The notes beneath the pieces are model-generated. The model made no database searches. It had not been told where the DNA came from and was given only the letters and a program-made list of their open reading frames with translations. From contig JAJEEM010000060.1 in NCBI GenBank assembly GCA_022820995.1, positions 1 to 64,000 on the forward strand: 64,000 nucleotides of DNA, written 5' to 3'. Positions 1-64,000 of this stretch are shown here, in pieces (position 1 is the stretch's first letter; each line of letters starts with the position of its first letter). This stretch comes from Gemmatimonadota bacterium (lineage in GTDB: Bacteria; Gemmatimonadota; Gemmatimonadetes; Palauibacterales; Palauibacteraceae). Position numbers and translations under genes: made by a program.

Positions 1-46
1 GCTTCTTCCCCTCGTACTCCACATCCGAAAACGTCACCTGGTCCAT
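1..46 (-). CDS. IS5-family transposase, N-terminal fragment (cut by window edge)
   Basis: Only the first 15 codons are in the window. They read MDQVTFSDVEYEGKK, which closely resembles the N-terminus of IS5-type DDE transposases (QxTFxDxEx..KR, usually followed by TR.E.FL). The family cuts and reinserts the element using a DDE catalytic triad, which lies outside this window. The reading frame points away from the terminal repeat at 118-135, as in IS5. Nothing can be said about whether the gene is intact. Confidence 0.7.
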   Translation of the reverse strand, partial: MDQVTFSDVEYEGKK

Positions 47-135
47 CGTCCCCACCCCAGTCTCCGCCTCGTCCGAACCGCTGTTCGACTCCCACGGTCC
101 ATCAATCTGGCGGTGGTGACTTGTTCAGACCATCC
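1..135 (-). mobile_element. Terminal part of an IS5-family insertion sequence
   Basis: Read on the minus strand from position 135, the sequence begins GGATGGTCTGAACAAGTC. From memory the E. coli IS5 terminal repeat begins GGAAGGTGCGAACAAGT, so the match is strong. The bases just outside, 136-139, are CTAG, which fits the 4-bp CTAR target duplication of IS5 elements. About 90 bases inside this end an ATG at 46 (minus strand) opens an IS5-like transposase reading frame. The rest of the element, its other end and the second target copy lie left of the window. The match was made by eye, without a database search. Confidence 0.75.
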
Positions 136-173
136 CTAGCATTGGGGGTGGTCGACGCCAGCAACGAGGCGGA

Positions 174-2624
174 TCACGGGACGAGGACGGGCTGGCGCTT
201 TCTGAGCAGGAACAGGCCCTCGTTCCAGCTCGACACCGCGATGACGCCGCTCTCGAAGTACGGGTAGTTGCTCCAGGTCCCGCCGAAGGCGGTCGCATCG
301 TCGTCCGTCGGCACCGTGTCGAAGAAGGCCACCTCGACCGGGTTCTCGGGGTCGCTCACGTCGAGGATGCGGAGTCCGCCCAGCAGGTTCGACTGGTAGA
401 GGAAGTCGCCGCGCACGTACTGGTTGTGGTCGATCGAGCGCGTCTCGGCGAAGTACTCCGTCGCCAGCACCGGGTCGTCGAGTTCGGCCACGTCCCACAC
501 GAGGGTCCTCGTATTCGGGACCGTGCCCCCCTCCTCGTCGAGTTCGTCGCCGAGGAAGAAGTAGCGGTGGTCCTCCGTGAGCCATCCCTGGTGGGCGGCG
601 ACGGCGCCGGGATAGCCGGCGCTTGCGAGCGCGACGGGATTCTCCTTGTCGGTGATGTCGGAGATCCCGAGGGCGTCGATCGACGCGTGGAAGCAGATCT
701 CCCGGCCGACGTAGTCCTCGTCCGGACCGTCGTAGATCACGCACTGGGCGTCGTGCGTGTAGCCGCCGCCGAGGAAGCCGCCGATGTCCGGGTCCGCGAA
801 GCACCCGGCGAAGCGGGGGTTCGCGGGATCACGGATGTCGATCATGTGGAGTCCGCCACCGCACGCCTCCCCGCCGCCGCTGCTGCCGACGGCGTGCGCG
901 AAGCCGGTCTCCTCGTTGATTACGATGTTGTGCGAACTGAAGACGCCATCGTAGACGGCCGTCTCCTCGAACATCACCGGGGGATCGCGAACGTCCCGGA
1001 GCTGCCGGAGGTCGAAGATCTGGACGCCGTGCGCGCCGGCGTTGTCCGCCACGATGAAGGCGTGGTCGGCGTAGGTCTTGATGTCGCGCCACAGGTTCTC
1101 GACGCCCCCTTCGGTGAGCGGGAGTTCGCCCACGTAGACCGGAGCGTTGGGGTCCGTGATGTCGACGAAGGACGTGCCGTTGGACTTGCCGAGGAGGACG
1201 TATTCGCGGCCGGTCTCGGGGTCGGTCCAGCCCCAGATGTCGTTCGCGATCGACGTGGGTCCGGCGCCAAGGTCGGCGAGCGGGAGGAAGGCGACGAGAT
1301 CCACGTCCGTGCAGGCGTAATCGAGCGCGGTTCCGTCCTGGCAGCTCACGGTCTCGCCGGAGACGGCGGTCATGTCCGGCCGCTCCGGGTCGCGCAGCGT
1401 GGACGACAGTTCCCACGGAGCGGAGAAGGAGACCCGTTCGAACACGGCGGCCGCGCCGAGGCGGAGGTCGGCCTGCCCCGCCCCGACCACGGCGAGGTTG
1501 CCGCCCGCGCCGATGCTCGACCCGAACGCCCCTCCCGGGCCGAACGGCGACTCGTCCAGGGCCTGCCCGTGTTGGAGGGATGAGGCGTCGAAGGTGTGCA
1601 CGGCACCAGCGGCCGACGCGGTGGCGGGGGCGCCGATCCACGCGGTTCCATCCGCGATCGTGAGGGCGGCCCCGAAGCCGACGGCATCCGATCCTGCCGG
1701 TGGCGTCAGGATCCGGGCCGGAATCGGAGCGCCCTCCGGGTCGAACACGGCCACGGCGCCCGCGCCGTCGCGGCCGGGCACGCCGACGAACAGCGTCGTC
1801 CCGTCAAACGCGAGCGCCGCGCCCAGCCGATCGCCCGGAACGCCGTCTTCGAGCATGAAGGATCCGGCGTGCCGCCATCCGCTGGGCGAACGCACATAGG
1901 CGTGCACCACGCCTCGATTCCCATCGGTGCCGGGAGCGCCTGCGAACAGCCGATCCCCGGCCACCTCCAGGGTAGCACCGAACCGGTCGGCGCCCTCGGG
2001 GTCCGGGGCCTGCAGACGTTCCGCCATCGACCAGACGCCGTCCGCTCCGACGGCGTACGCGTAGACGGTGCCCGGCTGCGGGGCCGCGGGCTGGCCGAAG
2101 CGGGGCAGGGCGCCGAGTCCGCCGGGAGCGCCGATAAACGCGGCGTCGGCGCTGATGGCGACCGCGCTGCCCGCACCGGCGCGCGGCTCGGCGGCCGGAT
2201 CCAGCGTGGCGCGCTCGACCCAGTTTCCCTCCCTGCGTTCGAACAGGTACGCGCGGCCGCGCATCTCCGCCGCGCTCGGTGCGCCGACGAGCAGCCGCTC
2301 CCCGGCCCACGCGACGCCCGTGCCGAACTGGTCGCCTGTTTCGCTCGCGCCCGGCCGCAGCGTCTCGGCCACGGTCCAGCCGGCATCGCCTGCACGCCGA
2401 AAGACGTACACGACGCCCGCCTCCGGGTAGGTCGGAAGCCGGATCTCGGCGCCGTTGCGCGAGACGAGAATGTCGTCCCCCACGAGCGCGATCGAGGCGG
2501 CGAAGCCGGAAGCGGGCAGAACCGCGGTCTCCGCCGCTGCCGCCGGCGGGAGCGTCTGGGCCGACGCGGCGCCGGGCGTGGCCAGGAGGACAGGGATCAG
2601 GAGCGGGAGTATTCCGGCACGCAT
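174..2624 (-). CDS. Secreted choice-of-anchor B family protein (FG-GAP and LVIVD repeats)
   Basis: About 816 aa. The ATG at 2624 (a second ATG sits at 2627) has GGAGGTG just upstream and gives a clean signal peptide ending near GAASAQ. The N-terminal half contains FG-GAP/integrin-alpha-like repeats with recurring phrases such as GDRFGA, LFAGAPG and VHAYVR, suggesting a beta-propeller. The C-terminal half is the choice-of-anchor B region, with NDIWGWTD, FVDITDPNAPVYVG and ISDITDKENPV, that is LVIVD-type blades. Such proteins are exported and often surface-associated; the substrate is unknown. It is the last gene of a minus-strand run that begins with the PQQ dehydrogenase. No enzyme motif was seen. 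Confidence 0.8.
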   Translation of the reverse strand: MRAGILPLLIPVLLATPGAASAQTLPPAAAAETAVLPASGFAASIALVGDDILVSRNGAEIRLPTYPEAGVVYVFRRAGDAGWTVAETLRPGASETGDQFGTGVAWAGERLLVGAPSAAEMRGRAYLFERREGNWVERATLDPAAEPRAGAGSAVAISADAAFIGAPGGLGALPRFGQPAAPQPGTVYAYAVGADGVWSMAERLQAPDPEGADRFGATLEVAGDRLFAGAPGTDGNRGVVHAYVRSPSGWRHAGSFMLEDGVPGDRLGAALAFDGTTLFVGVPGRDGAGAVAVFDPEGAPIPARILTPPAGSDAVGFGAALTIADGTAWIGAPATASAAGAVHTFDASSLQHGQALDESPFGPGGAFGSSIGAGGNLAVVGAGQADLRLGAAAVFERVSFSAPWELSSTLRDPERPDMTAVSGETVSCQDGTALDYACTDVDLVAFLPLADLGAGPTSIANDIWGWTDPETGREYVLLGKSNGTSFVDITDPNAPVYVGELPLTEGGVENLWRDIKTYADHAFIVADNAGAHGVQIFDLRQLRDVRDPPVMFEETAVYDGVFSSHNIVINEETGFAHAVGSSGGGEACGGGLHMIDIRDPANPRFAGCFADPDIGGFLGGGYTHDAQCVIYDGPDEDYVGREICFHASIDALGISDITDKENPVALASAGYPGAVAAHQGWLTEDHRYFFLGDELDEEGGTVPNTRTLVWDVAELDDPVLATEYFAETRSIDHNQYVRGDFLYQSNLLGGLRILDVSDPENPVEVAFFDTVPTDDDATAFGGTWSNYPYFESGVIAVSSWNEGLFLLRKRQPVLVP

Positions 2625-2701
2625 CATCACCTCCGACAGATACCGTTTACGTCCATCGTTCAAGCAACACCGTCACATGGCCACATGGCCACCTCGGTCC
2701 G

Positions 2702-4018
2702 TCAGCCCGCGCGGGCGCGCGTCAGCGGGTTCACGCCGGCCAGCGCCGCGCCGACGAAGGGGAGCGCCAGCACCCAGAGCCGCAGGCCGAGCGGCCCGGC
2801 GCCCTCCGCAGCGATGCCGCCGAGGGCGAGGAGCGCCAGTCCGGCGCAGGCCACCGTCCCGCCAGCCGCGAGCAGCCAGCCCGGACGGGACCGCCCGCCG
2901 CCCGCGCCGCGCTCGAGCCGTCCGAAGGCGAGCGCGCACGGCACCAGAGCCATTGCGTACACGGCGAGCCACAGCGGCCGGACCGCCCACCAGCCTCCGG
3001 AGGCGGGGTCGACGCCGAGACCCACGCCTCCCAGGAGGAGCGCCGCGCCGATGACCAGCGTCGCGGCCGTCAGGTGCCACAGGAAGATCGTCATGATCAT
3101 CCCGTTGACGAGCACCGTCGCCGTCCACGGCGCCGCCCGGCCGAGCCAGCGGCGCATCGGGCCCTCGATCGAAAGGAGCAGCCCGGTGTGCACGAGCGCG
3201 AGCGCCAGCATGGGCAGCTTCGGCGGCAGCGAGTTGCTGATCTCGTCGCCGGGCACGCTCACCATGCTCACCGGGTACGGCCCCAGCGTCACCATCCCGA
3301 TCAGCGCCGCGCCGCCCAGCGCGGCCCACGCCGCGCCCCGTCGCAGGCCCGCCGCGTATCCGTCGCGCCACGCGTACCCCAACTGGTGGACGGCGACCCA
3401 GATGAAGGCGTAGTTGGCCCAGCCCACGACGGTCAGATCGGCGGCGAGGAAGAGGATGTCGTCCACGACCGCCGCGGCGACGAGCACCCAGAACGACCAC
3501 AGCCCGTAGCGCCGCCAGGCCGCATACGTGAGTGGCACGATGAGCACGACCATGACGTAGACGGCGAGGAACCAGATCGGGATCAGGGCCATCTGCGACA
3601 GGTCGCCGACGAGCCCCGCGCCGACGCCTCCCAGCCCCATGCCGACGCCGAGGAGCACCCACACCGCGAGCAGTGCCAGAACCGGACCGAGCAGGCGCCG
3701 GAGCCGCGTCTCCAGCCACTCCGCGTAACTCTTTCCCCGGTCGCCGGCCGACCGCCACGACACGCCGTTCGAGTAGCCGCCGACGAGGAAGAAGATCGGC
3801 ATCACCTGAAAGACCCACGTGAGCCAGCGCGTCCACGACTGGTGTTCGAGCGCGCTCGAGAGCGCGATGTCCCCGCCTCCCGTGTACGGCGCCGCCTGTA
3901 TCCAGTGGCCGATGACCACGGCCCCGATCGAAAGGGCGCGCAGAAAATCCACATACCGGTTGCGCGACTCCGGGGTGTGCGCGGCCACGGCCGCCGCCCG
4001 GGACCACAGGCCGCTCAA
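2702..4018 (-). CDS. Acyltransferase family integral membrane protein
   Basis: 438 aa, starting at TTG 4018 with GGAGGG about 7 nt upstream. The N-terminus has the acyltransferase-3 signature: RNRYVDFLRALSIGAVVIGHW, including the conserved arginine and histidine of the first membrane helix. This is followed by MPIFFLVGGYSNG. Around ten hydrophobic segments follow. Members move acyl groups onto membrane-exposed sugars, lipids or peptides; the acceptor here cannot be predicted. The gene follows the PQQ dehydrogenase by about 35 nt and is probably cotranscribed with it, although no functional link is obvious. Confidence 0.8.
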   Translation of the reverse strand: MSGLWSRAAAVAAHTPESRNRYVDFLRALSIGAVVIGHWIQAAPYTGGGDIALSSALEHQSWTRWLTWVFQVMPIFFLVGGYSNGVSWRSAGDRGKSYAEWLETRLRRLLGPVLALLAVWVLLGVGMGLGGVGAGLVGDLSQMALIPIWFLAVYVMVVLIVPLTYAAWRRYGLWSFWVLVAAAVVDDILFLAADLTVVGWANYAFIWVAVHQLGYAWRDGYAAGLRRGAAWAALGGAALIGMVTLGPYPVSMVSVPGDEISNSLPPKLPMLALALVHTGLLLSIEGPMRRWLGRAAPWTATVLVNGMIMTIFLWHLTAATLVIGAALLLGGVGLGVDPASGGWWAVRPLWLAVYAMALVPCALAFGRLERGAGGGRSRPGWLLAAGGTVACAGLALLALGGIAAEGAGPLGLRLWVLALPFVGAALAGVNPLTRARAG

Positions 4019-4052
4019 GCCGCGCCCTCCGCGCCCGGACCGACGCTGCGCC

Positions 4053-6041
4053 TCACGGCAGGCCCAGCGCGACGTACTCGGCCGGATGCTCGCTCCCTCC
4101 GACCGCGACGACGATGTACTGCTTCCCCTCGTGCAGGTACGTCATGGGCCCGCCTGTCGTCCCCGACGGGAGTTCCGTCTCCCACACCACCTCACCCGTC
4201 GCCTTGTCGTAGGCGCGGAAGGCCGTCCCCCAGTGCGTGTCGGGCGTGCCGATCACGGCGTCGCTCCCCTCGCCGATGAAGAGCAGCGACCCCGTGACGA
4301 GCGGCGCCGGCCGGTTCGCGTTCCCCAGCGGGGGAAGGTCCAGGCCCTCGAGGAGCGGATGGTCGTTGGGACCATCGCCGTTGGCCGCCATCCACAGGTG
4401 CTCGCCCCGGTTCATGTCGATCGCGGTGATCCGTCCCCACGGTGGCTTCACCAGCGGCAGGCCCTCGATCTCGGCTCGCGGCCACCCGCCCTGCGTCCCG
4501 AACTCCATCTCCGCCGGTTCCTCGTTCTCCGCCAGACTCCAGACGTTCGGGAGGGTGTGCGACACCGCGTAGTAGACGCCCGTCTCGGGATCGAAGGCGC
4601 CGGTGTTCCAGTTGCCCGCCCCCCACGCACCCGGGATGACGTACGTCCCGATCTTCCCCTCTACCGACCCCCGCTCCATGGGCGGCGTGAAGAGCGGGCC
4701 CATCACGAGCGAATCGGCGAGCGCGAGCGCCCGCTCGCGGATCTCCGGCGTGAAGTCGATGACGTCTTCCGGCGTGACCCCCTGGCGGTCGAAGGCGGGC
4801 GGGCGGCTCGGGATCGGCTGCGTCGGGGAGGTCGCTTCGCCGGGCACGGTCGATTGCGGGACCTCCACCTCTTCGATCGGCCACACCGGCTCCCCGGTCC
4901 GGCGGTCGAATGTGTAGAGGAAGGCCGTCTTGCTCGCCTGCATCACCGCATCGATCGCGCGCCCGTCCACGTGGATCCGGCCCAGCACGGGCGGGCCCAC
5001 GGTGTCGTATTCCCAGATGTCGTGGTGCACCATCTGGAAGTGCCACACCCGCTCGCCCGTCGCCGCGTCGAGCGCGACGAGACTGTTCGAGAACAGGTTG
5101 TCGCCGGGCCGGTGCCCCCCGTAGTAGGCGGAGGTCGGCGCGGAGAGCGGCACGTAGACGTAGCCGAGTTCGTCATCCGCGCTCAGGCAGCACCACGAGC
5201 CGAGGTCGCCGGACTCCGCGAGCGACTCGCCCCACGTGTCGGCCCCGAACTCCCCTTCCTCCGGAATCACGTGGAACGTCCAGAGGAGACGGCCCGTGCG
5301 AGCGTCGAAGCCGCGGATGTCCTCGCGCACGCTCCCCCGCCACTCCGTGCCCGAATCCCCCGCCCCGTCCACCGTCCCCGCCAGGACGATGACGTTCCCG
5401 ACCACGATCGGCCCGGAACTCCAGCCGTATCGTCCCCCGGCCGGAAGCTGCAGATCCACCCGCCCGCCGCCTCCGAAGGACGCGACGGGTTCCCCGGTGT
5501 GCGCGTCCAGCGCGTGCATCGAGGGGCCGCGCACCGAGATGATCCGTTCGGCGGAGTCGACGGCTCCGCCATCGCCAGCGGAGCCCCCGCCGCGGGCGTC
5601 GGGATCGCTCCAGTAGGCAACGCCTCGGAAGCTCCGGCCGCGCACGTCCTCCTCCGACTCCGGCCGCTGGATCCAGCGCGTCTCCCCCGTCGCCGGATCG
5701 AAGGCCTCGACGAGACCGACGGCATTGGGCGCGTACAGCGTCCCGTCGACGAGGACGGGCGTCCCGCGCAGGTAGTTCCCGTAATCGAGGTCCGGGTATT
5801 CGGCCGTCAGCTCCGGGCCGACGGCGGGACGCCGCCACAGAACCTGCACCGCCGCCACGTTCTCGCGGTCGATCTGCGTGAGCGGGGAATACCGGTTGAA
5901 GGAATTCTGCCCGCCGTAGTACGTCCACTCATCGCTCGGCGGCGGCAGCCGGTCGGAGTCCGCGCCGTCCCCCGCGCACGCCGAGACCACGAGCGCCGCG
6001 GCCAACCCGGCGGACGCCAACCCCCGTTGCCGTGCCTTCAT
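4053..6041 (-). CDS. PQQ-dependent dehydrogenase, lipoprotein, eight-bladed propeller type
   Basis: About 662 aa. I chose ATG 6041 because GGAGGGG lies 5 nt upstream and it opens a lipoprotein signal (MKARQRG..., lipobox VSAC). The mature part starts with the family signature DEWTYYGGQNSFNRYSPL. Further propeller landmarks are LDYGNYLRGTPVLVDG, YYGGHRPGDNLFSNSLVALD and VWHFQMVHHDIWEYD. The family oxidises alcohols or sugars in the periplasm with pyrroloquinoline quinone; the substrate is not evident. A vicinal Cys-Cys (in GSWCCLSADDE) recalls the disulfide ring of methanol-dehydrogenase relatives, but its place in the fold is uncertain. No cytochrome c domain was seen at the C-terminus. Confidence 0.85.
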   Translation of the reverse strand: MKARQRGLASAGLAAALVVSACAGDGADSDRLPPPSDEWTYYGGQNSFNRYSPLTQIDRENVAAVQVLWRRPAVGPELTAEYPDLDYGNYLRGTPVLVDGTLYAPNAVGLVEAFDPATGETRWIQRPESEEDVRGRSFRGVAYWSDPDARGGGSAGDGGAVDSAERIISVRGPSMHALDAHTGEPVASFGGGGRVDLQLPAGGRYGWSSGPIVVGNVIVLAGTVDGAGDSGTEWRGSVREDIRGFDARTGRLLWTFHVIPEEGEFGADTWGESLAESGDLGSWCCLSADDELGYVYVPLSAPTSAYYGGHRPGDNLFSNSLVALDAATGERVWHFQMVHHDIWEYDTVGPPVLGRIHVDGRAIDAVMQASKTAFLYTFDRRTGEPVWPIEEVEVPQSTVPGEATSPTQPIPSRPPAFDRQGVTPEDVIDFTPEIRERALALADSLVMGPLFTPPMERGSVEGKIGTYVIPGAWGAGNWNTGAFDPETGVYYAVSHTLPNVWSLAENEEPAEMEFGTQGGWPRAEIEGLPLVKPPWGRITAIDMNRGEHLWMAANGDGPNDHPLLEGLDLPPLGNANRPAPLVTGSLLFIGEGSDAVIGTPDTHWGTAFRAYDKATGEVVWETELPSGTTGGPMTYLHEGKQYIVVAVGGSEHPAEYVALGLP

Positions 6042-6220
6042 GGACCCCTCCGTTATCCGCGCGCCCCGACCCTCGGAACCCCGCCCCGCTCCTGCGCGTA
6101 CGTGTCCTCCCAAGATTGTTCCGGAACTCGCTCTGCGGGAGGGGTCGCGCAAGCACGGCGCCCGACGCCCCCCTTAGTCTTTCGGGTCGGGAATCACGAG
6201 GAAGCAGCCAGCGGCGAAGT

Positions 6221-6250
6221 TTGACCTCCCATCCGGCCTTCGGGTATTCT
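6221..6250 (+). promoter_or_regulatory. Sigma-70-like promoter for the DUF433/DUF5615 pair
   Basis: TTGACC at 6221-6226 and TATTCT at 6245-6250 are separated by 18 bases. The ATG of the DUF433 gene is at 6257, six bases after the -10 box, and no Shine-Dalgarno fits between them. The transcript would therefore be leaderless or nearly so. This is a sequence-based prediction. Confidence 0.5.
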
Positions 6251-6256
6251 TGAGGC

Positions 6257-6484
6257 ATGGACCACTTGGATCGCATCACGCTCGAGCCGAGCAAGAGAGG
6301 CGGGAAGCCGTGCATTCGTGGGCTTCGGATCACGGTGCACGATATTCTCGAGTACCTGGCCTCCGGGATGACAGAAGCGGAGATCCTCGCGGACTTCCCT
6401 GATTTGGAGCCCGACGACATCCGGGCAGCTCTGGCGTTCGCGGCGGCGCGTGAGCGCAGGCTCGTTTCGATCCCGCCCGGGTGA
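6257..6484 (+). CDS. DUF433 domain protein, probable antitoxin
   Basis: 75 aa. It carries the DUF433 hallmarks: a lysine-proline-cysteine-isoleucine turn (GGKPCIRGLRITVHDIL), then EYLASGMTEAEILADFPDLEPDDIRAAL, a predicted helix-turn-helix. DUF433 proteins sit upstream of PIN-like DUF5615 proteins and are regarded as the antitoxin and DNA-binding half. Its stop overlaps the GTG start of the next gene in a GTGA, so the two are translationally coupled. A good sigma-70 promoter at 6221-6250 would place transcription start at or next to the ATG. Confidence 0.85.
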   Translation: MDHLDRITLEPSKRGGKPCIRGLRITVHDILEYLASGMTEAEILADFPDLEPDDIRAALAFAAARERRLVSIPPG

Positions 6485-6813
6485 AACTCCTCTTTGACGA
6501 GAACATCTCTCCGCGTCTCGTCGCCGCCCTTTCGGACGTGTTTCCGGGGTCCGTCCACGTTCGCGACGTCGGTTTGGTCCGAGCGACCGACGCCGCGATC
6601 TGGGCCTACGCCCGGGACCGAGGTCTCACGATTCTCTCGAAGGACTCGGACTTCCACCAGGTGAGCTTCCTGCGGGGTCCGCCTCCAAAGGTCATCTGGA
6701 TTCGGCGCGGCAACTGCTCTACGGTGGACATCGAGGCACTGCTGCGATCCAACCGAACCGAGATCCTCGCTTTCGGGGTCGATGAGGAAGCTGCGTTCCT
6801 GGCGCTTTCCTAG
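6481..6813 (+). CDS. DUF5615 PIN-like protein, probable RNase toxin
   Basis: 110 aa, with a GTG start at 6481 overlapping the upstream stop. The motif order is typical of DUF5615/Mut7-C-like PIN proteins: KLLFDENISPRL, then HVRDVG, then ILSKDSDFHQ and VIWIRRGN. The acidic residues (D6, E7, the D in VRDVG, and the aspartates in SKDSDF) are those expected to hold metal in the PIN fold. It is expected to be a ribonuclease neutralised by the DUF433 partner. The genes to the right are another toxin-antitoxin remnant rather than part of this operon. Confidence 0.85.
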   Translation: MKLLFDENISPRLVAALSDVFPGSVHVRDVGLVRATDAAIWAYARDRGLTILSKDSDFHQVSFLRGPPPKVIWIRRGNCSTVDIEALLRSNRTEILAFGVDEEAAFLALS

Positions 6814-6920
6814 GCGACGTCGATGCCGTGTGCGCGACGGCGCCAGCACGACGTACGAAGTCCCGGTAGTCTTCCTTTGAAGGCTGCGGATGCCACCACG
6901 AGAGGATGGGGTCGGATACG

Positions 6921-7202
6921 ATGAGGGAGATCAGCTATTTCAAGGCGCGCCGGAACCTTGCCGCGTTGATGGACGAGGTCGTCGACGATTGCGAGCCGGT
7001 GCTGATACGTCGGCGCGGCAAGGAACCGGTCGCCCTGGTCGCGGCCGACGAACTCGCGTCCTGGATGGAGACGGCCCACGTACTCCGCTCGCCCGCGAAC
7101 GCCCGGCGCCTTCGCGAGTCCATTGCCGCCTGTGAGCGCGGCGAGGCCGAAGTCATCGACGTCGACGAACTCGCCAAACGACTCGGTATTGAGGAGGAAT
7201 GA
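6921..7202 (+). CDS. Phd/YefM family antitoxin
   Basis: 93 aa. The ATG at 6921 starts the conserved N-terminus MREISYFKARRNLAALMDEV. It continues with EPVLIRRRGKEPVALVAADELASW, the Phd/YefM DNA-binding fold in which the arginine-lysine turn and VALV strand are standard. The C-terminal tail (ERGEAEVIDVDELAKRLG) is the flexible toxin-binding part. A toxin of the YoeB/RelE type would be expected to overlap the stop codon, but only a 29-codon ORF follows (7199-7288). It therefore looks like an orphan antitoxin, perhaps still autoregulatory. Confidence 0.85.
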   Translation: MREISYFKARRNLAALMDEVVDDCEPVLIRRRGKEPVALVAADELASWMETAHVLRSPANARRLRESIAACERGEAEVIDVDELAKRLGIEEE

Positions 7203-7288
7203 CCGACCTGCCTCAATGCGCCGGACGACACGCGATGGATCCCCTACCGAACGGGTGGCCGCGAGAGCCTCTACGGATCGGGCGCTAG
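7199..7288 (+). pseudogene. 29-codon ORF in the toxin position, possible YoeB remnant
   Basis: The ATG at 7199 overlaps the antitoxin stop (ATGA) and is preceded by GAGGAGG, exactly where a YoeB/RelE toxin would start. The ORF ends after 29 codons. Its tail, DPLPNGWPREPLR, loosely resembles the NPFEGIGKPEPLK segment of YoeB, with the EPL core shared. A large internal deletion of a toxin gene could explain this, but the resemblance is short and may be chance. The stop lies in a CTAG that also supplies the stop of the convergent membrane protein gene. Confidence 0.3.
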
Positions 7289-9564
7289 AACCACGCGTCG
7301 CCGCGGAAGTGCAGCTTCAGGACGGGATCGGGGCCGCCCTCCGTGCCCCCTCCCAGGCCCCGGGCCACCTCCAGGCGCAGGAGGCCGTCCATGAACGTGA
7401 GTCCCGCGCCCACCGCGTAGAAGTCGTCGCCTCCGGCCGACGCCCAGTCGCCGAACACGGAGAGGCCGAGGAAGCGGATCCGCCGCTGCAGATCGACTCT
7501 GGCCATGTGAACTCGGGTTCCCGGGACCGTGTTCGCGTGCCCGCGGAGCCAGTGGCCGCTGCCACCGATGCGCCAGAGATCGTGCGGGGCCGGATCGCCC
7601 CAGACCCGGGCCGTTCCGGCCCGCATTCCGAGCCGTAGCCGGGAAGACAAGGGGATCACCAGCGCCCCCTCGGCGATCGCCCGCACGTGTGGATTGTCAC
7701 CCTCCGATGCGCGCACGCTCACGCGGCCGCCTCCGCCAACGGACCCGGACTCCAGGGAGCCCCACCAGGGCGTCCACGCGATGGCGGCCCCAACCCGGTT
7801 CCGCGTGACATCGGTCACGATGTCGGCGTCCTGCTCGGCGAAGAGGCGCAGCGAAAGCCAGGCCCTCTCACGGATGGAAGGCAGGAATCGAATCGTCGCT
7901 CCGTGCGACCAATGGAAGTCCGCGGCGTCCCCCGACGCATAAATTCCAGGCGTGCCGCGGCCGTCGCCCGGCCCGCCGCCGCGCAGCGACCGGTAGAGGG
8001 AGAGGAGCATCATGTGGCCGGGATGGTTCCGCTGCAGGGTGAGGTTGACGTCCGGCGCCACGCGCGCAGTGCCGATCCTCGCCGTCAGCGCCGCGCGTCC
8101 CCAGTTGTAGTCGCGTTGCAGGCGGGTTCCCACCGACAGGCCTTCCACGGGATTGTAGCGCAGCAGCCGCAGCGTCCTGCCCGGGGCGTCGAACAGCCAG
8201 GGGCTCGGCGCCTCGGTGCGGTCGCCCCCTTCCCCGGGACCGATGGCCGCGAGTTCCGCCGCGATCCGCTCCACGGTGGCGTCGTCGACTCCGCGATCCT
8301 CCTCCCAGACATCCGGGGGCAGCAGATCGCTCGTGATCAAGGCCTGCCGGTCCGCGGGCGTGATCGTCACCATCTCGCCGGGTTCCGCTGCCGCCAGCGC
8401 TCCGCTGATGCTGTCCCCTTCCTGGCTCCAGAGACGAAGCGCCTCCGCGGCCGTCGCGGGCGTCCCCGGCGAGGGTTCCCCGCCGCGTTCGCGGATGTCC
8501 TCGACATCGAGCGTCCAGTCGATCATGAACGGAGCGGCGGGCGGCACGACGCCGGCGGCGTTGACGCCCTCCATCATCGCCGTCACGTGCAATCTCCATG
8601 TCACGTTCCGAGGCACCCAATGGCGCATCTCCCAAAGTTCGTACTCCGCAATCACCGTCGAGATGTCCAGTCGAGAGCGGGGAAAAGCGCTGTTGAACGC
8701 CCCGTTGACCAGACGGTCGGCGAAGAGGGGGCGATCCGGAGTCGAATCGGGTGCGACGGCGCTCTCGTCGGGATCATCGGTGTCGATCTCGATATACGCC
8801 CGCGGAAAAGACCAGCGTCCGCCGCTCCGGACCTGCCAGGCCAGCTCGCGGTCGATCGGCTTGGCCAGTCGGTAGGCAACGCGCGCGAGTCCGAAAGACT
8901 CCGTGTCGATCCACATGATGGCGGAGACGAGGCGGATGCTGGGGTAGCGGGGGACCGCCGTCACGGCAACCGCTCGCAGGACGCCCCCGTTGCTCAGCCG
9001 AACGGAGGTCGTGTCACCGGAACGGAACTGGTAGTAGCGCTCGGAACCCGGCTCCAGCGGGCTGCGAGTGGTGAGCTCCGGTTCCGGAGACTCCCAGAAG
9101 AGAGCCCTGAATCCGAAGGTGAAAGGGTCGCCCAACGGGTCGGCGCCGAACCGTTCAGTGCGCAGCCCGGCGAAGAAGTCCGACTCTCCGGGGTCGAACA
9201 GTGGAGTCCGAGACCGGGCCCCGAGAACGTGGACGATGGCGGGCTCGTCACGCGACCACCGCGCGCGGACCGTGCGCTCGCCGTGAACATAGGGCCGATT
9301 GCGCCGGAGGGTGGGCATTTCGGCACCCAGCCGCTCGCGGATCAGCGCCGTGTAGCTGTCGATGGTCAAGCGTGCCGTGTCGCGGGCGGCCCTCAGCCCG
9401 AGCATGAGTTGGCGCGCGGTCTCGTCCAGATAGGCGTCCCGGGCGGGATCGGGCCCGGGGGGATCCGAAGTGAGTGAGTCGCTTGTTTGAGCGGCAGCCG
9501 TTCCGTGCAGGGTGGCGGCCAGCAGGACGGCTAACGCCGCGATGCGTTTGGGAGCTTCCCGCAT
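7285..9564 (-). CDS. Outer membrane beta-barrel protein, DUF5686-like with BamA-type C-terminus
   Basis: About 759 aa. The frame is open further upstream, but that part is arginine-rich shadow. ATG 9564 (MREAPKRIAALAVLL) gives a proper signal peptide ending near GTAAAQ. The middle holds SIRLVSAIMWIDTESFGLARVAYRLAKP, like the DUF5686 proteins that combine a periplasmic domain with a barrel. The last 250 residues alternate aromatic and polar residues. They include GGSGHWLRGH, comparable to the arginine-glycine loop of Omp85/ShlB proteins, and the protein ends in phenylalanine (GDAWF), as outer membrane barrels do. It overlaps the upstream lipoprotein gene by 34 nt, suggesting one operon. Function unknown. 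Confidence 0.6.
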   Translation of the reverse strand: MREAPKRIAALAVLLAATLHGTAAAQTSDSLTSDPPGPDPARDAYLDETARQLMLGLRAARDTARLTIDSYTALIRERLGAEMPTLRRNRPYVHGERTVRARWSRDEPAIVHVLGARSRTPLFDPGESDFFAGLRTERFGADPLGDPFTFGFRALFWESPEPELTTRSPLEPGSERYYQFRSGDTTSVRLSNGGVLRAVAVTAVPRYPSIRLVSAIMWIDTESFGLARVAYRLAKPIDRELAWQVRSGGRWSFPRAYIEIDTDDPDESAVAPDSTPDRPLFADRLVNGAFNSAFPRSRLDISTVIAEYELWEMRHWVPRNVTWRLHVTAMMEGVNAAGVVPPAAPFMIDWTLDVEDIRERGGEPSPGTPATAAEALRLWSQEGDSISGALAAAEPGEMVTITPADRQALITSDLLPPDVWEEDRGVDDATVERIAAELAAIGPGEGGDRTEAPSPWLFDAPGRTLRLLRYNPVEGLSVGTRLQRDYNWGRAALTARIGTARVAPDVNLTLQRNHPGHMMLLSLYRSLRGGGPGDGRGTPGIYASGDAADFHWSHGATIRFLPSIRERAWLSLRLFAEQDADIVTDVTRNRVGAAIAWTPWWGSLESGSVGGGGRVSVRASEGDNPHVRAIAEGALVIPLSSRLRLGMRAGTARVWGDPAPHDLWRIGGSGHWLRGHANTVPGTRVHMARVDLQRRIRFLGLSVFGDWASAGGDDFYAVGAGLTFMDGLLRLEVARGLGGGTEGGPDPVLKLHFRGDAWF

Positions 9565-9911
9565 TCGTCCAGCAGGCGCGCGGCGTCGGCGGCGCCGGCG
9601 CGGCTCGGATTCTTTCCCCATGGGTCGGAGACCCTCACCTGGATTAAATCCTCTGATTCGTCGTCCACCGTACTCGCCACGATGTAGTTCACCGTCAGGA
9701 CATCGATTTCCCGGATCAATCCCCGGGTGCGCTCCGCCGTCACGAATCCGAGCGAACGGTCGCCACCCGTGATCGTGTATCCGAGGCGTTCCAGCGTCGC
9801 AGTCACGCAGTCGAATCCACCGGCGTCCACGTTCGCCGGACGGGTCATGATCAGCCGTCCGCAGGCCGCCACCGCCAGTATCGCCATCATCGGCACGACA
9901 AGGCGCTTCAT
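9531..9911 (-). CDS. Small lipoprotein of unknown function, tandem paralogue 2
   Basis: 126 aa. The signal MKRLVVPMMAILAVAACG has a lipobox (AVAAC). The mature protein shares the pattern MTRPANVDAGGFDCV..TLERLGYTITGGDRSLGFV with the gene just upstream at 9979-10374. Both have the same ribosome binding site region, and both end with a DECGK motif. No known family was recognised. Sizes and pairing suggest a tandem duplication. The downstream barrel protein gene starts inside its 3' end, so a role in the outer membrane with that protein is plausible but not shown. Confidence 0.65.
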   Translation of the reverse strand: MKRLVVPMMAILAVAACGRLIMTRPANVDAGGFDCVTATLERLGYTITGGDRSLGFVTAERTRGLIREIDVLTVNYIVASTVDDESEDLIQVRVSDPWGKNPSRAGAADAARLLDECGKLPNASRR

Positions 9912-9978
9912 CGCTGTCCTCCAGGGGTCTCACGGTTGAGGTCGGCCACTCCCTTTCGCGCATCCGGGGACCTGTGGT

Positions 9979-10374
9979 TCAGGGCTTCCCGCATTCGTCC
10001 AGCAGGCGCTCGGCGTCGGAGACGGCTTCACGGTACGGCGCCAGGTCCCGATGCTCCCCGACCCTCGCGACCTTTACCTGGATCACGTTGTCCGAGGTGT
10101 CGTCCACCGTACCCGCGTCGATGTAGTTCACGAGCAGCGCATCGGTGATCAGACGACCAGTCGGGAAGGCCTCGCGCGTGCGCTTGCGTTCTGCTCTCAG
10201 GAACCCGAGCGAACGATCACCGGCCGTGATCATGTATCCGAGACGCTGCAACGTCACGCGAACGCAGTCGAGTCCACCAGCTTCGACACTTGCCGGACGC
10301 GTCATGATTGGGGGTTGTGCTGCACAGGCCATCGTCGCCGTCACGGCCATGAACAGCATGACAAGGCGCTTCAT
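9979..10374 (-). CDS. Small lipoprotein of unknown function, tandem paralogue 1
   Basis: 131 aa from ATG 10374, with AGGACAGCG just upstream. The signal MKRLVMLFMAVTATMACA has a lipobox ending in cysteine. The mature part includes MTRPASVEAGGLDCV, LQRLGYMITAGDRSLGFLRAERKR and a C-terminal LLDECGKP. These are shared almost in order with the next gene downstream. Two cysteines (in LDCV and DECG) are conserved between the copies and could form a disulfide. First gene of a minus-strand set that ends with the barrel protein at 7285-9564. No family recognised. Confidence 0.65.
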   Translation of the reverse strand: MKRLVMLFMAVTATMACAAQPPIMTRPASVEAGGLDCVRVTLQRLGYMITAGDRSLGFLRAERKRTREAFPTGRLITDALLVNYIDAGTVDDTSDNVIQVKVARVGEHRDLAPYREAVSDAERLLDECGKP

Positions 10375-10837
10375 CGCTGTCCTCCAAGGGGCGGGAACTC
10401 GGTTTCCTTCCAAGCGGAAAGCCTGTCCGTCATCGGTAAGACGGTCGACCGGATGGTCGCGTCACACTCCCCGCCAGGATCTCGTCAGCGTGACGAGAGA
10501 ATGGTGGAGCGGTTCCGGCGGGCCGGGTAGAAGGACTCCGGGCGCCGCTCTTGCATCGATTTTCCACTACGCTTGTTCGCCGGTGCGGCTAGTCGAGCAG
10601 GAGGTTGCGCGGGACTGGTGTATTAATGGATGACGGTTCAATTCGGCGACACGATCCGCAGCTGGAAACCGGCCGTTCGGCGGAGTTTCCGAGCGATGGG
10701 AACCTAACCCGGCCGGCAACTTTTTCGCCGTCGATCTGCCGTGCTTGGATTTCGTTAGCATGTCGCTAGTGTTCATGTTGCGCCACGGCAGTACCGCGAC
10801 TGGGATGGTACGGTGGACGCGGAAAGGAGAAACAGAG
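10375..10837. other. Non-coding stretch of about 460 bases
   Basis: This gap separates two divergent genes. It is less GC-rich than its neighbours, particularly at 10600-10800, and must hold the promoters of both. Short ORFs cross it, but none has a recognisable motif or a convincing start. I see no hairpin, repeat or RNA gene that I can support. Confidence 0.5.
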
Positions 10838-11041
10838 ATGACTGAAGATACTATCAAGGTTGAGGAGTGGGACCGCTTTCTGGTTGAGGCGCGTAGGTCT
10901 TTTGGTAAGGAACCGGAGGACGGCGCAGCCGTTGTTGTCGAACAAGCCGAGGAACACGGCGGGCGCCGCGCTCATGTGATCTTCGAGAAGCGGAACGATG
11001 GGTACGAGGGTCTTCTGTACCGCAGGTTGGATACCCTCTAA
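10838..11041 (+). CDS. 67-aa hypothetical protein
   Basis: The ATG at 10838 is preceded by GGAAAGGAG at a suitable distance. The protein begins MTEDTIKVEEWDRFLVEARRS and is highly charged and acidic, with no membrane segment or cysteine. It has no family I recognise. Upstream in-frame ATGs exist (for example at 10745) but lack a ribosome binding site, and the extension looks non-coding. It lies alone at the edge of the defence-type region and is followed by a strong hairpin at 11067-11099. It could be a small regulator or an accessory gene. Confidence 0.5.
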   Translation: MTEDTIKVEEWDRFLVEARRSFGKEPEDGAAVVVEQAEEHGGRRAHVIFEKRNDGYEGLLYRRLDTL

Positions 11042-11066
11042 GGGGGATCTTCCCCTTCAATGCACT

Positions 11067-11099
11067 CCCGATCCGTCGCTTGCTGCAGGACGGATCGGG
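11067..11099. terminator. Hairpin between convergent genes
   Basis: CCCGATCCGTC (11067-11077) and GACGGATCGGG (11089-11099) form an uninterrupted 11-bp stem with an 11-base loop. It lies 26 bases after the stop of the 67-aa gene and 71 bases after the end of the convergent STAND gene. There is no clear T-run on either side, so it may act as a bidirectional or factor-assisted terminator. A smaller AAGGGG/CCCCTT stem lies just before it. Confidence 0.5.
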
Positions 11100-11169
11100 G
11101 GTGGCTTGGAAGCTGATTCGGCTGGTTAGGACTTCGTCGGCAGCGGGGGCGAGTCGGCGACCAACGTCG

Positions 11170-14100
11170 TTATCGCTCGAATTCCTCGAACTGCTCGCGT
11201 ACTCCATACGCCTGAGTGAGACACAAGCGATCAATCAGATCGAGAGCCCTTTCTCCCCATTCATCCCCCTGATGCTGCTGATAGGTGCGGAACACGAGCT
11301 TCGCGAGATCCATCGCTCGGCCGGCCGCCCGTGTACGGATGTCTCCCGCACCCTCTCCGAAGTGATCGAGAAACCTCTCCGCCACCAAGCACGTCACGCC
11401 GGGCAATCGATCGCGGGCAAGCTCCAGCGCTCTGATAATCTCATAGGTGCTGCGCGGGAACGCTCGACTGCCGACGAATGCTTCGATCAGATCGTCGTAT
11501 CCGCCCAATCCACGGTCCTCGAATGCCCGGAAACAACTCGCCGCTCGCTGCCCCACAGCGTCGTCTTCGTCATCGAACAGGACTGTCAGGTGTCGTTCGC
11601 ACCAGTCGCGATACGTTGACGCTGCGAGGTTACGGGACGCCACCTCAGCGATTCCTCGCCGATGGTCGACACCGCCCTGCATCGACTCCTCGACCAGATC
11701 ATCTGCATCATGGCCATGCAGGACTGCCAGGGCTGCCAATTGTGCTCCGGACTTCCGAGCTTCCGGCGAGCGCGACTGGATCATCCGCTCGACCAGCCCA
11801 CGCACTTCCCCGAATCGCTCTGGCATTTGCGACGCGAGGAACCTGAGGAAGTGGGGCGTCGCAAGCACCGCAGCGTTCGCACACTCCACACGGGACATCA
11901 GTCGGAGACCGCGCTCAGCATCATGAGCGCCAACCGCAGCAATCACCCTTCCGACACAGGAAACTACTCCTATGTGCTGCTCACGTAGCATCGCGTCGAT
12001 AGCCGTCTCGGACCTAGTCGCGTTGGTTGCATCCCGTGCGATCAACCGTGCCACTGCCTCTGCTGCTCTACCTCGCGTTGTATTGATTCCGGAAGTGTAT
12101 ATTCTGTCGAAATCACTCGCCGGCCGTTGATTCGTTCCCTCCGGTGCGTCCGCCGAATCCGGGTGGGGATGTTCCGTGGCCAGCCAATTCAGAATCTCGA
12201 CCGCTTCGTCCGATGGCCGATCCGCGAGATTTCGCAGCACATCGGCGATAGCAGAACCGACATTGAGATCCTCCTTTGCATCCGCAAAGGCCTTCGCGCA
12301 CACGGCAAGCTTCATGTCGTCCGCTACCGCACGCTCGGTGCCGTCCAGCCCTCGGAGGATTCCCGACAGGTAAACCGGATTGGCGTGCTCGGGCAGCCTT
12401 GATGCGAGTCTTCCGAAGCGGTTGGGATCTTCCTTTGTTCGCCGCTCAAGCTCGCGAGACACCTCGAGCGCGCCCCCCACGAATTCGTCTCCCTTCCCGA
12501 ACCGAGACCCGCGATCATGGTATTTCCTAATCGCCTTCAGCCAGTGCTCATCCGTCATCCTGTCCGCTGCCTGCGGCGGGATGGGAGACCTTAGGAAACC
12601 GCTCCGAACCCCCTTCGGGGCCCCGGTGGGTTCTTGGAACTTCCTCTTCAACTCGCCGAGCCGCCGCATCACTTTCCGGCTCCGCAGTTCGGCAGGAATC
12701 GATGACAGCAGGTCGAACTCACCGAATCCCCGGGAACGACGACCCTTCGGCGTGCGTTCCCATGCAGGGACGTAGCTCATGATCGCGTCCTCGAGGCGTC
12801 GCAACCCGGCCGCGGAACAACGCCCTGCTAGGGCTTCAACGGCCTCTCGGGCAAACCATTCGGGACTATCGTCGGGCCCACACTCAAACCGCCACGGCTC
12901 TTCAATGAATCTCTCGATGGCGTCCCTCCAATAATGCCGGGCCCCACCCTTGTAGGCTGCCAGCAACATGCGATTGCTGATGCGCGTATTCCGCCGACGG
13001 AGGTTCTCCAGAACGGTCTCTGGTACTGCCCCCTCGGATGCCCATATGCTCACCGCGTCTGCCAATGCGCTCGTAACCGCATCTCTCACAGTGGGATGCT
13101 CGTCCGAGCCCACATACCACCAGATCCTGTCCGTGCGGGGCGGTGGGCGGTCGTAGGCGGTCAATTCGGAGAGTTCAAGTACCGGGGACAGGACGAGTTC
13201 GGCGAACCTGTCGGGGGCCGCAGCCGCAGCCGCTTCCACCACATCGCCTTCCCCGAGGTTGCTTCCCAGCAGGTTTGGGCCCGCCACGCTGGTGCCTCCG
13301 ACGTGTATCGCTCGTGCAGCGCAGCGCAGCGTGGCGGCAATCAGCTCCACCATCCACTCGGGCCGATCTTCACCCACACGATACCAGAACGTCTGCAGCA
13401 TCCCGGGTACGCCGCGACCGCCGCCAAGCTCATCCAGCGTCGCTGCATCAACACGTCGGAGAAGCCCCTCGAACGTCTCTCGGCTCATATCACCGCCAGC
13501 CATGGCGATTCGACCTTGGATGTGGATGGACCGCTCGTCGGTCTCCTCGTGCGTATTGCCAAGTAGTGTGCCGAGCCGCCGTCCGAACCGGTCTTGATCG
13601 CGGCTCATCGCAATGAACAATTCGTCCACGAGTTCGGGCCGGCGCCAACGCAGCCAGTCGTCGACGAGACCTCTGCTGTCCAGGTACGCCAACCACTCCT
13701 TGCTCGTGAGCAACCTCCGCCAGGCCAATCGAGCAAAGTTGTCCGCGCAGTCTTCTCCCCGTTGATGTGCAGTGAGAAGCGGCGCGACCAGGCCTTCCCA
13801 CGCTTCCCATTCGCCGTCGAGGGGATCCGGGACGTCGGTGAGCCAGGCCAGGACGAGATCCTTGATGTGGACCCTTATCTCGGGATCGGTAAGCAGTTCG
13901 CGAAGTTGTTCCACATAGCCTTCGCGGTCAGCGTCACGGAGATAGGTCAGCGTCTGGCGAACCTGGGCGCGTCGAAACAGGTCCTGGCCCTCGTTCTTCA
14001 GGAACTCAGCGAGGGTTGTATCGTCGCGGACGAACAGGCGGGCGAAGACGTAGTCAAGCAGGCTCTCGTGGGCGAAGCTGAGTGTCCCCCTATCGCGTAC

Positions 14101-15708
14101 GAGGACTCCTTCGGAAACAAGACCGTCAAGGTACGCAGGGTCCACGTCGTCGAGGTGCTCGGCAGCCACCACCAAACGTTGTGTCGCAGTCATGCGCTCA
14201 CAGAGAATCTCCATGACCGCCATCCATTCGTCTGTTCGTACCTCGGGGCGACGCCGAACCGCGCGTCGCTTCGCGTCCCAGTATCGATCAAAGAGTTCCT
14301 TGGCCGTAGCAAAGCCTGGAGGGGCGGCGCCGTCCGGATTGAGGTCGAGGAACAGGGCCAGATTCTGAGGGACTCTCAGGAGGTCCAACTGCCTTGGTTG
14401 CAGAAAGCCGGGGTCACAGCCGGCTTCAACAAGGATGCTGTTGAGGTCGTCCAGAGAGAACTCCTCGACCGTCACCTTGGTAGAGGACTCAGGCATGAGT
14501 GACCGGAGACCCGAGTCATTAGCGAAATCGAATTCCCGACAGACGATCACCGTGTGGACGGGTGGGGCGGACGACAGACTCCGAACATCGTGGAGAAGGC
14601 GCTCAACGAGATCGAACGCGTCGGCAGTTCGGCCTGATGCATTGCTGACGGCATCAAGCTGATCGATGACCAGGACGGCGGGGCGATCCGCATCGCGAGC
14701 TGCTGCGTGTAACGTCAAGGCTGGCGAGTCGGTACCGAACTCGAGATGGCTCGCCAGTTGACTGATCGTCGCGACATCCGAGAGGCGGTCCATACGGAAC
14801 GCCAGCACGGGCACACCTGACTCGTGAAGCCGTTCGATGATGTCAGCCACACAGGCCGTCTTGCCGATACCGGCCTTACCGGTGATCGCACACTGGTGCG
14901 GTGCGTCGCTCTCCGTGAGTTGGTCGACGATATCGCCTGTCTGCTCTCGAGCGCGCACCCGACCGAGAATCAGCTTCCGACGAGCGGCCTGGAGGTATCG
15001 ATCCGTAGCGAGGCGAATCAGTTGCGTGGCCGTCGCGGGGTCCATCGACGCACGCAGCCGAAGACTGCGTTTCGCGAGGCGGCGTATGAGGGAGTCGCGG
15101 TTGATCGTCCTGTGCACTGAATCGTCGACGATGCTTCGTAACGCATCGCTCGCGCTCTTGGCGTTGCCGCCGGTGAGGAGCAGTTGCACTCGCCCCTGAA
15201 TCTCCTCACGGAGGGTCCTCTCGCTGATCGTCTCCACCTTGATGCGCCGCAGCAGCTCTCGTGCGGTTGGGGCGTCGCACCGCCAGATTCTCAGGAGTTC
15301 CTCGAACGGCTTGGCTCGGCTATCCGCTTTCAGAAACTCCCGTTCGAATTCTTCCTGGGACTCTGCGTCACGGGCGGCATCGGCAAGATCACGGAGTTTG
15401 GGCGCGTCGCTACCAGACGCGAAGACGAAGGCTTCGCCATCGTCAGTGAGGTGTTGGAACATGGCTTCGAGCAGTCCGCCTGAATCAAGCCGAGCGAGGG
15501 TCCAAGCGCCTTCGGGGTGGCTCCGTCTCGCTTGGTGGAACTGCTGGACAGCGTCGACCGTGACCACGAACTCCATCTTGTCCTTCCCAGGAGGCTCGAA
15601 CCGGATCTGCGTCGCTTCCCCGGTCAGCACGCGGAGAAGCTGGCGTACCGCCCAGTAGGTTTCGTGGCGGTTGCCCAGCTTGTTGGCGGGGCCTCCTGGT
15701 AGGGGCAT
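11170..15708 (-). CDS. STAND-type NTPase with N-terminal nuclease-like domain, probable antiviral sensor
   Basis: 1512 aa. Residues 1-130 begin GGPANKLGNRHETYWAVRQLL and match a domain I know from large STAND proteins. In those relatives a QxK-type nuclease motif (EYHQVKRQ) precedes a WTL motif; here the segment reads FHQARRSHPEGAWTL, so the usual lysine is arginine. Walker A is GKAGIGKT (277-284) and Walker B VLVIDQLD (345-352). The rest, about 1100 residues, is predicted helical and repeat-rich, as in sensor domains of Avs-like systems. In this architecture the C-terminus senses a phage protein, the NTPase oligomerises and the effector cuts nucleic acid. It is divergent from the Res gene across 238 bases. 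The family role is by analogy. Confidence 0.7.
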   Translation of the reverse strand: MPLPGGPANKLGNRHETYWAVRQLLRVLTGEATQIRFEPPGKDKMEFVVTVDAVQQFHQARRSHPEGAWTLARLDSGGLLEAMFQHLTDDGEAFVFASGSDAPKLRDLADAARDAESQEEFEREFLKADSRAKPFEELLRIWRCDAPTARELLRRIKVETISERTLREEIQGRVQLLLTGGNAKSASDALRSIVDDSVHRTINRDSLIRRLAKRSLRLRASMDPATATQLIRLATDRYLQAARRKLILGRVRAREQTGDIVDQLTESDAPHQCAITGKAGIGKTACVADIIERLHESGVPVLAFRMDRLSDVATISQLASHLEFGTDSPALTLHAAARDADRPAVLVIDQLDAVSNASGRTADAFDLVERLLHDVRSLSSAPPVHTVIVCREFDFANDSGLRSLMPESSTKVTVEEFSLDDLNSILVEAGCDPGFLQPRQLDLLRVPQNLALFLDLNPDGAAPPGFATAKELFDRYWDAKRRAVRRRPEVRTDEWMAVMEILCERMTATQRLVVAAEHLDDVDPAYLDGLVSEGVLVRDRGTLSFAHESLLDYVFARLFVRDDTTLAEFLKNEGQDLFRRAQVRQTLTYLRDADREGYVEQLRELLTDPEIRVHIKDLVLAWLTDVPDPLDGEWEAWEGLVAPLLTAHQRGEDCADNFARLAWRRLLTSKEWLAYLDSRGLVDDWLRWRRPELVDELFIAMSRDQDRFGRRLGTLLGNTHEETDERSIHIQGRIAMAGGDMSRETFEGLLRRVDAATLDELGGGRGVPGMLQTFWYRVGEDRPEWMVELIAATLRCAARAIHVGGTSVAGPNLLGSNLGEGDVVEAAAAAAPDRFAELVLSPVLELSELTAYDRPPPRTDRIWWYVGSDEHPTVRDAVTSALADAVSIWASEGAVPETVLENLRRRNTRISNRMLLAAYKGGARHYWRDAIERFIEEPWRFECGPDDSPEWFAREAVEALAGRCSAAGLRRLEDAIMSYVPAWERTPKGRRSRGFGEFDLLSSIPAELRSRKVMRRLGELKRKFQEPTGAPKGVRSGFLRSPIPPQAADRMTDEHWLKAIRKYHDRGSRFGKGDEFVGGALEVSRELERRTKEDPNRFGRLASRLPEHANPVYLSGILRGLDGTERAVADDMKLAVCAKAFADAKEDLNVGSAIADVLRNLADRPSDEAVEILNWLATEHPHPDSADAPEGTNQRPASDFDRIYTSGINTTRGRAAEAVARLIARDATNATRSETAIDAMLREQHIGVVSCVGRVIAAVGAHDAERGLRLMSRVECANAAVLATPHFLRFLASQMPERFGEVRGLVERMIQSRSPEARKSGAQLAALAVLHGHDADDLVEESMQGGVDHRRGIAEVASRNLAASTYRDWCERHLTVLFDDEDDAVGQRAASCFRAFEDRGLGGYDDLIEAFVGSRAFPRSTYEIIRALELARDRLPGVTCLVAERFLDHFGEGAGDIRTRAAGRAMDLAKLVFRTYQQHQGDEWGERALDLIDRLCLTQAYGVREQFEEFER

Positions 15709-15946
15709 GCGGCGTTCTCCGGTGTTGCCGATCGAGCAATCGCGAACGGACGGTAGGCCACGTTGGGCTGGGGGTCAAAGCCATCGGGTCGCGGCGGGCG
15801 TGGGGTCGCTCTCGGGGGTGGGATGTTGCCGCGCGAGGGTGCAGGGTGCGAGTCTTCGCCGACGCCAACCACCGGCCGCGTGCAAGGGCATCGAAGGCCT
15901 TGAGCAGGACCCACGAACGAAGGCAACAGCGAGCGAGGAGAGTAGG

Positions 15947-18900
15947 GTGACCGACTCGGGGAACGGGATCGACCAGCGAGGAAGCGGAGACGGAGAGGCG
16001 GACGACGCCTCCTCGGTCGACCGGTTCTTCGAGCGGCCGATCCTGAACTCGCCGTACGAGTACCCTTCGCGGCATTGGGAGCTGGACGCGGCCGGACAAC
16101 CCACGCACAAGATCCTGAGTTACCGGCGGCCCACGTCGTTCTTCGTCTCGCCGATTCCCACGTCGAAGCAGCAGAAGGCAACGAAGGGTCCGAAGGTCGA
16201 ACAGGTCGGGATGGTGCTCGACGAGGGGAAGGGGCTCTCGACCGAGGAGCAGGAGTACCTGGCCGCCATCATCAACCGGGTGCGCGAGCGCGTGGACGAG
16301 TGGCGGCTCATCCCCGATCCGGCGAAGTGGCGCGTGACTCCCGAGACGGCGCGCCTGCTGCGTCACTGGCGGTCGCACCGGTTCTCCAGCATCCGACCCT
16401 TCTACTGCCAGATCGAGGCGGTGGAGACGGCCATCTGGCTCACGGAGGTCGCGAGACACTCGAAGGCCGGCCGAGATCTGCTGAAGCACATGGAGGATGT
16501 GAGCGAGGGAGCCAACCCCGGCCTCTCGCGGCTGGCGCTCAAGATGGCGACGGGCACCGGCAAGACCACGGTCATGGCTATGCTCATCGCGTGGCAGACG
16601 GTCAACGCGGTGCGCCGGCCCCGGAGTCAGAGGTTCACGAAGGGATTCCTCGTCGTGACGCCCGGGATCACGATCCGGGACCGGCTTCGCGTGCTGCAGC
16701 CCAACGACCCGGACAGCTACTACGAGGATCGCGAACTGGTGCCGGGAGACATGCTGCCCGACCTGCGGCAGGCCCGGATCGTCATCACGAACTACCACGC
16801 CTTCAAGCACCGGGAGCGCGTGAAGCTCGCCAAGGGCAGCCGTGCCCTGCTCCAGGGGCGAGGCCCCGCGCCGGACACCACCGAGAGCACCGGCCAGATG
16901 CTGCGGCGCGTCATGCCCGAACTCATGGGCATGAAGCGGATCATGGTGCTGAACGACGAGGCGCACCACTGCTACAGAGAGAACCCTAGGGGAGACAACG
17001 AGGGGTCGCTCAAGGGCGACGACAAGAAGGAGGCCAAAGAGAACACGGAAGCGGCGCGGCTCTGGATCTCCGGCCTCGAGTCCGTGCAGAGGAAGCTCGG
17101 CATCAACCGCGTGATCGACCTCTCCGCCACCCCTTTCTTCCTAAGCGGATCAGGCTATGCCGAGGGCACGCTGTTTCCGTGGACGATGAGTGACTTCTCG
17201 CTCATGGACGCGATCGAATGCGGGATCGTGAAGCTGCCCCGGGTTCCGGTGGCGGACAACATCCCCGGAGCGGACATGCCCCGGTTCCGCAACCTGTGGG
17301 AGCACATCGGTCCCAAGATGCCGAAGAAGGGTCTCGGGAAGGCAGGGCCACTCGATCCGCTGAGTCTCCCGGTCCACCTCCAGTCGGCACTCGACGCCCT
17401 CTATGGACACTACGAACGGACCTTCGAGGAGTGGAAAAAGGCGGGCATCAGCGTGCCGCCGTGCTTCATCATCGTGTGCAACAACACGTCCACGTCGAAG
17501 CTCGTGTACGACTACGTATCGGGTTTCGAGCACGCGACGGAAAACGGCGCACCGATGGTGCAGAATGGACGGTTCCGTCTGTTCCGAAACTTTGACGAGA
17601 ACCACCAGCGGATTCCGCGGCCCCGCACACTCCTCATCGACAGCCGCCAGTTGGAATCGGGGGACGCGCTCGATCTGAAGTTCCGCAAGATGGCGGTCGC
17701 CGAGATCGATCGGTTTCGGCGCGAGAGGATCGCCCGCACCGGTGACCGCCACGCCGGCGAGAACATCACGGACCAGGATCTCCTTCGCGAGGTGATGAAC
17801 ACGGTGGGTAAGCGCGACCGGCTTGGCGGCTCGATCCGCTGCGTCGTCTCGGTTTCGATGCTCACGGAGGGATGGGACGCGAACACGGTCACGCACATAC
17901 TCGGGGTGCGGGCGTTCGGCACCCAGCTCCTGTGCGAGCAGGCGGTGGGGCGCGCGCTGCGCCGGCAATCCTACGATCTGAACGAGAAGGGGCGCTTCGA
18001 CGTCGAGTACGCCGACGTGCTCGGCATCCCGTTCGACTTCACCGCCAAGCCCGTCGTCGTGCCTCCGACGCGGCCCAAGGAGACGATCACCGTCCGCGCG
18101 ATGCGGCCGGAGCGCGATAAGCTTGAGATCCGCTTTCCGCGCGTCATCGGATACCGGCTGGAGCTACCCGAGGAGAGGCTGACGGCGAACTTCAACGACG
18201 ACTCGCGCCTCGAGCTGACGCCGGACCTCGTCGGACCGTCTCTCACGAAGAACGAGGGAATCGTGGGCGAGGGCGTCGACCTCACCGTTGAGCACCTCAA
18301 CGGACGTCTGAACACCGTCAACTATCACCTCACCAAGCACCTTCTCTACACGAAGTGGCGGGACACTTGGGCGGCTCCACCGCTTCACCTGTTCGGGCAG
18401 GTGAAGCAGATCTCACGCCGGTGGCTCGATTCTTACCTTGTATGCAAGGGCGGAACGCATCCCGGCCAGCTTCTGTACCGCGAACTCGCGGACTTCGCAT
18501 GCGACCGGATCACGGCGGCGATTCTGCGCTCGGAGGGAGGGCGGCATGTGAGAGCCCTGCTCGACCCGTACAATCCAGAGGGATCCACCGCACACGTCCG
18601 CTTCGAGACGACGAAGACGCATCGTTACGAAACGGACCCGCGCCGCTGCCACGTCAACTGGGCCATCCTCGACAGCTCGTGGGAGGGGGAATTCTGCCGA
18701 GTGGTAGAGGCGCACCCGCAGGTTCTCTCCTACGTGAAGAACCACAACCTCGGGCTCGAGGTGCCGTACCGTCACAAGTCGGAGAACCGAACCTACATAC
18801 CCGATTTCATCGTGCTGATCGACGACGGACGAGGCTTGGACGATCCTCTGCTCCTCGTCGTTGAGATCAAGGGTTACCGACGAGAAGACGCGAAGGACAA

Positions 18901-19153
18901 GAAGGCGACGATGGAGAACTACTGGGTGCCCGGCATCAACCATCACGGCCGCTACGGACGCTGGGCCTTCGCCGAGTTCAGGGAGGTGCTCGAACTCGAG
19001 GCGGACCTCGATGCGGTGATCAAGAACCGGTTCGGGCACATCGTCCGCGTCGCCACGGGAGATCCCGCCGCCATCGCGGGCGAGGCACTGATCCAGGCGG
19101 GCGGCTCCGACCCGGACGCGGAGTACATTCCGCGGCGGCGTCCCTGGGGGTGA
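15947..19153 (+). CDS. Type III-like restriction enzyme Res subunit (SF2 helicase plus nuclease)
   Basis: About 1068 aa. GTG 15947 has GAGGAGAG upstream and the preceding in-frame stretch looks non-coding. Helicase motifs: MATGTGKTT (Walker A, about 200-208), DEAH (337-340), SMLTEGWDANTVTHILGVRA and QLLCEQAVGRALRRQ (motif VI). Near the C-terminus, YIPDFIVLIDDG followed by LLLVVEIKGYR gives a PD-(D/E)xK nuclease around residues 950-975. It resembles the BPTD_3080-type restriction endonucleases that pair with a beta-class methyltransferase. ATP-driven translocation followed by cleavage of unmodified DNA is expected. The stop overlaps the GTG start of the PIN gene. Confidence 0.88.
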   Translation: MTDSGNGIDQRGSGDGEADDASSVDRFFERPILNSPYEYPSRHWELDAAGQPTHKILSYRRPTSFFVSPIPTSKQQKATKGPKVEQVGMVLDEGKGLSTEEQEYLAAIINRVRERVDEWRLIPDPAKWRVTPETARLLRHWRSHRFSSIRPFYCQIEAVETAIWLTEVARHSKAGRDLLKHMEDVSEGANPGLSRLALKMATGTGKTTVMAMLIAWQTVNAVRRPRSQRFTKGFLVVTPGITIRDRLRVLQPNDPDSYYEDRELVPGDMLPDLRQARIVITNYHAFKHRERVKLAKGSRALLQGRGPAPDTTESTGQMLRRVMPELMGMKRIMVLNDEAHHCYRENPRGDNEGSLKGDDKKEAKENTEAARLWISGLESVQRKLGINRVIDLSATPFFLSGSGYAEGTLFPWTMSDFSLMDAIECGIVKLPRVPVADNIPGADMPRFRNLWEHIGPKMPKKGLGKAGPLDPLSLPVHLQSALDALYGHYERTFEEWKKAGISVPPCFIIVCNNTSTSKLVYDYVSGFEHATENGAPMVQNGRFRLFRNFDENHQRIPRPRTLLIDSRQLESGDALDLKFRKMAVAEIDRFRRERIARTGDRHAGENITDQDLLREVMNTVGKRDRLGGSIRCVVSVSMLTEGWDANTVTHILGVRAFGTQLLCEQAVGRALRRQSYDLNEKGRFDVEYADVLGIPFDFTAKPVVVPPTRPKETITVRAMRPERDKLEIRFPRVIGYRLELPEERLTANFNDDSRLELTPDLVGPSLTKNEGIVGEGVDLTVEHLNGRLNTVNYHLTKHLLYTKWRDTWAAPPLHLFGQVKQISRRWLDSYLVCKGGTHPGQLLYRELADFACDRITAAILRSEGGRHVRALLDPYNPEGSTAHVRFETTKTHRYETDPRRCHVNWAILDSSWEGEFCRVVEAHPQVLSYVKNHNLGLEVPYRHKSENRTYIPDFIVLIDDGRGLDDPLLLVVEIKGYRREDAKDKKATMENYWVPGINHHGRYGRWAFAEFREVLELEADLDAVIKNRFGHIVRVATGDPAAIAGEALIQAGGSDPDAEYIPRRRPWG

Positions 19154-19521
19154 TCCTCGTGGACACGAACGTTTGGATCGACCACCTCCGGCGGCCGGAG
19201 CCCGCCGTCAGGCGGCTCGTGGAAACCTGTCGGATCCTGATGCACCCGATGATTCTCGGAGAACTCGCGTGCGGCGGCATGCCGGATCGCAACGAGCGCC
19301 TGCGCGAGTGGCGCGGCCTTCCCCGGCTCGACGGCCTGGATCACGACGTCGTGATCGACTGGATCGAAGCGGAATCTCTGGCGGGGAGAGGGATCGGCTT
19401 CCTGGACGCGCATCTTCTCCTCTCCGTCATCCGCGAAGACGCGAAGCTCTGGACCCGTGACGGATCTCTCCGCACGCTCGCCACACGCTTCGGGGTAGCC
19501 TTTCTCGAACTCAACGCATAG
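19150..19521 (+). CDS. PIN-domain RNase, VapC-like, inside the R-M operon
   Basis: 123 aa. The GTG start at 19150 overlaps the Res stop (GTGA), so it is translationally coupled. The PIN residues are in place: D5 (LVDTNVWIDHL), E38 (ILGELACGG), D86 (GFLDAHLLL) and D104 (WTRDGSLR). VapC proteins are ribonucleases normally held by a VapB antitoxin encoded just upstream. No antitoxin gene is present here; the slot is occupied by Res. The Mod gene follows after 11 bases. It could be a passenger toxin, an addiction element protecting the R-M operon, or a functional nuclease subunit. Confidence 0.85.
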   Translation: MILVDTNVWIDHLRRPEPAVRRLVETCRILMHPMILGELACGGMPDRNERLREWRGLPRLDGLDHDVVIDWIEAESLAGRGIGFLDAHLLLSVIREDAKLWTRDGSLRTLATRFGVAFLELNA

Positions 19522-19532
19522 CGATTACACCC

Positions 19533-22280
19533 ATGGCAAGGAAGCAACCCAAGAAGGGGGAAGCTCTGCGGCACCGAGAGGCCGCCCGCAAGCACATCCC
19601 CACGGCCGAATACCGTGCAGTGCTGGCCGAAGAAGAACGCAGCCCCGTTCAAGTCGCGTACGAGCGCCGGAATCGCGACCTCGACCCGCAGCTCGTTTGG
19701 CGCGGGAAGGATCGACAGGACGAGCAGGACCTGACCGTCCAGGCCCCACCCCTCTACATCCAAGAGAAGGTCCAGCCCAAGGTTCTCATCGACGATCTCG
19801 CGCGGCATTCCAAGGCGGCCGCCCCGCCGGACGAGGTCATCGATCTCTTCGCGGACTTCAACGGTCTGCCCGAGGATGCGACCGAGACGGAGTTCTACGA
19901 GCACGACGCCAACTGGTCCAACCGCATGATCCTGGGAGACAGCCTCCAAGTGATGGCCTCGCTCGCCGAGCGGGAGGACCTGCGCGGGAAGGTCCAGTGC
20001 ATCTACCTCGACCCACCGTACGGGATCAAGTTCAACTCCAACTTCCAGTGGTCCACCACCAGCCGTGACGTCAGGGACGGCAACCGCAACCACATGACGC
20101 GCGAGCCGGAGCAGGTCAAAGCGTTCCGCGACACCTGGCGGGACGGGATCCACTCGTACTTATCGTACCTGCGGGACCGTCTCACCGTGGCGCGGGACCT
20201 GCTGACGGAGAGCGGATCGATCTTCGTGCAGATCGGAGACGAGAACGTTCACCGCGTGCGGGCGGTGATGGACGAGGTGTTTGGGGATGACAACTTCGTG
20301 GCTCAGGTCACGTTCCGCGTGAAGAGCCCGCTCGGTGTGTCCGATCTTGCTAGGACTACTGACTTCATAGTCTGGTACGCACGGAACAAGGCCGAGAGGA
20401 AATTCCGTCCTGCCTTGGTGAAGAAGGACCTAGCTGACCACCCTGAGTTTTCGTCAGCCCTGCTGCCAAGTGGACGGGTTGTCCCAAGAAAACAGGTTGA
20501 CGGCGAGGACGTTCGTTACTTCACTGCACAGAATCTTGCTTCATCGGGCTATACGCAGTCTTGCATGTACGACGTTACCGTTGATGGGCGCAACTTCACC
20601 TACCCTCGGGGTAAGAGCTGGAAGACAAATCCAAGTGGCATGGATCGCCTCAAGCGAGCCGGGCGCCTTCAGCCGCTGCGGACCAGTCTAAGATGGCGGT
20701 ACTACTTTGACGATGCTCCGAGCAAGGTCATCACGGACATTTGGAGCGATACGTTTGCCGCCTCCAGCAAGACTTACGTGGTCCAGACACCTGAGACCGC
20801 CATCCAGCGCTGTATCCTCATGACCACCGACCCGGGCGACCTCGTCCTCGATCCGACCTGCGGATCCGGCACCACCGCCTACGTGGCCGAGCAGTGGGGT
20901 CGCCGCTGGATCACTACCGATACCTCGCGCGTTGCCCTCGCGCTGGCGCGGGCCCGCATCATTGGTGCCCGCTACCCCTACTACCTCCTCGCCGACAGCC
21001 CGGAGGGCCAGCGCAAGGAGGCGCAGATCACAGGCACGGCGTCGTCCGATCATTCCACGTACGGGCGGATCCGGCAGGGATTCGTCTACGAACGGGTTCC
21101 ACACATCACCCTGAAGCAGATCGCGAACAACGCCGAGATCGACGTCATCTGGGAGCAGTACCAGGAGACACTAGAACCCCTTCGCGAGAAGCTGAACGCC
21201 CTGGTCGGCACCCAGTGGGAAGAATGGGAGATTCCCCGCCGCCCGGAGGACTCCTGGAATACCGAGACCCAGAAGGTCCACGCCGAGTGGTGGAAGGCTC
21301 GCATCGCTCGGCAGGAGGAGATCGACGCCTCCATCGCCGCGAACGCGCCGTTCGAGTACCTGTACGACAAACCGTACAAGGACAGGAAGACCGTGCGCGT
21401 CGCCGGCCCATTCACGGTCGAGAGCCTGTCGCCGCATCGTGTGCTCGGAGTGGACGCAGAGGATCAGCTACTCGACCTAGCGGCGGAGAGACCGCCTTCC
21501 GACTACGGTGAACGGCAGGACTTCGCGAGCATGATTCTCGACCAACTGCGCAGGGCGGGTGTCCAGCAGGCTCACAAGGCGGATCGGATCGACTTCACCT
21601 CGGTGACAGGGTGGCCTGGGGACTACGTGTGTGCGATGGGACAGTACTTGGAGGCGGGTCGGGCCCGGCGGGCGGGCATCCTGATCGGGCCCGAGTTCGG
21701 GACGGTGACGCGTCCCGACCTGGTAGCGGCTGCGAAGGAGGCCGCGGAAGCCGGCTTCGACGCCGTGGTCGCATGCGCGTTCAACTACGACGCCCGCTCT
21801 GCGGATTTCGTGAAGGTCGGCCGCGTACCCATCCTCAAGGCCCGCATGAACGCCGACCTCCATATGGCCGATGAACTCAAGAACACGGGAGCGGGCAACC
21901 TGTTTGTGATCTTCGGCGAGCCCGACATCGACGTTCAGGGCGTGGACGACGGGCAGATTCAGGTGGAGATCAAGGGCGTCGATGTCTTCGACCCCGGTAC
22001 CGGAGAGGTCCGCTCCGACGACACCGACGGCATCGCCTGCTGGTTCATCGATACGGACTACAACGAGGAGAGCTTCTTCGTCCGCCACGCATACTTCCTA
22101 GGCGCGAACGACCCTTACAAGGCCCTCAAGACCACACTCAAGGCGGAGATCGACCCCGACGCGTGGGCCACGCTGCGCAGCAACGTTTCTCGCCCGTTCC
22201 CCAACCCCGAATCCGGTCGCATCGCCGTCAAGGTGATCAACCACCTCGGCGACGAAGTCATGAAGGTCTTCCGTGTATGA
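19533..22280 (+). CDS. Site-specific DNA methyltransferase, Mod subunit (beta class)
   Basis: 915 aa. Motif IV is DPPYGIKF (160-163 for DPPY). Motif I is LDPTCGSGTTAYVAEQWGRRW near residue 440, so the order IV-TRD-I is that of beta-class N6-adenine or N4-cytosine enzymes. The region between them (about 20300-20760) is visibly richer in A/T and holds the target recognition domain. The C-terminal third (about residues 560-915) is unusually long and carries further unassigned domains. It would protect host DNA and supply specificity to Res. The start is ATG 19533, and the stop overlaps the next gene in ATGA. Confidence 0.88.
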   Translation: MARKQPKKGEALRHREAARKHIPTAEYRAVLAEEERSPVQVAYERRNRDLDPQLVWRGKDRQDEQDLTVQAPPLYIQEKVQPKVLIDDLARHSKAAAPPDEVIDLFADFNGLPEDATETEFYEHDANWSNRMILGDSLQVMASLAEREDLRGKVQCIYLDPPYGIKFNSNFQWSTTSRDVRDGNRNHMTREPEQVKAFRDTWRDGIHSYLSYLRDRLTVARDLLTESGSIFVQIGDENVHRVRAVMDEVFGDDNFVAQVTFRVKSPLGVSDLARTTDFIVWYARNKAERKFRPALVKKDLADHPEFSSALLPSGRVVPRKQVDGEDVRYFTAQNLASSGYTQSCMYDVTVDGRNFTYPRGKSWKTNPSGMDRLKRAGRLQPLRTSLRWRYYFDDAPSKVITDIWSDTFAASSKTYVVQTPETAIQRCILMTTDPGDLVLDPTCGSGTTAYVAEQWGRRWITTDTSRVALALARARIIGARYPYYLLADSPEGQRKEAQITGTASSDHSTYGRIRQGFVYERVPHITLKQIANNAEIDVIWEQYQETLEPLREKLNALVGTQWEEWEIPRRPEDSWNTETQKVHAEWWKARIARQEEIDASIAANAPFEYLYDKPYKDRKTVRVAGPFTVESLSPHRVLGVDAEDQLLDLAAERPPSDYGERQDFASMILDQLRRAGVQQAHKADRIDFTSVTGWPGDYVCAMGQYLEAGRARRAGILIGPEFGTVTRPDLVAAAKEAAEAGFDAVVACAFNYDARSADFVKVGRVPILKARMNADLHMADELKNTGAGNLFVIFGEPDIDVQGVDDGQIQVEIKGVDVFDPGTGEVRSDDTDGIACWFIDTDYNEESFFVRHAYFLGANDPYKALKTTLKAEIDPDAWATLRSNVSRPFPNPESGRIAVKVINHLGDEVMKVFRV

Positions 22281-23332
22281 TCGGCAAGAGATTCGTTCAT
22301 TTTTGCCGCAGGTGGCTTTCCCGTTTCCTCCGCCGCTTCGCCCCGTTGTTTCGGCGCGCCACCACGGCCGAGACCAGCACGGCAACTACGCTTGGGGCGT
22401 TGGACGGTGTCCTGCGCGGCACTTTCTCTGGAAGGATTTGTCAACGTAGTCTGTTTGCTCGTGAGTATCCGGCGTCTCTCGAGGGTCCGCTCGAAGGTTG
22501 GGATCTCGCGACAATCGTGATCGATCACGGCTGCTGCCTATTCTCAAAGCTCAACTCTCATCGATCCGAACTGGGACTACGGGACCCGGTCGTGATGGCT
22601 CTGTTCCGTCGGATTCTGATCACCGCCGAGGCCGTCAGAACTCTCCTGTCACGGGGGCTTGAGGAACCGGCATTTGCAACGGCTCGAACACTTCTTGAAT
22701 TGGAACGCGATCTCCGGCTGGTGATCGCGGATGTTTCCGACACGCGCGCCCGTCGAGTCGCAGCGTTTCTCCCCGTCAAGGGTCGACGCAACTTCGCTAA
22801 AGCAACCAAGGATTCTGACACACGCGATTTGCTTCAACGCAATAGGGACTTCTTCGACTGGCTTCGGAAGAGGAGTCGCTCATTTCGAGTGTGGACCGAC
22901 TCGGAAGCCTTTCGAGATGTCGCCGAAGATTTGGCGCGACATGACCATTGGCACGGCTTTGTGAGCCAGCAGGAAGCGTTCGACAAGGCTGGTATGGCAA
23001 CGAAGTACCATCTTGAGTATGGAGGAAGCTCGCTCTTCGTGCACGGCAGCAACGTCGAACATGATTTTGCAGACGCCGATGACGAGAGCATTCGACTGAA
23101 GGCCTTCGCACAACGAGATCCCAACGAGACGCTCCCCCCGCTCGGCCGATTGACGCTCGCGCTGATCGATATCTACAGGCTGATTTGGGAAGATCGAGGC
23201 AAGCCAAAATATCAAGAGTCCGTGACGTTCGAAGATGAGGATGGTCAAACCTACGATATGGACGCATTGGACGCGCTCACCGCGCGGGCGATCAGCATCT
23301 TTCCGAACCCAGCAGCATCAGCGTCAACCTAG
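22277..23332 (+). CDS. DUF5677-like protein coupled to the Mod gene
   Basis: About 351 aa. The ATG at 22277 overlaps the Mod stop (ATGA). The N-terminus has a basic hydrophobic stretch (HFCRRWLSRFLRRFAPLF). The core resembles DUF5677: ILITAEAVRTLLSRGLEEPA followed by ATARTLLELERDLR, and later YGGSSLFVHGSN with a conserved histidine. The fold is expected to be helical; no catalytic activity is established for the family, to my knowledge. Base composition is less GC-rich than the flanking genome, in keeping with horizontal transfer. Translational coupling suggests it belongs to the R-M system rather than being a bystander. Confidence 0.55.
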   Translation: MIGKRFVHFCRRWLSRFLRRFAPLFRRATTAETSTATTLGALDGVLRGTFSGRICQRSLFAREYPASLEGPLEGWDLATIVIDHGCCLFSKLNSHRSELGLRDPVVMALFRRILITAEAVRTLLSRGLEEPAFATARTLLELERDLRLVIADVSDTRARRVAAFLPVKGRRNFAKATKDSDTRDLLQRNRDFFDWLRKRSRSFRVWTDSEAFRDVAEDLARHDHWHGFVSQQEAFDKAGMATKYHLEYGGSSLFVHGSNVEHDFADADDESIRLKAFAQRDPNETLPPLGRLTLALIDIYRLIWEDRGKPKYQESVTFEDEDGQTYDMDALDALTARAISIFPNPAASAST

Positions 23333-23565
23333 CGACCCGCGCCGGTTCGTGAGCGGCTTCTGCCGCACGCTCTTCAGCGAACCAAGGGGGACCCGCCGAG
23401 TGCGCGTTCAGTTCAATGCCTCGGTTGGTGAGCCGCTGAACCCAACCTCGACTGCCCGTAACCGACGTCGAGATAGAGGCCCGTCTCCGCCGGATATGGT
23501 ACGGAGCGGATCAAAGCAATCGTGGCGCATAGCAAACGTCATGGTTTCGACCTCCCAGGCGCCTT

Positions 23566-24483
23566 TCACCAAGGCTTAGCTTCCTCGATTTCCAGCTGCT
23601 TCGACCGTAGGAACTGTCGCAGTTGATCTAGATAATCGGGTAGCGGTGACGGATCGACGATCCGCGACAGTTCCACGCCTGCCAGCGTCATCTTCGGACC
23701 GTAGAATTTGACGGGCGGCGTGAGGGCAGCCTCATCGCCTGTGGGGTGTAGCATGAAGTACTTCCCCTGATGTCGGAATGGGAACGTGTTGTAAGTCGGA
23801 AACGGTGGCCAAAAGCACGGGCCGTAATCTCTCCACCCGTCAAAATCATGAACAACGAGTCCGTGCTCACTGAGGATCGTGAGCGCATTGTACGAAAGCC
23901 CATGCGGACCAAGTGCGTTTTCTCCTACTCTTCCCCCAAGAGACAGAACTCGGGCATCGATTATCTGATCCTGGGCTGGAGTCATGTAACAAGCCAGGGA
24001 GCAGAATCTCGCAAAAATGACCGCGACCTGTTGATCCATCGTCTTGAGTACGCTGATGGCTCGTCGCGATACACTACCAGGCCTTCTGACCTCGCCAGCG
24101 AGGGTTCTACCCCAAAGAACCTGTAGCTCCTCTTCGGAAACGTAGCTTGCGCCGTCTAAGAGCAGGCGCACAACGTCGGCGTCTGGATCCGGAGTGTCCG
24201 CCCCGATCTGCTCGTCGCTAACGCCTTCAACTGCCTTCGCTATGACATCATCCTGACATCGTTGCTTCATCTGCTCTTCCAGCAGCCAGCGCGCACCGAA
24301 GTCCTCTAGCTCCGCCGTAGTGCGAATGTGTCCCGCCTTTGCGTCTGCCTGCGCGGCGATAATCTTCGCCTTGGCTTCTCGCTCAGCTAGGTTGGGCGAG
24401 AACACAGATCGGGTAATGTCGACAATCTTATTTCCGAGCTTTATGAGTTCAGTGGGTAGTTTGGTGGGATCCAGTCCTTCCAT
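23566..24483 (-). CDS. DUF2806-like protein
   Basis: 305 aa. An N-terminal helical region (NLAEREAKAKIIAAQADAKAG) is followed by the DUF2806-type signature YVSEEELQVLWGRTLAGEVRRPGSVSRRAISVL. Then comes a C-terminal part with TILSEHGLVV and a short segment rich in phenylalanine and proline. Proteins of this type are scattered in accessory and phage-defence regions; function unknown. It converges on the DUF5677 gene with a 233-base gap that contains no gene I can support. Composition is lower in GC than the core genes around it, like the rest of the island. Confidence 0.55.
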   Translation of the reverse strand: MEGLDPTKLPTELIKLGNKIVDITRSVFSPNLAEREAKAKIIAAQADAKAGHIRTTAELEDFGARWLLEEQMKQRCQDDVIAKAVEGVSDEQIGADTPDPDADVVRLLLDGASYVSEEELQVLWGRTLAGEVRRPGSVSRRAISVLKTMDQQVAVIFARFCSLACYMTPAQDQIIDARVLSLGGRVGENALGPHGLSYNALTILSEHGLVVHDFDGWRDYGPCFWPPFPTYNTFPFRHQGKYFMLHPTGDEAALTPPVKFYGPKMTLAGVELSRIVDPSPLPDYLDQLRQFLRSKQLEIEEAKPW

Positions 24484-24530
24484 GCGTCCTCTCTAATTCT
24501 CCGAATGGGGGAGGTTGCTCGGTTCGCGGT

Positions 24531-26921
24531 TCACGGCACGAGCGGCTGGAGGCGGCCGAACTCGTATTCGGGGGGCGGCTCGGCGCCGAGGAGGTGGCGG
24601 ACGAAGTAGTCCCAGCGGCGGCGCATCATGTAGGGCTCGTTGCCGAAACCGTGGCCGCGGTTCGGGAAGAGGAGGAGGTCGAAGTCCTTGTTCGCCGCGA
24701 TGAGGGCGTCGACGACGAGCATCGTGTTCGAGTGCGGTACGTTCGTGTCCATCGTGCCGTGCGCGATGAGGAGCTTGCCCACGAGGTTCTCCGCCACGAG
24801 CTGGTTCGCCTGGTTGTCGTAGTTCGTGGCGCCGTCGGCGTACGCCTCGAGCAGCCCCTGGTACTTCTCTCCCCAGTCGTCCTCGTAGTTGCGGTTGTCG
24901 TGGTTCCCCGCCTGGGAGACGGCGACCTTGTAGAAGTCGGGGTAGCGCAGGATCCCGGAGGTGGAGGCGAAGCCGCCGCCGGAGTGGCCGTAGATCCCGA
25001 CCCGGTCGATGTCGATCCAGGGGTGGCGCTCGGCGAGTTGGCGGATGCCGGCGATCTGATCCGGGAGCCCGTTGTCGCCCATGTTCCCGTAGTACGCGTC
25101 CTGGAAGGTCTTCGAACGCCGCGGCGTCCCCATCGCGTCGAGTTCGATGACGACGAACCCGAGTTCGGCGAGCGACTGCAGATCCCGGTGGGCGGCGCGG
25201 AAGTTCCGGCTCCCCACGCTCCCGCTCTGCGGCCCCGGATACAGGTAGTTGATCACGGGGTATTTCGCGCCCGGATCGAAGTTCGAGGGGCGGAACATGA
25301 GCCCGTACAGGTCCGTCTCGTCGTCCCGGGCCTTCACCGTGAAGGGGATCGGCGGCCGCCAGCCGGCGCGCTCCAGGCGTGAGATGTCGGCTTGTTCGAC
25401 CGTGTGCACGACGTCGCCGTCCATGTCCCGGACGACGGTCACGGGCGGGATGGTCGGCGTGGAGTACTGGTCGACGAACGTCTCCCCGTCCGGCGCGAGC
25501 CAGACCACGTGGTTCGCGCTGTCGGGCGTCAGGAGCGCGACGTCGCCACCGTCGAGACCGGCCCGATACAGGTACATGAAGTAGGGATCGCCGGGCTCCC
25601 GCCCGTTCCCCATGAAGAGGATCTCGCGCGCGTCCTCGTCGACCGCCACCACGTCCTCCACCTGCCAGGCGCCCGAGGTCACCTGCCGCTTCAGTTCCCC
25701 GGTGTCCGCGTCGTAGAGGTAGAGATGTCCCCAGTCGTCGCGCTGCGAGTACCAGAGGATCTCGTCGGATTCGGAGAGGTAGCGCCAGTTCGCATGGGAC
25801 TCGAAGAAGGTCTCCACGACCTCCTCGAACAGGTCGCGAACCTCGCCCGTGCCCGCGTCGGCGATGCGGACCTGCGCCCGCTTGTGATCGCGCGAACTGG
25901 AGACGAAGACGAACCGGGAGCCGTCGGCGCTCCACTCCACGTCGGAGAAGGTCCCGCCGCAGGCGACGTGGTCGCACACCGTCGAGCGGTGCTGATCCGG
26001 GGGCATGTCGAGACGGACGACGCGGCTCCCCGCCGGTGCCTCGGTGTCGATCACGACCCGGTGGATACGGAAGATGACCGAGTCCTCCGGGAGCGGGTAG
26101 CGCCACGCCTCGAGTTCCGGGTGCCCGACCTCGGTCGTGACCATGTACATCATCCCCACCCCGCGGCCGTCGTGCTGGAAGGTCGCGATGCGGCGAGAGT
26201 CGGGGGACCACTTGAGCACGGGACGGTTACTTTTTACCCAGCCCGCGTTGTTCGTCGCGTAGCCGAAGTCTTCGACCCCGTCCTCCGTGAGTCGGGTCTC
26301 CTCTCCGGTGGCCAGGTCGCGGAGCCAGAGGTTGTGTTCGCGGATGAAGGCGGCCTTCGTCCCATCCGGCGACACGATGTCGAAGCGGCCGACCGGCGTG
26401 GCTTCGGGAGACGGGACCGCATCGCAGCGGTCGGGGTCGAGGCCGCAGGCGTACGTGTCCCCTTCGACCTCGACCTCCAGGCGGACCGACCCGGCCTCGA
26501 ACGCGAGGTCTCCCCATGGGAGGGCGAAGGCGGTGTGTTCTTCGCCGCTCGCCGCCGAGAGCGCGGTAGCCATGCGCGCGTGGTCGAAGGCGCGCTCCCG
26601 CGTCCCCGCGGCCGGATCGATGACGACGTACTCGGTGCCGCCCTCGAACCGGTTCCGATACCAGAACCGTCCGTCCTCCAGCCACACGGGGAGGACGGAA
26701 GCCCCGAGCACGAGGGGGTTCGTGTGGCTCGCAAGCCGCCCTTCCGCCCGCTCGTAGTCCGCCGCCGCCAGGGCGGCGGGCGATCCCTGCCCTGAAACCG
26801 GGGAGGCGGCTGCGCAGAGGACGGCCGACAGCAAGAAGGCAGACAAGGCCGGGGCACGACCCGCTGAAGGGAAGCGATGGTCATCGCGGAAGCGGCAGTG
26901 AATTTTCGACGTTCGGAGCAT
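24531..26921 (-). CDS. Secreted S9 family peptidase (DPP IV / prolyl oligopeptidase type)
   Basis: 796 aa. The N-terminus has a signal sequence (ALSAFLLSAVLCAAASPVSGQ). The first 520 residues form the DPP IV beta-propeller, with LKWSPDSRRIATF and VEWSADGSRFVFVSSSRDHK. The C-terminal alpha/beta hydrolase has the nucleophile in IYGHSGGGFAS, the acid in HGTMDTNVPHS and the histidine in NRGHGFG. It would release dipeptides, probably after proline or alanine, outside the cytoplasm. High GC and a typical secreted-enzyme profile distinguish it from the neighbouring defence genes, which it splits into two groups. Another S9 enzyme lies at 36235-38472. Confidence 0.9.
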   Translation of the reverse strand: MLRTSKIHCRFRDDHRFPSAGRAPALSAFLLSAVLCAAASPVSGQGSPAALAAADYERAEGRLASHTNPLVLGASVLPVWLEDGRFWYRNRFEGGTEYVVIDPAAGTRERAFDHARMATALSAASGEEHTAFALPWGDLAFEAGSVRLEVEVEGDTYACGLDPDRCDAVPSPEATPVGRFDIVSPDGTKAAFIREHNLWLRDLATGEETRLTEDGVEDFGYATNNAGWVKSNRPVLKWSPDSRRIATFQHDGRGVGMMYMVTTEVGHPELEAWRYPLPEDSVIFRIHRVVIDTEAPAGSRVVRLDMPPDQHRSTVCDHVACGGTFSDVEWSADGSRFVFVSSSRDHKRAQVRIADAGTGEVRDLFEEVVETFFESHANWRYLSESDEILWYSQRDDWGHLYLYDADTGELKRQVTSGAWQVEDVVAVDEDAREILFMGNGREPGDPYFMYLYRAGLDGGDVALLTPDSANHVVWLAPDGETFVDQYSTPTIPPVTVVRDMDGDVVHTVEQADISRLERAGWRPPIPFTVKARDDETDLYGLMFRPSNFDPGAKYPVINYLYPGPQSGSVGSRNFRAAHRDLQSLAELGFVVIELDAMGTPRRSKTFQDAYYGNMGDNGLPDQIAGIRQLAERHPWIDIDRVGIYGHSGGGFASTSGILRYPDFYKVAVSQAGNHDNRNYEDDWGEKYQGLLEAYADGATNYDNQANQLVAENLVGKLLIAHGTMDTNVPHSNTMLVVDALIAANKDFDLLLFPNRGHGFGNEPYMMRRRWDYFVRHLLGAEPPPEYEFGRLQPLVP

Positions 26922-26989
26922 GGACCAGCCTGGAGTTTATTCTCGTTTCGTGAGTCGCGTGACGAGTCTGTCGCCACACTTGATCAGTC

Positions 26990-28543
26990 TCACAGCCTCA
27001 CGCTTGCCACGACACTCGATGAGATTCCCTGGTTTTCTGAGCCCGCCAGGTCGGCCCACCTGTTGTGAACTTCCATCGCCACCTGCTCGTAGCCCGCTTC
27101 AAAGAGCCCGGCATCGCCCATCTCGATCTCCGTGACGCGCGCTCCGTCCTTTTCTTCCGGCGGATGAAACCGCCACACTCCCACTCGGTCCGGGTGCAGG
27201 GCGGGTTCACGGCGGTCGTCCACCTGTGACAGACGAATCAGATTGGCCAGTTCCTCCAGGACCCACTCGCTGTGAGTAGTGATCACGATGCGGACCCCGG
27301 CCTCCACCAGCTCCGCGAGGCGGCGCGTGACTTCCACCTGCATCGCTGGATGCAAGTGAGCCTCGGGCTCCTCGATGATCAGCACATCTCCAAGACGCAC
27401 CAGGTGGCGCAGATAGAGAACGATCGGCGCCAGCTCCGACACCATGGACGACGCCTGTGTCAGAGGCAGATCGCGCCGCCAACCGGCCGGACGGTAGAGA
27501 AACTCCGGATAGTTCGCCGCAGTCGAATCCGTGCGGACCGCTCCTCGCAGGACCGCCTGCTCGAAGTGCTCGGCGAGCGGCTGGATCGTTTCCGATGGCC
27601 GGACCGCGGCTGCGGGAAAGGGCGCCTGCGGACGGCCCAGCGTGAGCAGCTGATCCAGGAAGTCGGCGAGCACGCCGGGCAACAGCGGCAGGTCATCCGT
27701 GGGCCTCAGTCCCGCACTCCCGGCGCTGCGAATCAGTGAACTGACAACCACTCGATGGCTGTGCATCACGCCCGTCCGGTCGGCCGGGAGATAGTAAGCC
27801 GACCGCTGAAACGGATGCAGGAGCGATTGGCGGACGCGTACGGTCAGCAAGCGGAGCAGCCGATCCAGATCCCGGTCCGCACCGGGTTCCGATACCATAC
27901 CCAAACTCAGGAGAGGATTCTGCATCTCTTTGAGGACGGACTCGAGGCTGTCGGGCGTGCAGTCTCCGAAGACCGATGGTTGGCCACCGATCCGCCCGGA
28001 AAGGCTGATGTCGTCGCCTTGGCTGTTGAAGCCGTAGTCCAGGTTGCCCGAACTGCTCGGGCGCGGGATCCGAAGAGATACGCGCGTGGCGGCCCGCTGC
28101 CCGTGACGGACCAGGCGCTCAAGGGAATCCACTCCGAAACACCAGCGCATTTTTTCAGCCAAGCCTTGGGCAAGACCTTGGGGCTGTTCGACGGAGCGCC
28201 GGACCGACGATTCAACGGAGCGTGGGAAAGGAGCCGCCCCCTCCTCGGCCTCGACTTGCGACAACCAATCGCGCAGGTCTCTCGAAGTAGCCTCGTCGAG
28301 GTCCGTGCCCCCCCAGACGAACCGCGTGAAGTAGTCCACGCCAGTTGGCGATGCGGGGAACCGCTCGCTGAACGAACGGTGCAGAGCGTACAGTAGCGTC
28401 GCGAGGTAGGACTTTCCCGTGTTGCTGGGTCCAACGAACACGGTAAGCGGGCGCAGATCGACCGCAGATTCGGCGAGGGGGCCGAGGTTTCTCGCCTCCA
28501 GGCGGAAGTCCCCCGATGTGCCGGGTAGCGGGTCCTCGTTCAT
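26990..28543 (-). CDS. AAA family ATPase, SMC/ABC-like (OLD-type)
   Basis: 517 aa. Walker A is VFVGPSNTGKSYLATLL (38-45 for GPSNTGKS). The distal motif DVLIIEEPEAHLHPAMQ is the ABC-type Walker B with D-loop. It is followed by RIVITTHSEWVLEEL, the switch histidine typical of OLD/RecF-like ATPases. About 330 residues of mostly helical insert lie between. No TOPRIM or nuclease domain is visible, so an effector would have to come from a partner. The upstream gene (28663-29040) on the same strand is a candidate partner, 120 bases away. ATPases of this class occur in PARIS, Gabija and related defence systems; assignment to any one is not supported. Confidence 0.75.
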   Translation of the reverse strand: MNEDPLPGTSGDFRLEARNLGPLAESAVDLRPLTVFVGPSNTGKSYLATLLYALHRSFSERFPASPTGVDYFTRFVWGGTDLDEATSRDLRDWLSQVEAEEGAAPFPRSVESSVRRSVEQPQGLAQGLAEKMRWCFGVDSLERLVRHGQRAATRVSLRIPRPSSSGNLDYGFNSQGDDISLSGRIGGQPSVFGDCTPDSLESVLKEMQNPLLSLGMVSEPGADRDLDRLLRLLTVRVRQSLLHPFQRSAYYLPADRTGVMHSHRVVVSSLIRSAGSAGLRPTDDLPLLPGVLADFLDQLLTLGRPQAPFPAAAVRPSETIQPLAEHFEQAVLRGAVRTDSTAANYPEFLYRPAGWRRDLPLTQASSMVSELAPIVLYLRHLVRLGDVLIIEEPEAHLHPAMQVEVTRRLAELVEAGVRIVITTHSEWVLEELANLIRLSQVDDRREPALHPDRVGVWRFHPPEEKDGARVTEIEMGDAGLFEAGYEQVAMEVHNRWADLAGSENQGISSSVVASVRL

Positions 28544-28662
28544 CTGCCTGCAGCCAAGCTGTTCATGCCGATCAACATGCGCTCTCCTAACCTCGATTCG
28601 AGCGAGACGAACGTAACCGACCGCCCCATGGCCCCCAAGCGCCGCTGCTCACCGGACGTATC

Positions 28663-29040
28663 CTACGTCGGCCCGATGGCGGACACCCATGCCCAGCTGG
28701 AGGCGGCCTCCCGGCCCAGGTCTTCGAGATCGAAGCCTTCGGGGACCCTGTCTCCCACGTCGGACTTCGTGATGAAGCGCGTCACGGGCGAAGCCGCGAT
28801 CCCTCGGTCCCGCAGCGCATCGATGACTCGCACGCCGAACCGGTTCCTGACGGCCGGGTCGATCTGGCCCACCTCCCCTTCGTACACGGACCAGATATCC
28901 ACAACCTCATCGCCGTACCATGACTCGCGTCCCCGAATCCAGATGTCCGTGAACGTGACCTCCGGGAACGTCTCCCGCACCATCCGCTGGAGCAGCTCCC
29001 TGATTTCGGGCAGGTTGTCCTTGGTAATCGTGGCGATCAT
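28663..29040 (-). CDS. 125-aa protein of unknown function, upstream of the AAA ATPase
   Basis: The ATG at 29040 has AGGAGGTCGG upstream. The protein begins MIATITKDNLPEIRELLQRM. It contains a compact region with conserved-looking aromatic and acidic residues (FTDIWIRGRESWYGDEVVDIWSVYEG), then RNRFGVRVIDALRDRGIAASP and an acidic tail. No signal peptide, membrane helix or known motif. Same strand as the ATPase gene and separated by 120 bases, so they may form a two-gene operon in which this protein is regulator or effector. I do not recognise a family. Confidence 0.6.
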   Translation of the reverse strand: MIATITKDNLPEIRELLQRMVRETFPEVTFTDIWIRGRESWYGDEVVDIWSVYEGEVGQIDPAVRNRFGVRVIDALRDRGIAASPVTRFITKSDVGDRVPEGFDLEDLGREAASSWAWVSAIGPT

Positions 29041-29206
29041 CGTCCGACCTCCTACCTGAGAGTCCCTCACCGCCCCCACTCTGCGTCAGACCCTCAACGT
29101 GCCCTCAACCGCCGCGTCCAACCAGTTTTCGTATGCGACCCCGGTCTACATGCCCCCTTCGGGAGTCGGAGGCAAATTGTTCGGTGGTGCGCCAAGCGGG
29201 TAGATT

Positions 29207-30364
29207 CTAGTGAGGGCCTTCGACGAGTCCGTAGAGGGCCACGGTGGGGACGTCGAATTCGTTGCGCTGCCTGACGAGCACCCAGTCCGGGCCGGCGTCG
29301 AGGATGACTGAACCGGCGGGCATCATGAGGCGGCGCATCCATGTGCCGTCGCGGTCCAGAAGGTGCAGTTCCTCTCCGGGCGCCCGCCAGCCGTGGGTTC
29401 GGAGCCATACACCGCCTTCCGGCAGAGCGAACGCGGCTTCGTACGCGGGGAAGCGCTCCGGCAGGTAGGCCCGCCTCTCCGGCCAGACCTCCCGTTCGAA
29501 GTGGCGGCGTCCCTCCCTGTCGGAATACCGGTCCAGGCCCGAGAGGTAGTCCCGGTACCGCTGCACCTGCTCGTCGGTGACGGCGAGGTCTGGGCCGGCC
29601 CAGCGGGCGATGCGGGTGACCCGTCCCGTCCAGTCCACATGCTCCAGCCTGTAGTCATCGGATGTTCCGAACCACACGCCGGTGGTCACGGTCGCGAAGA
29701 CCATGTCGCGTCCCCAGTAGCTGGGTCGGACCGTGCCCATCGAAATCCGGGTGCGTTCGGTCCCGGGAATCCCGGAGCGCAGGGTGGTCACGCTGTCGTC
29801 CAGCGCATACCGGAGAGACACTTGCCAGCGCCACTGTTCGCCCACCGTCCGTTCCAGGATGCTCCGCCGGTCGTCCGGCCACGGCGTGAAGACGAGGCGT
29901 CCATCGACTGAGCAGGCGGGTTCCCCGTACGGATTCACGCCGGTCGAGTTGAGCTGGCGAGTGTCGACCACGTTTCCTTCAGCATCCAGCTCCGTGATCC
30001 GGTCCTGGACCCAGTCGAAGACGGTGATCGCCGCGCCCGGGCAGTTCCGGAGAAGACGCAGGCCCCGGTACTCGCCGGGTCCGTCGCCCTCGCGTCCGCT
30101 CGTCCACAGGTGCCGTCCGTTCGCTTCGTACCGGCGGACGTTGTGGCTCTGCTCGTCCGCGACGACGATGCTGCCGTCATCCAGGCGAACCGCGCCTGCC
30201 ACATCCCCGAAGATGTACTCGAGCGGACCATCCAGCATGCCGATCCGGACCAGCGGCTGGTCGGCGATCGTCAGGTCGAGGTCGCGGGGCGCCGCGCTCT
30301 CGACCACCTCCTGGGCCCCGATGGGCGCAGCGGCGACCGCTGTAAGGGCGAGCGTCGCCAGCAT
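29207..30364 (-). CDS. 6-bladed beta-propeller secreted protein, copy 1
   Basis: 385 aa from ATG 30364, with a signal peptide (MLATLALTAVAAAPIGAQ). An in-frame GTG at 30409, six bases after the upstream stop, would give a longer signal and is an alternative. The body carries propeller repeats: DDGSIVVADEQSHNVRRYEANG, GEGDGPGEYRGLRLL-like and DRITELDAEGN. Proteins of this type read like NHL/6-bladed propellers; binding partner unknown. It is closely similar throughout to the gene at 34154-35344, including the shared QEVVESAAPRD segment. Last gene of the sigma/anti-sigma operon. Confidence 0.75.
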   Translation of the reverse strand: MLATLALTAVAAAPIGAQEVVESAAPRDLDLTIADQPLVRIGMLDGPLEYIFGDVAGAVRLDDGSIVVADEQSHNVRRYEANGRHLWTSGREGDGPGEYRGLRLLRNCPGAAITVFDWVQDRITELDAEGNVVDTRQLNSTGVNPYGEPACSVDGRLVFTPWPDDRRSILERTVGEQWRWQVSLRYALDDSVTTLRSGIPGTERTRISMGTVRPSYWGRDMVFATVTTGVWFGTSDDYRLEHVDWTGRVTRIARWAGPDLAVTDEQVQRYRDYLSGLDRYSDREGRRHFEREVWPERRAYLPERFPAYEAAFALPEGGVWLRTHGWRAPGEELHLLDRDGTWMRRLMMPAGSVILDAGPDWVLVRQRNEFDVPTVALYGLVEGPH

Positions 30365-30414
30365 GAGGCGGAATGGCTCAGCATCACATCGCCCAAGGGG
30401 TGGATTCACCGCGG

Positions 30415-32433
30415 TCAAGGCGTAGCCGACGCGTCCACCTCGGCGCGGAGGGCGTCGATGCGGCGGGCAACGCCCTCTTCGTAGCCGGACTCCTCGAAAC
30501 CCTCGCGCTTGAACTGGATCGTTCCGGCCTGATCCAGATAGAACGTGGTCGGATAGCCGAGGATCTCGTAGTCCAGGGCGAGCCCCCGCTCGTCGAACAG
30601 GACGGGGAACGTGAAGCCGCCGTCCTCGATCTGCTGCGCGACCTGCTCGCGGGGAGAGCCCGCCGTTGCGACGGTGAGGAACACGACATCGTCGTCGTCT
30701 TCGTACGTCTTCAGGAGTTCGACGAAGTGCGGGAACTCCTGGAGGCAGGGGCCGCACCACGTCGCCCAGAACTTGAGCACGACGATCTTCCCGACCAGGT
30801 CGCTCAGCCGCCACTCGACGCCGGTCTGGTCGGCGAGCGCGAACTGCGGCGCTTCGCGGTCGATGCGCTGGCCGAGTTCCCGCCGCTCCATCTCCTCTTC
30901 CACGATGGGACGGCGCACGGCGAGCCTCTCTTCGACCGTCGCCGGTGAGAGGCCGGCGGCTGCGGCGGCTTCGTCCGCGAGGGGCTCGTACCGGGACCCG
31001 CCGAATGCCAGCGCCTCCACGAAGGCGTCCAGCGCCTCGGCCGGCCGGTCCGTACGCAGGAGATGGCGTCCGTACTCTCCGAGCGTGTTGGCATCCCTCG
31101 ACTCGTTCGCCAACTGCTCGAACAGCTCGCCGGCCGCTCCGGTCTCCCCGAGTTGCCTGAGCGCGCGGGCCTGGAGGATGCGGGCCACGTCGATATAGTC
31201 CTGTCGCGACCGCTCCCGCGCGTCGCCCCTGAGGCCGGGATACAGGTATCCGGGACTGTGGGCTCGAAGGTCTTCCTCGATCGCGAGCGCTGCCTCGAGC
31301 ACGACCTGCGGCTCGATCCCGAAGTAGAGCAGGCCGCGGAGCGCCGAGAACACGCCTTCCCGCCAGCGGACCACGTCCATCGAGGCAGCGAAGAGCCGCC
31401 GGGCCACGTCGGGTTCGAGCGGCGCATGCGGCGGTTCCGCGGCGACGGTCGCGGCGCCCCACACGGTCCTGGTGCTCGGCGCATCGCCGGCGATCGAAGC
31501 GAGCGCACTCCGCGTCACGACCGTGTGGCTGCGGTCTACCCACGCGCCGCGTCTCCCGAGATCCGGCGACTTCAGCCCCTCGGTGACGAGGCGCGGCATG
31601 TCGACCGTGCTATCCGCATACCCGAGCCGGGCCATGTCGAAGTCGATGGTCAAGTCCCAGTACCGCGGATCGTCCGCCAACACGCCCCGGTCGGGTGCCG
31701 CCTCGAGTCGTTCCAGCCAGCGGTCCGCGTCTTCTTCCCGGCGGAGCAGTCTGAAGTCGTATCCCGCCGCGAGCCTGTACAGGACTGGTGCCGCGACGTC
31801 CGGATCGCCTTCGGCCTCGGCCGCGAGCGCGTCGAGCGCGGCCCCGACCGAATCCCTCACGACCTGGCCTCGATCGCCTTCCTGCCGTTCGGCGAGCGCG
31901 ACGCGGAGCGCATCCGCGGCGTGGAGCAGGATCTGGTCATCCGGCCGGATCGCCCGCGCCTCGGCGAGGATCGCTCCGTACGCGTCCAGCTGTCCGAGGT
32001 CCTCGGCCGCGTCCTGTGCTTCGCCGTAGATGACGGGACGGGCCGGCGCGCGGCGGAGCGCCTCGGGGAGGACCCGGAGGATTCTCTCACCGTACCGCCG
32101 ATCGGTTTCGAAGATGCCGGCCCAGCGAAGATCGTGGATGTAGCCTTCCCAGGCGGCGGGATCGCCGGGTTCCAGTTCGAGCACCCGCTCCCAGGCCCGC
32201 ACGGCTTCCGCATGCAGGCTGAAGTAGCTGGCGAGCGTGGCGTACTGCCGGTGTGCCTCGGCGTCATCGGGGGATGCGGCGCGCGCCGAATCGTAGCGGG
32301 CCATGGCGCGCTCGAACTCGATGGCTTCCACGTCGGCGGCCGCGTCGGCCATCAGTTCCGCGTGCGGGCGGGCGTCGCCGCACCCCGTCAGGACCGACAG
32401 GCACATCGCCGTGAGGGTCAGGTGCTGTCTCAT
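30415..32433 (-). CDS. TPR lipoprotein with C-terminal TlpA-type thioredoxin domain
   Basis: 672 aa. The signal MRQHLTLTAMCLSVLTGCGD ends in a lipobox cysteine. A long helical region with TPR-like units follows (for example ALDAFVEALAFGGSRYEPLADEA). The last 150 residues are a TlpA/ResA-like thioredoxin: APQFALADQTGVEWRLSDL, then KFWATWCGPCLQEFP with the CxxC pair, and a cis-proline strand GYPTTFYLDQAG. It would act in the periplasm on protein disulfides, perhaps with the propeller protein encoded immediately downstream. It sits in the operon headed by the ECF sigma factor, after a 69-base gap. Confidence 0.85.
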   Translation of the reverse strand: MRQHLTLTAMCLSVLTGCGDARPHAELMADAAADVEAIEFERAMARYDSARAASPDDAEAHRQYATLASYFSLHAEAVRAWERVLELEPGDPAAWEGYIHDLRWAGIFETDRRYGERILRVLPEALRRAPARPVIYGEAQDAAEDLGQLDAYGAILAEARAIRPDDQILLHAADALRVALAERQEGDRGQVVRDSVGAALDALAAEAEGDPDVAAPVLYRLAAGYDFRLLRREEDADRWLERLEAAPDRGVLADDPRYWDLTIDFDMARLGYADSTVDMPRLVTEGLKSPDLGRRGAWVDRSHTVVTRSALASIAGDAPSTRTVWGAATVAAEPPHAPLEPDVARRLFAASMDVVRWREGVFSALRGLLYFGIEPQVVLEAALAIEEDLRAHSPGYLYPGLRGDARERSRQDYIDVARILQARALRQLGETGAAGELFEQLANESRDANTLGEYGRHLLRTDRPAEALDAFVEALAFGGSRYEPLADEAAAAAGLSPATVEERLAVRRPIVEEEMERRELGQRIDREAPQFALADQTGVEWRLSDLVGKIVVLKFWATWCGPCLQEFPHFVELLKTYEDDDDVVFLTVATAGSPREQVAQQIEDGGFTFPVLFDERGLALDYEILGYPTTFYLDQAGTIQFKREGFEESGYEEGVARRIDALRAEVDASATP

Positions 32434-32502
32434 GGATTCACTCCTGTGGCCTTTCGAGACGCCTCGCCCGGCGATGCCGGGACGGGTCCCGGGAAGCGCG
32501 GA

Positions 32503-33060
32503 TCACGCCGGATCGATGCTTGGTGTCACGATCAGGATGAGCACGGGCGCGTCCGCGGATCGGCGAGCCGATCCCAGCACTACCCTCTGGCCGTCGCGCA
32601 TCGTGACCGATGCTTCGAGAAGAGGTAACGGCACCATGTCCGTAAGGGTCACCGTGGCGCGCACGGTCCCCTGGGTACGGCGCGCACGCATCTCCGCACT
32701 GATCGCCAACGGAGTCCGGGAATCGTCCAGGGCGATTCTCTGGCGCCCGCTCCCGGTGACCGTGCCGGGGCTGAAATATGACAGACCGATGTTCAGCACC
32801 GAGGTCGACAGGAGCCGGTATCCCTGGAAGTTGAACAGCTTCTTGAGTTCGCTCACGACGTCGCTGATCTCGGGATCGTCATCGGTGAAACCGTCGGCCT
32901 CTACGAGGTGAAAGACGAGCTGCACGTTCTGCACGGTCTCCGCGGCGTCCTCGCGCTCCTGCGCGCCCGCCAAGCCCGGAAGCGTGCCGAGGGCCAGCGC
33001 CACAAGCAGAGCACATCGGAGACTCTTGCTGCCCCATTTGTCGATCATCTTGCCGATCAT
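32503..33060 (-). CDS. Secreted protein of unknown function in the sigma operon
   Basis: 185 aa. Hydrophobic signal (ALLVALALGTLPGLAGAQ). The mature protein has VQLVFHLVEADGFTDDDPEISDVVSELKKLF-type sequence and a beta-rich C-terminus ending in VLILIVTPS. The pattern faintly recalls secretin-related periplasmic modules, but this is not firm. The start ATG shares its A with the anti-sigma stop, so it is translationally coupled. It may be a periplasmic sensor or target of the sigma system. Family not recognised. Confidence 0.55.
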   Translation of the reverse strand: MIGKMIDKWGSKSLRCALLVALALGTLPGLAGAQEREDAAETVQNVQLVFHLVEADGFTDDDPEISDVVSELKKLFNFQGYRLLSTSVLNIGLSYFSPGTVTGSGRQRIALDDSRTPLAISAEMRARRTQGTVRATVTLTDMVPLPLLEASVTMRDGQRVVLGSARRSADAPVLILIVTPSIDPA

Positions 33061-33449
33061 CAGTCACTCTCCTCCGGGCTGAGCAGCCATACGACGGCGA
33101 TGTCGGGGTCGTTCGTGGGGAAGACCACGAACGGCCTGTCCGCCTCCACGTCCATTTCGCTCACCATGCTTCGCGGGGGAGCCGGAAGCGGACCGCCCAC
33201 TTCCTCGATGGTGCCGTTGGGCAGCAGAAGCAGGGCCGTTACGACCGCAGCCGCCGCGAGCGGACCCGCGGTCCACTTCCACGAGGAGTGCCGGTGCCGG
33301 CGCACGGGGACCGTCGGGCCCTGCACCGGGATGGCGGGATCAACCATCGCGTCGGGGAGGCGTTCGCTCACCTCGTTCGCCATCGCCGACAGGACGGCGT
33401 GCATGTTCCGTTCATCCCGCGCGATCCGCTCGGCGTCCCGTCCAGTCAT
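33060..33449 (-). CDS. Probable anti-sigma factor, single-pass membrane protein
   Basis: 129 aa. A cytoplasmic helical N-terminus (RDERNMHAVLSAMANEVSERL) is followed by a basic stretch and one membrane segment (WTAGPLAAAAVVTALLLLP, about residues 58-77), then a 50-residue periplasmic part. No zinc-binding HxxxCxxC motif is visible. The start overlaps the stop of the sigma factor gene (ATGA). Size, topology and position fit an anti-sigma factor that holds the ECF sigma at the membrane; the role is inferred mainly from context. Confidence 0.6.
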   Translation of the reverse strand: MTGRDAERIARDERNMHAVLSAMANEVSERLPDAMVDPAIPVQGPTVPVRRHRHSSWKWTAGPLAAAAVVTALLLLPNGTIEEVGGPLPAPPRSMVSEMDVEADRPFVVFPTNDPDIAVVWLLSPEESD

Positions 33450-34030
33450 CGTTCCCCTCCGGTCTCCCTCTCCACGGGTCGCCCCAACATCTCCTTCCGC
33501 ATCCTGCGCCGCGCGCGAAGCAGGTGGACGCGCAGCGTGTTCGGGTTCATCTCCAGCAGCCGCGCCGCTTCCACTGGTCTCAGCCCCTGCAGGTCCACCA
33601 GATCGAAGACCTCCCGCTGCATCATGGGCAACTCCGTCACGAGAGCCCGGATCAGTCGTAGCGTTCGCTCCATCTCGATGTCATCGAGCGGGTCGTCCAG
33701 TTGCGGCGTGCGGGCCGCGGTCAGCCACTCCGCCTTCTCGGCCAGCCGCTGCTCCTGCCGCTTCGCGCGCTGGAGATCGAGGCTCGCGTTCCGCGTGATC
33801 CGGTAGACCCAGCTCGTCACCCGGGAGCGGCCATCGAAGCTCGCGACCGAGTTCAGCGTCTTCATCAGGACGAGTTGCGCGACATCCTCCGCGTCGTCCG
33901 GGTCGCCGGTCATGACCAGGGCCCACCGGCACACCAGGGGACGGAGAGCGCCCGCCAGCCTCTCGCGCGCCCCTCGCTCTCCCTTCCCGGCCCTCCGGGC
34001 CAGATCCAGGATCTCTCGGTCGGAGAGCAT
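33446..34030 (-). CDS. ECF-type RNA polymerase sigma factor
   Basis: 194 aa. Region 2: GDPDDAEDVAQLVLMKTLNSVASFDGRSRVTSWVYRITRNASLD, containing the core-binding and -10 recognition parts. Region 4: LRALVTELPMMQREVFDLVDLQ-type helix-turn-helix ending VEAARLLEMNPNTLRVHLLRARRRMR. It begins the operon sigma, anti-sigma, secreted protein, TPR-thioredoxin lipoprotein, beta-propeller. The operon content suggests a response at the cell envelope, possibly to redox or protein-folding stress. Autoregulation is likely but no promoter was identified. Confidence 0.88.
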   Translation of the reverse strand: MLSDREILDLARRAGKGERGARERLAGALRPLVCRWALVMTGDPDDAEDVAQLVLMKTLNSVASFDGRSRVTSWVYRITRNASLDLQRAKRQEQRLAEKAEWLTAARTPQLDDPLDDIEMERTLRLIRALVTELPMMQREVFDLVDLQGLRPVEAARLLEMNPNTLRVHLLRARRRMRKEMLGRPVERETGGER

Positions 34031-34153
34031 GGCGCCCCCGGTCCCTTCCCCCTCGGGTGTACGGGTGGCTCTACATCCTGCCGCTGTCGTTTCGAGAAGT
34101 GAGACGGCGTTGATGGTAGCAGCGTTTACCGTGCCTCGGGCACCATTTCGTCG

Positions 34154-35344
34154 TCAGCCGCCGGTTTCTTCCAGTTCGTAGAGGGCCACGGTGGGGATGT
34201 CCAGTTCGTTGCGCTGGCTGAGGAGCACCCAGTCGGGGCCGATGTCGAGGACGGCCGCGCCGCGGGGGAACGTGAGGCGGCGCAACCACACGCCGTTCGC
34301 GTCGAGGAGGTGCAATTCCTCGCCCGGCGCGTGCCAGCGGAAGGTCTTGACCCACACGCCGCCGTCCGGCGAGGCGAAGAGGGCCTCGTACGCCGGCAGA
34401 CGCTCCGGCAGGTCATCCCGCCAGCCCGGCCAGGTTTCCCGCTCGAAGCGCCGACGGCTCGCGGGATCGTCGTAGGTGCGCGCCCAGGCTTCGCCGTACC
34501 GGTCCACCTGGTCGTCGGTGACACCCAGGTCCGGACCGGCCCAGCGGGCGATGCGGGTGACCCGGCCCGTCCAGTCGAGGTGCTCGAGTCCGTAGTCGTC
34601 GGCCGTTCCGTACCACACCCCAGTCCCGACGGGCGCATACACCATGTCCTTGCCCCACTGCCGCGGACCGCTGTTTCCCGGCATCAGGAAGATGCGCTCG
34701 GCGCCCGGGATCCCCGAGCGGAGGGTGGCCACGTCCTCGCCCTCGGCCGACATGAGGGCCGTGTGCCACCGGTAGAAATCCCCCTCGGCCAGATCTTCCT
34801 CGTAGCTCGCGCCCAGGTCGTCGGGCCACGGCTGGTACACGAGGCGGCCGTCGGGTGCGCAGACGAGGCCGCCGTAAGGGCGCACGCCGGCTGCGAGAAG
34901 CGAACGCGTCGCGAGTACGTTGCCGTCGAGATCCACCTCGGTGATGCGGTCCAGATTCCAGTCGAAGACGGTGAGCGGCGCCCCGGGACAGTTCCGGAGA
35001 AGCCGGAGCCCCTCGTACTCGCCCGGACCCTCGCCCGGCCGTCCGCTGGTCCAGAGGTGGCGCCCGTTGGCGTCGAATCGGCGGAGGTTGCCGCTCTGCT
35101 CGTCCGCGACGACGACGCTCCCGTCTTCGAGACGGACCGCGCCCGTAACGTTGCCGAAGATGTATTCGAGCGGCCCATCGACGATGCCGACCCGCAGCAG
35201 CGGCTCCTCCGCCAGAGTCAGGTCCGCATCGCGCGGGGCCGCGCTCTCGACCACCTCCTGGCCGGCGAGCTGCGGCGCCGCGAGAGTCGAGAGGGTCAAG
35301 AGGAGTACGACGCCGCCTGGAAGGCCGAAGCTGGTTCGCTGCAT
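34154..35344 (-). CDS. 6-bladed beta-propeller secreted protein, copy 2
   Basis: 396 aa from ATG 35344 (MQRTSFGLPGGVVLLLTL signal, cleaved near LAGQ). It matches copy 1 (29207-30364) from QEVVESAAPRD through the C-terminal DWVLLSQRNELDIPTVALYEL. Propeller phrases include LEDGSVVVADEQSGNLRRFDANG and DRITEVDLDGN. It lies upstream of the sigma factor gene on the same strand, with 123 bases between. The two copies thus bracket the regulatory operon as direct repeats. The target or ligand is unknown. Confidence 0.75.
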   Translation of the reverse strand: MQRTSFGLPGGVVLLLTLSTLAAPQLAGQEVVESAAPRDADLTLAEEPLLRVGIVDGPLEYIFGNVTGAVRLEDGSVVVADEQSGNLRRFDANGRHLWTSGRPGEGPGEYEGLRLLRNCPGAPLTVFDWNLDRITEVDLDGNVLATRSLLAAGVRPYGGLVCAPDGRLVYQPWPDDLGASYEEDLAEGDFYRWHTALMSAEGEDVATLRSGIPGAERIFLMPGNSGPRQWGKDMVYAPVGTGVWYGTADDYGLEHLDWTGRVTRIARWAGPDLGVTDDQVDRYGEAWARTYDDPASRRRFERETWPGWRDDLPERLPAYEALFASPDGGVWVKTFRWHAPGEELHLLDANGVWLRRLTFPRGAAVLDIGPDWVLLSQRNELDIPTVALYELEETGG

Positions 35345-35431
35345 GTCGCCCCGCGGGGAGGTGTAGACAGGGAACATCGATCTCGGACTGGGGACACAGA
35401 TTCGACGCGGGAGAGTTGCGTTACGTTTACC

Positions 35432-35833
35432 TCACGCGCGCCGGGGCTCGATTCGCGAGCGGAACCACTCGGCGATCGCTTCTTCGTCGAGTTCGCCCGC
35501 GGCGAGGGCCCACATCTTCGTCGCAACCTCCTTCTCGGGCGCGACCAGGTCGAGTCCGTTGAGGCCGAGAAAGATGACCGCCGTCAGGAACGAGATCCGC
35601 TTGTTTCCGTCCCGGAACGGGTGCCCCGAGCAGATGACGAACGTGTAGGCAGCGGCCAGACGCGGCAGGTCCGACCCCGGGCCGTACGCCCACCGCTGCC
35701 GCGGGCGGGCCAGAGCTGCCTCGAGCGCGCCCTCGTCGCGAAGGCCGATCAGGCCGCCGTGTTCGCGAACCTGGTCGAGTTGGACCGCCTCCACGACAAC
35801 CCGCGGAACCCATCGCGGCTCCCGCCGGGTCAC
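35432..35833 (-). CDS. Doc-type Fic-fold toxin
   Basis: 133 aa. The GTG at 35833 overlaps the antitoxin stop (GTGA). The catalytic Fic/Doc loop reads HPFRDGNKR, which has the histidine, phenylalanine, aspartate, glycine, asparagine and lysine-arginine expected. It is preceded by LRDEGALEAALARPRQRWAYG and AAAYTFVICSG, typical of the Doc subfamily. Doc proteins phosphorylate elongation factor Tu. The longer open frame upstream overlaps the antitoxin gene in another frame and is not coding. Confidence 0.9.
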   Translation of the reverse strand: MTRREPRWVPRVVVEAVQLDQVREHGGLIGLRDEGALEAALARPRQRWAYGPGSDLPRLAAAYTFVICSGHPFRDGNKRISFLTAVIFLGLNGLDLVAPEKEVATKMWALAAGELDEEAIAEWFRSRIEPRRA

Positions 35834-36057
35834 TTCGCGAGTTCTCTCAGCGCCCTCCGGTACCGTTTCTGAGCCTCGACCGCGATGGCCAGTCCGTCCT
35901 CCACCTCCGGATCGTAAGGACTCAGCAGGATCCCGTTCGCCGTCTCGACCGCCAGCACTTCGTCGCCCGCCTCGAGGTGGAGGCGTTGCGCCATGTCCCT
36001 GGGGAGCGTGGCCCCGACCGACCCGCCCATCCGCCTCAGTTTGACGCTTCGAACCAT
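35830..36057 (-). CDS. AbrB/MazE-type antitoxin for Doc
   Basis: 75 aa from ATG 36057. The N-terminus MVRSVKLRRMGGSVGATLPRD is the swapped-hairpin AbrB/SpoVT DNA-binding fold, followed by LEAGDEVLAVETANGILLSPYDPE. The C-terminal helix (AVEAQKRYRRALRELAK) would bind the toxin. The usual Doc partner is a Phd protein, so this is a hybrid pair. Four-base overlap with the toxin gene; the complex probably represses the promoter in the 177-base gap upstream. Confidence 0.85.
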   Translation of the reverse strand: MVRSVKLRRMGGSVGATLPRDMAQRLHLEAGDEVLAVETANGILLSPYDPEVEDGLAIAVEAQKRYRRALRELAK

Positions 36058-36234
36058 GCATCCTCCCAAGTAGCACCTCAATGCTACGCTACCCCTGGCC
36101 CCTCGTTCCTGCAAGGCGTTTCCGTGGCCGCCCCGGGTGGCCGCTTCGCGTGTCCTCGTCGGTCCCTGAACCGGACCGTATGATTGAGGGTTGGAAGTTG
36201 CGGACCCGGTTCACCTTTCGTGCAAGAGGTTCAG

Positions 36235-38472
36235 ATGCGTGCCCTGTCAGTCGCCCTCGTTCTTCCCGTCGCACTCGTCGCCCTGCCGCCGGATGCACCG
36301 CTCGCCGCGCAGGAGCGGCCGTTCACGTTCATGGATGTGCAGGAGATGAAGCGCGCCGGCTCGTGGACCCCGAGCCCGGACGGCGCGTGGATGCTCTACA
36401 CCGTGACGACCCCCGACTGGGAGGCGGCGGAGTCCCAGACCGACATCCACCTCGTGTCGCTGAGCGAGGGCGTCGCGTCGGATCGCCGGCTCACCTACAC
36501 GGAGGACAAGGACGAGCGGAGTCCGAGGTGGGCTCCCGACGGGTCGTTCTTCCTCTTCGCCTCCAACCGGGACGGGGACGACACCCAGCTCTACATGATG
36601 CGACACGACGGGGGCGAGGCCCGGAAGATCACGGACGCGGACGAGGGCGTGTCGGGCTTCGCGTTCAGTCCGGACGGAAGCTGGCTCGTCTATCGCTCCG
36701 GCGAGAACGGCCGCGAGCAGCTCCACCGGCTGCCGGCCGACGACCTCGCGGGAGCCGAGCCCGAGCAGCTCACCGATGGCGAGGCGGGCGTCGACCAGTG
36801 GGATTTCTCCCCGGACGGAAGCCGCATCTACTTCGCGCGTCCCGACTCCTTCGATGAGGACGAGGTGAAGCGGCGCGAGGAAGGCTTCACGGTCGACGTG
36901 CGAAACGCGGTCACGCCCCTCTCGAGCCTGTGGAGCGTCGATGTCGCGTCGGCCGAGGAGCGCCGCGAGACCGACGATGCGTCGTACAGCGTCAACAGCT
37001 TCACGCTCTCCGACGACGGACGCTGGATCGGGATCACCGGCGGCTCGACGAAGCGCTACGAGCGCAACATCACGGCGCAGCGGCTGTACGCGGACCTCTA
37101 CCTGATGGAGGTGGCGACCGGCGAGATCGAGCGCCTCACCGACAACTACGAGGTCGGCGAGGGCGGGCTCGGCTTCTCCCCCGACGGGCGCTGGATCGCC
37201 TTCTCCGCGCCGGACGAGATGGAGCGCTACTCGATGACCGAGAACCGCGTCTACATCCGCGAGGTGGACGACCGCGGGGGCGCGTTCCGGAAGCTGGGCG
37301 CGGAGTTCGACCAGAGTTCGAGCGTCGGGTTCTGGTCCGAGGACTCGGAGACGATCTACTTCAACGCCGGCGTCACGGTCACGACGCAGTTGCACGCGCT
37401 CGACGTGGAGACGGGCGCGGTGCGGCAACTCACCGAGGAGCGGGCGGCGCTCTCCGTCTCCGAGGATGACGACACCGGCACGATCCTCATCAACTACAGC
37501 GACCCGAAGACCCCGCCCACGGTGTTCACGGTGGCGAGCGTGGACGAAGTCCCGGACCGCTCGAAGTGGACGCAACTCGTGGACGTGAACCCGCAACTGC
37601 GCGAGGTGGCGTTCGGCGACGAGGCCGAGGTGAACTGGCGCTCGTCGGACGGGAAGATGGTCGGAGGCGTGCTCGTCTACCCGGTCGGGTACGAGGAGGG
37701 GACGCGCTATCCGCTCATCGTCGCGATCCACGGGGGCCCGGCGTCGGCGGACATCCTGCGCTTCAACGGCGGCTACAGCGCGCAGGTGTACGCGGGCGCG
37801 GGCTACGCCGTGCTCAAGCCCAACTACCGCGGCTCGCGCAACTACGGGAACGCGCACCGCACGGACATCGTCGGCGACTACTTCACGATGGGCTACGAGG
37901 ACATCATGACGGGCGTCGACCACCTGATCGCCGAGGGGATCGTGGACGGCGACCGCATGGGGGCGCTCGGCTGGAGCGCGGGCGGCCACTGGTCCAACTG
38001 GATCCTCACGCAGACGGACCGCTTCAAGGCGATCAGTTCGGGCGCCGGGACGATGAACTGGATCAGCATGTACGCGCAGAGCGACGTGCAGCGGAACCGC
38101 CAGTTCTACGTGGGCGACGGCTTCCTGTACGAGGACTTCGACACCTACTTCGACCAGTCCCCGCTGAAGTACATCACGAACGCGAAGACGCCGACGATGA
38201 TCCACGTCGTGGAGGGCGACCCGCGCGTGCCGAGCCCGCAGTCCGTCGAACTCCACATGGCGCTCAAGAAACTGGACGTGCCGACGGAACTGTTCATGTA
38301 TCCGGGCCGCAGCCACGGCATCCCGGACCCGCGCAACCGCCTCGTGAAGGCGGTGAGCGAGATGGCGTGGATGGACTACTACGTCCGCGGAATGGGCGAG
38401 AAGTTCCAGTGGCGCCAGGTCCTCGAAACGCTCGAAGGCGAGGAGGCCCCCACGGTCGTCTCCGAACGCTGA
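36235..38472 (+). CDS. Secreted S9 family peptidase (acylaminoacyl/DPP type)
   Basis: About 745 aa. ATG 36235 with AAGAGG upstream gives a signal peptide ending at LAAQ. The N-terminal part is a TolB-like propeller (DGSFFLFASNRDGDDTQLYMM, FSPDGSWLVYRSG). The C-terminal hydrolase has LGWSAGGHWSNW (serine), VEGDPRVPSPQS (aspartate) and GRSHGIPDPRN (histidine). It cleaves peptides outside the cytoplasm; exact specificity is open. Like the S9 gene at 24531-26921 it points to peptide-based nutrition. The next gene starts 13 bases after its stop. Confidence 0.9.
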   Translation: MRALSVALVLPVALVALPPDAPLAAQERPFTFMDVQEMKRAGSWTPSPDGAWMLYTVTTPDWEAAESQTDIHLVSLSEGVASDRRLTYTEDKDERSPRWAPDGSFFLFASNRDGDDTQLYMMRHDGGEARKITDADEGVSGFAFSPDGSWLVYRSGENGREQLHRLPADDLAGAEPEQLTDGEAGVDQWDFSPDGSRIYFARPDSFDEDEVKRREEGFTVDVRNAVTPLSSLWSVDVASAEERRETDDASYSVNSFTLSDDGRWIGITGGSTKRYERNITAQRLYADLYLMEVATGEIERLTDNYEVGEGGLGFSPDGRWIAFSAPDEMERYSMTENRVYIREVDDRGGAFRKLGAEFDQSSSVGFWSEDSETIYFNAGVTVTTQLHALDVETGAVRQLTEERAALSVSEDDDTGTILINYSDPKTPPTVFTVASVDEVPDRSKWTQLVDVNPQLREVAFGDEAEVNWRSSDGKMVGGVLVYPVGYEEGTRYPLIVAIHGGPASADILRFNGGYSAQVYAGAGYAVLKPNYRGSRNYGNAHRTDIVGDYFTMGYEDIMTGVDHLIAEGIVDGDRMGALGWSAGGHWSNWILTQTDRFKAISSGAGTMNWISMYAQSDVQRNRQFYVGDGFLYEDFDTYFDQSPLKYITNAKTPTMIHVVEGDPRVPSPQSVELHMALKKLDVPTELFMYPGRSHGIPDPRNRLVKAVSEMAWMDYYVRGMGEKFQWRQVLETLEGEEAPTVVSER

Positions 38473-38485
38473 TCCGGCGCCTGCC

Positions 38486-39586
38486 TTGAAGCGAGCGTTG
38501 AGCCGCCTGGTCTGGCCGGCGGTCCGGATTGCGGCCGCCGTCGCGGTCGTCGTCGTCCCCTTCGGTTACGCGGTCACGGGGAACCACACCGACGTGCTGC
38601 TGGGCGCGGGGTGCGGGGTGGCCATCGGCGGGGGGGTCGGCCTCCGCGGAGGGTCGGGGAACCGTTCGGGGACCGGCATCCTTATCGGCTCGATGATCGG
38701 GGTCGTCGCGGCGTTCCTGGTCGGGGGGCTGAGCGTCGGCTGGGGCATCATCATTCCGCCCCTCGGCCCCCTGGCGCTCGGCCTGATCGGCGGGTTCGAC
38801 CGGTCTTCTCTCTCCGGGTATGGGGCTGTGACCCGGGAGACCTTCATCCTCGCCGTCCTGCTGAGCCTGGGCTTGATCCCCGGGCTGGTTGCGGGCGGTG
38901 TCGATCTCGCACCGCTCGTGGCGGCGTTTCCGCTGGGGGCCGTGCCCTGGACCGCGCTGCTGATCGGCCTCGTCAGCCGTCGGCGCGAGGGATGGGACGG
39001 TGCCCGGCCGCCCCTGCTGCTGGTCCTCGGCGCGGTGGCGCTACCCGTTCTGATGGGTCTGTTGTTCGGTTTCGGGGTTGTGCGGGAAGACATCGGGCTG
39101 TCCGGCATCGCCGCGGTCCTCTGGATCGTCCTTGTAATAGCCCTCCCGCTCCTGGCGCTTCCGCTGACCGCGTTTCTTGCGGGGCGCGCCGCCGCCGTGT
39201 GGCTCCGTCCGCGGCTCCAGGTGTACGGCCAGCTCGCCGCCTACCTGCGCGTCATGTGGGTCCCGATCGGCGGGTTCGCGGTCGGCTACCTCACGATCAT
39301 TTTCCTGTTCGCCGGATTCTACGGGATGCTGGAGCGCTTCAGCCCCGGCGCGTTCGCCGGCGCCGGCCCCGGGGTCGCGGGCTGGCTGTCGTTCGCGTTC
39401 TTCAACGCCCTGGCCCAGGACTACGCGGCCATCGTCCCCGTCTCGGTCGGCGCCCGCATGCTGGTCGGCCTCCACCTGATCCTCTCGGTCGGCTGGGCGC
39501 TGGTGCTGTTCGCGGCGGTGATGACCTCCATCGAGCCGAAGCTCGCCCGCATCGCGAAGCGGCACGCCGAGGAAGAGGCCGACTGA
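38486..39586 (+). CDS. Polytopic membrane protein of unknown function, paralogue A
   Basis: 366 aa from TTG 38486. About nine hydrophobic segments; glycine-rich near the N-terminus (GAGCGVAIGGGVGLRGGSGN). The C-terminal part holds YLRVMWVPIGGFAVGYLTIIFLFAGFYGML and SVGARMLVGLHLILSVGWALVL. The gene at 43628-44713 matches it in order, including identical stretches such as the YLRVMW and GFYGML segments. The C-terminus, with paired membrane helices around a soluble-looking loop, slightly recalls ion-channel pores, but this is speculation. No family recognised. It closely follows the S9 peptidase gene. Confidence 0.65.
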   Translation: MKRALSRLVWPAVRIAAAVAVVVVPFGYAVTGNHTDVLLGAGCGVAIGGGVGLRGGSGNRSGTGILIGSMIGVVAAFLVGGLSVGWGIIIPPLGPLALGLIGGFDRSSLSGYGAVTRETFILAVLLSLGLIPGLVAGGVDLAPLVAAFPLGAVPWTALLIGLVSRRREGWDGARPPLLLVLGAVALPVLMGLLFGFGVVREDIGLSGIAAVLWIVLVIALPLLALPLTAFLAGRAAAVWLRPRLQVYGQLAAYLRVMWVPIGGFAVGYLTIIFLFAGFYGMLERFSPGAFAGAGPGVAGWLSFAFFNALAQDYAAIVPVSVGARMLVGLHLILSVGWALVLFAAVMTSIEPKLARIAKRHAEEEAD

Positions 39587-39616
39587 CGAACGGACGGCTC
39601 GGGACAGGCGCCGGGG

Positions 39617-41758
39617 CTACCGGTCCTTCGCCGGCGCGCGACCCTGCCCGCTGCGCCTCCACCAGCGCGGCACCGCCGTCGCATGCACGTCGTAGCGGTG
39701 CCGCAGGTCGATGATGTCGCGCGGAGAGCCCAGGATCGTCAGGCGGTCGCCGGTCTCCATGACGGTGTCGTCGTGGGGCACGATGAGCTGTCCGCGCCGG
39801 CGGATCATCGCGGCGAGCGTGCTCTCCGGAAGCGCCATCTCCTCGATCGCCATCCCGGCCAGCACGCTGCTGGCGCCCGCGGACAGCACCTCCACGATGA
39901 GCATGCGCTCGTCGCGCAGCATGACCTCGCGAAGCTCCAGGTCGTCCTCCGCCTCGAGCCACTCCGTCAGGAAGCTCTCGTCGTCCACGCGACCGGCGAT
40001 CTGCGCCAGGATGCGCAGGTGGCGGCCGGGGTCGGCGGTGGGGCTGGCGAGGAAAAAGGCGGCCTGGATGAGTTCGTCTTCGGCCGGCGGCACGTCGGGC
40101 TCCCCCGTGTCGATCTCGATCCCGCCGCGAACGCGGGCGAGGACCATGCGCGGTCCGGAGATCGAATCCAGGTGCAGGTGCGGCAGGACGACGCCCTGTG
40201 ACATCGGCGTAAGACCCGTGCCCGTGCCTTCCAGGAGTCCCTGCTCGACGCGGGCGGCGTCGACTCCCAACTGCCGCGACAGCGCCCGCGACGCGCGGTC
40301 GACCAGCTCCGAGAAGTAGACCGTGCCCTCGTAGTCCAGCACATCGGAAGAGGCGATGAGTTCCTCGAAGGGGTCGGCGTCGCGCAACCCTTTCTCCTTC
40401 AGGATCCCGCGCAACTCGCGTTCCAGCCCCTCGTTCCGCTGCTGGCCGAGGCGTTCGAAGACGTGGTAGATCGCGCCCTCGCGGCGAACGTGGTCCCGGG
40501 CGTAGACGCGATACCAGAGGATGCCGAAGGCGACGAACGCGACGCTGAAGAGGGTCGCCATCCATCCCATTTCGACGATCAGCGGGAACGGGACGACGAG
40601 GCCGACGATCTGGACCCACGGGTAAAGGGGAGCCCGGAAGCCGGGGTCGTACGGCACGAGGCCGCTTTCGCGCATCACGATCACCGCGAGGCACGCCAGC
40701 GCGAACATGATGAGCTGGAAGGCGCTCGCAAGCTTCGCGATGCCCGATGGATCGAAGAGCGCCAGCCACAGGACGATCAGCCCCGCAGTCGCAAGGATGG
40801 CGACCCACGGCGTGCCCCAGCGGCTGATCCGCCGCATGGCCGCCGGCAGCACGTGGTCGCGGCTCATCGCCAGCGGATAGCGGCTCGCGGACAGGACCCC
40901 GGCGTTGCCGACCGAAGTGAAGGCCAGGATCGCGGCCACGGTCATGACGACCTCGCCGGCGGGGCCCGCGACGGCCCTGGCCATCACCGCCGCCGGGGCC
41001 AGGTTGCCGCCGCCGGCCGAGAGGGCCTCCACGCCGACCGCCCCCACCATCGCCCATGTGCCGAGTACGTAGACGAGCAGCACCGTGACGAAGGCCAGCA
41101 GCATGCCCAGCGCCAGGTTGCGGTCCGGATTCTTCACCTCCTCCGAGACCGAGGCCACGTGGGTAATCCCCATGTAGGAGACGATCACGAGCCCCACGGT
41201 GGAGAGGAACGGCGAAGCACCCAGATCGAACGCTCCATCGAAGGCGCCCGGGTCCACGGCCGTCACGCCGGCCCCGATGAGCCAGCCCAGCATGGCCAGT
41301 AGAACCACGGTCAAAACCATCTGGATGGAGCTGGTCTTCTTGGCGCCGAAGACGTTGACCGCGGCGAAACCCATCGCGAAGGCGAAGGCGATCGGGCCGG
41401 CGGGGGCCCGGGGAAAGTAGACCTGCAGGTAGGCGCCGAGACCCACGAGCGCAAAGGCGGATTTGAGCGTCAGCGTCGTCCAGGTGCCGAAACCGCCGAT
41501 CGCGCCCACCCTCTGGCCCATGCTGCGGTCGAGGAAGTAGTAAATCCCGCCCGCCCGCGGCATGGCGGTCGACAACTCGGCCATGCTGAGGATTCCGGGC
41601 AGAAGCAGGAGGCCCGCGAGCAGGTACGCGGCGGGGATCGCGCTCCCGGCCTGGGCCGCGGCGAGGCCGGGCAGGAGGAAGAAGCCGGAGCTGAGCGTCG
41701 CGCCGGTCGCGATGGCGTATACATCGAACAGCCCGAGTTCGCGCTTGAGTGTGGCCAT
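39617..41758 (-). CDS. APC-family permease with C-terminal EIIA-like and TrkA-C domains
   Basis: 713 aa. About twelve membrane helices in residues 1-440, starting KRELGLFDVYAIATGATLSSGFFLLP, with the APC signature of the first helix. After an acidic linker, residues 455-610 resemble a PTS EIIA type 2 domain (LLEGTGTGLTPMSQGVVLPHLHLD, where the phosphorylatable histidine may be one of the two). The end (ALPESTLAAMIRRRGQLIVPHDDTVMETGDRLTILGS) is a TrkA-C ligand-binding domain. It is an amino-acid or amine transporter with nucleotide- or phosphate-dependent control; substrate unknown. Divergent from the SLC13 gene. Confidence 0.8.
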   Translation of the reverse strand: MATLKRELGLFDVYAIATGATLSSGFFLLPGLAAAQAGSAIPAAYLLAGLLLLPGILSMAELSTAMPRAGGIYYFLDRSMGQRVGAIGGFGTWTTLTLKSAFALVGLGAYLQVYFPRAPAGPIAFAFAMGFAAVNVFGAKKTSSIQMVLTVVLLAMLGWLIGAGVTAVDPGAFDGAFDLGASPFLSTVGLVIVSYMGITHVASVSEEVKNPDRNLALGMLLAFVTVLLVYVLGTWAMVGAVGVEALSAGGGNLAPAAVMARAVAGPAGEVVMTVAAILAFTSVGNAGVLSASRYPLAMSRDHVLPAAMRRISRWGTPWVAILATAGLIVLWLALFDPSGIAKLASAFQLIMFALACLAVIVMRESGLVPYDPGFRAPLYPWVQIVGLVVPFPLIVEMGWMATLFSVAFVAFGILWYRVYARDHVRREGAIYHVFERLGQQRNEGLERELRGILKEKGLRDADPFEELIASSDVLDYEGTVYFSELVDRASRALSRQLGVDAARVEQGLLEGTGTGLTPMSQGVVLPHLHLDSISGPRMVLARVRGGIEIDTGEPDVPPAEDELIQAAFFLASPTADPGRHLRILAQIAGRVDDESFLTEWLEAEDDLELREVMLRDERMLIVEVLSAGASSVLAGMAIEEMALPESTLAAMIRRRGQLIVPHDDTVMETGDRLTILGSPRDIIDLRHRYDVHATAVPRWWRRSGQGRAPAKDR

Positions 41759-41850
41759 GGCCGCGGTGTGGCTCCGTACGCTGGTCGTAACGATGGTCGT
41801 ACCGGCCGGTCGGACTGGTGCCGGGACGCGCAGGGGACGAACATCCTCAG

Positions 41851-43626
41851 ATGACGTTCGACATCGTATTTGTGCTGGGTCTGACCCTGGCGGCGCTCGT
41901 CCTGTTCGCCCTCGACCGGCTGCGGCTGGATCAGATCGCCATGTCCGTGCCGGTCGTCCTCCTCCTGAGCGGCATACTCACGCCGGCCGAAGCCGTGTCG
42001 GGCCTGTCGAGCCGCGCGACCGTGACGGTCGGCTCGATGCTCGTCCTCGGCCTGGGGCTTCGCAAGACCGGTCTCGTGTCCGCCATCGGGGCCTGGGCGC
42101 GAACCGCTCCCCTGGGCGGCAAGTACTCCCGCATGTTCGCGCTCTGCCTCATCTGCGCGCTTCTCTCGCCCTTTCTCATGACGACCGCCGTCGTGCTGGT
42201 GTTCCTGCCCGTCTTCGTCGCGCTCGCCGAGCAGTCCGAGGAGCCGGCCTCGCGGTATCTCATGCCGCTCTCCTTCGTCTCGATTCTCGGGGGCACGGTC
42301 ACCCTGATGGGGACCTCCACCAACCTGGTCGTGCACGGCGAAGCGATGAGGCGAGGGTTCGATGACCTCCACATGTTCTCGATCACGCCGCTCGGCCTGA
42401 TCTGTCTCGCGGTGGGCCTGCTCTATCTCTTCACTGCCGGCCGCGTACTCCTGCCGCGGCGCGTCCGGCCGCCGGACCTCTCCAGCAAGTACGACATCCG
42501 CCGCTTCGTCACGGAGCTGCACGTCCCGGAGGATTCGCCGGCGAACGGCCGCTCGCTGGCCGAACTCAAGTGGGGCGAACGGTACGGCGTCACCGTGCTG
42601 GACATCGAACGCGGGGAACAGGAGATCACGGCGCCGCACGGAGACCGCCACATACGGCCGGGCGACGTCCTCTACGTGCAGGGAGCCGCCGAGCGCCTTC
42701 TCGAACTCGCGCGCCGGCAGCGACTCGAGACGCCGAGGGAGCGGAAGGAGCAGGGACTCGACCTGGCCGGCGGCGGCCGGCTGGTCGAAGTCCTCGTGGC
42801 GCCCGGCTCGAGTCTCGTGAGCCGGACGCTTCGCGATCTGAACTTCGCGCAACGCTACGATGCGGCCGTGCTCGCGATCCAGCATCACGGCGTTACCGTA
42901 ACGGAACGACTGGCGGAGGTCTCGTTCCGCGTCGGCGACCTCCTCCTGGTGCACGGGAGGGCGAACGCGCTCGGGCGCCTCGTTGAAGACCCCGGATTCG
43001 TCCCCGTGGGGGAAGTGAAGACGCAGGCCGGGAGCAGACCGCGAGCCGGCGTGGCTGCCGGGATCCTGGTCGCCGTCGTGCTCAGCGCCAGCCTCGGCCT
43101 CCTCGACATCATGACGGCCGCGCTCACCGGCGTCGGCCTGATGGTGTTCACGCGCTGTGTGCGCGTCGAGGAGATCTACGCGGAGGTGGAATGGCTGGTC
43201 ATCTTCGTGCTGGCCGGCCTGATTCCGCTCGGGGTGGCGCTCGAGACCACCGGGGCGGCGGAGCTGCTCGCGCATTGGGTCGTGACGCTGACGGCGCCGC
43301 TGGGAGAGGTCGGGCTCATCGCGGCCTTCTACCTGGTGACCGTCCTCATGACCGCCATCGTGTCGAACGCGGCGACCGCCGTGATGCTCACCCCGGTCGC
43401 GATCCTCGCGGCCACGCAGGCGGGCGTAAACCCGTATGCGCTCCTCATCGCGGTGATGTTCGGGGCATCGGCCTCCTTCGTCACGCCCTTCGGTTATCAG
43501 ACCAACGTGATGATCTACGGGCCGGGCGGATATCGCTTTTCGGACTTCGTGAAGGTGGGTGGCCTGCTCAACCTCATCCTCCTCGTCACGGCCAGCCTCC
43601 TCATCCCTCTCTTCTGGCCCAGCTAG
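41851..43626 (+). CDS. SLC13/DASS family anion transporter with two TrkA-C domains
   Basis: About 591 aa from ATG 41851. The membrane half has SSRATVTVGSMLVLGLGLRKTG and LGGTVTLMGTSTNLVVHG, the first sodium-binding hairpin. The second copy is SNAATAVMLTPVAILAA and GASASFVTPFGYQTNVMIYG. Two TrkA-C domains lie in the middle (about residues 225-300 and 310-390), for example FRVGDLLLVHGRAN. Members import sulfate, dicarboxylates or phosphate with sodium. Start and spacing (92 bases from the divergent APC gene) suggest a shared control region. Confidence 0.88.
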   Translation: MTFDIVFVLGLTLAALVLFALDRLRLDQIAMSVPVVLLLSGILTPAEAVSGLSSRATVTVGSMLVLGLGLRKTGLVSAIGAWARTAPLGGKYSRMFALCLICALLSPFLMTTAVVLVFLPVFVALAEQSEEPASRYLMPLSFVSILGGTVTLMGTSTNLVVHGEAMRRGFDDLHMFSITPLGLICLAVGLLYLFTAGRVLLPRRVRPPDLSSKYDIRRFVTELHVPEDSPANGRSLAELKWGERYGVTVLDIERGEQEITAPHGDRHIRPGDVLYVQGAAERLLELARRQRLETPRERKEQGLDLAGGGRLVEVLVAPGSSLVSRTLRDLNFAQRYDAAVLAIQHHGVTVTERLAEVSFRVGDLLLVHGRANALGRLVEDPGFVPVGEVKTQAGSRPRAGVAAGILVAVVLSASLGLLDIMTAALTGVGLMVFTRCVRVEEIYAEVEWLVIFVLAGLIPLGVALETTGAAELLAHWVVTLTAPLGEVGLIAAFYLVTVLMTAIVSNAATAVMLTPVAILAATQAGVNPYALLIAVMFGASASFVTPFGYQTNVMIYGPGGYRFSDFVKVGGLLNLILLVTASLLIPLFWPS

Positions 43627-43627
43627 C

Positions 43628-44713
43628 TTGATCTGGCTGGCAGTCCGGATCGCGGCCGCCGTCGCCCTCGTCGTCGTGCCCTTCGGCTACGCGACCGCGG
43701 GCAGCAACGGCGGCGTCGCGGTCGGCGCCGGATGCGGCCTCGCCATCGGCGCCGCGGTCGGTTTCAGCGGGAATCGAGGGCCGAGGCCGTGGACCGGCAT
43801 CCTGGTCGGCTCGCTGGTGGGGATCGGTGCCGTGCTCGCCTCCACTGTGGCGGTCACAAGCGGAACGATCGCCATGTCGCCCGTTCTCGCGCTGGGCGTC
43901 GGTCTCATCCACGGCGAGGACCTGTTGGACGGTGTCGGCGGAACCTCCTTCTCGGGATACCGGGATGCGTTCAGGGAGACGCTGTTCGTGTCCGTCATGC
44001 TCGCGCTCGGACTCCTGCCCGCCATCTATGCGCTGGCGGCGCCGTCGCTCTTCGTGGACATCTTCCTGTTCGTGCCCTACGTCGCGGTGTCGGCCGGCCT
44101 CCTCAGCCTCCGCGCCGAGGGATGGCGCGACACCCGTCCTCCGGCGCTGCTGGCGCTCGCCACCGTCCTCACGCTTGCGTATGCGGGGGCCGCGATCGTG
44201 ACCGGGCTGAGGGGTGACGACCCCGGGTTGGGCATCGGCCCCGTCCTGGGAATCGCGGGCGCCCTGCTGCTCCTCGAACTGGCGGTCACGGCAGCCTTCT
44301 TCGTTTTCGGGCGCGCGGCGATCATCTGGGTCCGGCCGCGATTTCGAGTGTACCGCGGCCTCGCCGACTACCTGCGCGTCATGTGGATCCCGGTCGGCGG
44401 GTTCGCGATCGGCTACCTGACGATCATCGTCCTGTTCGCCGGATTCTACGGAATGCTCGCCCGATTCAATCCCGGCGCGTTCGCGGACGCCGGTACCGGG
44501 ATCGTCGACTGGCTGTTCTTCGCCTTCTTCGCCGCCATCGGCCAGGACTTCGCGACCATCGCCCCGGTCTCCGTGACGGCGCGGGCGCTCGTCGGCGTTC
44601 ACCTGATCCTCTCGGCCGGCTGGGTCGTCGTCCTGTTCGCCGCGGTGATGACCTCCATCGGACCGAAGCTGGACCAGATCGCCAGACGCCACGCCGAGGC
44701 GGACGGCGACTGA
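43628..44713 (+). CDS. Polytopic membrane protein of unknown function, paralogue B
   Basis: 361 aa if it starts at TTG 43628, one base after the SLC13 stop. An ATG at 43559 inside the SLC13 gene is open but encodes a serine-rich shadow. Starting at LIWLAVRIAAAVALVVVPFGYA aligns it with paralogue A (38486-39586), which also has a TTG start. It shares YLRVMWIPVGGFAIGYLTI, GFYGMLARFNPGAF and LVGVHLILSAGWVVVLFAAV with that copy. Around nine membrane segments. Probably cotranscribed with the transporter; function unknown. Confidence 0.65.
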   Translation: MIWLAVRIAAAVALVVVPFGYATAGSNGGVAVGAGCGLAIGAAVGFSGNRGPRPWTGILVGSLVGIGAVLASTVAVTSGTIAMSPVLALGVGLIHGEDLLDGVGGTSFSGYRDAFRETLFVSVMLALGLLPAIYALAAPSLFVDIFLFVPYVAVSAGLLSLRAEGWRDTRPPALLALATVLTLAYAGAAIVTGLRGDDPGLGIGPVLGIAGALLLLELAVTAAFFVFGRAAIIWVRPRFRVYRGLADYLRVMWIPVGGFAIGYLTIIVLFAGFYGMLARFNPGAFADAGTGIVDWLFFAFFAAIGQDFATIAPVSVTARALVGVHLILSAGWVVVLFAAVMTSIGPKLDQIARRHAEADGD

Positions 44714-44725
44714 CGCTCACGCCCC

Positions 44726-45745
44726 TTACCCCAGCATGCCGTGATCGTCGAACCAGCGGTACGTGTCCGTGACCGATTCTGCGAGCGGGCGCGGCTGGAA
44801 CCCGAGTTCCGCCTGCGCCTTGGCGCTGGATATCCGCCGATTGGCATGGGCCATCACGCGGACGGACGCTGGCGTGTAGAGCGGACGACGTCCGCGGCAC
44901 CGATCCAGGACGACCTGGCAGGGTGCCCATAACCGGGCGGCGAACATCGGGAACTGGAGGCGGGGGGCGGCTACCCCGGTCGCCTCCTGGCAAAGCTCAG
45001 CCAGTTCGCGCACGGTGTGCCAGTGACCTGAGACGAGGTAGTTCTCGCCACATCTCGCCCGTGTCTCCGCGGCCATCGTGGCCGCCACGACATCGCGCAC
45101 ATCGACCCAGTCGTAGCCGCCGGCGATCAGCGCGGGAAGCCGCCTGCCGTGGAGGTCGAGCAGTACCTGCCCCATGGGCGACGGCGCGCCGTCCCAGGGG
45201 CCGATCACGCTCGTCGGATTAAGGATCACGGCGTCCAGGCCGCGGTCGATGCCGCGGCGGACTTCCACTTCACCGGCAGCTTTCGAACGGTCGTACGGTG
45301 CGTCGCGCCGGCTATCCGCGGGACCGCGGCTCTCGTCAAGTACCTCGTCCAGCGGGTGCTGGCCGTAAGCGTGGATCGAGGAAACATGAACCAGGCGCTT
45401 CACCCCACATTCGAGGGCCGCTTCCACGACATTGCGGGTGCCCAGGACGTTCGTGCGATGGAATTCCTGCGCCCTGACGGCGCCGATCGAGACCAGCGCG
45501 GCCAAATGGAACACGCTTTCCGCCCCCGCGAAGGCGGCGATCAGCGATTCCTTGTCGAGCAGGTCGCCCTTGACCCATGCGATGTCGAGGTCCGCCGCCG
45601 TCCCCCGACGCTCCCGATAGATCGCACGGAGCTGACGGGGCCCGTACTTGTCGGCAAGAGCCCGCGTCAACACCCCGCCGATCTGCCCGCTCGCCCCGGT
45701 GATCACGCGTACGGTGCGAGGTCGTCCGCCGTCGGGTGACTTCAT
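44726..45745 (-). CDS. NAD-dependent epimerase/dehydratase, extended SDR family
   Basis: 339 aa. The Rossmann motif is VITGASGQIGGVLTRAL (TGxxGxxG), followed by VFHLAALVSIG. The active site is APYDRSKAAGE (YxxxK) with an upstream serine in HVSSIHAYG. The C-terminal half resembles the 3-beta-hydroxysteroid/dihydroflavonol reductase branch, which acts on small lipophilic alcohols or ketones. It lies 64 bases downstream of the P450 reading frame on the same strand, so the two may act in one pathway. The substrate cannot be told. Confidence 0.8.
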   Translation of the reverse strand: MKSPDGGRPRTVRVITGASGQIGGVLTRALADKYGPRQLRAIYRERRGTAADLDIAWVKGDLLDKESLIAAFAGAESVFHLAALVSIGAVRAQEFHRTNVLGTRNVVEAALECGVKRLVHVSSIHAYGQHPLDEVLDESRGPADSRRDAPYDRSKAAGEVEVRRGIDRGLDAVILNPTSVIGPWDGAPSPMGQVLLDLHGRRLPALIAGGYDWVDVRDVVAATMAAETRARCGENYLVSGHWHTVRELAELCQEATGVAAPRLQFPMFAARLWAPCQVVLDRCRGRRPLYTPASVRVMAHANRRISSAKAQAELGFQPRPLAESVTDTYRWFDDHGMLG

Positions 45746-45809
45746 TGCGGAAGACGCAGTTCGCGAACCGCAGACCGGGTCAGGCGCTGGAGGAGCGGGC
45801 GCAGCGGAC

Positions 45810-46775
45810 TCAGACTCGGAGTTCGTGCCGCTGCTCGGCGATCCTGAGCTTGATTCTGTTGCTGGGCGATTGCGACGGCAGCGGATCCATGGGCATCCGC
45901 TTGAAGGGGCGGGCCAACTCGATCCTGAAGTGATGCGTGAGCATCAGCAGGTTGATCGCCATGTGCATGTGGGCCCAGCGGCGCCCGAGGCACGAGTGCG
46001 TACCCAGCCCGAAGGGCGCGTAGCCTCCGCCGCGATGCTCGTTTCGCGGGGGCGCGTAGCGGTCAATGTCGAACGTCCACGGATCGGGAAACGCCTCTTC
46101 CAGGTAGTGCGTAGCCGCCTGCGCAATCAGGAGCTGCGTCCCGACCGGCAATTCGTAACCCTCCACCACGCAGGTGTTCATCACCGTGCGCATCGACATG
46201 ACCGTGATCGGCGACATCCGCAGAGTCTCCATCAGCACTCGCCGGGTCACGTCGATCCGGTCCGGACTGAGGTCATCCTCGCCGGGATCGCCCTCGGCCC
46301 ACAACGCATCCGCTTCGGCCGTGACCCGCTCGTACAACTCGGGATTCTGCAGCAGCCAGTAAAGGGCAAAGCCGACCTGGTCGCCCATGTACATGGCGGT
46401 CATCAAGATCGCCCCCAGCGGCAGCGACAGGTCCGATTCGGGCAGGAACTGGGGATCAGACGCGTGCAGGGCCAGGTACGCGTCCACGACATCCTTGGGC
46501 TTCCCGACCCGCTGCGTGGCCGTATGCGTATTTTGCATACGGTCTATGATCCGTTGCGTGGCCTTCGCCCGGCGGCGCATCGGCAGGGTGTTGAGCATGA
46601 AACGCGGCATCGTCTTGACGATGCCAACGTTGAGCACCCGTACCTTGTATTCGAGCGCGTCGGCAATCTCGGCCTGGGTGTCAATGCTGGCCAGGAGCGG
46701 CGATGACTGTGCGTTCAGCAATGGCCGCAGCATCGCCTGCACCGGCATGGTGCTGCCGACGTCCCAACTCGCCAT
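45810..46775 (-). CDS. Cytochrome P450, C-terminal part (continues upstream across a frameshift)
   Basis: 321 codons from the first ATG, but P450 sequence continues upstream in this frame (DLARTH) up to the break at 46794-46799. ExxR is METLRMSP (183-186), and the heme loop is FGLGTHSCLGRRWA with the axial cysteine at 262. The I-helix reads MTAMYMGDQVGFALYW, so the usual (A/G)Gx(D/E)T acid-alcohol pair is absent. Removing one T from the T6 run on the minus strand joins this frame to the upstream ORF without gap. The full protein would be about 678 aa. Oxygen-activating chemistry may be altered. Confidence 0.75.
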   Translation of the reverse strand: MASWDVGSTMPVQAMLRPLLNAQSSPLLASIDTQAEIADALEYKVRVLNVGIVKTMPRFMLNTLPMRRRAKATQRIIDRMQNTHTATQRVGKPKDVVDAYLALHASDPQFLPESDLSLPLGAILMTAMYMGDQVGFALYWLLQNPELYERVTAEADALWAEGDPGEDDLSPDRIDVTRRVLMETLRMSPITVMSMRTVMNTCVVEGYELPVGTQLLIAQAATHYLEEAFPDPWTFDIDRYAPPRNEHRGGGYAPFGLGTHSCLGRRWAHMHMAINLLMLTHHFRIELARPFKRMPMDPLPSQSPSNRIKLRIAEQRHELRV

Positions 46776-46791
46776 GTGCGTGCGGGCCAGA

Positions 46792-47847
46792 TCAAAAAAC
46801 CTCGTCCAGACGCCTGGTCAAAGTCCTGCGAGAGTACGCGGGCTGCAGCGACTTGCGAAAGCGAAAGTGATCCGCACCGTCAGTCGAGTGCATGGAGCGC
46901 GACACGCCATACGCTTTGTCGACGCCCTCGAAATACTCCTTCGACCGCAGGAACACCCGCCCCATGCGATGGGCCCATTGATTCGTCTTCAACCCCGCGA
47001 GGACAATCATGTTCTGGCGGAAGGGGAGCCGGAGCTCGAACACCGGACCGTACTTTTCGGCCAAACCGGCGAACCCTGCCGGCAGCCTCCCCTCTCGCAG
47101 CTCGCGGTTGAACACCAGGTCACGCAGGGACACGGCCGGGATCGGCTTGGTCAGCGAGGGCCGGCGAAGCGTGGGCGCGACGATGCTCTCGGTCACCGCT
47201 GCCGCAATCGCTCGGCCGATCAGGTCCATCTGGCTGACGAACCTGATCCGCTCTTCCGCCTCCTCGTCGATCTGAAACATGTGATGGAACACGTTACAGG
47301 CGTTGACGAGACCAGTGATAATCACGTCGCGCGGCTCGGGAATCTCGTCCGCGAAGATGATCCTGGTCAGCCGGGCCTTTACGAACTCGCCCGCCAGGTG
47401 GTCTTCCTCCAGCGGTGTATCGCCCGACCGCTGCCGCTTGGTGAACGTATAGAAATCGCCCGGGTGGCGGTCGAGAACCTGCCGCCGAACGAGCCGGTCC
47501 AGCGCATGGGAAATCACCGACTCGGCCTGCGGAGCGAGCCGCTCGACCCAGTAGGGGACACTGTGCTGTTTCGTTTCGGTCGCGATCTCCCGCAAGATCG
47601 GGTCGAGCGCAGGACGGCCGGTGTCGGTCGAATCGAACAGAATCAGCGACTTCAGATCGGTGTCGATGCGGCCGCGCAGCGACAGTTCACCCAGGGCCGC
47701 GCCGACCATGGCGCAGTTCAGGTTCCAGCCGGGTACCTGACGAAAAAAGCCGCTCTCTTCGTCCAGCAGCGCCAGCAGCAACTCTTCCGGCAGACTCAGC
47801 GAGGACGCCCCCGCGTCGGTCGGACTGCTTCGCGAGTCACTAATCAA
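46792..47847 (-). CDS. GPP34 domain fused to cytochrome P450 N-terminal part
   Basis: 351 codons from TTG 47847, with GGGAG at a good distance. Residues 16-220 are a GPP34 (GOLPH3-like) domain: SLSLPEELLLALLDEESG, CAMVGAALGELSLRGRI, and VPYWVERLAPQAESVISHALDRLV. In eukaryotes this fold binds phosphoinositides at the Golgi; bacterial roles are poorly known. Residues 235-351 are the start of a P450: AGFAGLAEKYGPVFELRLP and HFRFRKSLQPAYSRR. The frame stops in a TGA immediately after a six-T run. Dropping one T continues into the P450 C-terminal ORF (45810-46775). Either a frameshifted gene, a sequencing indel or slippage. Confidence 0.75.
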   Translation of the reverse strand: MISDSRSSPTDAGASSLSLPEELLLALLDEESGFFRQVPGWNLNCAMVGAALGELSLRGRIDTDLKSLILFDSTDTGRPALDPILREIATETKQHSVPYWVERLAPQAESVISHALDRLVRRQVLDRHPGDFYTFTKRQRSGDTPLEEDHLAGEFVKARLTRIIFADEIPEPRDVIITGLVNACNVFHHMFQIDEEAEERIRFVSQMDLIGRAIAAAVTESIVAPTLRRPSLTKPIPAVSLRDLVFNRELREGRLPAGFAGLAEKYGPVFELRLPFRQNMIVLAGLKTNQWAHRMGRVFLRSKEYFEGVDKAYGVSRSMHSTDGADHFRFRKSLQPAYSRRTLTRRLDEVF

Positions 47848-48126
47848 CCCGTTTTCTCCCTCGTAGGATCTCGACGATCGTGGTTTAATCTAACACATAT
47901 CGGGCCGAAGTCGGCAACGGAACCGGACTTGAGGCCCGAAGCCGCTCATCGGACCGGAAACGTCGCCGCGCCCGTGCGTGTTCACACGTGTGGACGCCGC
48001 CGGTGCGCCTGACGGTCGGCGGCGCTGCCGAGCCTTGCTGTGCGGGGGCCGCCCGCCGCAGTTTTTCCGGGCTTGTCCCACGCATGAACCACGAGATGAA
48101 ACGATATGGTTTTCCCTGGAGATGAC

Positions 48127-49287
48127 ATGATCAAGCGGACCCCACTGGCGATCTTCGCCGCCGGGTTTCTCCTGTCGACCGCGACGCCGGCGCTGGGCCA
48201 GGAAGTGATGCAGTCGGCGTACCACGACTACCGGCTCGTCCCCGTGGCGGAGGGACTGGTTCGCCCGTGGTCGATCGCGTTCCTGCCGGATGGCGAGATG
48301 CTCGTCACCGAGAAGGCGGGGGCGCTTCGCGTCGTGCGCGACGGCCTGCTCCTCCCCGACCCCGTGAAGGGCGTGCCGGAGGTGATCTCGGCCGGACAGG
48401 GCGGACTCCTCGACGTGGTGCCCCACCCCGACTTCGAGGACAACCGGCTCCTCTACCTCAGCTACTCGAAGCCCGACGAGACCGAGCGCGGGACGACCGC
48501 GGTCATCCGGGGACGTTACGAGGACGGCGCTCTCACGGGCATCGAGGAGATCTTCCTCGCGGTATCGGAAGGGCGCGGCCACTACGGGTCCCGTCTCGTC
48601 TTCGACGGACAGGGCCACCTCTTCATCAGCGTCGGCGATCGTCAGGCCTCGACCCGCGGCGATCTCTACGCTCACCCCGCGCAGGATCCCTCGAACCATC
48701 ACGGCACCGTCAGCCGCGTGTACGAGGACGGCGGGATTCCCGGGGACAACCCGTTCCTCGACGATCCGGACGTTCAGCCGGAGATCTGGAGCTTCGGGCA
48801 CCGCAACCAGCAGGGGATGGTCATGAACCCGGAGACGGGCGACCTGTGGGCCACGGAGCACGGTCCGCAGGGCGGTGACGAGCTCAACCTGGTTCAGCCG
48901 GGGCTCAACTACGGCTGGCCCATCGTGGGCTACGGGGTCAACTACGGTTCGGGTACGGCAATCCACGAGGGGACGCACAAGGAGGGGATGGAACAGCCGG
49001 CCCACGTCTGGGTGCCGTCGATCGCGACCTCCGGACTGCTCTTCTACACGGGCGACCGCTTTCCGCACTGGAAGGGGAACCTGTTCGTGGGCGGGATGGC
49101 CGGGGAGCAACTGGCGCGCCTGACGCTGGACGGCCAGGAGGTCGTGCGGGAGGAGACGCTCGTACAGGGACTGGGGCGCATCCGCGACGTTCGACAGGGC
49201 CCGGACGGGCTCATCTACCTCGCGATCGACGGCCGGCGGGGCGAGCCGACGGCGATCGTGCGGCTGGAGCCCGTCGCCACGCGCTAG
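48127..49287 (+). CDS. PQQ-dependent sugar dehydrogenase, soluble (Asd/GDH-B) type
   Basis: About 386 aa. ATG 48127 is preferred over 48106 because GGAGATG lies upstream and it opens the signal peptide (MIKRTPLAIFAAGFLLSTATPALGQ). Six-bladed propeller landmarks: GLVRPWSIAFLPDGEMLVTEK, GQGGLLDVVPHPDFEDNRLLYLSYS, FGHRNQQGM and TEHGPQGGDELNLV. These carry the calcium and PQQ contacts. It oxidises aldose sugars in the periplasm. The stop shares a CTAG with the stop of the convergent aminotransferase gene. No PQQ biosynthesis genes are in the window. Confidence 0.88.
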   Translation: MIKRTPLAIFAAGFLLSTATPALGQEVMQSAYHDYRLVPVAEGLVRPWSIAFLPDGEMLVTEKAGALRVVRDGLLLPDPVKGVPEVISAGQGGLLDVVPHPDFEDNRLLYLSYSKPDETERGTTAVIRGRYEDGALTGIEEIFLAVSEGRGHYGSRLVFDGQGHLFISVGDRQASTRGDLYAHPAQDPSNHHGTVSRVYEDGGIPGDNPFLDDPDVQPEIWSFGHRNQQGMVMNPETGDLWATEHGPQGGDELNLVQPGLNYGWPIVGYGVNYGSGTAIHEGTHKEGMEQPAHVWVPSIATSGLLFYTGDRFPHWKGNLFVGGMAGEQLARLTLDGQEVVREETLVQGLGRIRDVRQGPDGLIYLAIDGRRGEPTAIVRLEPVATR

Positions 49288-50153
49288 GCATCGACTGATC
49301 CTTCCGGGGCCACGGCCCGCCGGTAGGCTTCCGACAGCGCCCGGGTGATCTCGCCCGGGCGACCGCTCCCCACGGGCCGGCCGTCGACTTCCACGGTCGG
49401 CCGCACCTCCGTCGTCGTCCCCGTGAAGAAGATCTCGTCGGCGTCCCGGAGTTCGTCCACCGTGAAGGCGCGTTCCCGGGCGGGGATACCCAGTCCGGCG
49501 CACAGTTCGAGCGTGAACGCGCGAGTGACGCCGTGCAGGATGTGGTTCGTGGCCGGGGCCGTCGTCACCTCTCCGCCGAGAACCGCGAACACGTTGTTGT
49601 GCGTCCCCTCCTGAACCATCCCTTCGCGGATGAAGACCGCGTCCTCGACGTCCGCCTCCACCGCGGCCTGCTGCGCGAGGACGTTGGGCAGGAGGCCGGT
49701 CGTCTTGATGTCGGCGCGGGCCCAGCGCTGGTCGGGCAGCGTGATGGCGCCGAAGCCGCGCTCCCACCGCTCCGGGGTCGTGCGGACGAGTTCCTTCGTG
49801 AAGGCGTAGACGGTGGGCGCGACCGCCTCCTTCGGAAACGCGTGCGTGCGGGGCGCCGCGCCGCGCGTCACCTGCATGTAGAAGACGGAGAACTCGGCGG
49901 CGACGAGGCCGTTCCGCGCGATGAGTTCGTCACCCACGCCGGCGAGGGGAGCCACATCCGCCTCGATCCGGAGCGTTTCGAGGCCCCGGGCGAGCCGGGC
50001 GAGGTGGCGTTCGCGCAGGAAGCAGCGGCCCATGTACGCCGGGATCGCCTCGTAGACCGCGTCCGCGAACAGGAAGCCCCGGTCGTTCACCGAGACCCGT
50101 GCCTCGCCGACAGGCAGGTAGTCTCCGTTCAGATAGACGATGATGGTCTGCAA
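49284..50153 (-). CDS. PLP aminotransferase class IV (D-amino acid transaminase-like)
   Basis: About 289 aa if started at TTG 50153 (IIVYLNGDYLPVGEARVSVNDRGFLFADAVYE). A GGAGGG is present but very close, so the exact start is uncertain. The class IV signature is complete: VSVNDRGFLFADAVYE, RADIKTTGLLPNVLAQQ with the PLP lysine (K of IKTT), EGTHNNVFAVLGGEV, and FFTGTTTEVRPT. The arrangement fits D-alanine aminotransferase better than the branched-chain enzyme. It would supply D-amino acids, for example for peptidoglycan, or degrade them. Confidence 0.8.
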   Translation of the reverse strand: MQTIIVYLNGDYLPVGEARVSVNDRGFLFADAVYEAIPAYMGRCFLRERHLARLARGLETLRIEADVAPLAGVGDELIARNGLVAAEFSVFYMQVTRGAAPRTHAFPKEAVAPTVYAFTKELVRTTPERWERGFGAITLPDQRWARADIKTTGLLPNVLAQQAAVEADVEDAVFIREGMVQEGTHNNVFAVLGGEVTTAPATNHILHGVTRAFTLELCAGLGIPARERAFTVDELRDADEIFFTGTTTEVRPTVEVDGRPVGSGRPGEITRALSEAYRRAVAPEGSVDA

Positions 50154-50373
50154 CCCCTCCGTTTTCGGGAATCGCCGGGCGGTCCCGCCGTTGCGGGACG
50201 CGGCGCCTCGGCACGCTCGGTGGCTCGTGATCCGCCCGGATACCCACACCAGATGTCCGTGTCGAGCGCCGGAGGGCAAGGTCGGTCGCGATCTGGTTCA
50301 CGTTCGTGCGCCGCGTTAGCGTTCAAGGGCGGGTTCCGCTATCGGCCCGTTTTCTTCTGCTCTCGGAGGACCG

Positions 50374-51591
50374 ATGAAGATTTCGCGGCGAGTTCGCGGC
50401 ATCCCTGCCGCTCGGTGGCTCTTCCTGGCGATCATCCTGCCCTCGACGATCCTCGCGGGCGCGACGTGGTCCGTCCCGGCCCTGGCCGCGCAGGAGGCGC
50501 GCACGCTTTCCTACGGCGAGCCGGAGGAGGTCGGGATGTCTCGCGCCGTCCTCGAGGGCGCTCTCGGACTGTACCACGAGGCGGTCGAGCGCGGAGACAT
50601 CGTGGGCGCCGTCCTCCTGGTCGCCCGCGAGGGAAAGATCGTCCTCCACGAGGCGGTCGGCATGCGCGACAAGGAGCGCGGGCTGCCGATGGAGCGGAAT
50701 TCGATGTTCCGCATGGCCTCGAACACCAAGCCCGTCGTGGCCACCGCGGTCGCGCAACTCGTCGAAGAGGGCAAGCTCTCCTACGACGACCTCGTCCGGG
50801 AGTACATCCCCGAGTGGGACAACTACCGCGCGGGGTTCATCACGGTCGGACACCTCCTGTCCCACAGCAGCGGGCTCCGGATCCCCACCCTCTTCCTGCA
50901 GCCGCTGGGCGAGAATCCGACGCTGCAGAGCGAGTCCGCCCGCTTCGGCGCGATCGGGGCGGAGGTGACGCCGGGCGAGACGTACTCCTATAACAATCCG
51001 GGCTACAACACGCTCGGCGCCCTGGTCGAGATCGCCTCCGGCCAGTTGCTTGAGGACCGGCTCATGGAGACGGTGTACGGACCGCTCGGGATGGCGGACA
51101 GCTACAATCACTACGCCGCGCACGAGGTGGGCGGGAAGGTGGACCGCATGGGCGCGGTCTACTACCAGCGCGGACCCGACGGGGACTGGATGCCCGGCGG
51201 CACGCCCGGAGGCCCGGTGGCCTTCCCCTTCGCGCGCGCTTCGGGCGGCATGATCTCCTCGGCGTGGGACTATGCGGTGTTCTCGCAGATGTTCCTGAAC
51301 GGCGGCACCTACGATGGGACCGAAATCCTGACGCCGGAATCCGTCGAACTCATGACGTCCCCGAAGATCCACATCGGCGGCGAGGGGGATGAGGCAAGCT
51401 ACTACGGATACGGCTGGCGGCTCGCCGACGGCACGTACGGGCACGGAGGATCGGACGGCACGAACGCGTGGCTCGACCCCGACCGCGAGATCATCGGTAT
51501 CGTGTTCACGCAGACGCCGCGCGGCGACAACCGCGGGACCCGGCTCGAACGTTTCCGCGAACTCGTCAACCTCTCGCTCGAGGGCAATTGA
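50374..51591 (+). CDS. Secreted serine hydrolase, class C beta-lactamase fold
   Basis: 405 aa. Long signal sequence (WLFLAIILPSTILAGATW...LAAQ). Catalytic motifs of the penicillin-binding/beta-lactamase fold: ASNTK with S116 and K119, YSYNNPGYN (Y206-N-N208), and YGHGGSDG in the KTG position. Related enzymes are D-aminopeptidases, esterases and beta-lactamases, so activity cannot be assigned. The 220-base gap before it, shared with the aminotransferase gene, shows nothing else I can support. A few bases downstream begins the convergent end of the ABC operon. Confidence 0.85.
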   Translation: MKISRRVRGIPAARWLFLAIILPSTILAGATWSVPALAAQEARTLSYGEPEEVGMSRAVLEGALGLYHEAVERGDIVGAVLLVAREGKIVLHEAVGMRDKERGLPMERNSMFRMASNTKPVVATAVAQLVEEGKLSYDDLVREYIPEWDNYRAGFITVGHLLSHSSGLRIPTLFLQPLGENPTLQSESARFGAIGAEVTPGETYSYNNPGYNTLGALVEIASGQLLEDRLMETVYGPLGMADSYNHYAAHEVGGKVDRMGAVYYQRGPDGDWMPGGTPGGPVAFPFARASGGMISSAWDYAVFSQMFLNGGTYDGTEILTPESVELMTSPKIHIGGEGDEASYYGYGWRLADGTYGHGGSDGTNAWLDPDREIIGIVFTQTPRGDNRGTRLERFRELVNLSLEGN

Positions 51592-51604
51592 CCGGCAGGA
51601 TCCC

Positions 51605-52414
51605 TCAGGCGGACGCCCGGCGGCGGAGCCATTCGACGGTAAACAGGAGCGCGAGCGCGAACACGATCAGGAAGGTGGCGACCGCGAGGATCGCGGGGCT
51701 GATCTGTTCCCGGATCCCGGCCCACATCTGGCGCGGGATGGTCCGCTGCTCCAACCCGCCCATGAAGAGGACGACGACCACCTCGTCGAACGAGGTCGCG
51801 AAGGCGAACAGGGCTCCCGAGATCACGCCGGGCGCGATCAGCGGCAGCTGTACGGTGCGGAAGGTGCGCACGGGCCCGGCGCCGAGACTGGCGGCGGCCC
51901 GCGTCAGGTTGCGGTCGAAGGCCGACAGCGTGGCGACCACCGTGATCACGACGAAGGGCAGGCCCAGCGTCGCGTGGGCCAGGATCAGCCCCAGGTGCGT
52001 CTGGGCCAGTCCGAGGCTGGTGTAGAAGAAGAACATCCCCGCCGCGGCGATGATGACCGGCGTGACCATGGGCGAGATCAGGAGGCCGGTGATGAAGCGG
52101 CGCGCCGGCATGGCGGGACTCGACAGCCCGAGCGCGGCCAGCGTCCCGAGCGCCGTCGCGAGCAGGGTGGCGGAGACGCCGATCACCAGACTGTTCACGA
52201 GGCCGCGCGTCCACGCCTCGTTCTCCACGATCTCGCGGTACCACCGCAGCGACCACGCCTCGGGATCGAGGCGGAGCATGCCCTCGGTGAAGGTGAAATA
52301 GGGCTCCGCGTTGAAGCTGAGCGGCACGATCACGATGATCGGCGCCACGAGAAAGATGAAGACGCAGGTGCAGAAGGCGAGATAGCCGATGCGGCCGACG
52401 CGGGCTCCGATCAC
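51605..52414 (-). CDS. potC: ABC transporter permease, PotC-like
   Basis: 269 aa, about six membrane helices. The EAA loop is DRNLTRAAASLGAGPVRTFRTVQLPLIAPGVISGALFAFATSFDEVVV, where the glycine after the alanines and the conserved leucine contact the ATPase. This and the segment order fit the PotC/spermidine-putrescine group. It is the last gene of a five-gene operon (ATPase, two binding proteins, two permeases), 16 bases after the PotB-like gene. The symbol is by family resemblance; the substrate has not been shown. Confidence 0.85.
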   Translation of the reverse strand: MIGARVGRIGYLAFCTCVFIFLVAPIIVIVPLSFNAEPYFTFTEGMLRLDPEAWSLRWYREIVENEAWTRGLVNSLVIGVSATLLATALGTLAALGLSSPAMPARRFITGLLISPMVTPVIIAAAGMFFFYTSLGLAQTHLGLILAHATLGLPFVVITVVATLSAFDRNLTRAAASLGAGPVRTFRTVQLPLIAPGVISGALFAFATSFDEVVVVLFMGGLEQRTIPRQMWAGIREQISPAILAVATFLIVFALALLFTVEWLRRRASA

Positions 52415-52430
52415 GGTCGTTCGCCCCCGC

Positions 52431-53657
52431 TCAGCCGAGGCTCATGCGCTCGACGCCCACCAGCCGGTCGTAGAGCAGGTAGAGGACGAGCACGCCCACC
52501 AGCAGAAGCGCGCCGAGTGCCGCCGCGAGCCCCCAGTTCAGCGACGTCTGCATGTGGTAGGCCACCATGTTCGAGATCAGCTGACCGCTGCTCCCGCCCA
52601 CGAGCGCCGGCGTGATGTAGTAGCCGATCGCGAGGATGAAGACGAGGAGCGACCCCGCGCCGACGCCGGGCAGAGTCTGCGGCCAGTAGACGCGGCGGAA
52701 AGCCTGGGCGGGCGTCGCCCCCATCGAGGCGGCGGCCCGCATGTGCAGGGGCGGAATCGACCGCATGACCGAGTACAGCGGCAGCACCATGAAGGGCAGC
52801 AGGACGTGGGTCATGGCCACGAGCGTGCCCGTCATGTTGTAGACCATGGAGAGCCGGCCGTCGTCCCCGACGAGTCCGATCGCTACCAGGAGGTCGTTGA
52901 CCACGCCCTGCGTCTGGAGGAGGACGATCCACGAGGTCGTCCGCACGAGGAGCGAAGTCCAGAAGGGAACGAGGACGAGAGCGAGCAGGAGGCCGGCCCG
53001 GCGCGGCCGCGCGTGCGCGATGAGATGCGCGATCGGATAGCCGAGGATCAGGCAGAAGACCGTGATGGCCAGGCTCACGAGCAGCGTGCGCCACAGGAGC
53101 GGCAGGTAGATGCGCCGCTCCTCCGGCTGCCGCGCGACGGAACCGTCCGCCAGCCGCTGCATGTCCAGCGCGTTGAGGTAGTGGCGGGCCGTGATGCGCT
53201 CGCCGGCCGCGCGGATCGCGTGCCAGGTGCCCGGCTCGACCCAGGCGGAATCGATGGCGGCCATCGCCTCTCGCCACGGACCCTCCGCCACCTCGCGCAG
53301 ATCCCGGCCGGTCCGCGTGAACACGCCGCGCAGCCCGCTCTGGAGCCGGTTTGCCCGGCTGGCCACCTGTCCCAGCGTCCTCGCCTCACGCGCGGCGCCG
53401 ATCTCCCGGGCGGCCGCCTCGTACGCCGCCTCCGCTGGGAGCCCTTCGCCGTCCCAATCGCGCAGCGCCGTGAGCGTCGCGGGCAGGGCGTCCGCGACGA
53501 CCGGATCGTAGACGCTCCTCACGAGCATCGTCCCCAGCGGCGCCAGGAAAGTGACGCCCAGGAAGATCAGGAGCGGCAGAACGAGCCCCATCGCCCGAAG
53601 CCGGTCCCGGCGGCCCGGACCGACCTTCGCGACCCTGCCTCGCCGGCGTGCCGTCAT
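52431..53657 (-). CDS. potB: ABC transporter permease, PotB-like
   Basis: 408 aa. Longer than typical E. coli PotB because of a soluble insert (about residues 55-190, including RTLGQVASRANRLQSGLRG), which I recall as common in several PotB relatives. About six membrane helices follow, with the EAA-type loop MRAAASMGATPAQAFRRVYWPQTLPGVGAG. Partner of the PotC-like protein in one heterodimeric channel. It lies 12 bases downstream of the second binding protein gene. Confidence 0.85.
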   Translation of the reverse strand: MTARRRGRVAKVGPGRRDRLRAMGLVLPLLIFLGVTFLAPLGTMLVRSVYDPVVADALPATLTALRDWDGEGLPAEAAYEAAAREIGAAREARTLGQVASRANRLQSGLRGVFTRTGRDLREVAEGPWREAMAAIDSAWVEPGTWHAIRAAGERITARHYLNALDMQRLADGSVARQPEERRIYLPLLWRTLLVSLAITVFCLILGYPIAHLIAHARPRRAGLLLALVLVPFWTSLLVRTTSWIVLLQTQGVVNDLLVAIGLVGDDGRLSMVYNMTGTLVAMTHVLLPFMVLPLYSVMRSIPPLHMRAAASMGATPAQAFRRVYWPQTLPGVGAGSLLVFILAIGYYITPALVGGSSGQLISNMVAYHMQTSLNWGLAAALGALLLVGVLVLYLLYDRLVGVERMSLG

Positions 53658-53669
53658 CCGATCATCCCG

Positions 53670-54776
53670 TCAGCGCGCCAGCCAGGCGCTGAAACGCTCG
53701 TTCAGCTCATCCTGGTTGTCGACCCACCAGGTCCAGTCCCTCCGCAGCGCGCGCGCCATGTTGGGCGGATGCGTGGGCAGGTGCGGGCCCATCTCCACGC
53801 CGGTCTCCAGGTGAGTTGTGATCAGCGGCCCGGCCGACTCCCGCGCGGGACCGTACGAGATCCTCCGGCCGAGATCGGCGAGCGCATCCGCGGTGCTCGC
53901 GAAGCTCACGAGCCGCATCGCTTCGTCCAGCCTCGGCGTGCCCGCGACGATGGCCAGCTGGTTGATGTCCAGGAGCTGCCCGTCCCAGACGATGACGAAG
54001 GACTGTCCCTCGAGCACCTGCGCGTTGAAGATGCGGCCGTTGTAGGCCGTGCTCATCACGACCTCGCCGTCGGCCAGCATCTGCGGCGGCTGGGCTCCCG
54101 CCTCCCACCAGACGACCTGGTCCTTGATCGTATCCAGCTTGTCGAAGGCGCGACCCAGCCCCTCGGGCGTGCTCAGAACGGCGTACACGTCCTCGGCCGG
54201 CACCCCGTCCGCCAGGAGGGCGAATTCGAGGTTGGCCATGGGCACGCGGCGCATCCCGCGGCGCCCGGGGAACTTCTCGAGATCGAAGAAGTCCGCGATC
54301 GTCTCCGGCCGGGCGCCGGGGAAGCGGTTGGCGTCGTAGGCGTAGATCGTGGACCAGACGACGTTCCCCACCCCGCAGTCGGAGAGGGTGCCGGAGATGA
54401 AATCCTCCTCGGCGGGCGTCCCATCGGGCGCTGGGGGAAGCGCCGCCGCATCGACGTACTCGAGCAGGCCCTCGTCGCAGGCGAGCGTGACGTCCGAGGC
54501 GTTGAGGTCCACGACGTCCCAGTAAACGTTGCCCACTTCGACCTGGGCCCGGATCTGCGCCAGACCGCCGTTGAAGTCCTCGACGTCCACCCGGATGCCG
54601 GTGGCCGCGGCGAACGGCTCGTACCACGCCTCGGTGCTCGCCTTCTGATACGAGCCCCCGTAGGAGACGGCCGTGATCGACTGGGCCGCGGCCTGCCCGG
54701 CGAAACACGTCGCGAGCAGGGCCATGGACGCCGACGCTCGCACTGCCGGGGAGGTCGTCGCCCGGTCAGTTCGCAC
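53670..54776 (-). CDS. Extracellular solute-binding protein, PotD-like, copy 2
   Basis: 368 aa from GTG 54776, overlapping the first binding protein gene by 11 bases. Signal MALLATCFAGQAAAQ. The mature protein begins SITAVSYGGSYQKASTEAWYEPF, and contains DVVDLNASDVTLACDEGLLEY, WWEAGAQPPQMLADGEVVMSTAYNGRIFNAQVLEG and a C-terminal MGPHLPTHPPNMARAL. It is strongly similar to the gene immediately upstream, so this operon has two binding proteins for one channel. The ligand is a small amine or related compound by family. Confidence 0.85.
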   Translation of the reverse strand: MRTDRATTSPAVRASASMALLATCFAGQAAAQSITAVSYGGSYQKASTEAWYEPFAAATGIRVDVEDFNGGLAQIRAQVEVGNVYWDVVDLNASDVTLACDEGLLEYVDAAALPPAPDGTPAEEDFISGTLSDCGVGNVVWSTIYAYDANRFPGARPETIADFFDLEKFPGRRGMRRVPMANLEFALLADGVPAEDVYAVLSTPEGLGRAFDKLDTIKDQVVWWEAGAQPPQMLADGEVVMSTAYNGRIFNAQVLEGQSFVIVWDGQLLDINQLAIVAGTPRLDEAMRLVSFASTADALADLGRRISYGPARESAGPLITTHLETGVEMGPHLPTHPPNMARALRRDWTWWVDNQDELNERFSAWLAR

Positions 54777-55886
54777 GGGTCAGCCAGGCGCTGAAGCGCT
54801 CGTTCAGCGCGTCCTGATTGTCCACCCAGAACTCCCAGTCGTTGCGCAGGGCGCGCGCGGCGTTTTCGGGGCTGGTGGGCATGTGGGGGGCCATTTCGAC
54901 GCCGGTCGCCAGGTGCGTGGTGACGAGCGGTTCGCCCGACCGCCGGGCCGGACCGTAGGAGATCCGGCGCGCGACCGCCGCCAGCGACTCGCCCGTCGTC
55001 GCGAAGCGCAGGAAGCGGAGCGCATCCTCCAGTCGCGGCGTCCCCGCCACGATGCTCAACTGGCCGTAGTCGAGCAGCTGGCCGTCCCACACGATCGTGA
55101 ACGGCTGCTCCTCGAGCACCTGCGCGTTGAAGATGCGGCCGTTGTAGGCGGTGCTCATCACGACTTCGCCGTCCGCCAGCATCTGCGGCGGCTGGGCGCC
55201 CGCCTCCCACCAGACGACCTGGTCCGAGATCGTGTCCAGCTTTTCGAAGGCCCGGTCCAGCCCCTCCGGCGTGCGCAGCACGGCATAGACCTCGTCGAGG
55301 GGCACGCCATCGGCGATGAGGGCGAACTCGAGGTTGACCTGCGGCACGCGACGCATGCCGCGGCGTCCGGGAAACCTCTCCAGGTCGAAGAAATCCGCCA
55401 TCGTCGCAGGCTTCTCATCGGGGAAGAGGTCGGCGTTGTACGCGTAAACCGTGGAATAGAACAGCATCCCGGCCCCGCACGGCCCCTGCATCTCCGCATA
55501 AAAATCATCCCTCGCGGGCGTCCCATCCGGGGCGGGCGGCAGCATGTCGATGTCGATCGGTTCCAGAAGGCCCTCGTCGCAGCCCCGCATCGCATCGGCC
55601 ATTTCGAGGTCGACGACGTCCCAGTGGACCGCGCCGACATCGACCTGCGCCCGTATCTGGGCCAAACCGCCGTTGTAGTCCTCCATCTTCACGCGAATCC
55701 CGGTCTCCTCGGTGAACGGCACCTGGATGCCCCCCTGATACGCCCGGCCGTAGGAGCCTCCCCAGGAAACGGCGGTGATCGCCGGACCCTCCGGGGCCTG
55801 GGGTCCGCAACCGAGCGTGAACGCCGCTGCGGCCGCGAGGACGATGAGCGCCGCATCGCGCGACGTGTGGATGGCGGATCTCCTCT

Positions 55887-55890
<4 letters not shown>
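54766..55890 (-). CDS. Extracellular solute-binding protein, PotD-like, copy 1
   Basis: 374 aa. The ATG at 55890 overlaps the stop of the ATPase gene (ATGA). The signal has a lipobox (AAAAFTLGC), so it is a lipoprotein, unlike copy 2. It shares WWEAGAQPPQMLADGEVVMS, AYNGRIFNAQVLEE and the C-terminal FWVDNQDALNERFSAWL with the downstream copy. Differences include MADAMRGCDEGLLEPIDI where copy 2 has a different ligand-pocket segment. The longer open frame to 56226 lies antisense to nothing and in the ATPase gene; it is a shadow. Confidence 0.85.
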
Positions 55891-57026
<1,136 letters not shown>

Positions 57027-57157
57027 CTGGCGATTCTGCCTTGTTCTTCGGAATATGGAATGGTGATCGGCCCCCGGTCGGGGTGGATCAACTTGAAGCC
57101 GGCGGCGCCAATCCGCGAGTGTATGCGCTGCGGCTGCTTTTGAGCGCAGGAGGTACC

Positions 57158-58201
57158 ATGAAGATCAGGAATCGGACGGCGGGACGGGTCACGTGGGCGG
57201 CCTGCCTGCTCGTGCCCGTAGCCGGGCTCGCGATTGCGGCCGGAGGAGAGCCGGGCGCGAAGATGGACTCGGCCTCCGCCGCTCAGGCGCTCGTCGCCCT
57301 GCTCGACGAGGCGGGGCGGGAGAAGGCGCTCTTCTCCCTCGAGGACGAGGAGCGTTTCAACTGGCACTTCGTCCCGAGGTCGCGGAACGGACTGCCGCTC
57401 GCCGACATGACGACGGAGCAGCGCGGCGCCGCCCACGACCTCCTTCAGGCAGCCATGAGCAGCCAGGGCTTCCTGAAGGCGAGCGCGATCATCGAACTGG
57501 AGCGAATCCTCGGACTCCTGGAAGGGCGGCCCGAGCGCCGGGACCCGGAGAACTACTATGTCGCGATCTTCGGCGACCCGTCGTCGGAAGGGCCGTGGGC
57601 GTGGCGGTTCGAGGGACATCACCTCTCCCTCAACTTCTCATCGCCTTCGGGCCTGCTCACGGTGACGAGCCCGGCGTTCATGGGCGCGAATCCGGCCCGC
57701 GTGCCATCGGGTCCGAAGGCGGGCTGGAGGCCGCTGGGGCGGGAGGAGGACCTGGCCCGGACGCTGATGCGGAGCTTCACGGCGGACCAGCGCGAGCGGG
57801 CGACCATCGCCGCCGAGGCCCCCAGCGACATCCTCACCGGGAACGACCGCGAGGCGCGGCTCGACGCGTTCGAGGGCCTCGCCGCCGACGCCATGACCGC
57901 GGAGCAGCGTGCGATCCTGTTCGAGATCGTGCACGAATACGTCGGGAACACGACGACGGATTTCGACTGGATGGTGCGGGTCCAGAACGAGATGCCGGCG
58001 AGCGACATCCATTTCGCCTGGGCCGGGTCTCTCGATCCCGGCGAGGGACACTACTACCGGGTCCATGCCCCGGCCTTCCTCATCGAGTACGACAACACGC
58101 AGAACGACGCGAACCACGTCCACTCGGTGTGGCGGGACCTGGAGAACGACTTCGGGGGCGACGCGCTGGCGCGCCACTACGAGGAGTCCGACCACCACTA
58201 G
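57158..58201 (+). CDS. DUF3500 domain protein, secreted
   Basis: About 347 aa. ATG 57158 with AGGAGGT upstream opens a signal peptide (VTWAACLLVPVAGLAIA). The DUF3500 pattern is complete: LADMTTEQRGAAHDLL, RRDPENYYVAIFGDPS, WAWRFEGHHLSLNF, SPAFMGANPARV, REEDLARTLMRSF and APSDILTGNDREA. Then FAWAGSLDPGEGHYYRVHAPAFLIEYDN follows. The conserved histidines and aspartates suggest a metal site, but no function is established for the family. Divergent from the ABC operon and convergent with the fusion gene at 58259-60676. Confidence 0.88.
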   Translation: MKIRNRTAGRVTWAACLLVPVAGLAIAAGGEPGAKMDSASAAQALVALLDEAGREKALFSLEDEERFNWHFVPRSRNGLPLADMTTEQRGAAHDLLQAAMSSQGFLKASAIIELERILGLLEGRPERRDPENYYVAIFGDPSSEGPWAWRFEGHHLSLNFSSPSGLLTVTSPAFMGANPARVPSGPKAGWRPLGREEDLARTLMRSFTADQRERATIAAEAPSDILTGNDREARLDAFEGLAADAMTAEQRAILFEIVHEYVGNTTTDFDWMVRVQNEMPASDIHFAWAGSLDPGEGHYYRVHAPAFLIEYDNTQNDANHVHSVWRDLENDFGGDALARHYEESDHH

Positions 58202-58258
58202 CGGCGGGCGGGTGGCGACGCGGATCCGGCGCGTTCGCGAGGCGCCGGAATCCCGTCG

Positions 58259-60676
58259 CTATCGGCCGATGAGTCTCAGGAAGCGGGGATCCTCGCGCAC
58301 GCGCTCGAAGTCGCCCGCATCCGGTAGCGTGCGCCGTCGTCCGGGATTGAGTTCCACCGCCCGCTCCAGGGCCTCGAAGGCGGCGTCTTCGCTTCCGCTG
58401 TCGAGCAGGAGCGCGGCCAGCGTGACCCACGCGTTGTCGTTCTCCGGCGACCTGGCCGAGGCTTCGCGCGCCACCGCCACGGCGCCCTGCAGATCGCCGT
58501 CCCGCCTCATCCGCGAGGCTTCGCGCAGCATCTGACCCGAACGGTACATGTCGAGGACCCGGCGCAGTTCGACGAGCGGTTCGTCGTGGTCGTCCACCCG
58601 GATGTCGACGACGCGGTCGCTGTAGCCGCCGTTGACCCGCGGGGCCACGACGAGGATCGCGCCGGACTGCATGCCGCGCGCGTCGCCGCCGGCCGCCTGC
58701 GCGGCGTCGAGGGCGTCCATGAGCCGTTCCGCCAGCGGGCCGGTGGACGACTCGAACGAGGCCGCCATCGCATCGACGACCTCGGGTCCCGTGAGGATGT
58801 TCCCCTGCGCGCAGTAGTCCACGCCGCACCGGTGGCCCTTCCAGTCGCTCGCGCCGGTGCCGGTCCAGGCGGCCGTCCGTCCCTGCTGGTCGAGGATCGC
58901 GACCTGGCGCCGATCCCGGCCCTCGTCGCTCCCCACCATCATCTCGAGGGCCTCCTCGGGCGAGTACCCGGCCTGGAGGAGCTGGATGCCGATCGCCCCG
59001 TACATGGGGTTCGCCGCGGCCTGGTGGGCGATGATCACGAGTCCGCCCTTCGCGTGCATCGCGCGGTTTCCCGCCCCGAACGCCTTCGACTGCACGCCCA
59101 TCCCCAGTTCGCCGGTCGCGGGATCGCGTCCGATGATCGAGTAGGTCCCGAGGTAGTTCGGGTCGAAGAGGTCGGCCTCTTCGCTGTTCCCGGATGTCGG
59201 GACCATGCGCGGCTCGGGGACCGCCTCGGGCGACGCCCAGGCGCCTCCCAGCGCCCGGTGGACGGCCAGCCTCGCCAGGGCCAGATCCCGTGTCGCACCC
59301 GCCAGCGCCGCCTCGACGTTCAGGAGCGTGCGCAGGGCGTCGAGATAGTCGGTGTAGCCCACGACGCCCGACTCGTACCGCTGCGACTGCAGCTCCATCG
59401 TAGCCAGCGCCTCGTCGCGCTGGGAAGCGAGGAACGCGTGCCGCCGGGTCTCGTTCTCGAAACCGGCGAGCGTGGTTTCGACTTCGTTCACCGCCGTCAC
59501 CACCGTCCGTCCGTACACGGCTGCCGCCTCATCGAAGAGGCCCTCGGCAAGCGCGAGATTATTCCGGAGCCGACCCGCCTGGAAGAGGGGCGCGGTGAGG
59601 TTCGTGATCAGATTCGTGAACCATTGCTGCGCGTTGAAGAGTTCGCCCGCGTCCGCGCTTGCCAGCCCGATGGAACCGGATAGCGAGAGCGACGGAAGCA
59701 GTTGCGCCCGGCGCGCGCCGATGCTGTAGCGGGCCGCGTCGAGCCGCTGGCCCGCCGCCCTTACGTCGGGCCGCTGCAACAGGAGGTCCGCCGGAACGCC
59801 GGCGGGAACGGGATCCGCCGCCAGCTGCGGCGCGAGGGAGTCGGGCAGAATCGCCTCGACATCCTCCCGATAGCCGCCCAGAAGAACGGCCAGGCGAGCT
59901 TCGGCGCTTGTGAGCTGCGTCTCGAGTTGCGGCAGCCCCGCCTGCGTGTTCCTGAGGTCCTGGCGCACCTGGGACAGCGTCCACGAATCGATCAGGCCGC
60001 GATCGTAGCTCGTCGAAGCCAGCGACTCGCGTTCAAGCAGCACGCCCACTGCCTCGCGGGCCAGTTCGGTCTGCCGCCGCAGGCTGACGATGTCGAAGTA
60101 CGTCGTGATGGTCTCGGCCAGGATGCCGATCCGCGCCGCATGGAAATCCGATTCCGAGGCCAGATACTCCGACCCCGCGGCTCGCGCGTCGTTGCGGGCG
60201 CGTCCCCAGAAGTCCAGCTCGTAGGCGAAATCCGCGCTGACGGAATACGTCGTCAGGTCGATTCTGTCCGGGAACACGAAACCGGCGATCGAATCCCCCG
60301 GACCGCCCAGCCCGAGGGCTTGAATCTGCGCGCCGATGCCGGCGTCCGTCGGCGTGTCGGTGTCGGCGACGGTTCCGCTCGCCCCCACGCTCGGGAAGAG
60401 GTCGGCCCGCGCGATGCGCGCCCTCGCGCGGGCCTGCCGGACGCGCGCAACGCCCGCGGCGAGGTCGAAGTTGGAGCCGAGCACGGAATCGACGACGGCG
60501 TCGAGCACCGGATCCCGGAACGTCGTCCACCACTCCAGCGGCTCGTACGCTCCCGGTTGCAGCCGGGCCGTGAAATCGTCCGGCATCTCCGCCACCGGCT
60601 CCGGCAGCGACGGCCCCGGAGCCAGGGAACAGGCGGAGAGAAGCATGAGCGGGGCGGCCCGCATCAATTTCCTCAC
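58259..60676 (-). CDS. Fusion: NodT-type outer membrane factor, DUF1028 domain and TPR
   Basis: About 805 aa. GTG 60676 has GGGAG 6 nt upstream and gives a lipoprotein signal MRKLMRAAPLMLLSAC; ATG 60700 and ATG 60664 are alternatives. Residues to about 478 are a NodT/TolC-type outer membrane lipoprotein: WWTTFRDPVLDAVVDSVL, AYELDFWGRARN, LLLQRPDVRAAGQRLDAARYSIG, and ALGGAW at the usual end. After a 30-residue linker comes DUF1028: TYSIIGRDPATGELGMGVQSK, QLLQAGYSPEEAL, GGDARGMQSGAILVV, DIRVDDHDEPLVEL. The last 85 residues hold TPR-like helices. The outer membrane factor normally joins an RND or ABC pump; none is adjacent. Confidence 0.85.
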   Translation of the reverse strand: MRKLMRAAPLMLLSACSLAPGPSLPEPVAEMPDDFTARLQPGAYEPLEWWTTFRDPVLDAVVDSVLGSNFDLAAGVARVRQARARARIARADLFPSVGASGTVADTDTPTDAGIGAQIQALGLGGPGDSIAGFVFPDRIDLTTYSVSADFAYELDFWGRARNDARAAGSEYLASESDFHAARIGILAETITTYFDIVSLRRQTELAREAVGVLLERESLASTSYDRGLIDSWTLSQVRQDLRNTQAGLPQLETQLTSAEARLAVLLGGYREDVEAILPDSLAPQLAADPVPAGVPADLLLQRPDVRAAGQRLDAARYSIGARRAQLLPSLSLSGSIGLASADAGELFNAQQWFTNLITNLTAPLFQAGRLRNNLALAEGLFDEAAAVYGRTVVTAVNEVETTLAGFENETRRHAFLASQRDEALATMELQSQRYESGVVGYTDYLDALRTLLNVEAALAGATRDLALARLAVHRALGGAWASPEAVPEPRMVPTSGNSEEADLFDPNYLGTYSIIGRDPATGELGMGVQSKAFGAGNRAMHAKGGLVIIAHQAAANPMYGAIGIQLLQAGYSPEEALEMMVGSDEGRDRRQVAILDQQGRTAAWTGTGASDWKGHRCGVDYCAQGNILTGPEVVDAMAASFESSTGPLAERLMDALDAAQAAGGDARGMQSGAILVVAPRVNGGYSDRVVDIRVDDHDEPLVELRRVLDMYRSGQMLREASRMRRDGDLQGAVAVAREASARSPENDNAWVTLAALLLDSGSEDAAFEALERAVELNPGRRRTLPDAGDFERVREDPRFLRLIGR

Positions 60677-60707
60677 ACGCGGTACTCCCGTGCGCGCCAT
60701 CGCGTAC

Positions 60708-61430
60708 TCAGGGCGCGATGCTGAAGCCGAACACCAGGTGCGCGCGATCCTGGTCGGGGTTCAGGATGTACGCGACGCTCACCGGCACGGCGAAGGTTTC
60801 GGTGATCGCGAGATCCTTGCTCGCCGTGACCCCCAGGTTGACCACGGCCGCCTCGTCGGTGCCGTAGAAGTCGCTCTCGCCGCCCACGAAACCCATGTGC
60901 AGCTGCAGTTCGACATCCGCTCCGGTAATCGCAAATGGCACGCCCACCTCCCCGTACAGCACGCTGCTCTCGGTAAGCATGCCTCCGAAGAGGGAGATCG
61001 GGAAGGTCTCCGGGCCCGAGAAGCCGAGCGACAACTCCACGGTGTGGGCCGCGCCGGCCCCGAAGCCCGCGTCGGCGCCGGGCGAGGGGAAGTAGTAGTC
61101 GGTGATTCCGACCGCGACGGAGAGACCGGACTCGGCCGTCACCGTATAGGTCGCCCAGAGATCGTTCTCGTTTGCGTAAGCCCCGGAGTGGGAGATCGAA
61201 TACGAACCCCACGCGCCGAACTCGAGCCCGCCGGTCCCGAAGGTGATCGCGGGCTGCACGGCCATGGATTCGCCGAAGTCGACCCCGCGCCAGACATAGC
61301 GGCTCACGACATCGGCCCCGATGGAGACGGACTGGCCCTGCGCGGGGACCGCGAAGGCGAAGAGGGCGGCGACGGCAACAACGAGCCGGAACCCCCGGAA
61401 CCGGAACGAATCAACGCGGATCACGGGCAC
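60708..61430 (-). CDS. TorF family outer membrane protein
   Basis: About 240 aa. GTG 61430 is preceded by AAGAGGAGAAG and opens the signal MPVIRVDSFRFRGFRLVVAVAALFAFAVPAQGQ; the longer open frame is a shadow. The mature N-terminus SVSIGADVVSRYVWRGVDFGESMAVQPAITFG is typical of the TorF putative porins. Then EFGAWGSYSISHSG and regular amphipathic strands follow to the end. The start lies inside the transglutaminase 3' end. A pore or structural role in the outer membrane is likely. Confidence 0.75.
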   Translation of the reverse strand: MPVIRVDSFRFRGFRLVVAVAALFAFAVPAQGQSVSIGADVVSRYVWRGVDFGESMAVQPAITFGTGGLEFGAWGSYSISHSGAYANENDLWATYTVTAESGLSVAVGITDYYFPSPGADAGFGAGAAHTVELSLGFSGPETFPISLFGGMLTESSVLYGEVGVPFAITGADVELQLHMGFVGGESDFYGTDEAAVVNLGVTASKDLAITETFAVPVSVAYILNPDQDRAHLVFGFSIAP

Positions 61431-62293
61431 GATTCTTCTCCTCTTTCTATGGTGACCCGGGTGCGAAGCATGGACTCCGCGGAACCCCGGAAGACGCCGC
61501 GAGTCGGCGGAACGTCGGCATAGTCGCGCCCCACCGCGACCCGCACATGGCGCTCGTCGCATTGTGTGTCGTTGGTCGGATCGAAGCCGACCCATCCCAT
61601 GCCCGGGAACCAGCTCTCGACCCAGGCGTGGCTCTCGCCCGTCGCCGCGCCGCCGTCGCTTCCGCCGTCCGGCCCCAGATAACCCGACACGTAACGGGTC
61701 GGGATCCCCCATCCCCGCAGGACCGACGCCATGACGTGAGCGTAGTCCTGGCACACGCCCTCGCGGCTCTCGAGGATGCGCTCGATCGGGGAATCCACGG
61801 CGGTCGTACCTGGAATATAATCAAACGACTCGTGGAGCCGGCTCCGCAGGGCCGTGGCGGTCGCCAGCGGATCGTCCCCGCGCTCGAGACCGCAGCTCCC
61901 GATGAAGTCGTCGAGGAGCGGCGAGGAGCGGACGAAACGGCTCGGCTGCAGCATCAGTCCGAGTTCGGGATCGCTCGCCGCGGCGCCGAGCCGGGCCCAG
62001 GCGTCTTCCCCGACCTCGGCGGGCGTCTCCGGGATCGGGCCCACCTCCACCGTCGAACGTCCCACGATCGAGAGACGGCGGTGCTTTCCGGGGCGATCGA
62101 AGAAGTGGCCCCGGTTGCGAAAGGGTCCCTCGAATTCGAAAACGGAGCCGGACGGGTCGGTCTCGAGCGTGAACCCGCGCACGACCTGCCCCCGGTCCTG
62201 CACGGGGTGCAGATAAAGCGTCATGACGGACACGGTCACCGGCGCGCTGTAGACGAACTCGATCTCGTGTTCGATGGCGTAGCTGGCGATCAT
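61421..62293 (-). CDS. Transglutaminase-like protein
   Basis: About 290 aa. ATG 62293 overlaps the alpha-E stop (ATGA); the ORF is open upstream, but that part is shadow of the neighbour. The N-terminal domain starts SYAIEHEIEFVYSAPVTVSVMTLYL. The catalytic triad is in RILESREGVCQDYAHVM (cysteine), ATGESHAWVESWFPG (histidine) and WVGFDPTNDTQC (aspartate). Such enzymes accompany alpha-E and permuted ATP-grasp proteins in a conserved cluster thought to build and process a peptide-like product; the product is unknown. Confidence 0.85.
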   Translation of the reverse strand: MIASYAIEHEIEFVYSAPVTVSVMTLYLHPVQDRGQVVRGFTLETDPSGSVFEFEGPFRNRGHFFDRPGKHRRLSIVGRSTVEVGPIPETPAEVGEDAWARLGAAASDPELGLMLQPSRFVRSSPLLDDFIGSCGLERGDDPLATATALRSRLHESFDYIPGTTAVDSPIERILESREGVCQDYAHVMASVLRGWGIPTRYVSGYLGPDGGSDGGAATGESHAWVESWFPGMGWVGFDPTNDTQCDERHVRVAVGRDYADVPPTRGVFRGSAESMLRTRVTIERGEESCP

Positions 62294-63273
62294 GACGGGA
62301 GCCCCGCCGTCACCGGGTAGTCGACGTACGAGGCCTGGATGAGGCCGTGCAGCGTCCGGCTGTCGCGCGTCAGGGACTCGAAGACCTCCGCGGGCGCCCC
62401 ATCGGGTGAGGGTTCCCCCCCGCCCGGGTCGAGTTCGAGGGCCGCCGCCATGCGGAGCACCATGCGGTGCGGGGGGGCGAGCGGCGGGCGTCCGCCCGCC
62501 GGATCGATTCCCCGCAGCGCGGATCCGATGCGGTCGGTGGCGTAGCGCACGGAGCGGGAGACCTCGGGGTTCCGCATCAGAAAGCCGAGCACGGAACCGC
62601 GGCGCAACGTGAGCGACCGGTCCCGCCGGTAGGGTTCGAAGGCGCCGCACACCCGCAGCAGATCGGCCCAGGAGAGGACGAGGCCGTCGCCGTCCGGCCG
62701 CGCGATCCGATCCCACATGTCGAGCAGCAGGACCTGCTGCTGCAGCCGCTCCACGTAACGGCCGAGTTCGAGAAACCGCCACGCATCGTCACGCGCCATG
62801 TTGGCGTCCACGACGCCGGCAAGGAGCCGGAGCCGGTCGATCGCCTGGCTCACGAGAGCCCCGGGGCCTTCGCCCCAGGCGTCGGCGAACTCCGTCTCCT
62901 GGAGCCAGAGGAACCCCTGGTTCAGGCAGACCCACACCGGCAGGGGCAGCCGGGGCCGGATCTCCCTGGCGTTCTCCCGCGCCATCCCCCAGCACGAGAT
63001 CATCGATGCCGGGTTCGTCGTGTCCTCGACGAGGCCGCCCGTCAGCGTGTAGGCATCCGCGATGAGGAAGGCTTCGGCCTCGTCCACGTCGGCCGGCGCC
63101 TGCGGAGGGGACTGGCTCAGCGCCCGGTATACGACGCGCCACCCGAGGGCGAGTTCGTCGGCGTCCGTATCCACGAGCCGGGTCAGCTGATACTCGAGCA
63201 GACGGGCCGTGTTCTCGGTCCGTTCCGCATAGCGGCCAAGCCAGTAGAAGTTCGCCGCCATCCGGGCTAGCAT
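62290..63273 (-). CDS. Alpha-E domain protein
   Basis: 327 aa. The N-terminus MLARMAANFYWLGRYAERTENTARLLE is the highly conserved alpha-E signature. The rest is helical, with LSQAIDRLRLLAG-like and LVLSWADLLRVCGAF segments. Its function is not known, but it is nearly always beside a circularly permuted ATP-grasp protein and a transglutaminase, as here. ATGA overlap with the transglutaminase gene; 24 bases after the ATP-grasp gene. Confidence 0.9.
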   Translation of the reverse strand: MLARMAANFYWLGRYAERTENTARLLEYQLTRLVDTDADELALGWRVVYRALSQSPPQAPADVDEAEAFLIADAYTLTGGLVEDTTNPASMISCWGMARENAREIRPRLPLPVWVCLNQGFLWLQETEFADAWGEGPGALVSQAIDRLRLLAGVVDANMARDDAWRFLELGRYVERLQQQVLLLDMWDRIARPDGDGLVLSWADLLRVCGAFEPYRRDRSLTLRRGSVLGFLMRNPEVSRSVRYATDRIGSALRGIDPAGGRPPLAPPHRMVLRMAAALELDPGGGEPSPDGAPAEVFESLTRDSRTLHGLIQASYVDYPVTAGLPS

Positions 63274-63297
63274 CGTTCTGCACCCCCCGCCGGGCCG

Positions 63298-64000
63298 CTA
63301 CTCACGCAGGATCCAGAGGTCCTTGCAGCCTCCGCCCTGGCTGGAGTTCACGACGAGGCTTCCCTTGCGCAGCGCGACGCGGCACAGGCCCCCGGGAACC
63401 ACGTGCTGCTCTTCCCTCCCCTGGAGAACGAAGGGACGCAGGTCCACGTGGCGAGGCTCCAGGCGTCCGTCCACGAAACAGCCCGCCCGGGAAAGGGGCA
63501 GCACCGGCTGCGAGATATAGTTCGCCGGATCGCTCCGCAGGTGCTCCGCGAACGCCTTCCGCTCGGCCTTCGTCGCATGCGGGCCCACGAGCATCCCGTA
63601 GCCGCCCGACCCCCCGACCTCCTTCACGACGAGTTCCTCGAGGTTGTCGAGCGTGTAGGCGAGGCCCTCCGGCTCTCGGCAGAGGTGGGTTTCCACGTTG
63701 GCCAGAATCGGCTCTTCATCCAGGAAATAGCGGATGAGGCGCGGGACGTAGGCGTACAGCGCCTTGTCGTCCGCCACGCCCGTGCCCGGCGCGTTGGCGA
63801 GCACGAGGTTGCCGGCGCGGTAGGCGTGGAAGAGGCCGGCGGCCCCGAGCACGGAGTCTTCCCGGAACGCGACCGGATCCAGAAAATCGTCATCGATTCG
63901 CCGGTAGAGCACGTCGATCCGCCGCAGACCCGCGGCGGTGCGGGCGTACAGCGTCGCGTCGTGCACGACGAGATCCCGCCCCTCCACGAGGTCGACGCCC
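63298..64000 (-). CDS. Circularly permuted ATP-grasp protein, C-terminal part (cut by window edge)
   Basis: The frame is open to the right edge, so the start lies outside the window; about 234 codons are seen. The ATP-grasp part has [57 protein letters not shown] (glycine-rich loop and lysine), and ending [15 protein letters not shown]. This is the DUF404/DUF407 type that likely makes peptide bonds using ATP. It heads, or lies early in, the operon with alpha-E, transglutaminase and TorF. Only the C-terminus is visible, so length and N-terminal domain are unknown. Confidence 0.88.

Follow-up and report, generated by a model that had tools for sequence, protein, structure and literature searches.

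A NodT-type outer membrane lipoprotein joined in frame to a DUF1028 domain in Candidatus Palauibacter

The locus described here raises the question of whether an outer membrane export channel and a hydrolase-like domain can truly form one protein and, if so, how such a protein came into being and what its bearer gains from it. Throughout, the window denotes the whole stretch of 64,000 nucleotides that was analysed.

Domain content and fold of the fusion protein

The original prediction had placed a complete NodT channel, a complete DUF1028 domain and a TPR tail in one frame at 58259-60676. Reading of the open frames of the window revealed a single frame of 813 amino acids on the minus strand, at 58259-60700, with an ATG at 60700. 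The predicted frame was therefore open along its length, but its 5′ limit was not the start of the gene, as position 60676 falls 24 nt inside it. Pfam and NCBIfam matches bore out the predicted domains (Table 1). The outer_NodT profile of NCBIfam (TIGR01845) was matched from position 2 to 459 of 460 with 288 bits (cut-off 210), OEP (PF02321) was found by Pfam in two stretches, DUF1028 (PF06267) covered residues 519-712 with 193/193 profile positions and 218 bits (cut-off 26), and TPR_19 (PF14559) was located at residues 734-787. By eye, the lipobox L(L/F)SAC could be recognized in 11/11 fused proteins. With respect to the linker, the unfused NodT of a relative (G046) has the C-terminus ...GPRMVPAEDSSRLEDPSKTKSQGSK, and PRMVP is also present in two other relatives. 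Judging by its occurrence in unfused relatives, the TPR tail is native to this DUF1028 subfamily and not a new addition.

Table 1. Coordinates of the fusion gene, its parts and neighbouring features in the window
Feature	Position	Strand	Basis or remark
Lipoprotein signal peptide, lipobox LSAC (Cys24)	60632..60700	-	Reading by eye; retained in G015, which lacks the channel core
NodT-type outer membrane factor, residues 1-488	59237..60700	-	TIGR01845, PF02321
Linker, residues 489-518	59147..59236	-	Start resembles NodT's own C-terminal tail (PRMVP...)
DUF1028 domain, residues 519-712; Thr519 is position 1, after Gly518	58565..59146	-	PF06267 full length, model, fold search
Helical TPR tail, residues 713-813	58262..58564	-	PF14559; aligned in unfused orthologues
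Gcw_chp / TorF-type putative porin	60708..61424	-	PF09694; start set by comparison with relatives
Transglutaminase-like protein	61421..62293	-	PF01841, PF08379; start set by comparison
Alpha-E protein	62290..63273	-	PF04168
Circularly permuted ATP-grasp, running past the window	63298..63999	-	PF14403
Second stretch missing next to DUF1028 in G013, which is unfused: DUF3500, ABC transporter ATPase, two solute-binding proteins, others	51605..58201	.	G013 comparison, Pfam

A structural model of the full-length protein was poor (mean pLDDT 59.8, with the DUF1028 part mostly below 50) and too weak to place the domains. A model of residues 505-813 reached a mean pLDDT of 86 and a pTM of 0.85. Foldseek searches with the DUF1028-TPR model returned the DUF1028 structure 2imh first (E about 2e-12), TPR proteins next and, among the weaker matches, HslV (E 0.0033) and proteasome subunits (E 0.007-0.008, probability 0.97, rmsd over 9). 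In the DUF1028 model, strands and helices follow one another as alpha-beta-beta-alpha, with Thr519 just ahead of the first strand. The Ntn-type fold that had been proposed for the domain is thus supported by the model and by 2imh and, weakly, by HslV and the proteasome, matches beyond 2imh being weak. The domain shares its completeness, its fold and a threonine at position 1 with the DUF1028 family (PF06267, solved as 2imh). However, whereas most of the relatives read in the genus and class stand alone and carry a leader, in frames often of 330-430 residues, here the domain lies inside a membrane lipoprotein. A literature search on DUF1028 (PF06267, COG3342) found no paper in the collection searched, and no DUF1028 protein is known to us to have been shown biochemically to act as a hydrolase.

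Inheritance of the fusion and origin of the join

The class sample comprised 295 genomes, 17 from Candidatus Palauibacter, the genus of the window, and 278 others; the host group consists of uncultured, mostly marine bacteria. Among the matches listed, with the best three candidates per genome scored, the in-frame NodT-DUF1028 join was present in 11 of the 17 genus genomes. With the same scoring, under which a distant fusion could be missed, it went unseen in the remaining 278. Six genus genomes are unfused (G001, G004, G005, G012, G013 and G015). This count includes G001, which is uninformative because its entire neighbourhood is missing: DUF1028, the porin and Alpha-E are all absent, and no amidohydrolase match exceeds 59%.

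An assembly or binning artefact that merged two adjoining genes is highly improbable. It is true that the seven fused loci with record names, which belong to the same 11 assemblies and include Candidatus Palauibacter denitrificans and Ca. P. rhopaloidicola, all come from metagenome bins. But the names of these bins form three series (jk18, SB066x and RHO1), the same in-frame join recurs in 11 genomes, the flanks are conserved in 5/5 fused genomes whose flank was read, and linker indels between species are whole codons. Estimates of dN/dS over 55 species pairs (custom script) were 0.087 for NodT, 0.265 for the linker, 0.026 for DUF1028 and 0.247 for the TPR part. Since values are far below 1 in each, the NodT and DUF1028 halves are both under purifying selection. 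A chimeric assembly was rejected on the basis of the replicated join, selection, the conserved flanks and the separate bin series, and the predicted fusion proved to be genuine. The architecture is real, inherited and unusual, and its birth can be traced.

Synteny with the unfused relatives marks DUF1028-TPR as the old gene of the locus. Four genus members carry DUF1028-TPR without NodT in a readable neighbourhood (G004, G005, G012 and G013). Three of these have what looks, by eye, like a signal peptide between a few and about twenty residues before the Thr, and in G004 the domain is joined to a different, apparently exported protein. An amidohydrolase adjoins DUF1028 in G012 and G013 and is one gene off in G004 and G005. 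A stretch of less than 10 kb in G013 holds the amidohydrolase, DUF1028 and the orthologues of three genes of the window, those at 50.4, 49.3 and 48.1 kb, and a further shared gene, which we take to be of the LVIVD type, is found on the far side of the amidohydrolase from DUF1028. The same genes are collinear in the genome of the window, where they flank the fusion and are pushed apart by two inserted stretches. One of these, of about 14 kb, separates the amidohydrolase from DUF1028 and contains the ammonium transporter, ATP-grasp, Alpha-E, transglutaminase, porin and NodT genes, among others, with NodT as its last gene; the second is given in Table 1. Genes in the fetched loci were called with a rough script based on GC by codon position.

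The fusion appears to stem from a DNA block inserted ahead of the DUF1028 gene. Insertion of the block of about 14 kb would have removed the signal peptide of DUF1028; the edge of the block would have met DUF1028 downstream of that peptide, and the join to NodT would have stayed in frame. The original prediction had considered that the two genes might be separate in related genomes and be joined here through a deletion. Relatives that do not belong to the fused clade indeed have separate genes, but their synteny indicates an inserted block, neither a deletion nor a faulty assembly. Loss of pump genes that would have brought NodT against DUF1028 inside one old operon likewise finds no support, since DUF1028 has old neighbours of its own. 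The locus is therefore an apparently clean case of the birth of a gene fusion, in which a neighbour's leader replaced a lost export signal, and the separate, fused and reduced forms all survive among close relatives. The reduced form occurs in one bin (G015), where the first 35 residues of NodT and its tail are kept and the core is gone; the join lies at a short stretch, GAGCCG, that is present at both places in the genome of the window. With signal and tail but no channel core, this gene should make a lipoprotein DUF1028.

Apart from the fusion, two adjoining solute-binding proteins (SBP_bac_8) at 53670-56226 of the window, about two thirds alike and next to one ABC ATPase, are a duplicated receptor.

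The channel half and a candidate pump encoded elsewhere

Like NodT/OprM factors (TIGR01845; OprJ, OprM, CusC, CmeC), the NodT half is complete as a lipoprotein channel and has both OEP halves, and it differs from them in its 295-residue enzyme-like C-terminal extension and in having no adjoining adaptor or pump. Contigs were scanned for relatives with six peptide patterns, and 80 of 101 relatives were kept, a set from which own-genome records may be missing: 7 loci carried NodT with DUF1028, 17 DUF1028 only and 56 NodT without DUF1028. These 56 non-fused NodT relatives, which are 43.6-70.7% identical, head adaptor or adaptor-pump gene runs. The adaptor is downstream in 56/56 and the pump too in 51/56 within the stretch examined; among the remaining five, L233 is cut short and the other four extend about 2.5 kb or more past the adaptor. 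When a related adaptor and pump were used as tblastn queries, no homologue of either was found in the 64-kb window (best E 0.53), in agreement with the predicted lack of an adjoining RND pump or adaptor.

The closest NodTs, 60-70% identical, come from bins labelled Gemmatimonadota, Rhodothermales, Acidobacteria, Latescibacteria and Gammaproteobacteria. A NodT-adaptor-pump operon (L187-L259) is common to bins of these same five groups, some of whose labels may be binning errors, and its occurrence in all of them suggests transfer. The fused NodT is itself likely to be of horizontal origin. The genus's own second NodT (C42) was rejected as its source, being only 45% identical compared with the 60-70% found in other families and phyla.

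A second type of adaptor (59-60% to the query) was present in 11/11 fused genomes and in two of the six unfused ones (G001 and G012). It was not found in G004, G005, G013 or G015, the partial match in G005 being another adaptor type. In the six fused genomes whose stretch was read (G000, G002, G006, G007, G008 and G011), a pump gene follows this adaptor, truncated in G008 and G011 where the contig stops, and a search for a NodT homologue nearby found none. At about 5.0-9.5 kb of L172 (G000:C26), for instance, the adaptor-pump pair stands without a channel gene. The gene trees of the fused NodT and of the second-type adaptor, from which short and stop-holding rows had been dropped, conflict with each other (AU p 0.0004 and 0.0036, for groups picked after viewing the trees), and a looser grouping was not rejected (AU p 0.41). 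Because the trees conflict, the two genes probably did not form one operon, which speaks against the channel-less pair at G000:C26 as the original operon of the fused NodT. A partnership is also weakened by the presence of this adaptor in G001 and G012, which have no fusion, and by a pump frame that is broken in G000 and G002.

Peptidase domains of the C39 type lie on the cytoplasmic side of the ABC exporters that carry them. These exporters, as described in an excerpt of PMC8277102, likewise combine a hydrolase domain and an export component in one protein; there it is a cysteine peptidase within an ABC transporter, whereas here an Ntn-type domain is placed on an outer-membrane channel. A literature search for channel fusions returned general reviews and unrelated papers.

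Readings of the fused DUF1028 domain

We favour, with a probability of about 0.6, the reading in which the product is a true chimeric outer-membrane lipoprotein and its DUF1028 a periplasmic amide hydrolase that is tethered to the outer membrane and uses a borrowed leader. The lipoprotein signal of NodT would carry the entire fusion protein to the outer membrane, where the NodT part would form the trimeric duct typical of such factors. The C-terminal part of OprM-type channels lies in the periplasmic equatorial region, long thought to be involved in adaptor docking (excerpt of PMC8277102). The C-terminus of the duct would hold three DUF1028-TPR units in this belt, just inside the outer membrane. 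DUF1028 would then act as an Ntn-type amide or peptide hydrolase with Thr519 as nucleophile, the TPR tail might bind a substrate or partner, and the role could be nitrogen or peptide scavenging. Export and membrane tethering of the hydrolase would be the essential gain, and the duct is probably still working, with adaptor and pump encoded elsewhere. Tethered export of DUF1028 is most likely the benefit of the fusion, and autocleavage is its serious rival.

The arrangement of DUF1028 in other relatives bears on this rivalry. In one bin (G004, L101:7366-9309), DUF1028-TPR follows a short-chain dehydrogenase (PF00106) that has its own apparent signal peptide. This dehydrogenase is a second, independent N-terminal partner, joined just before the same Thr, and the feature that stays constant across the NodT and dehydrogenase fusions is a seemingly exported partner. 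At L250:3863-5932, two tandem DUF1028-TPR units occupy a single frame behind a SusD-family gene. With Thr1 internal in three arrangements, the domain either frees itself there or needs no free Thr. The internal Thr thus offers a sharp test: either DUF1028 cuts itself, or it does not belong with the classical Ntn enzymes.

Autocleavage, which the original prediction had raised and which we hold as a tentative but substantial alternative, would take place in the periplasm at Gly518-Thr519, as in Ntn proenzymes, and would separate a normal NodT channel from the DUF1028-TPR enzyme. On this view the two would share no more than a leader, and the fusion would be tolerated since the module releases itself. 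This would agree with the Ntn-type fold, with a Thr that lies internally behind NodT, behind the dehydrogenase in G004 and behind a first DUF1028-TPR unit in L250, with a linker that evolves faster than NodT and DUF1028, and with the Gly that precedes Thr in 11/11 fused proteins and also in G015. Thr occupies position 1 in 53/55 family rows of an alignment from which hits below 150 aa, stops, masked letters and exact duplicates had been dropped, and in which many rows are near-identical Palauibacter sequences and 26 are less than 60% identical to the window sequence. On the other hand, the residue before Thr varies across the family (A, G, H, S, T, N and others), and secreted relatives tolerate some residues ahead of Thr, after what appears by eye to be the signal peptide. 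Thr1, Asp17 and Lys33 are named as candidate catalytic residues of Anbu (excerpt of PMC6376114), and this set is absent from DUF1028, because position 17 is G or A in 54/55 rows and position 33 is K in 29/55. Its absence also weighs against the tethered hydrolase favoured above. A different view of the channel is that NodT has become a spent carrier, which supplies the lipoprotein anchor only and exports nothing any more. The lack of an adjoining adaptor or pump, set against the adaptor downstream in 56/56 non-fused NodT loci, is consistent with this, as are the loss of the channel core in G015, which still keeps signal and DUF1028, and the candidate pump frame, which is broken at different places in G000 and G002 (it is intact in G001, G006 and G007). 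We nevertheless find it doubtful. NodT evolves with a dN/dS of 0.087 over the 55 pairs, and G015 also lacks the second-type adaptor common to the 11 fused genomes, which would fit the joint loss of a working system.

The genes upstream suggest yet another reading, in which DUF1028 replaced Anbu as the Ntn partner of ATP-grasp, Alpha-E and transglutaminase, on the periplasmic side. Anbu, an Ntn protein that is reported to be up in nitrogen limitation, normally occurs together with these three (excerpts of PMC5666114 and PMC6376114). Three of the four genes of the Anbu operon thus stand upstream of the fusion on the same strand, with the porin between, and the last gene bears an Ntn-type domain, much as in the operon described in these excerpts. 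The porin ends 7 bp from the fusion gene and lies directly upstream in 5/5 other fused genomes read; an operon is inferred from strand and spacing only. An ammonium transporter (PF00909) precedes ATP-grasp on the contig, beyond the window. No Anbu was found in the 13 genomes searched, each of which gave one Proteasome-family hit. In G006 and G058 the neighbourhood of this hit resembles, by eye, topA-xerC-hslV. An Anbu elsewhere in the genome was rejected on these grounds, a single hit per genome that looks HslV-like in the two neighbourhoods read. Alpha-E was present in three of ten genomes searched (G000, G015 and G058) and absent from G001, G004, G005, G012 and G013, which again would suit a replacement. 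We nonetheless consider replacement of Anbu unlikely. The porin intervenes, DUF1028 lacks Asp17 and Lys33, and the compartments of the trio and of DUF1028 probably differ. In addition, G058, from another Gemmatimonadota family, has a run of ammonium transporter, ATP-grasp, Alpha-E, transglutaminase and TorF-type porin (L267, G058:C2, 7234-12909) without Anbu and with neither NodT nor DUF1028 behind it. The trio therefore does not need them, and its link to the fusion is, as far as examined, particular to the fused clade.

An active hydrolase duct is possible. Its boldest form, in which three Ntn-type units ring the periplasmic belt of the channel at the adaptor dock, trimming or releasing peptides in replacement of Anbu, with DUF1028-TPR as a portable module that has a fixed Thr junction, is a long shot. 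If it held, peptides leaving or entering the cell would be trimmed or released at the export duct, and the module would join exported partners at that single junction.

With respect to the tethered hydrolase that we favour, an amidohydrolase, amidases, an M19 dipeptidase and SusC- and SusD-type proteins are encoded near DUF1028-TPR in single relatives, and these neighbours would fit, without proving, a periplasmic amide or peptide hydrolase.
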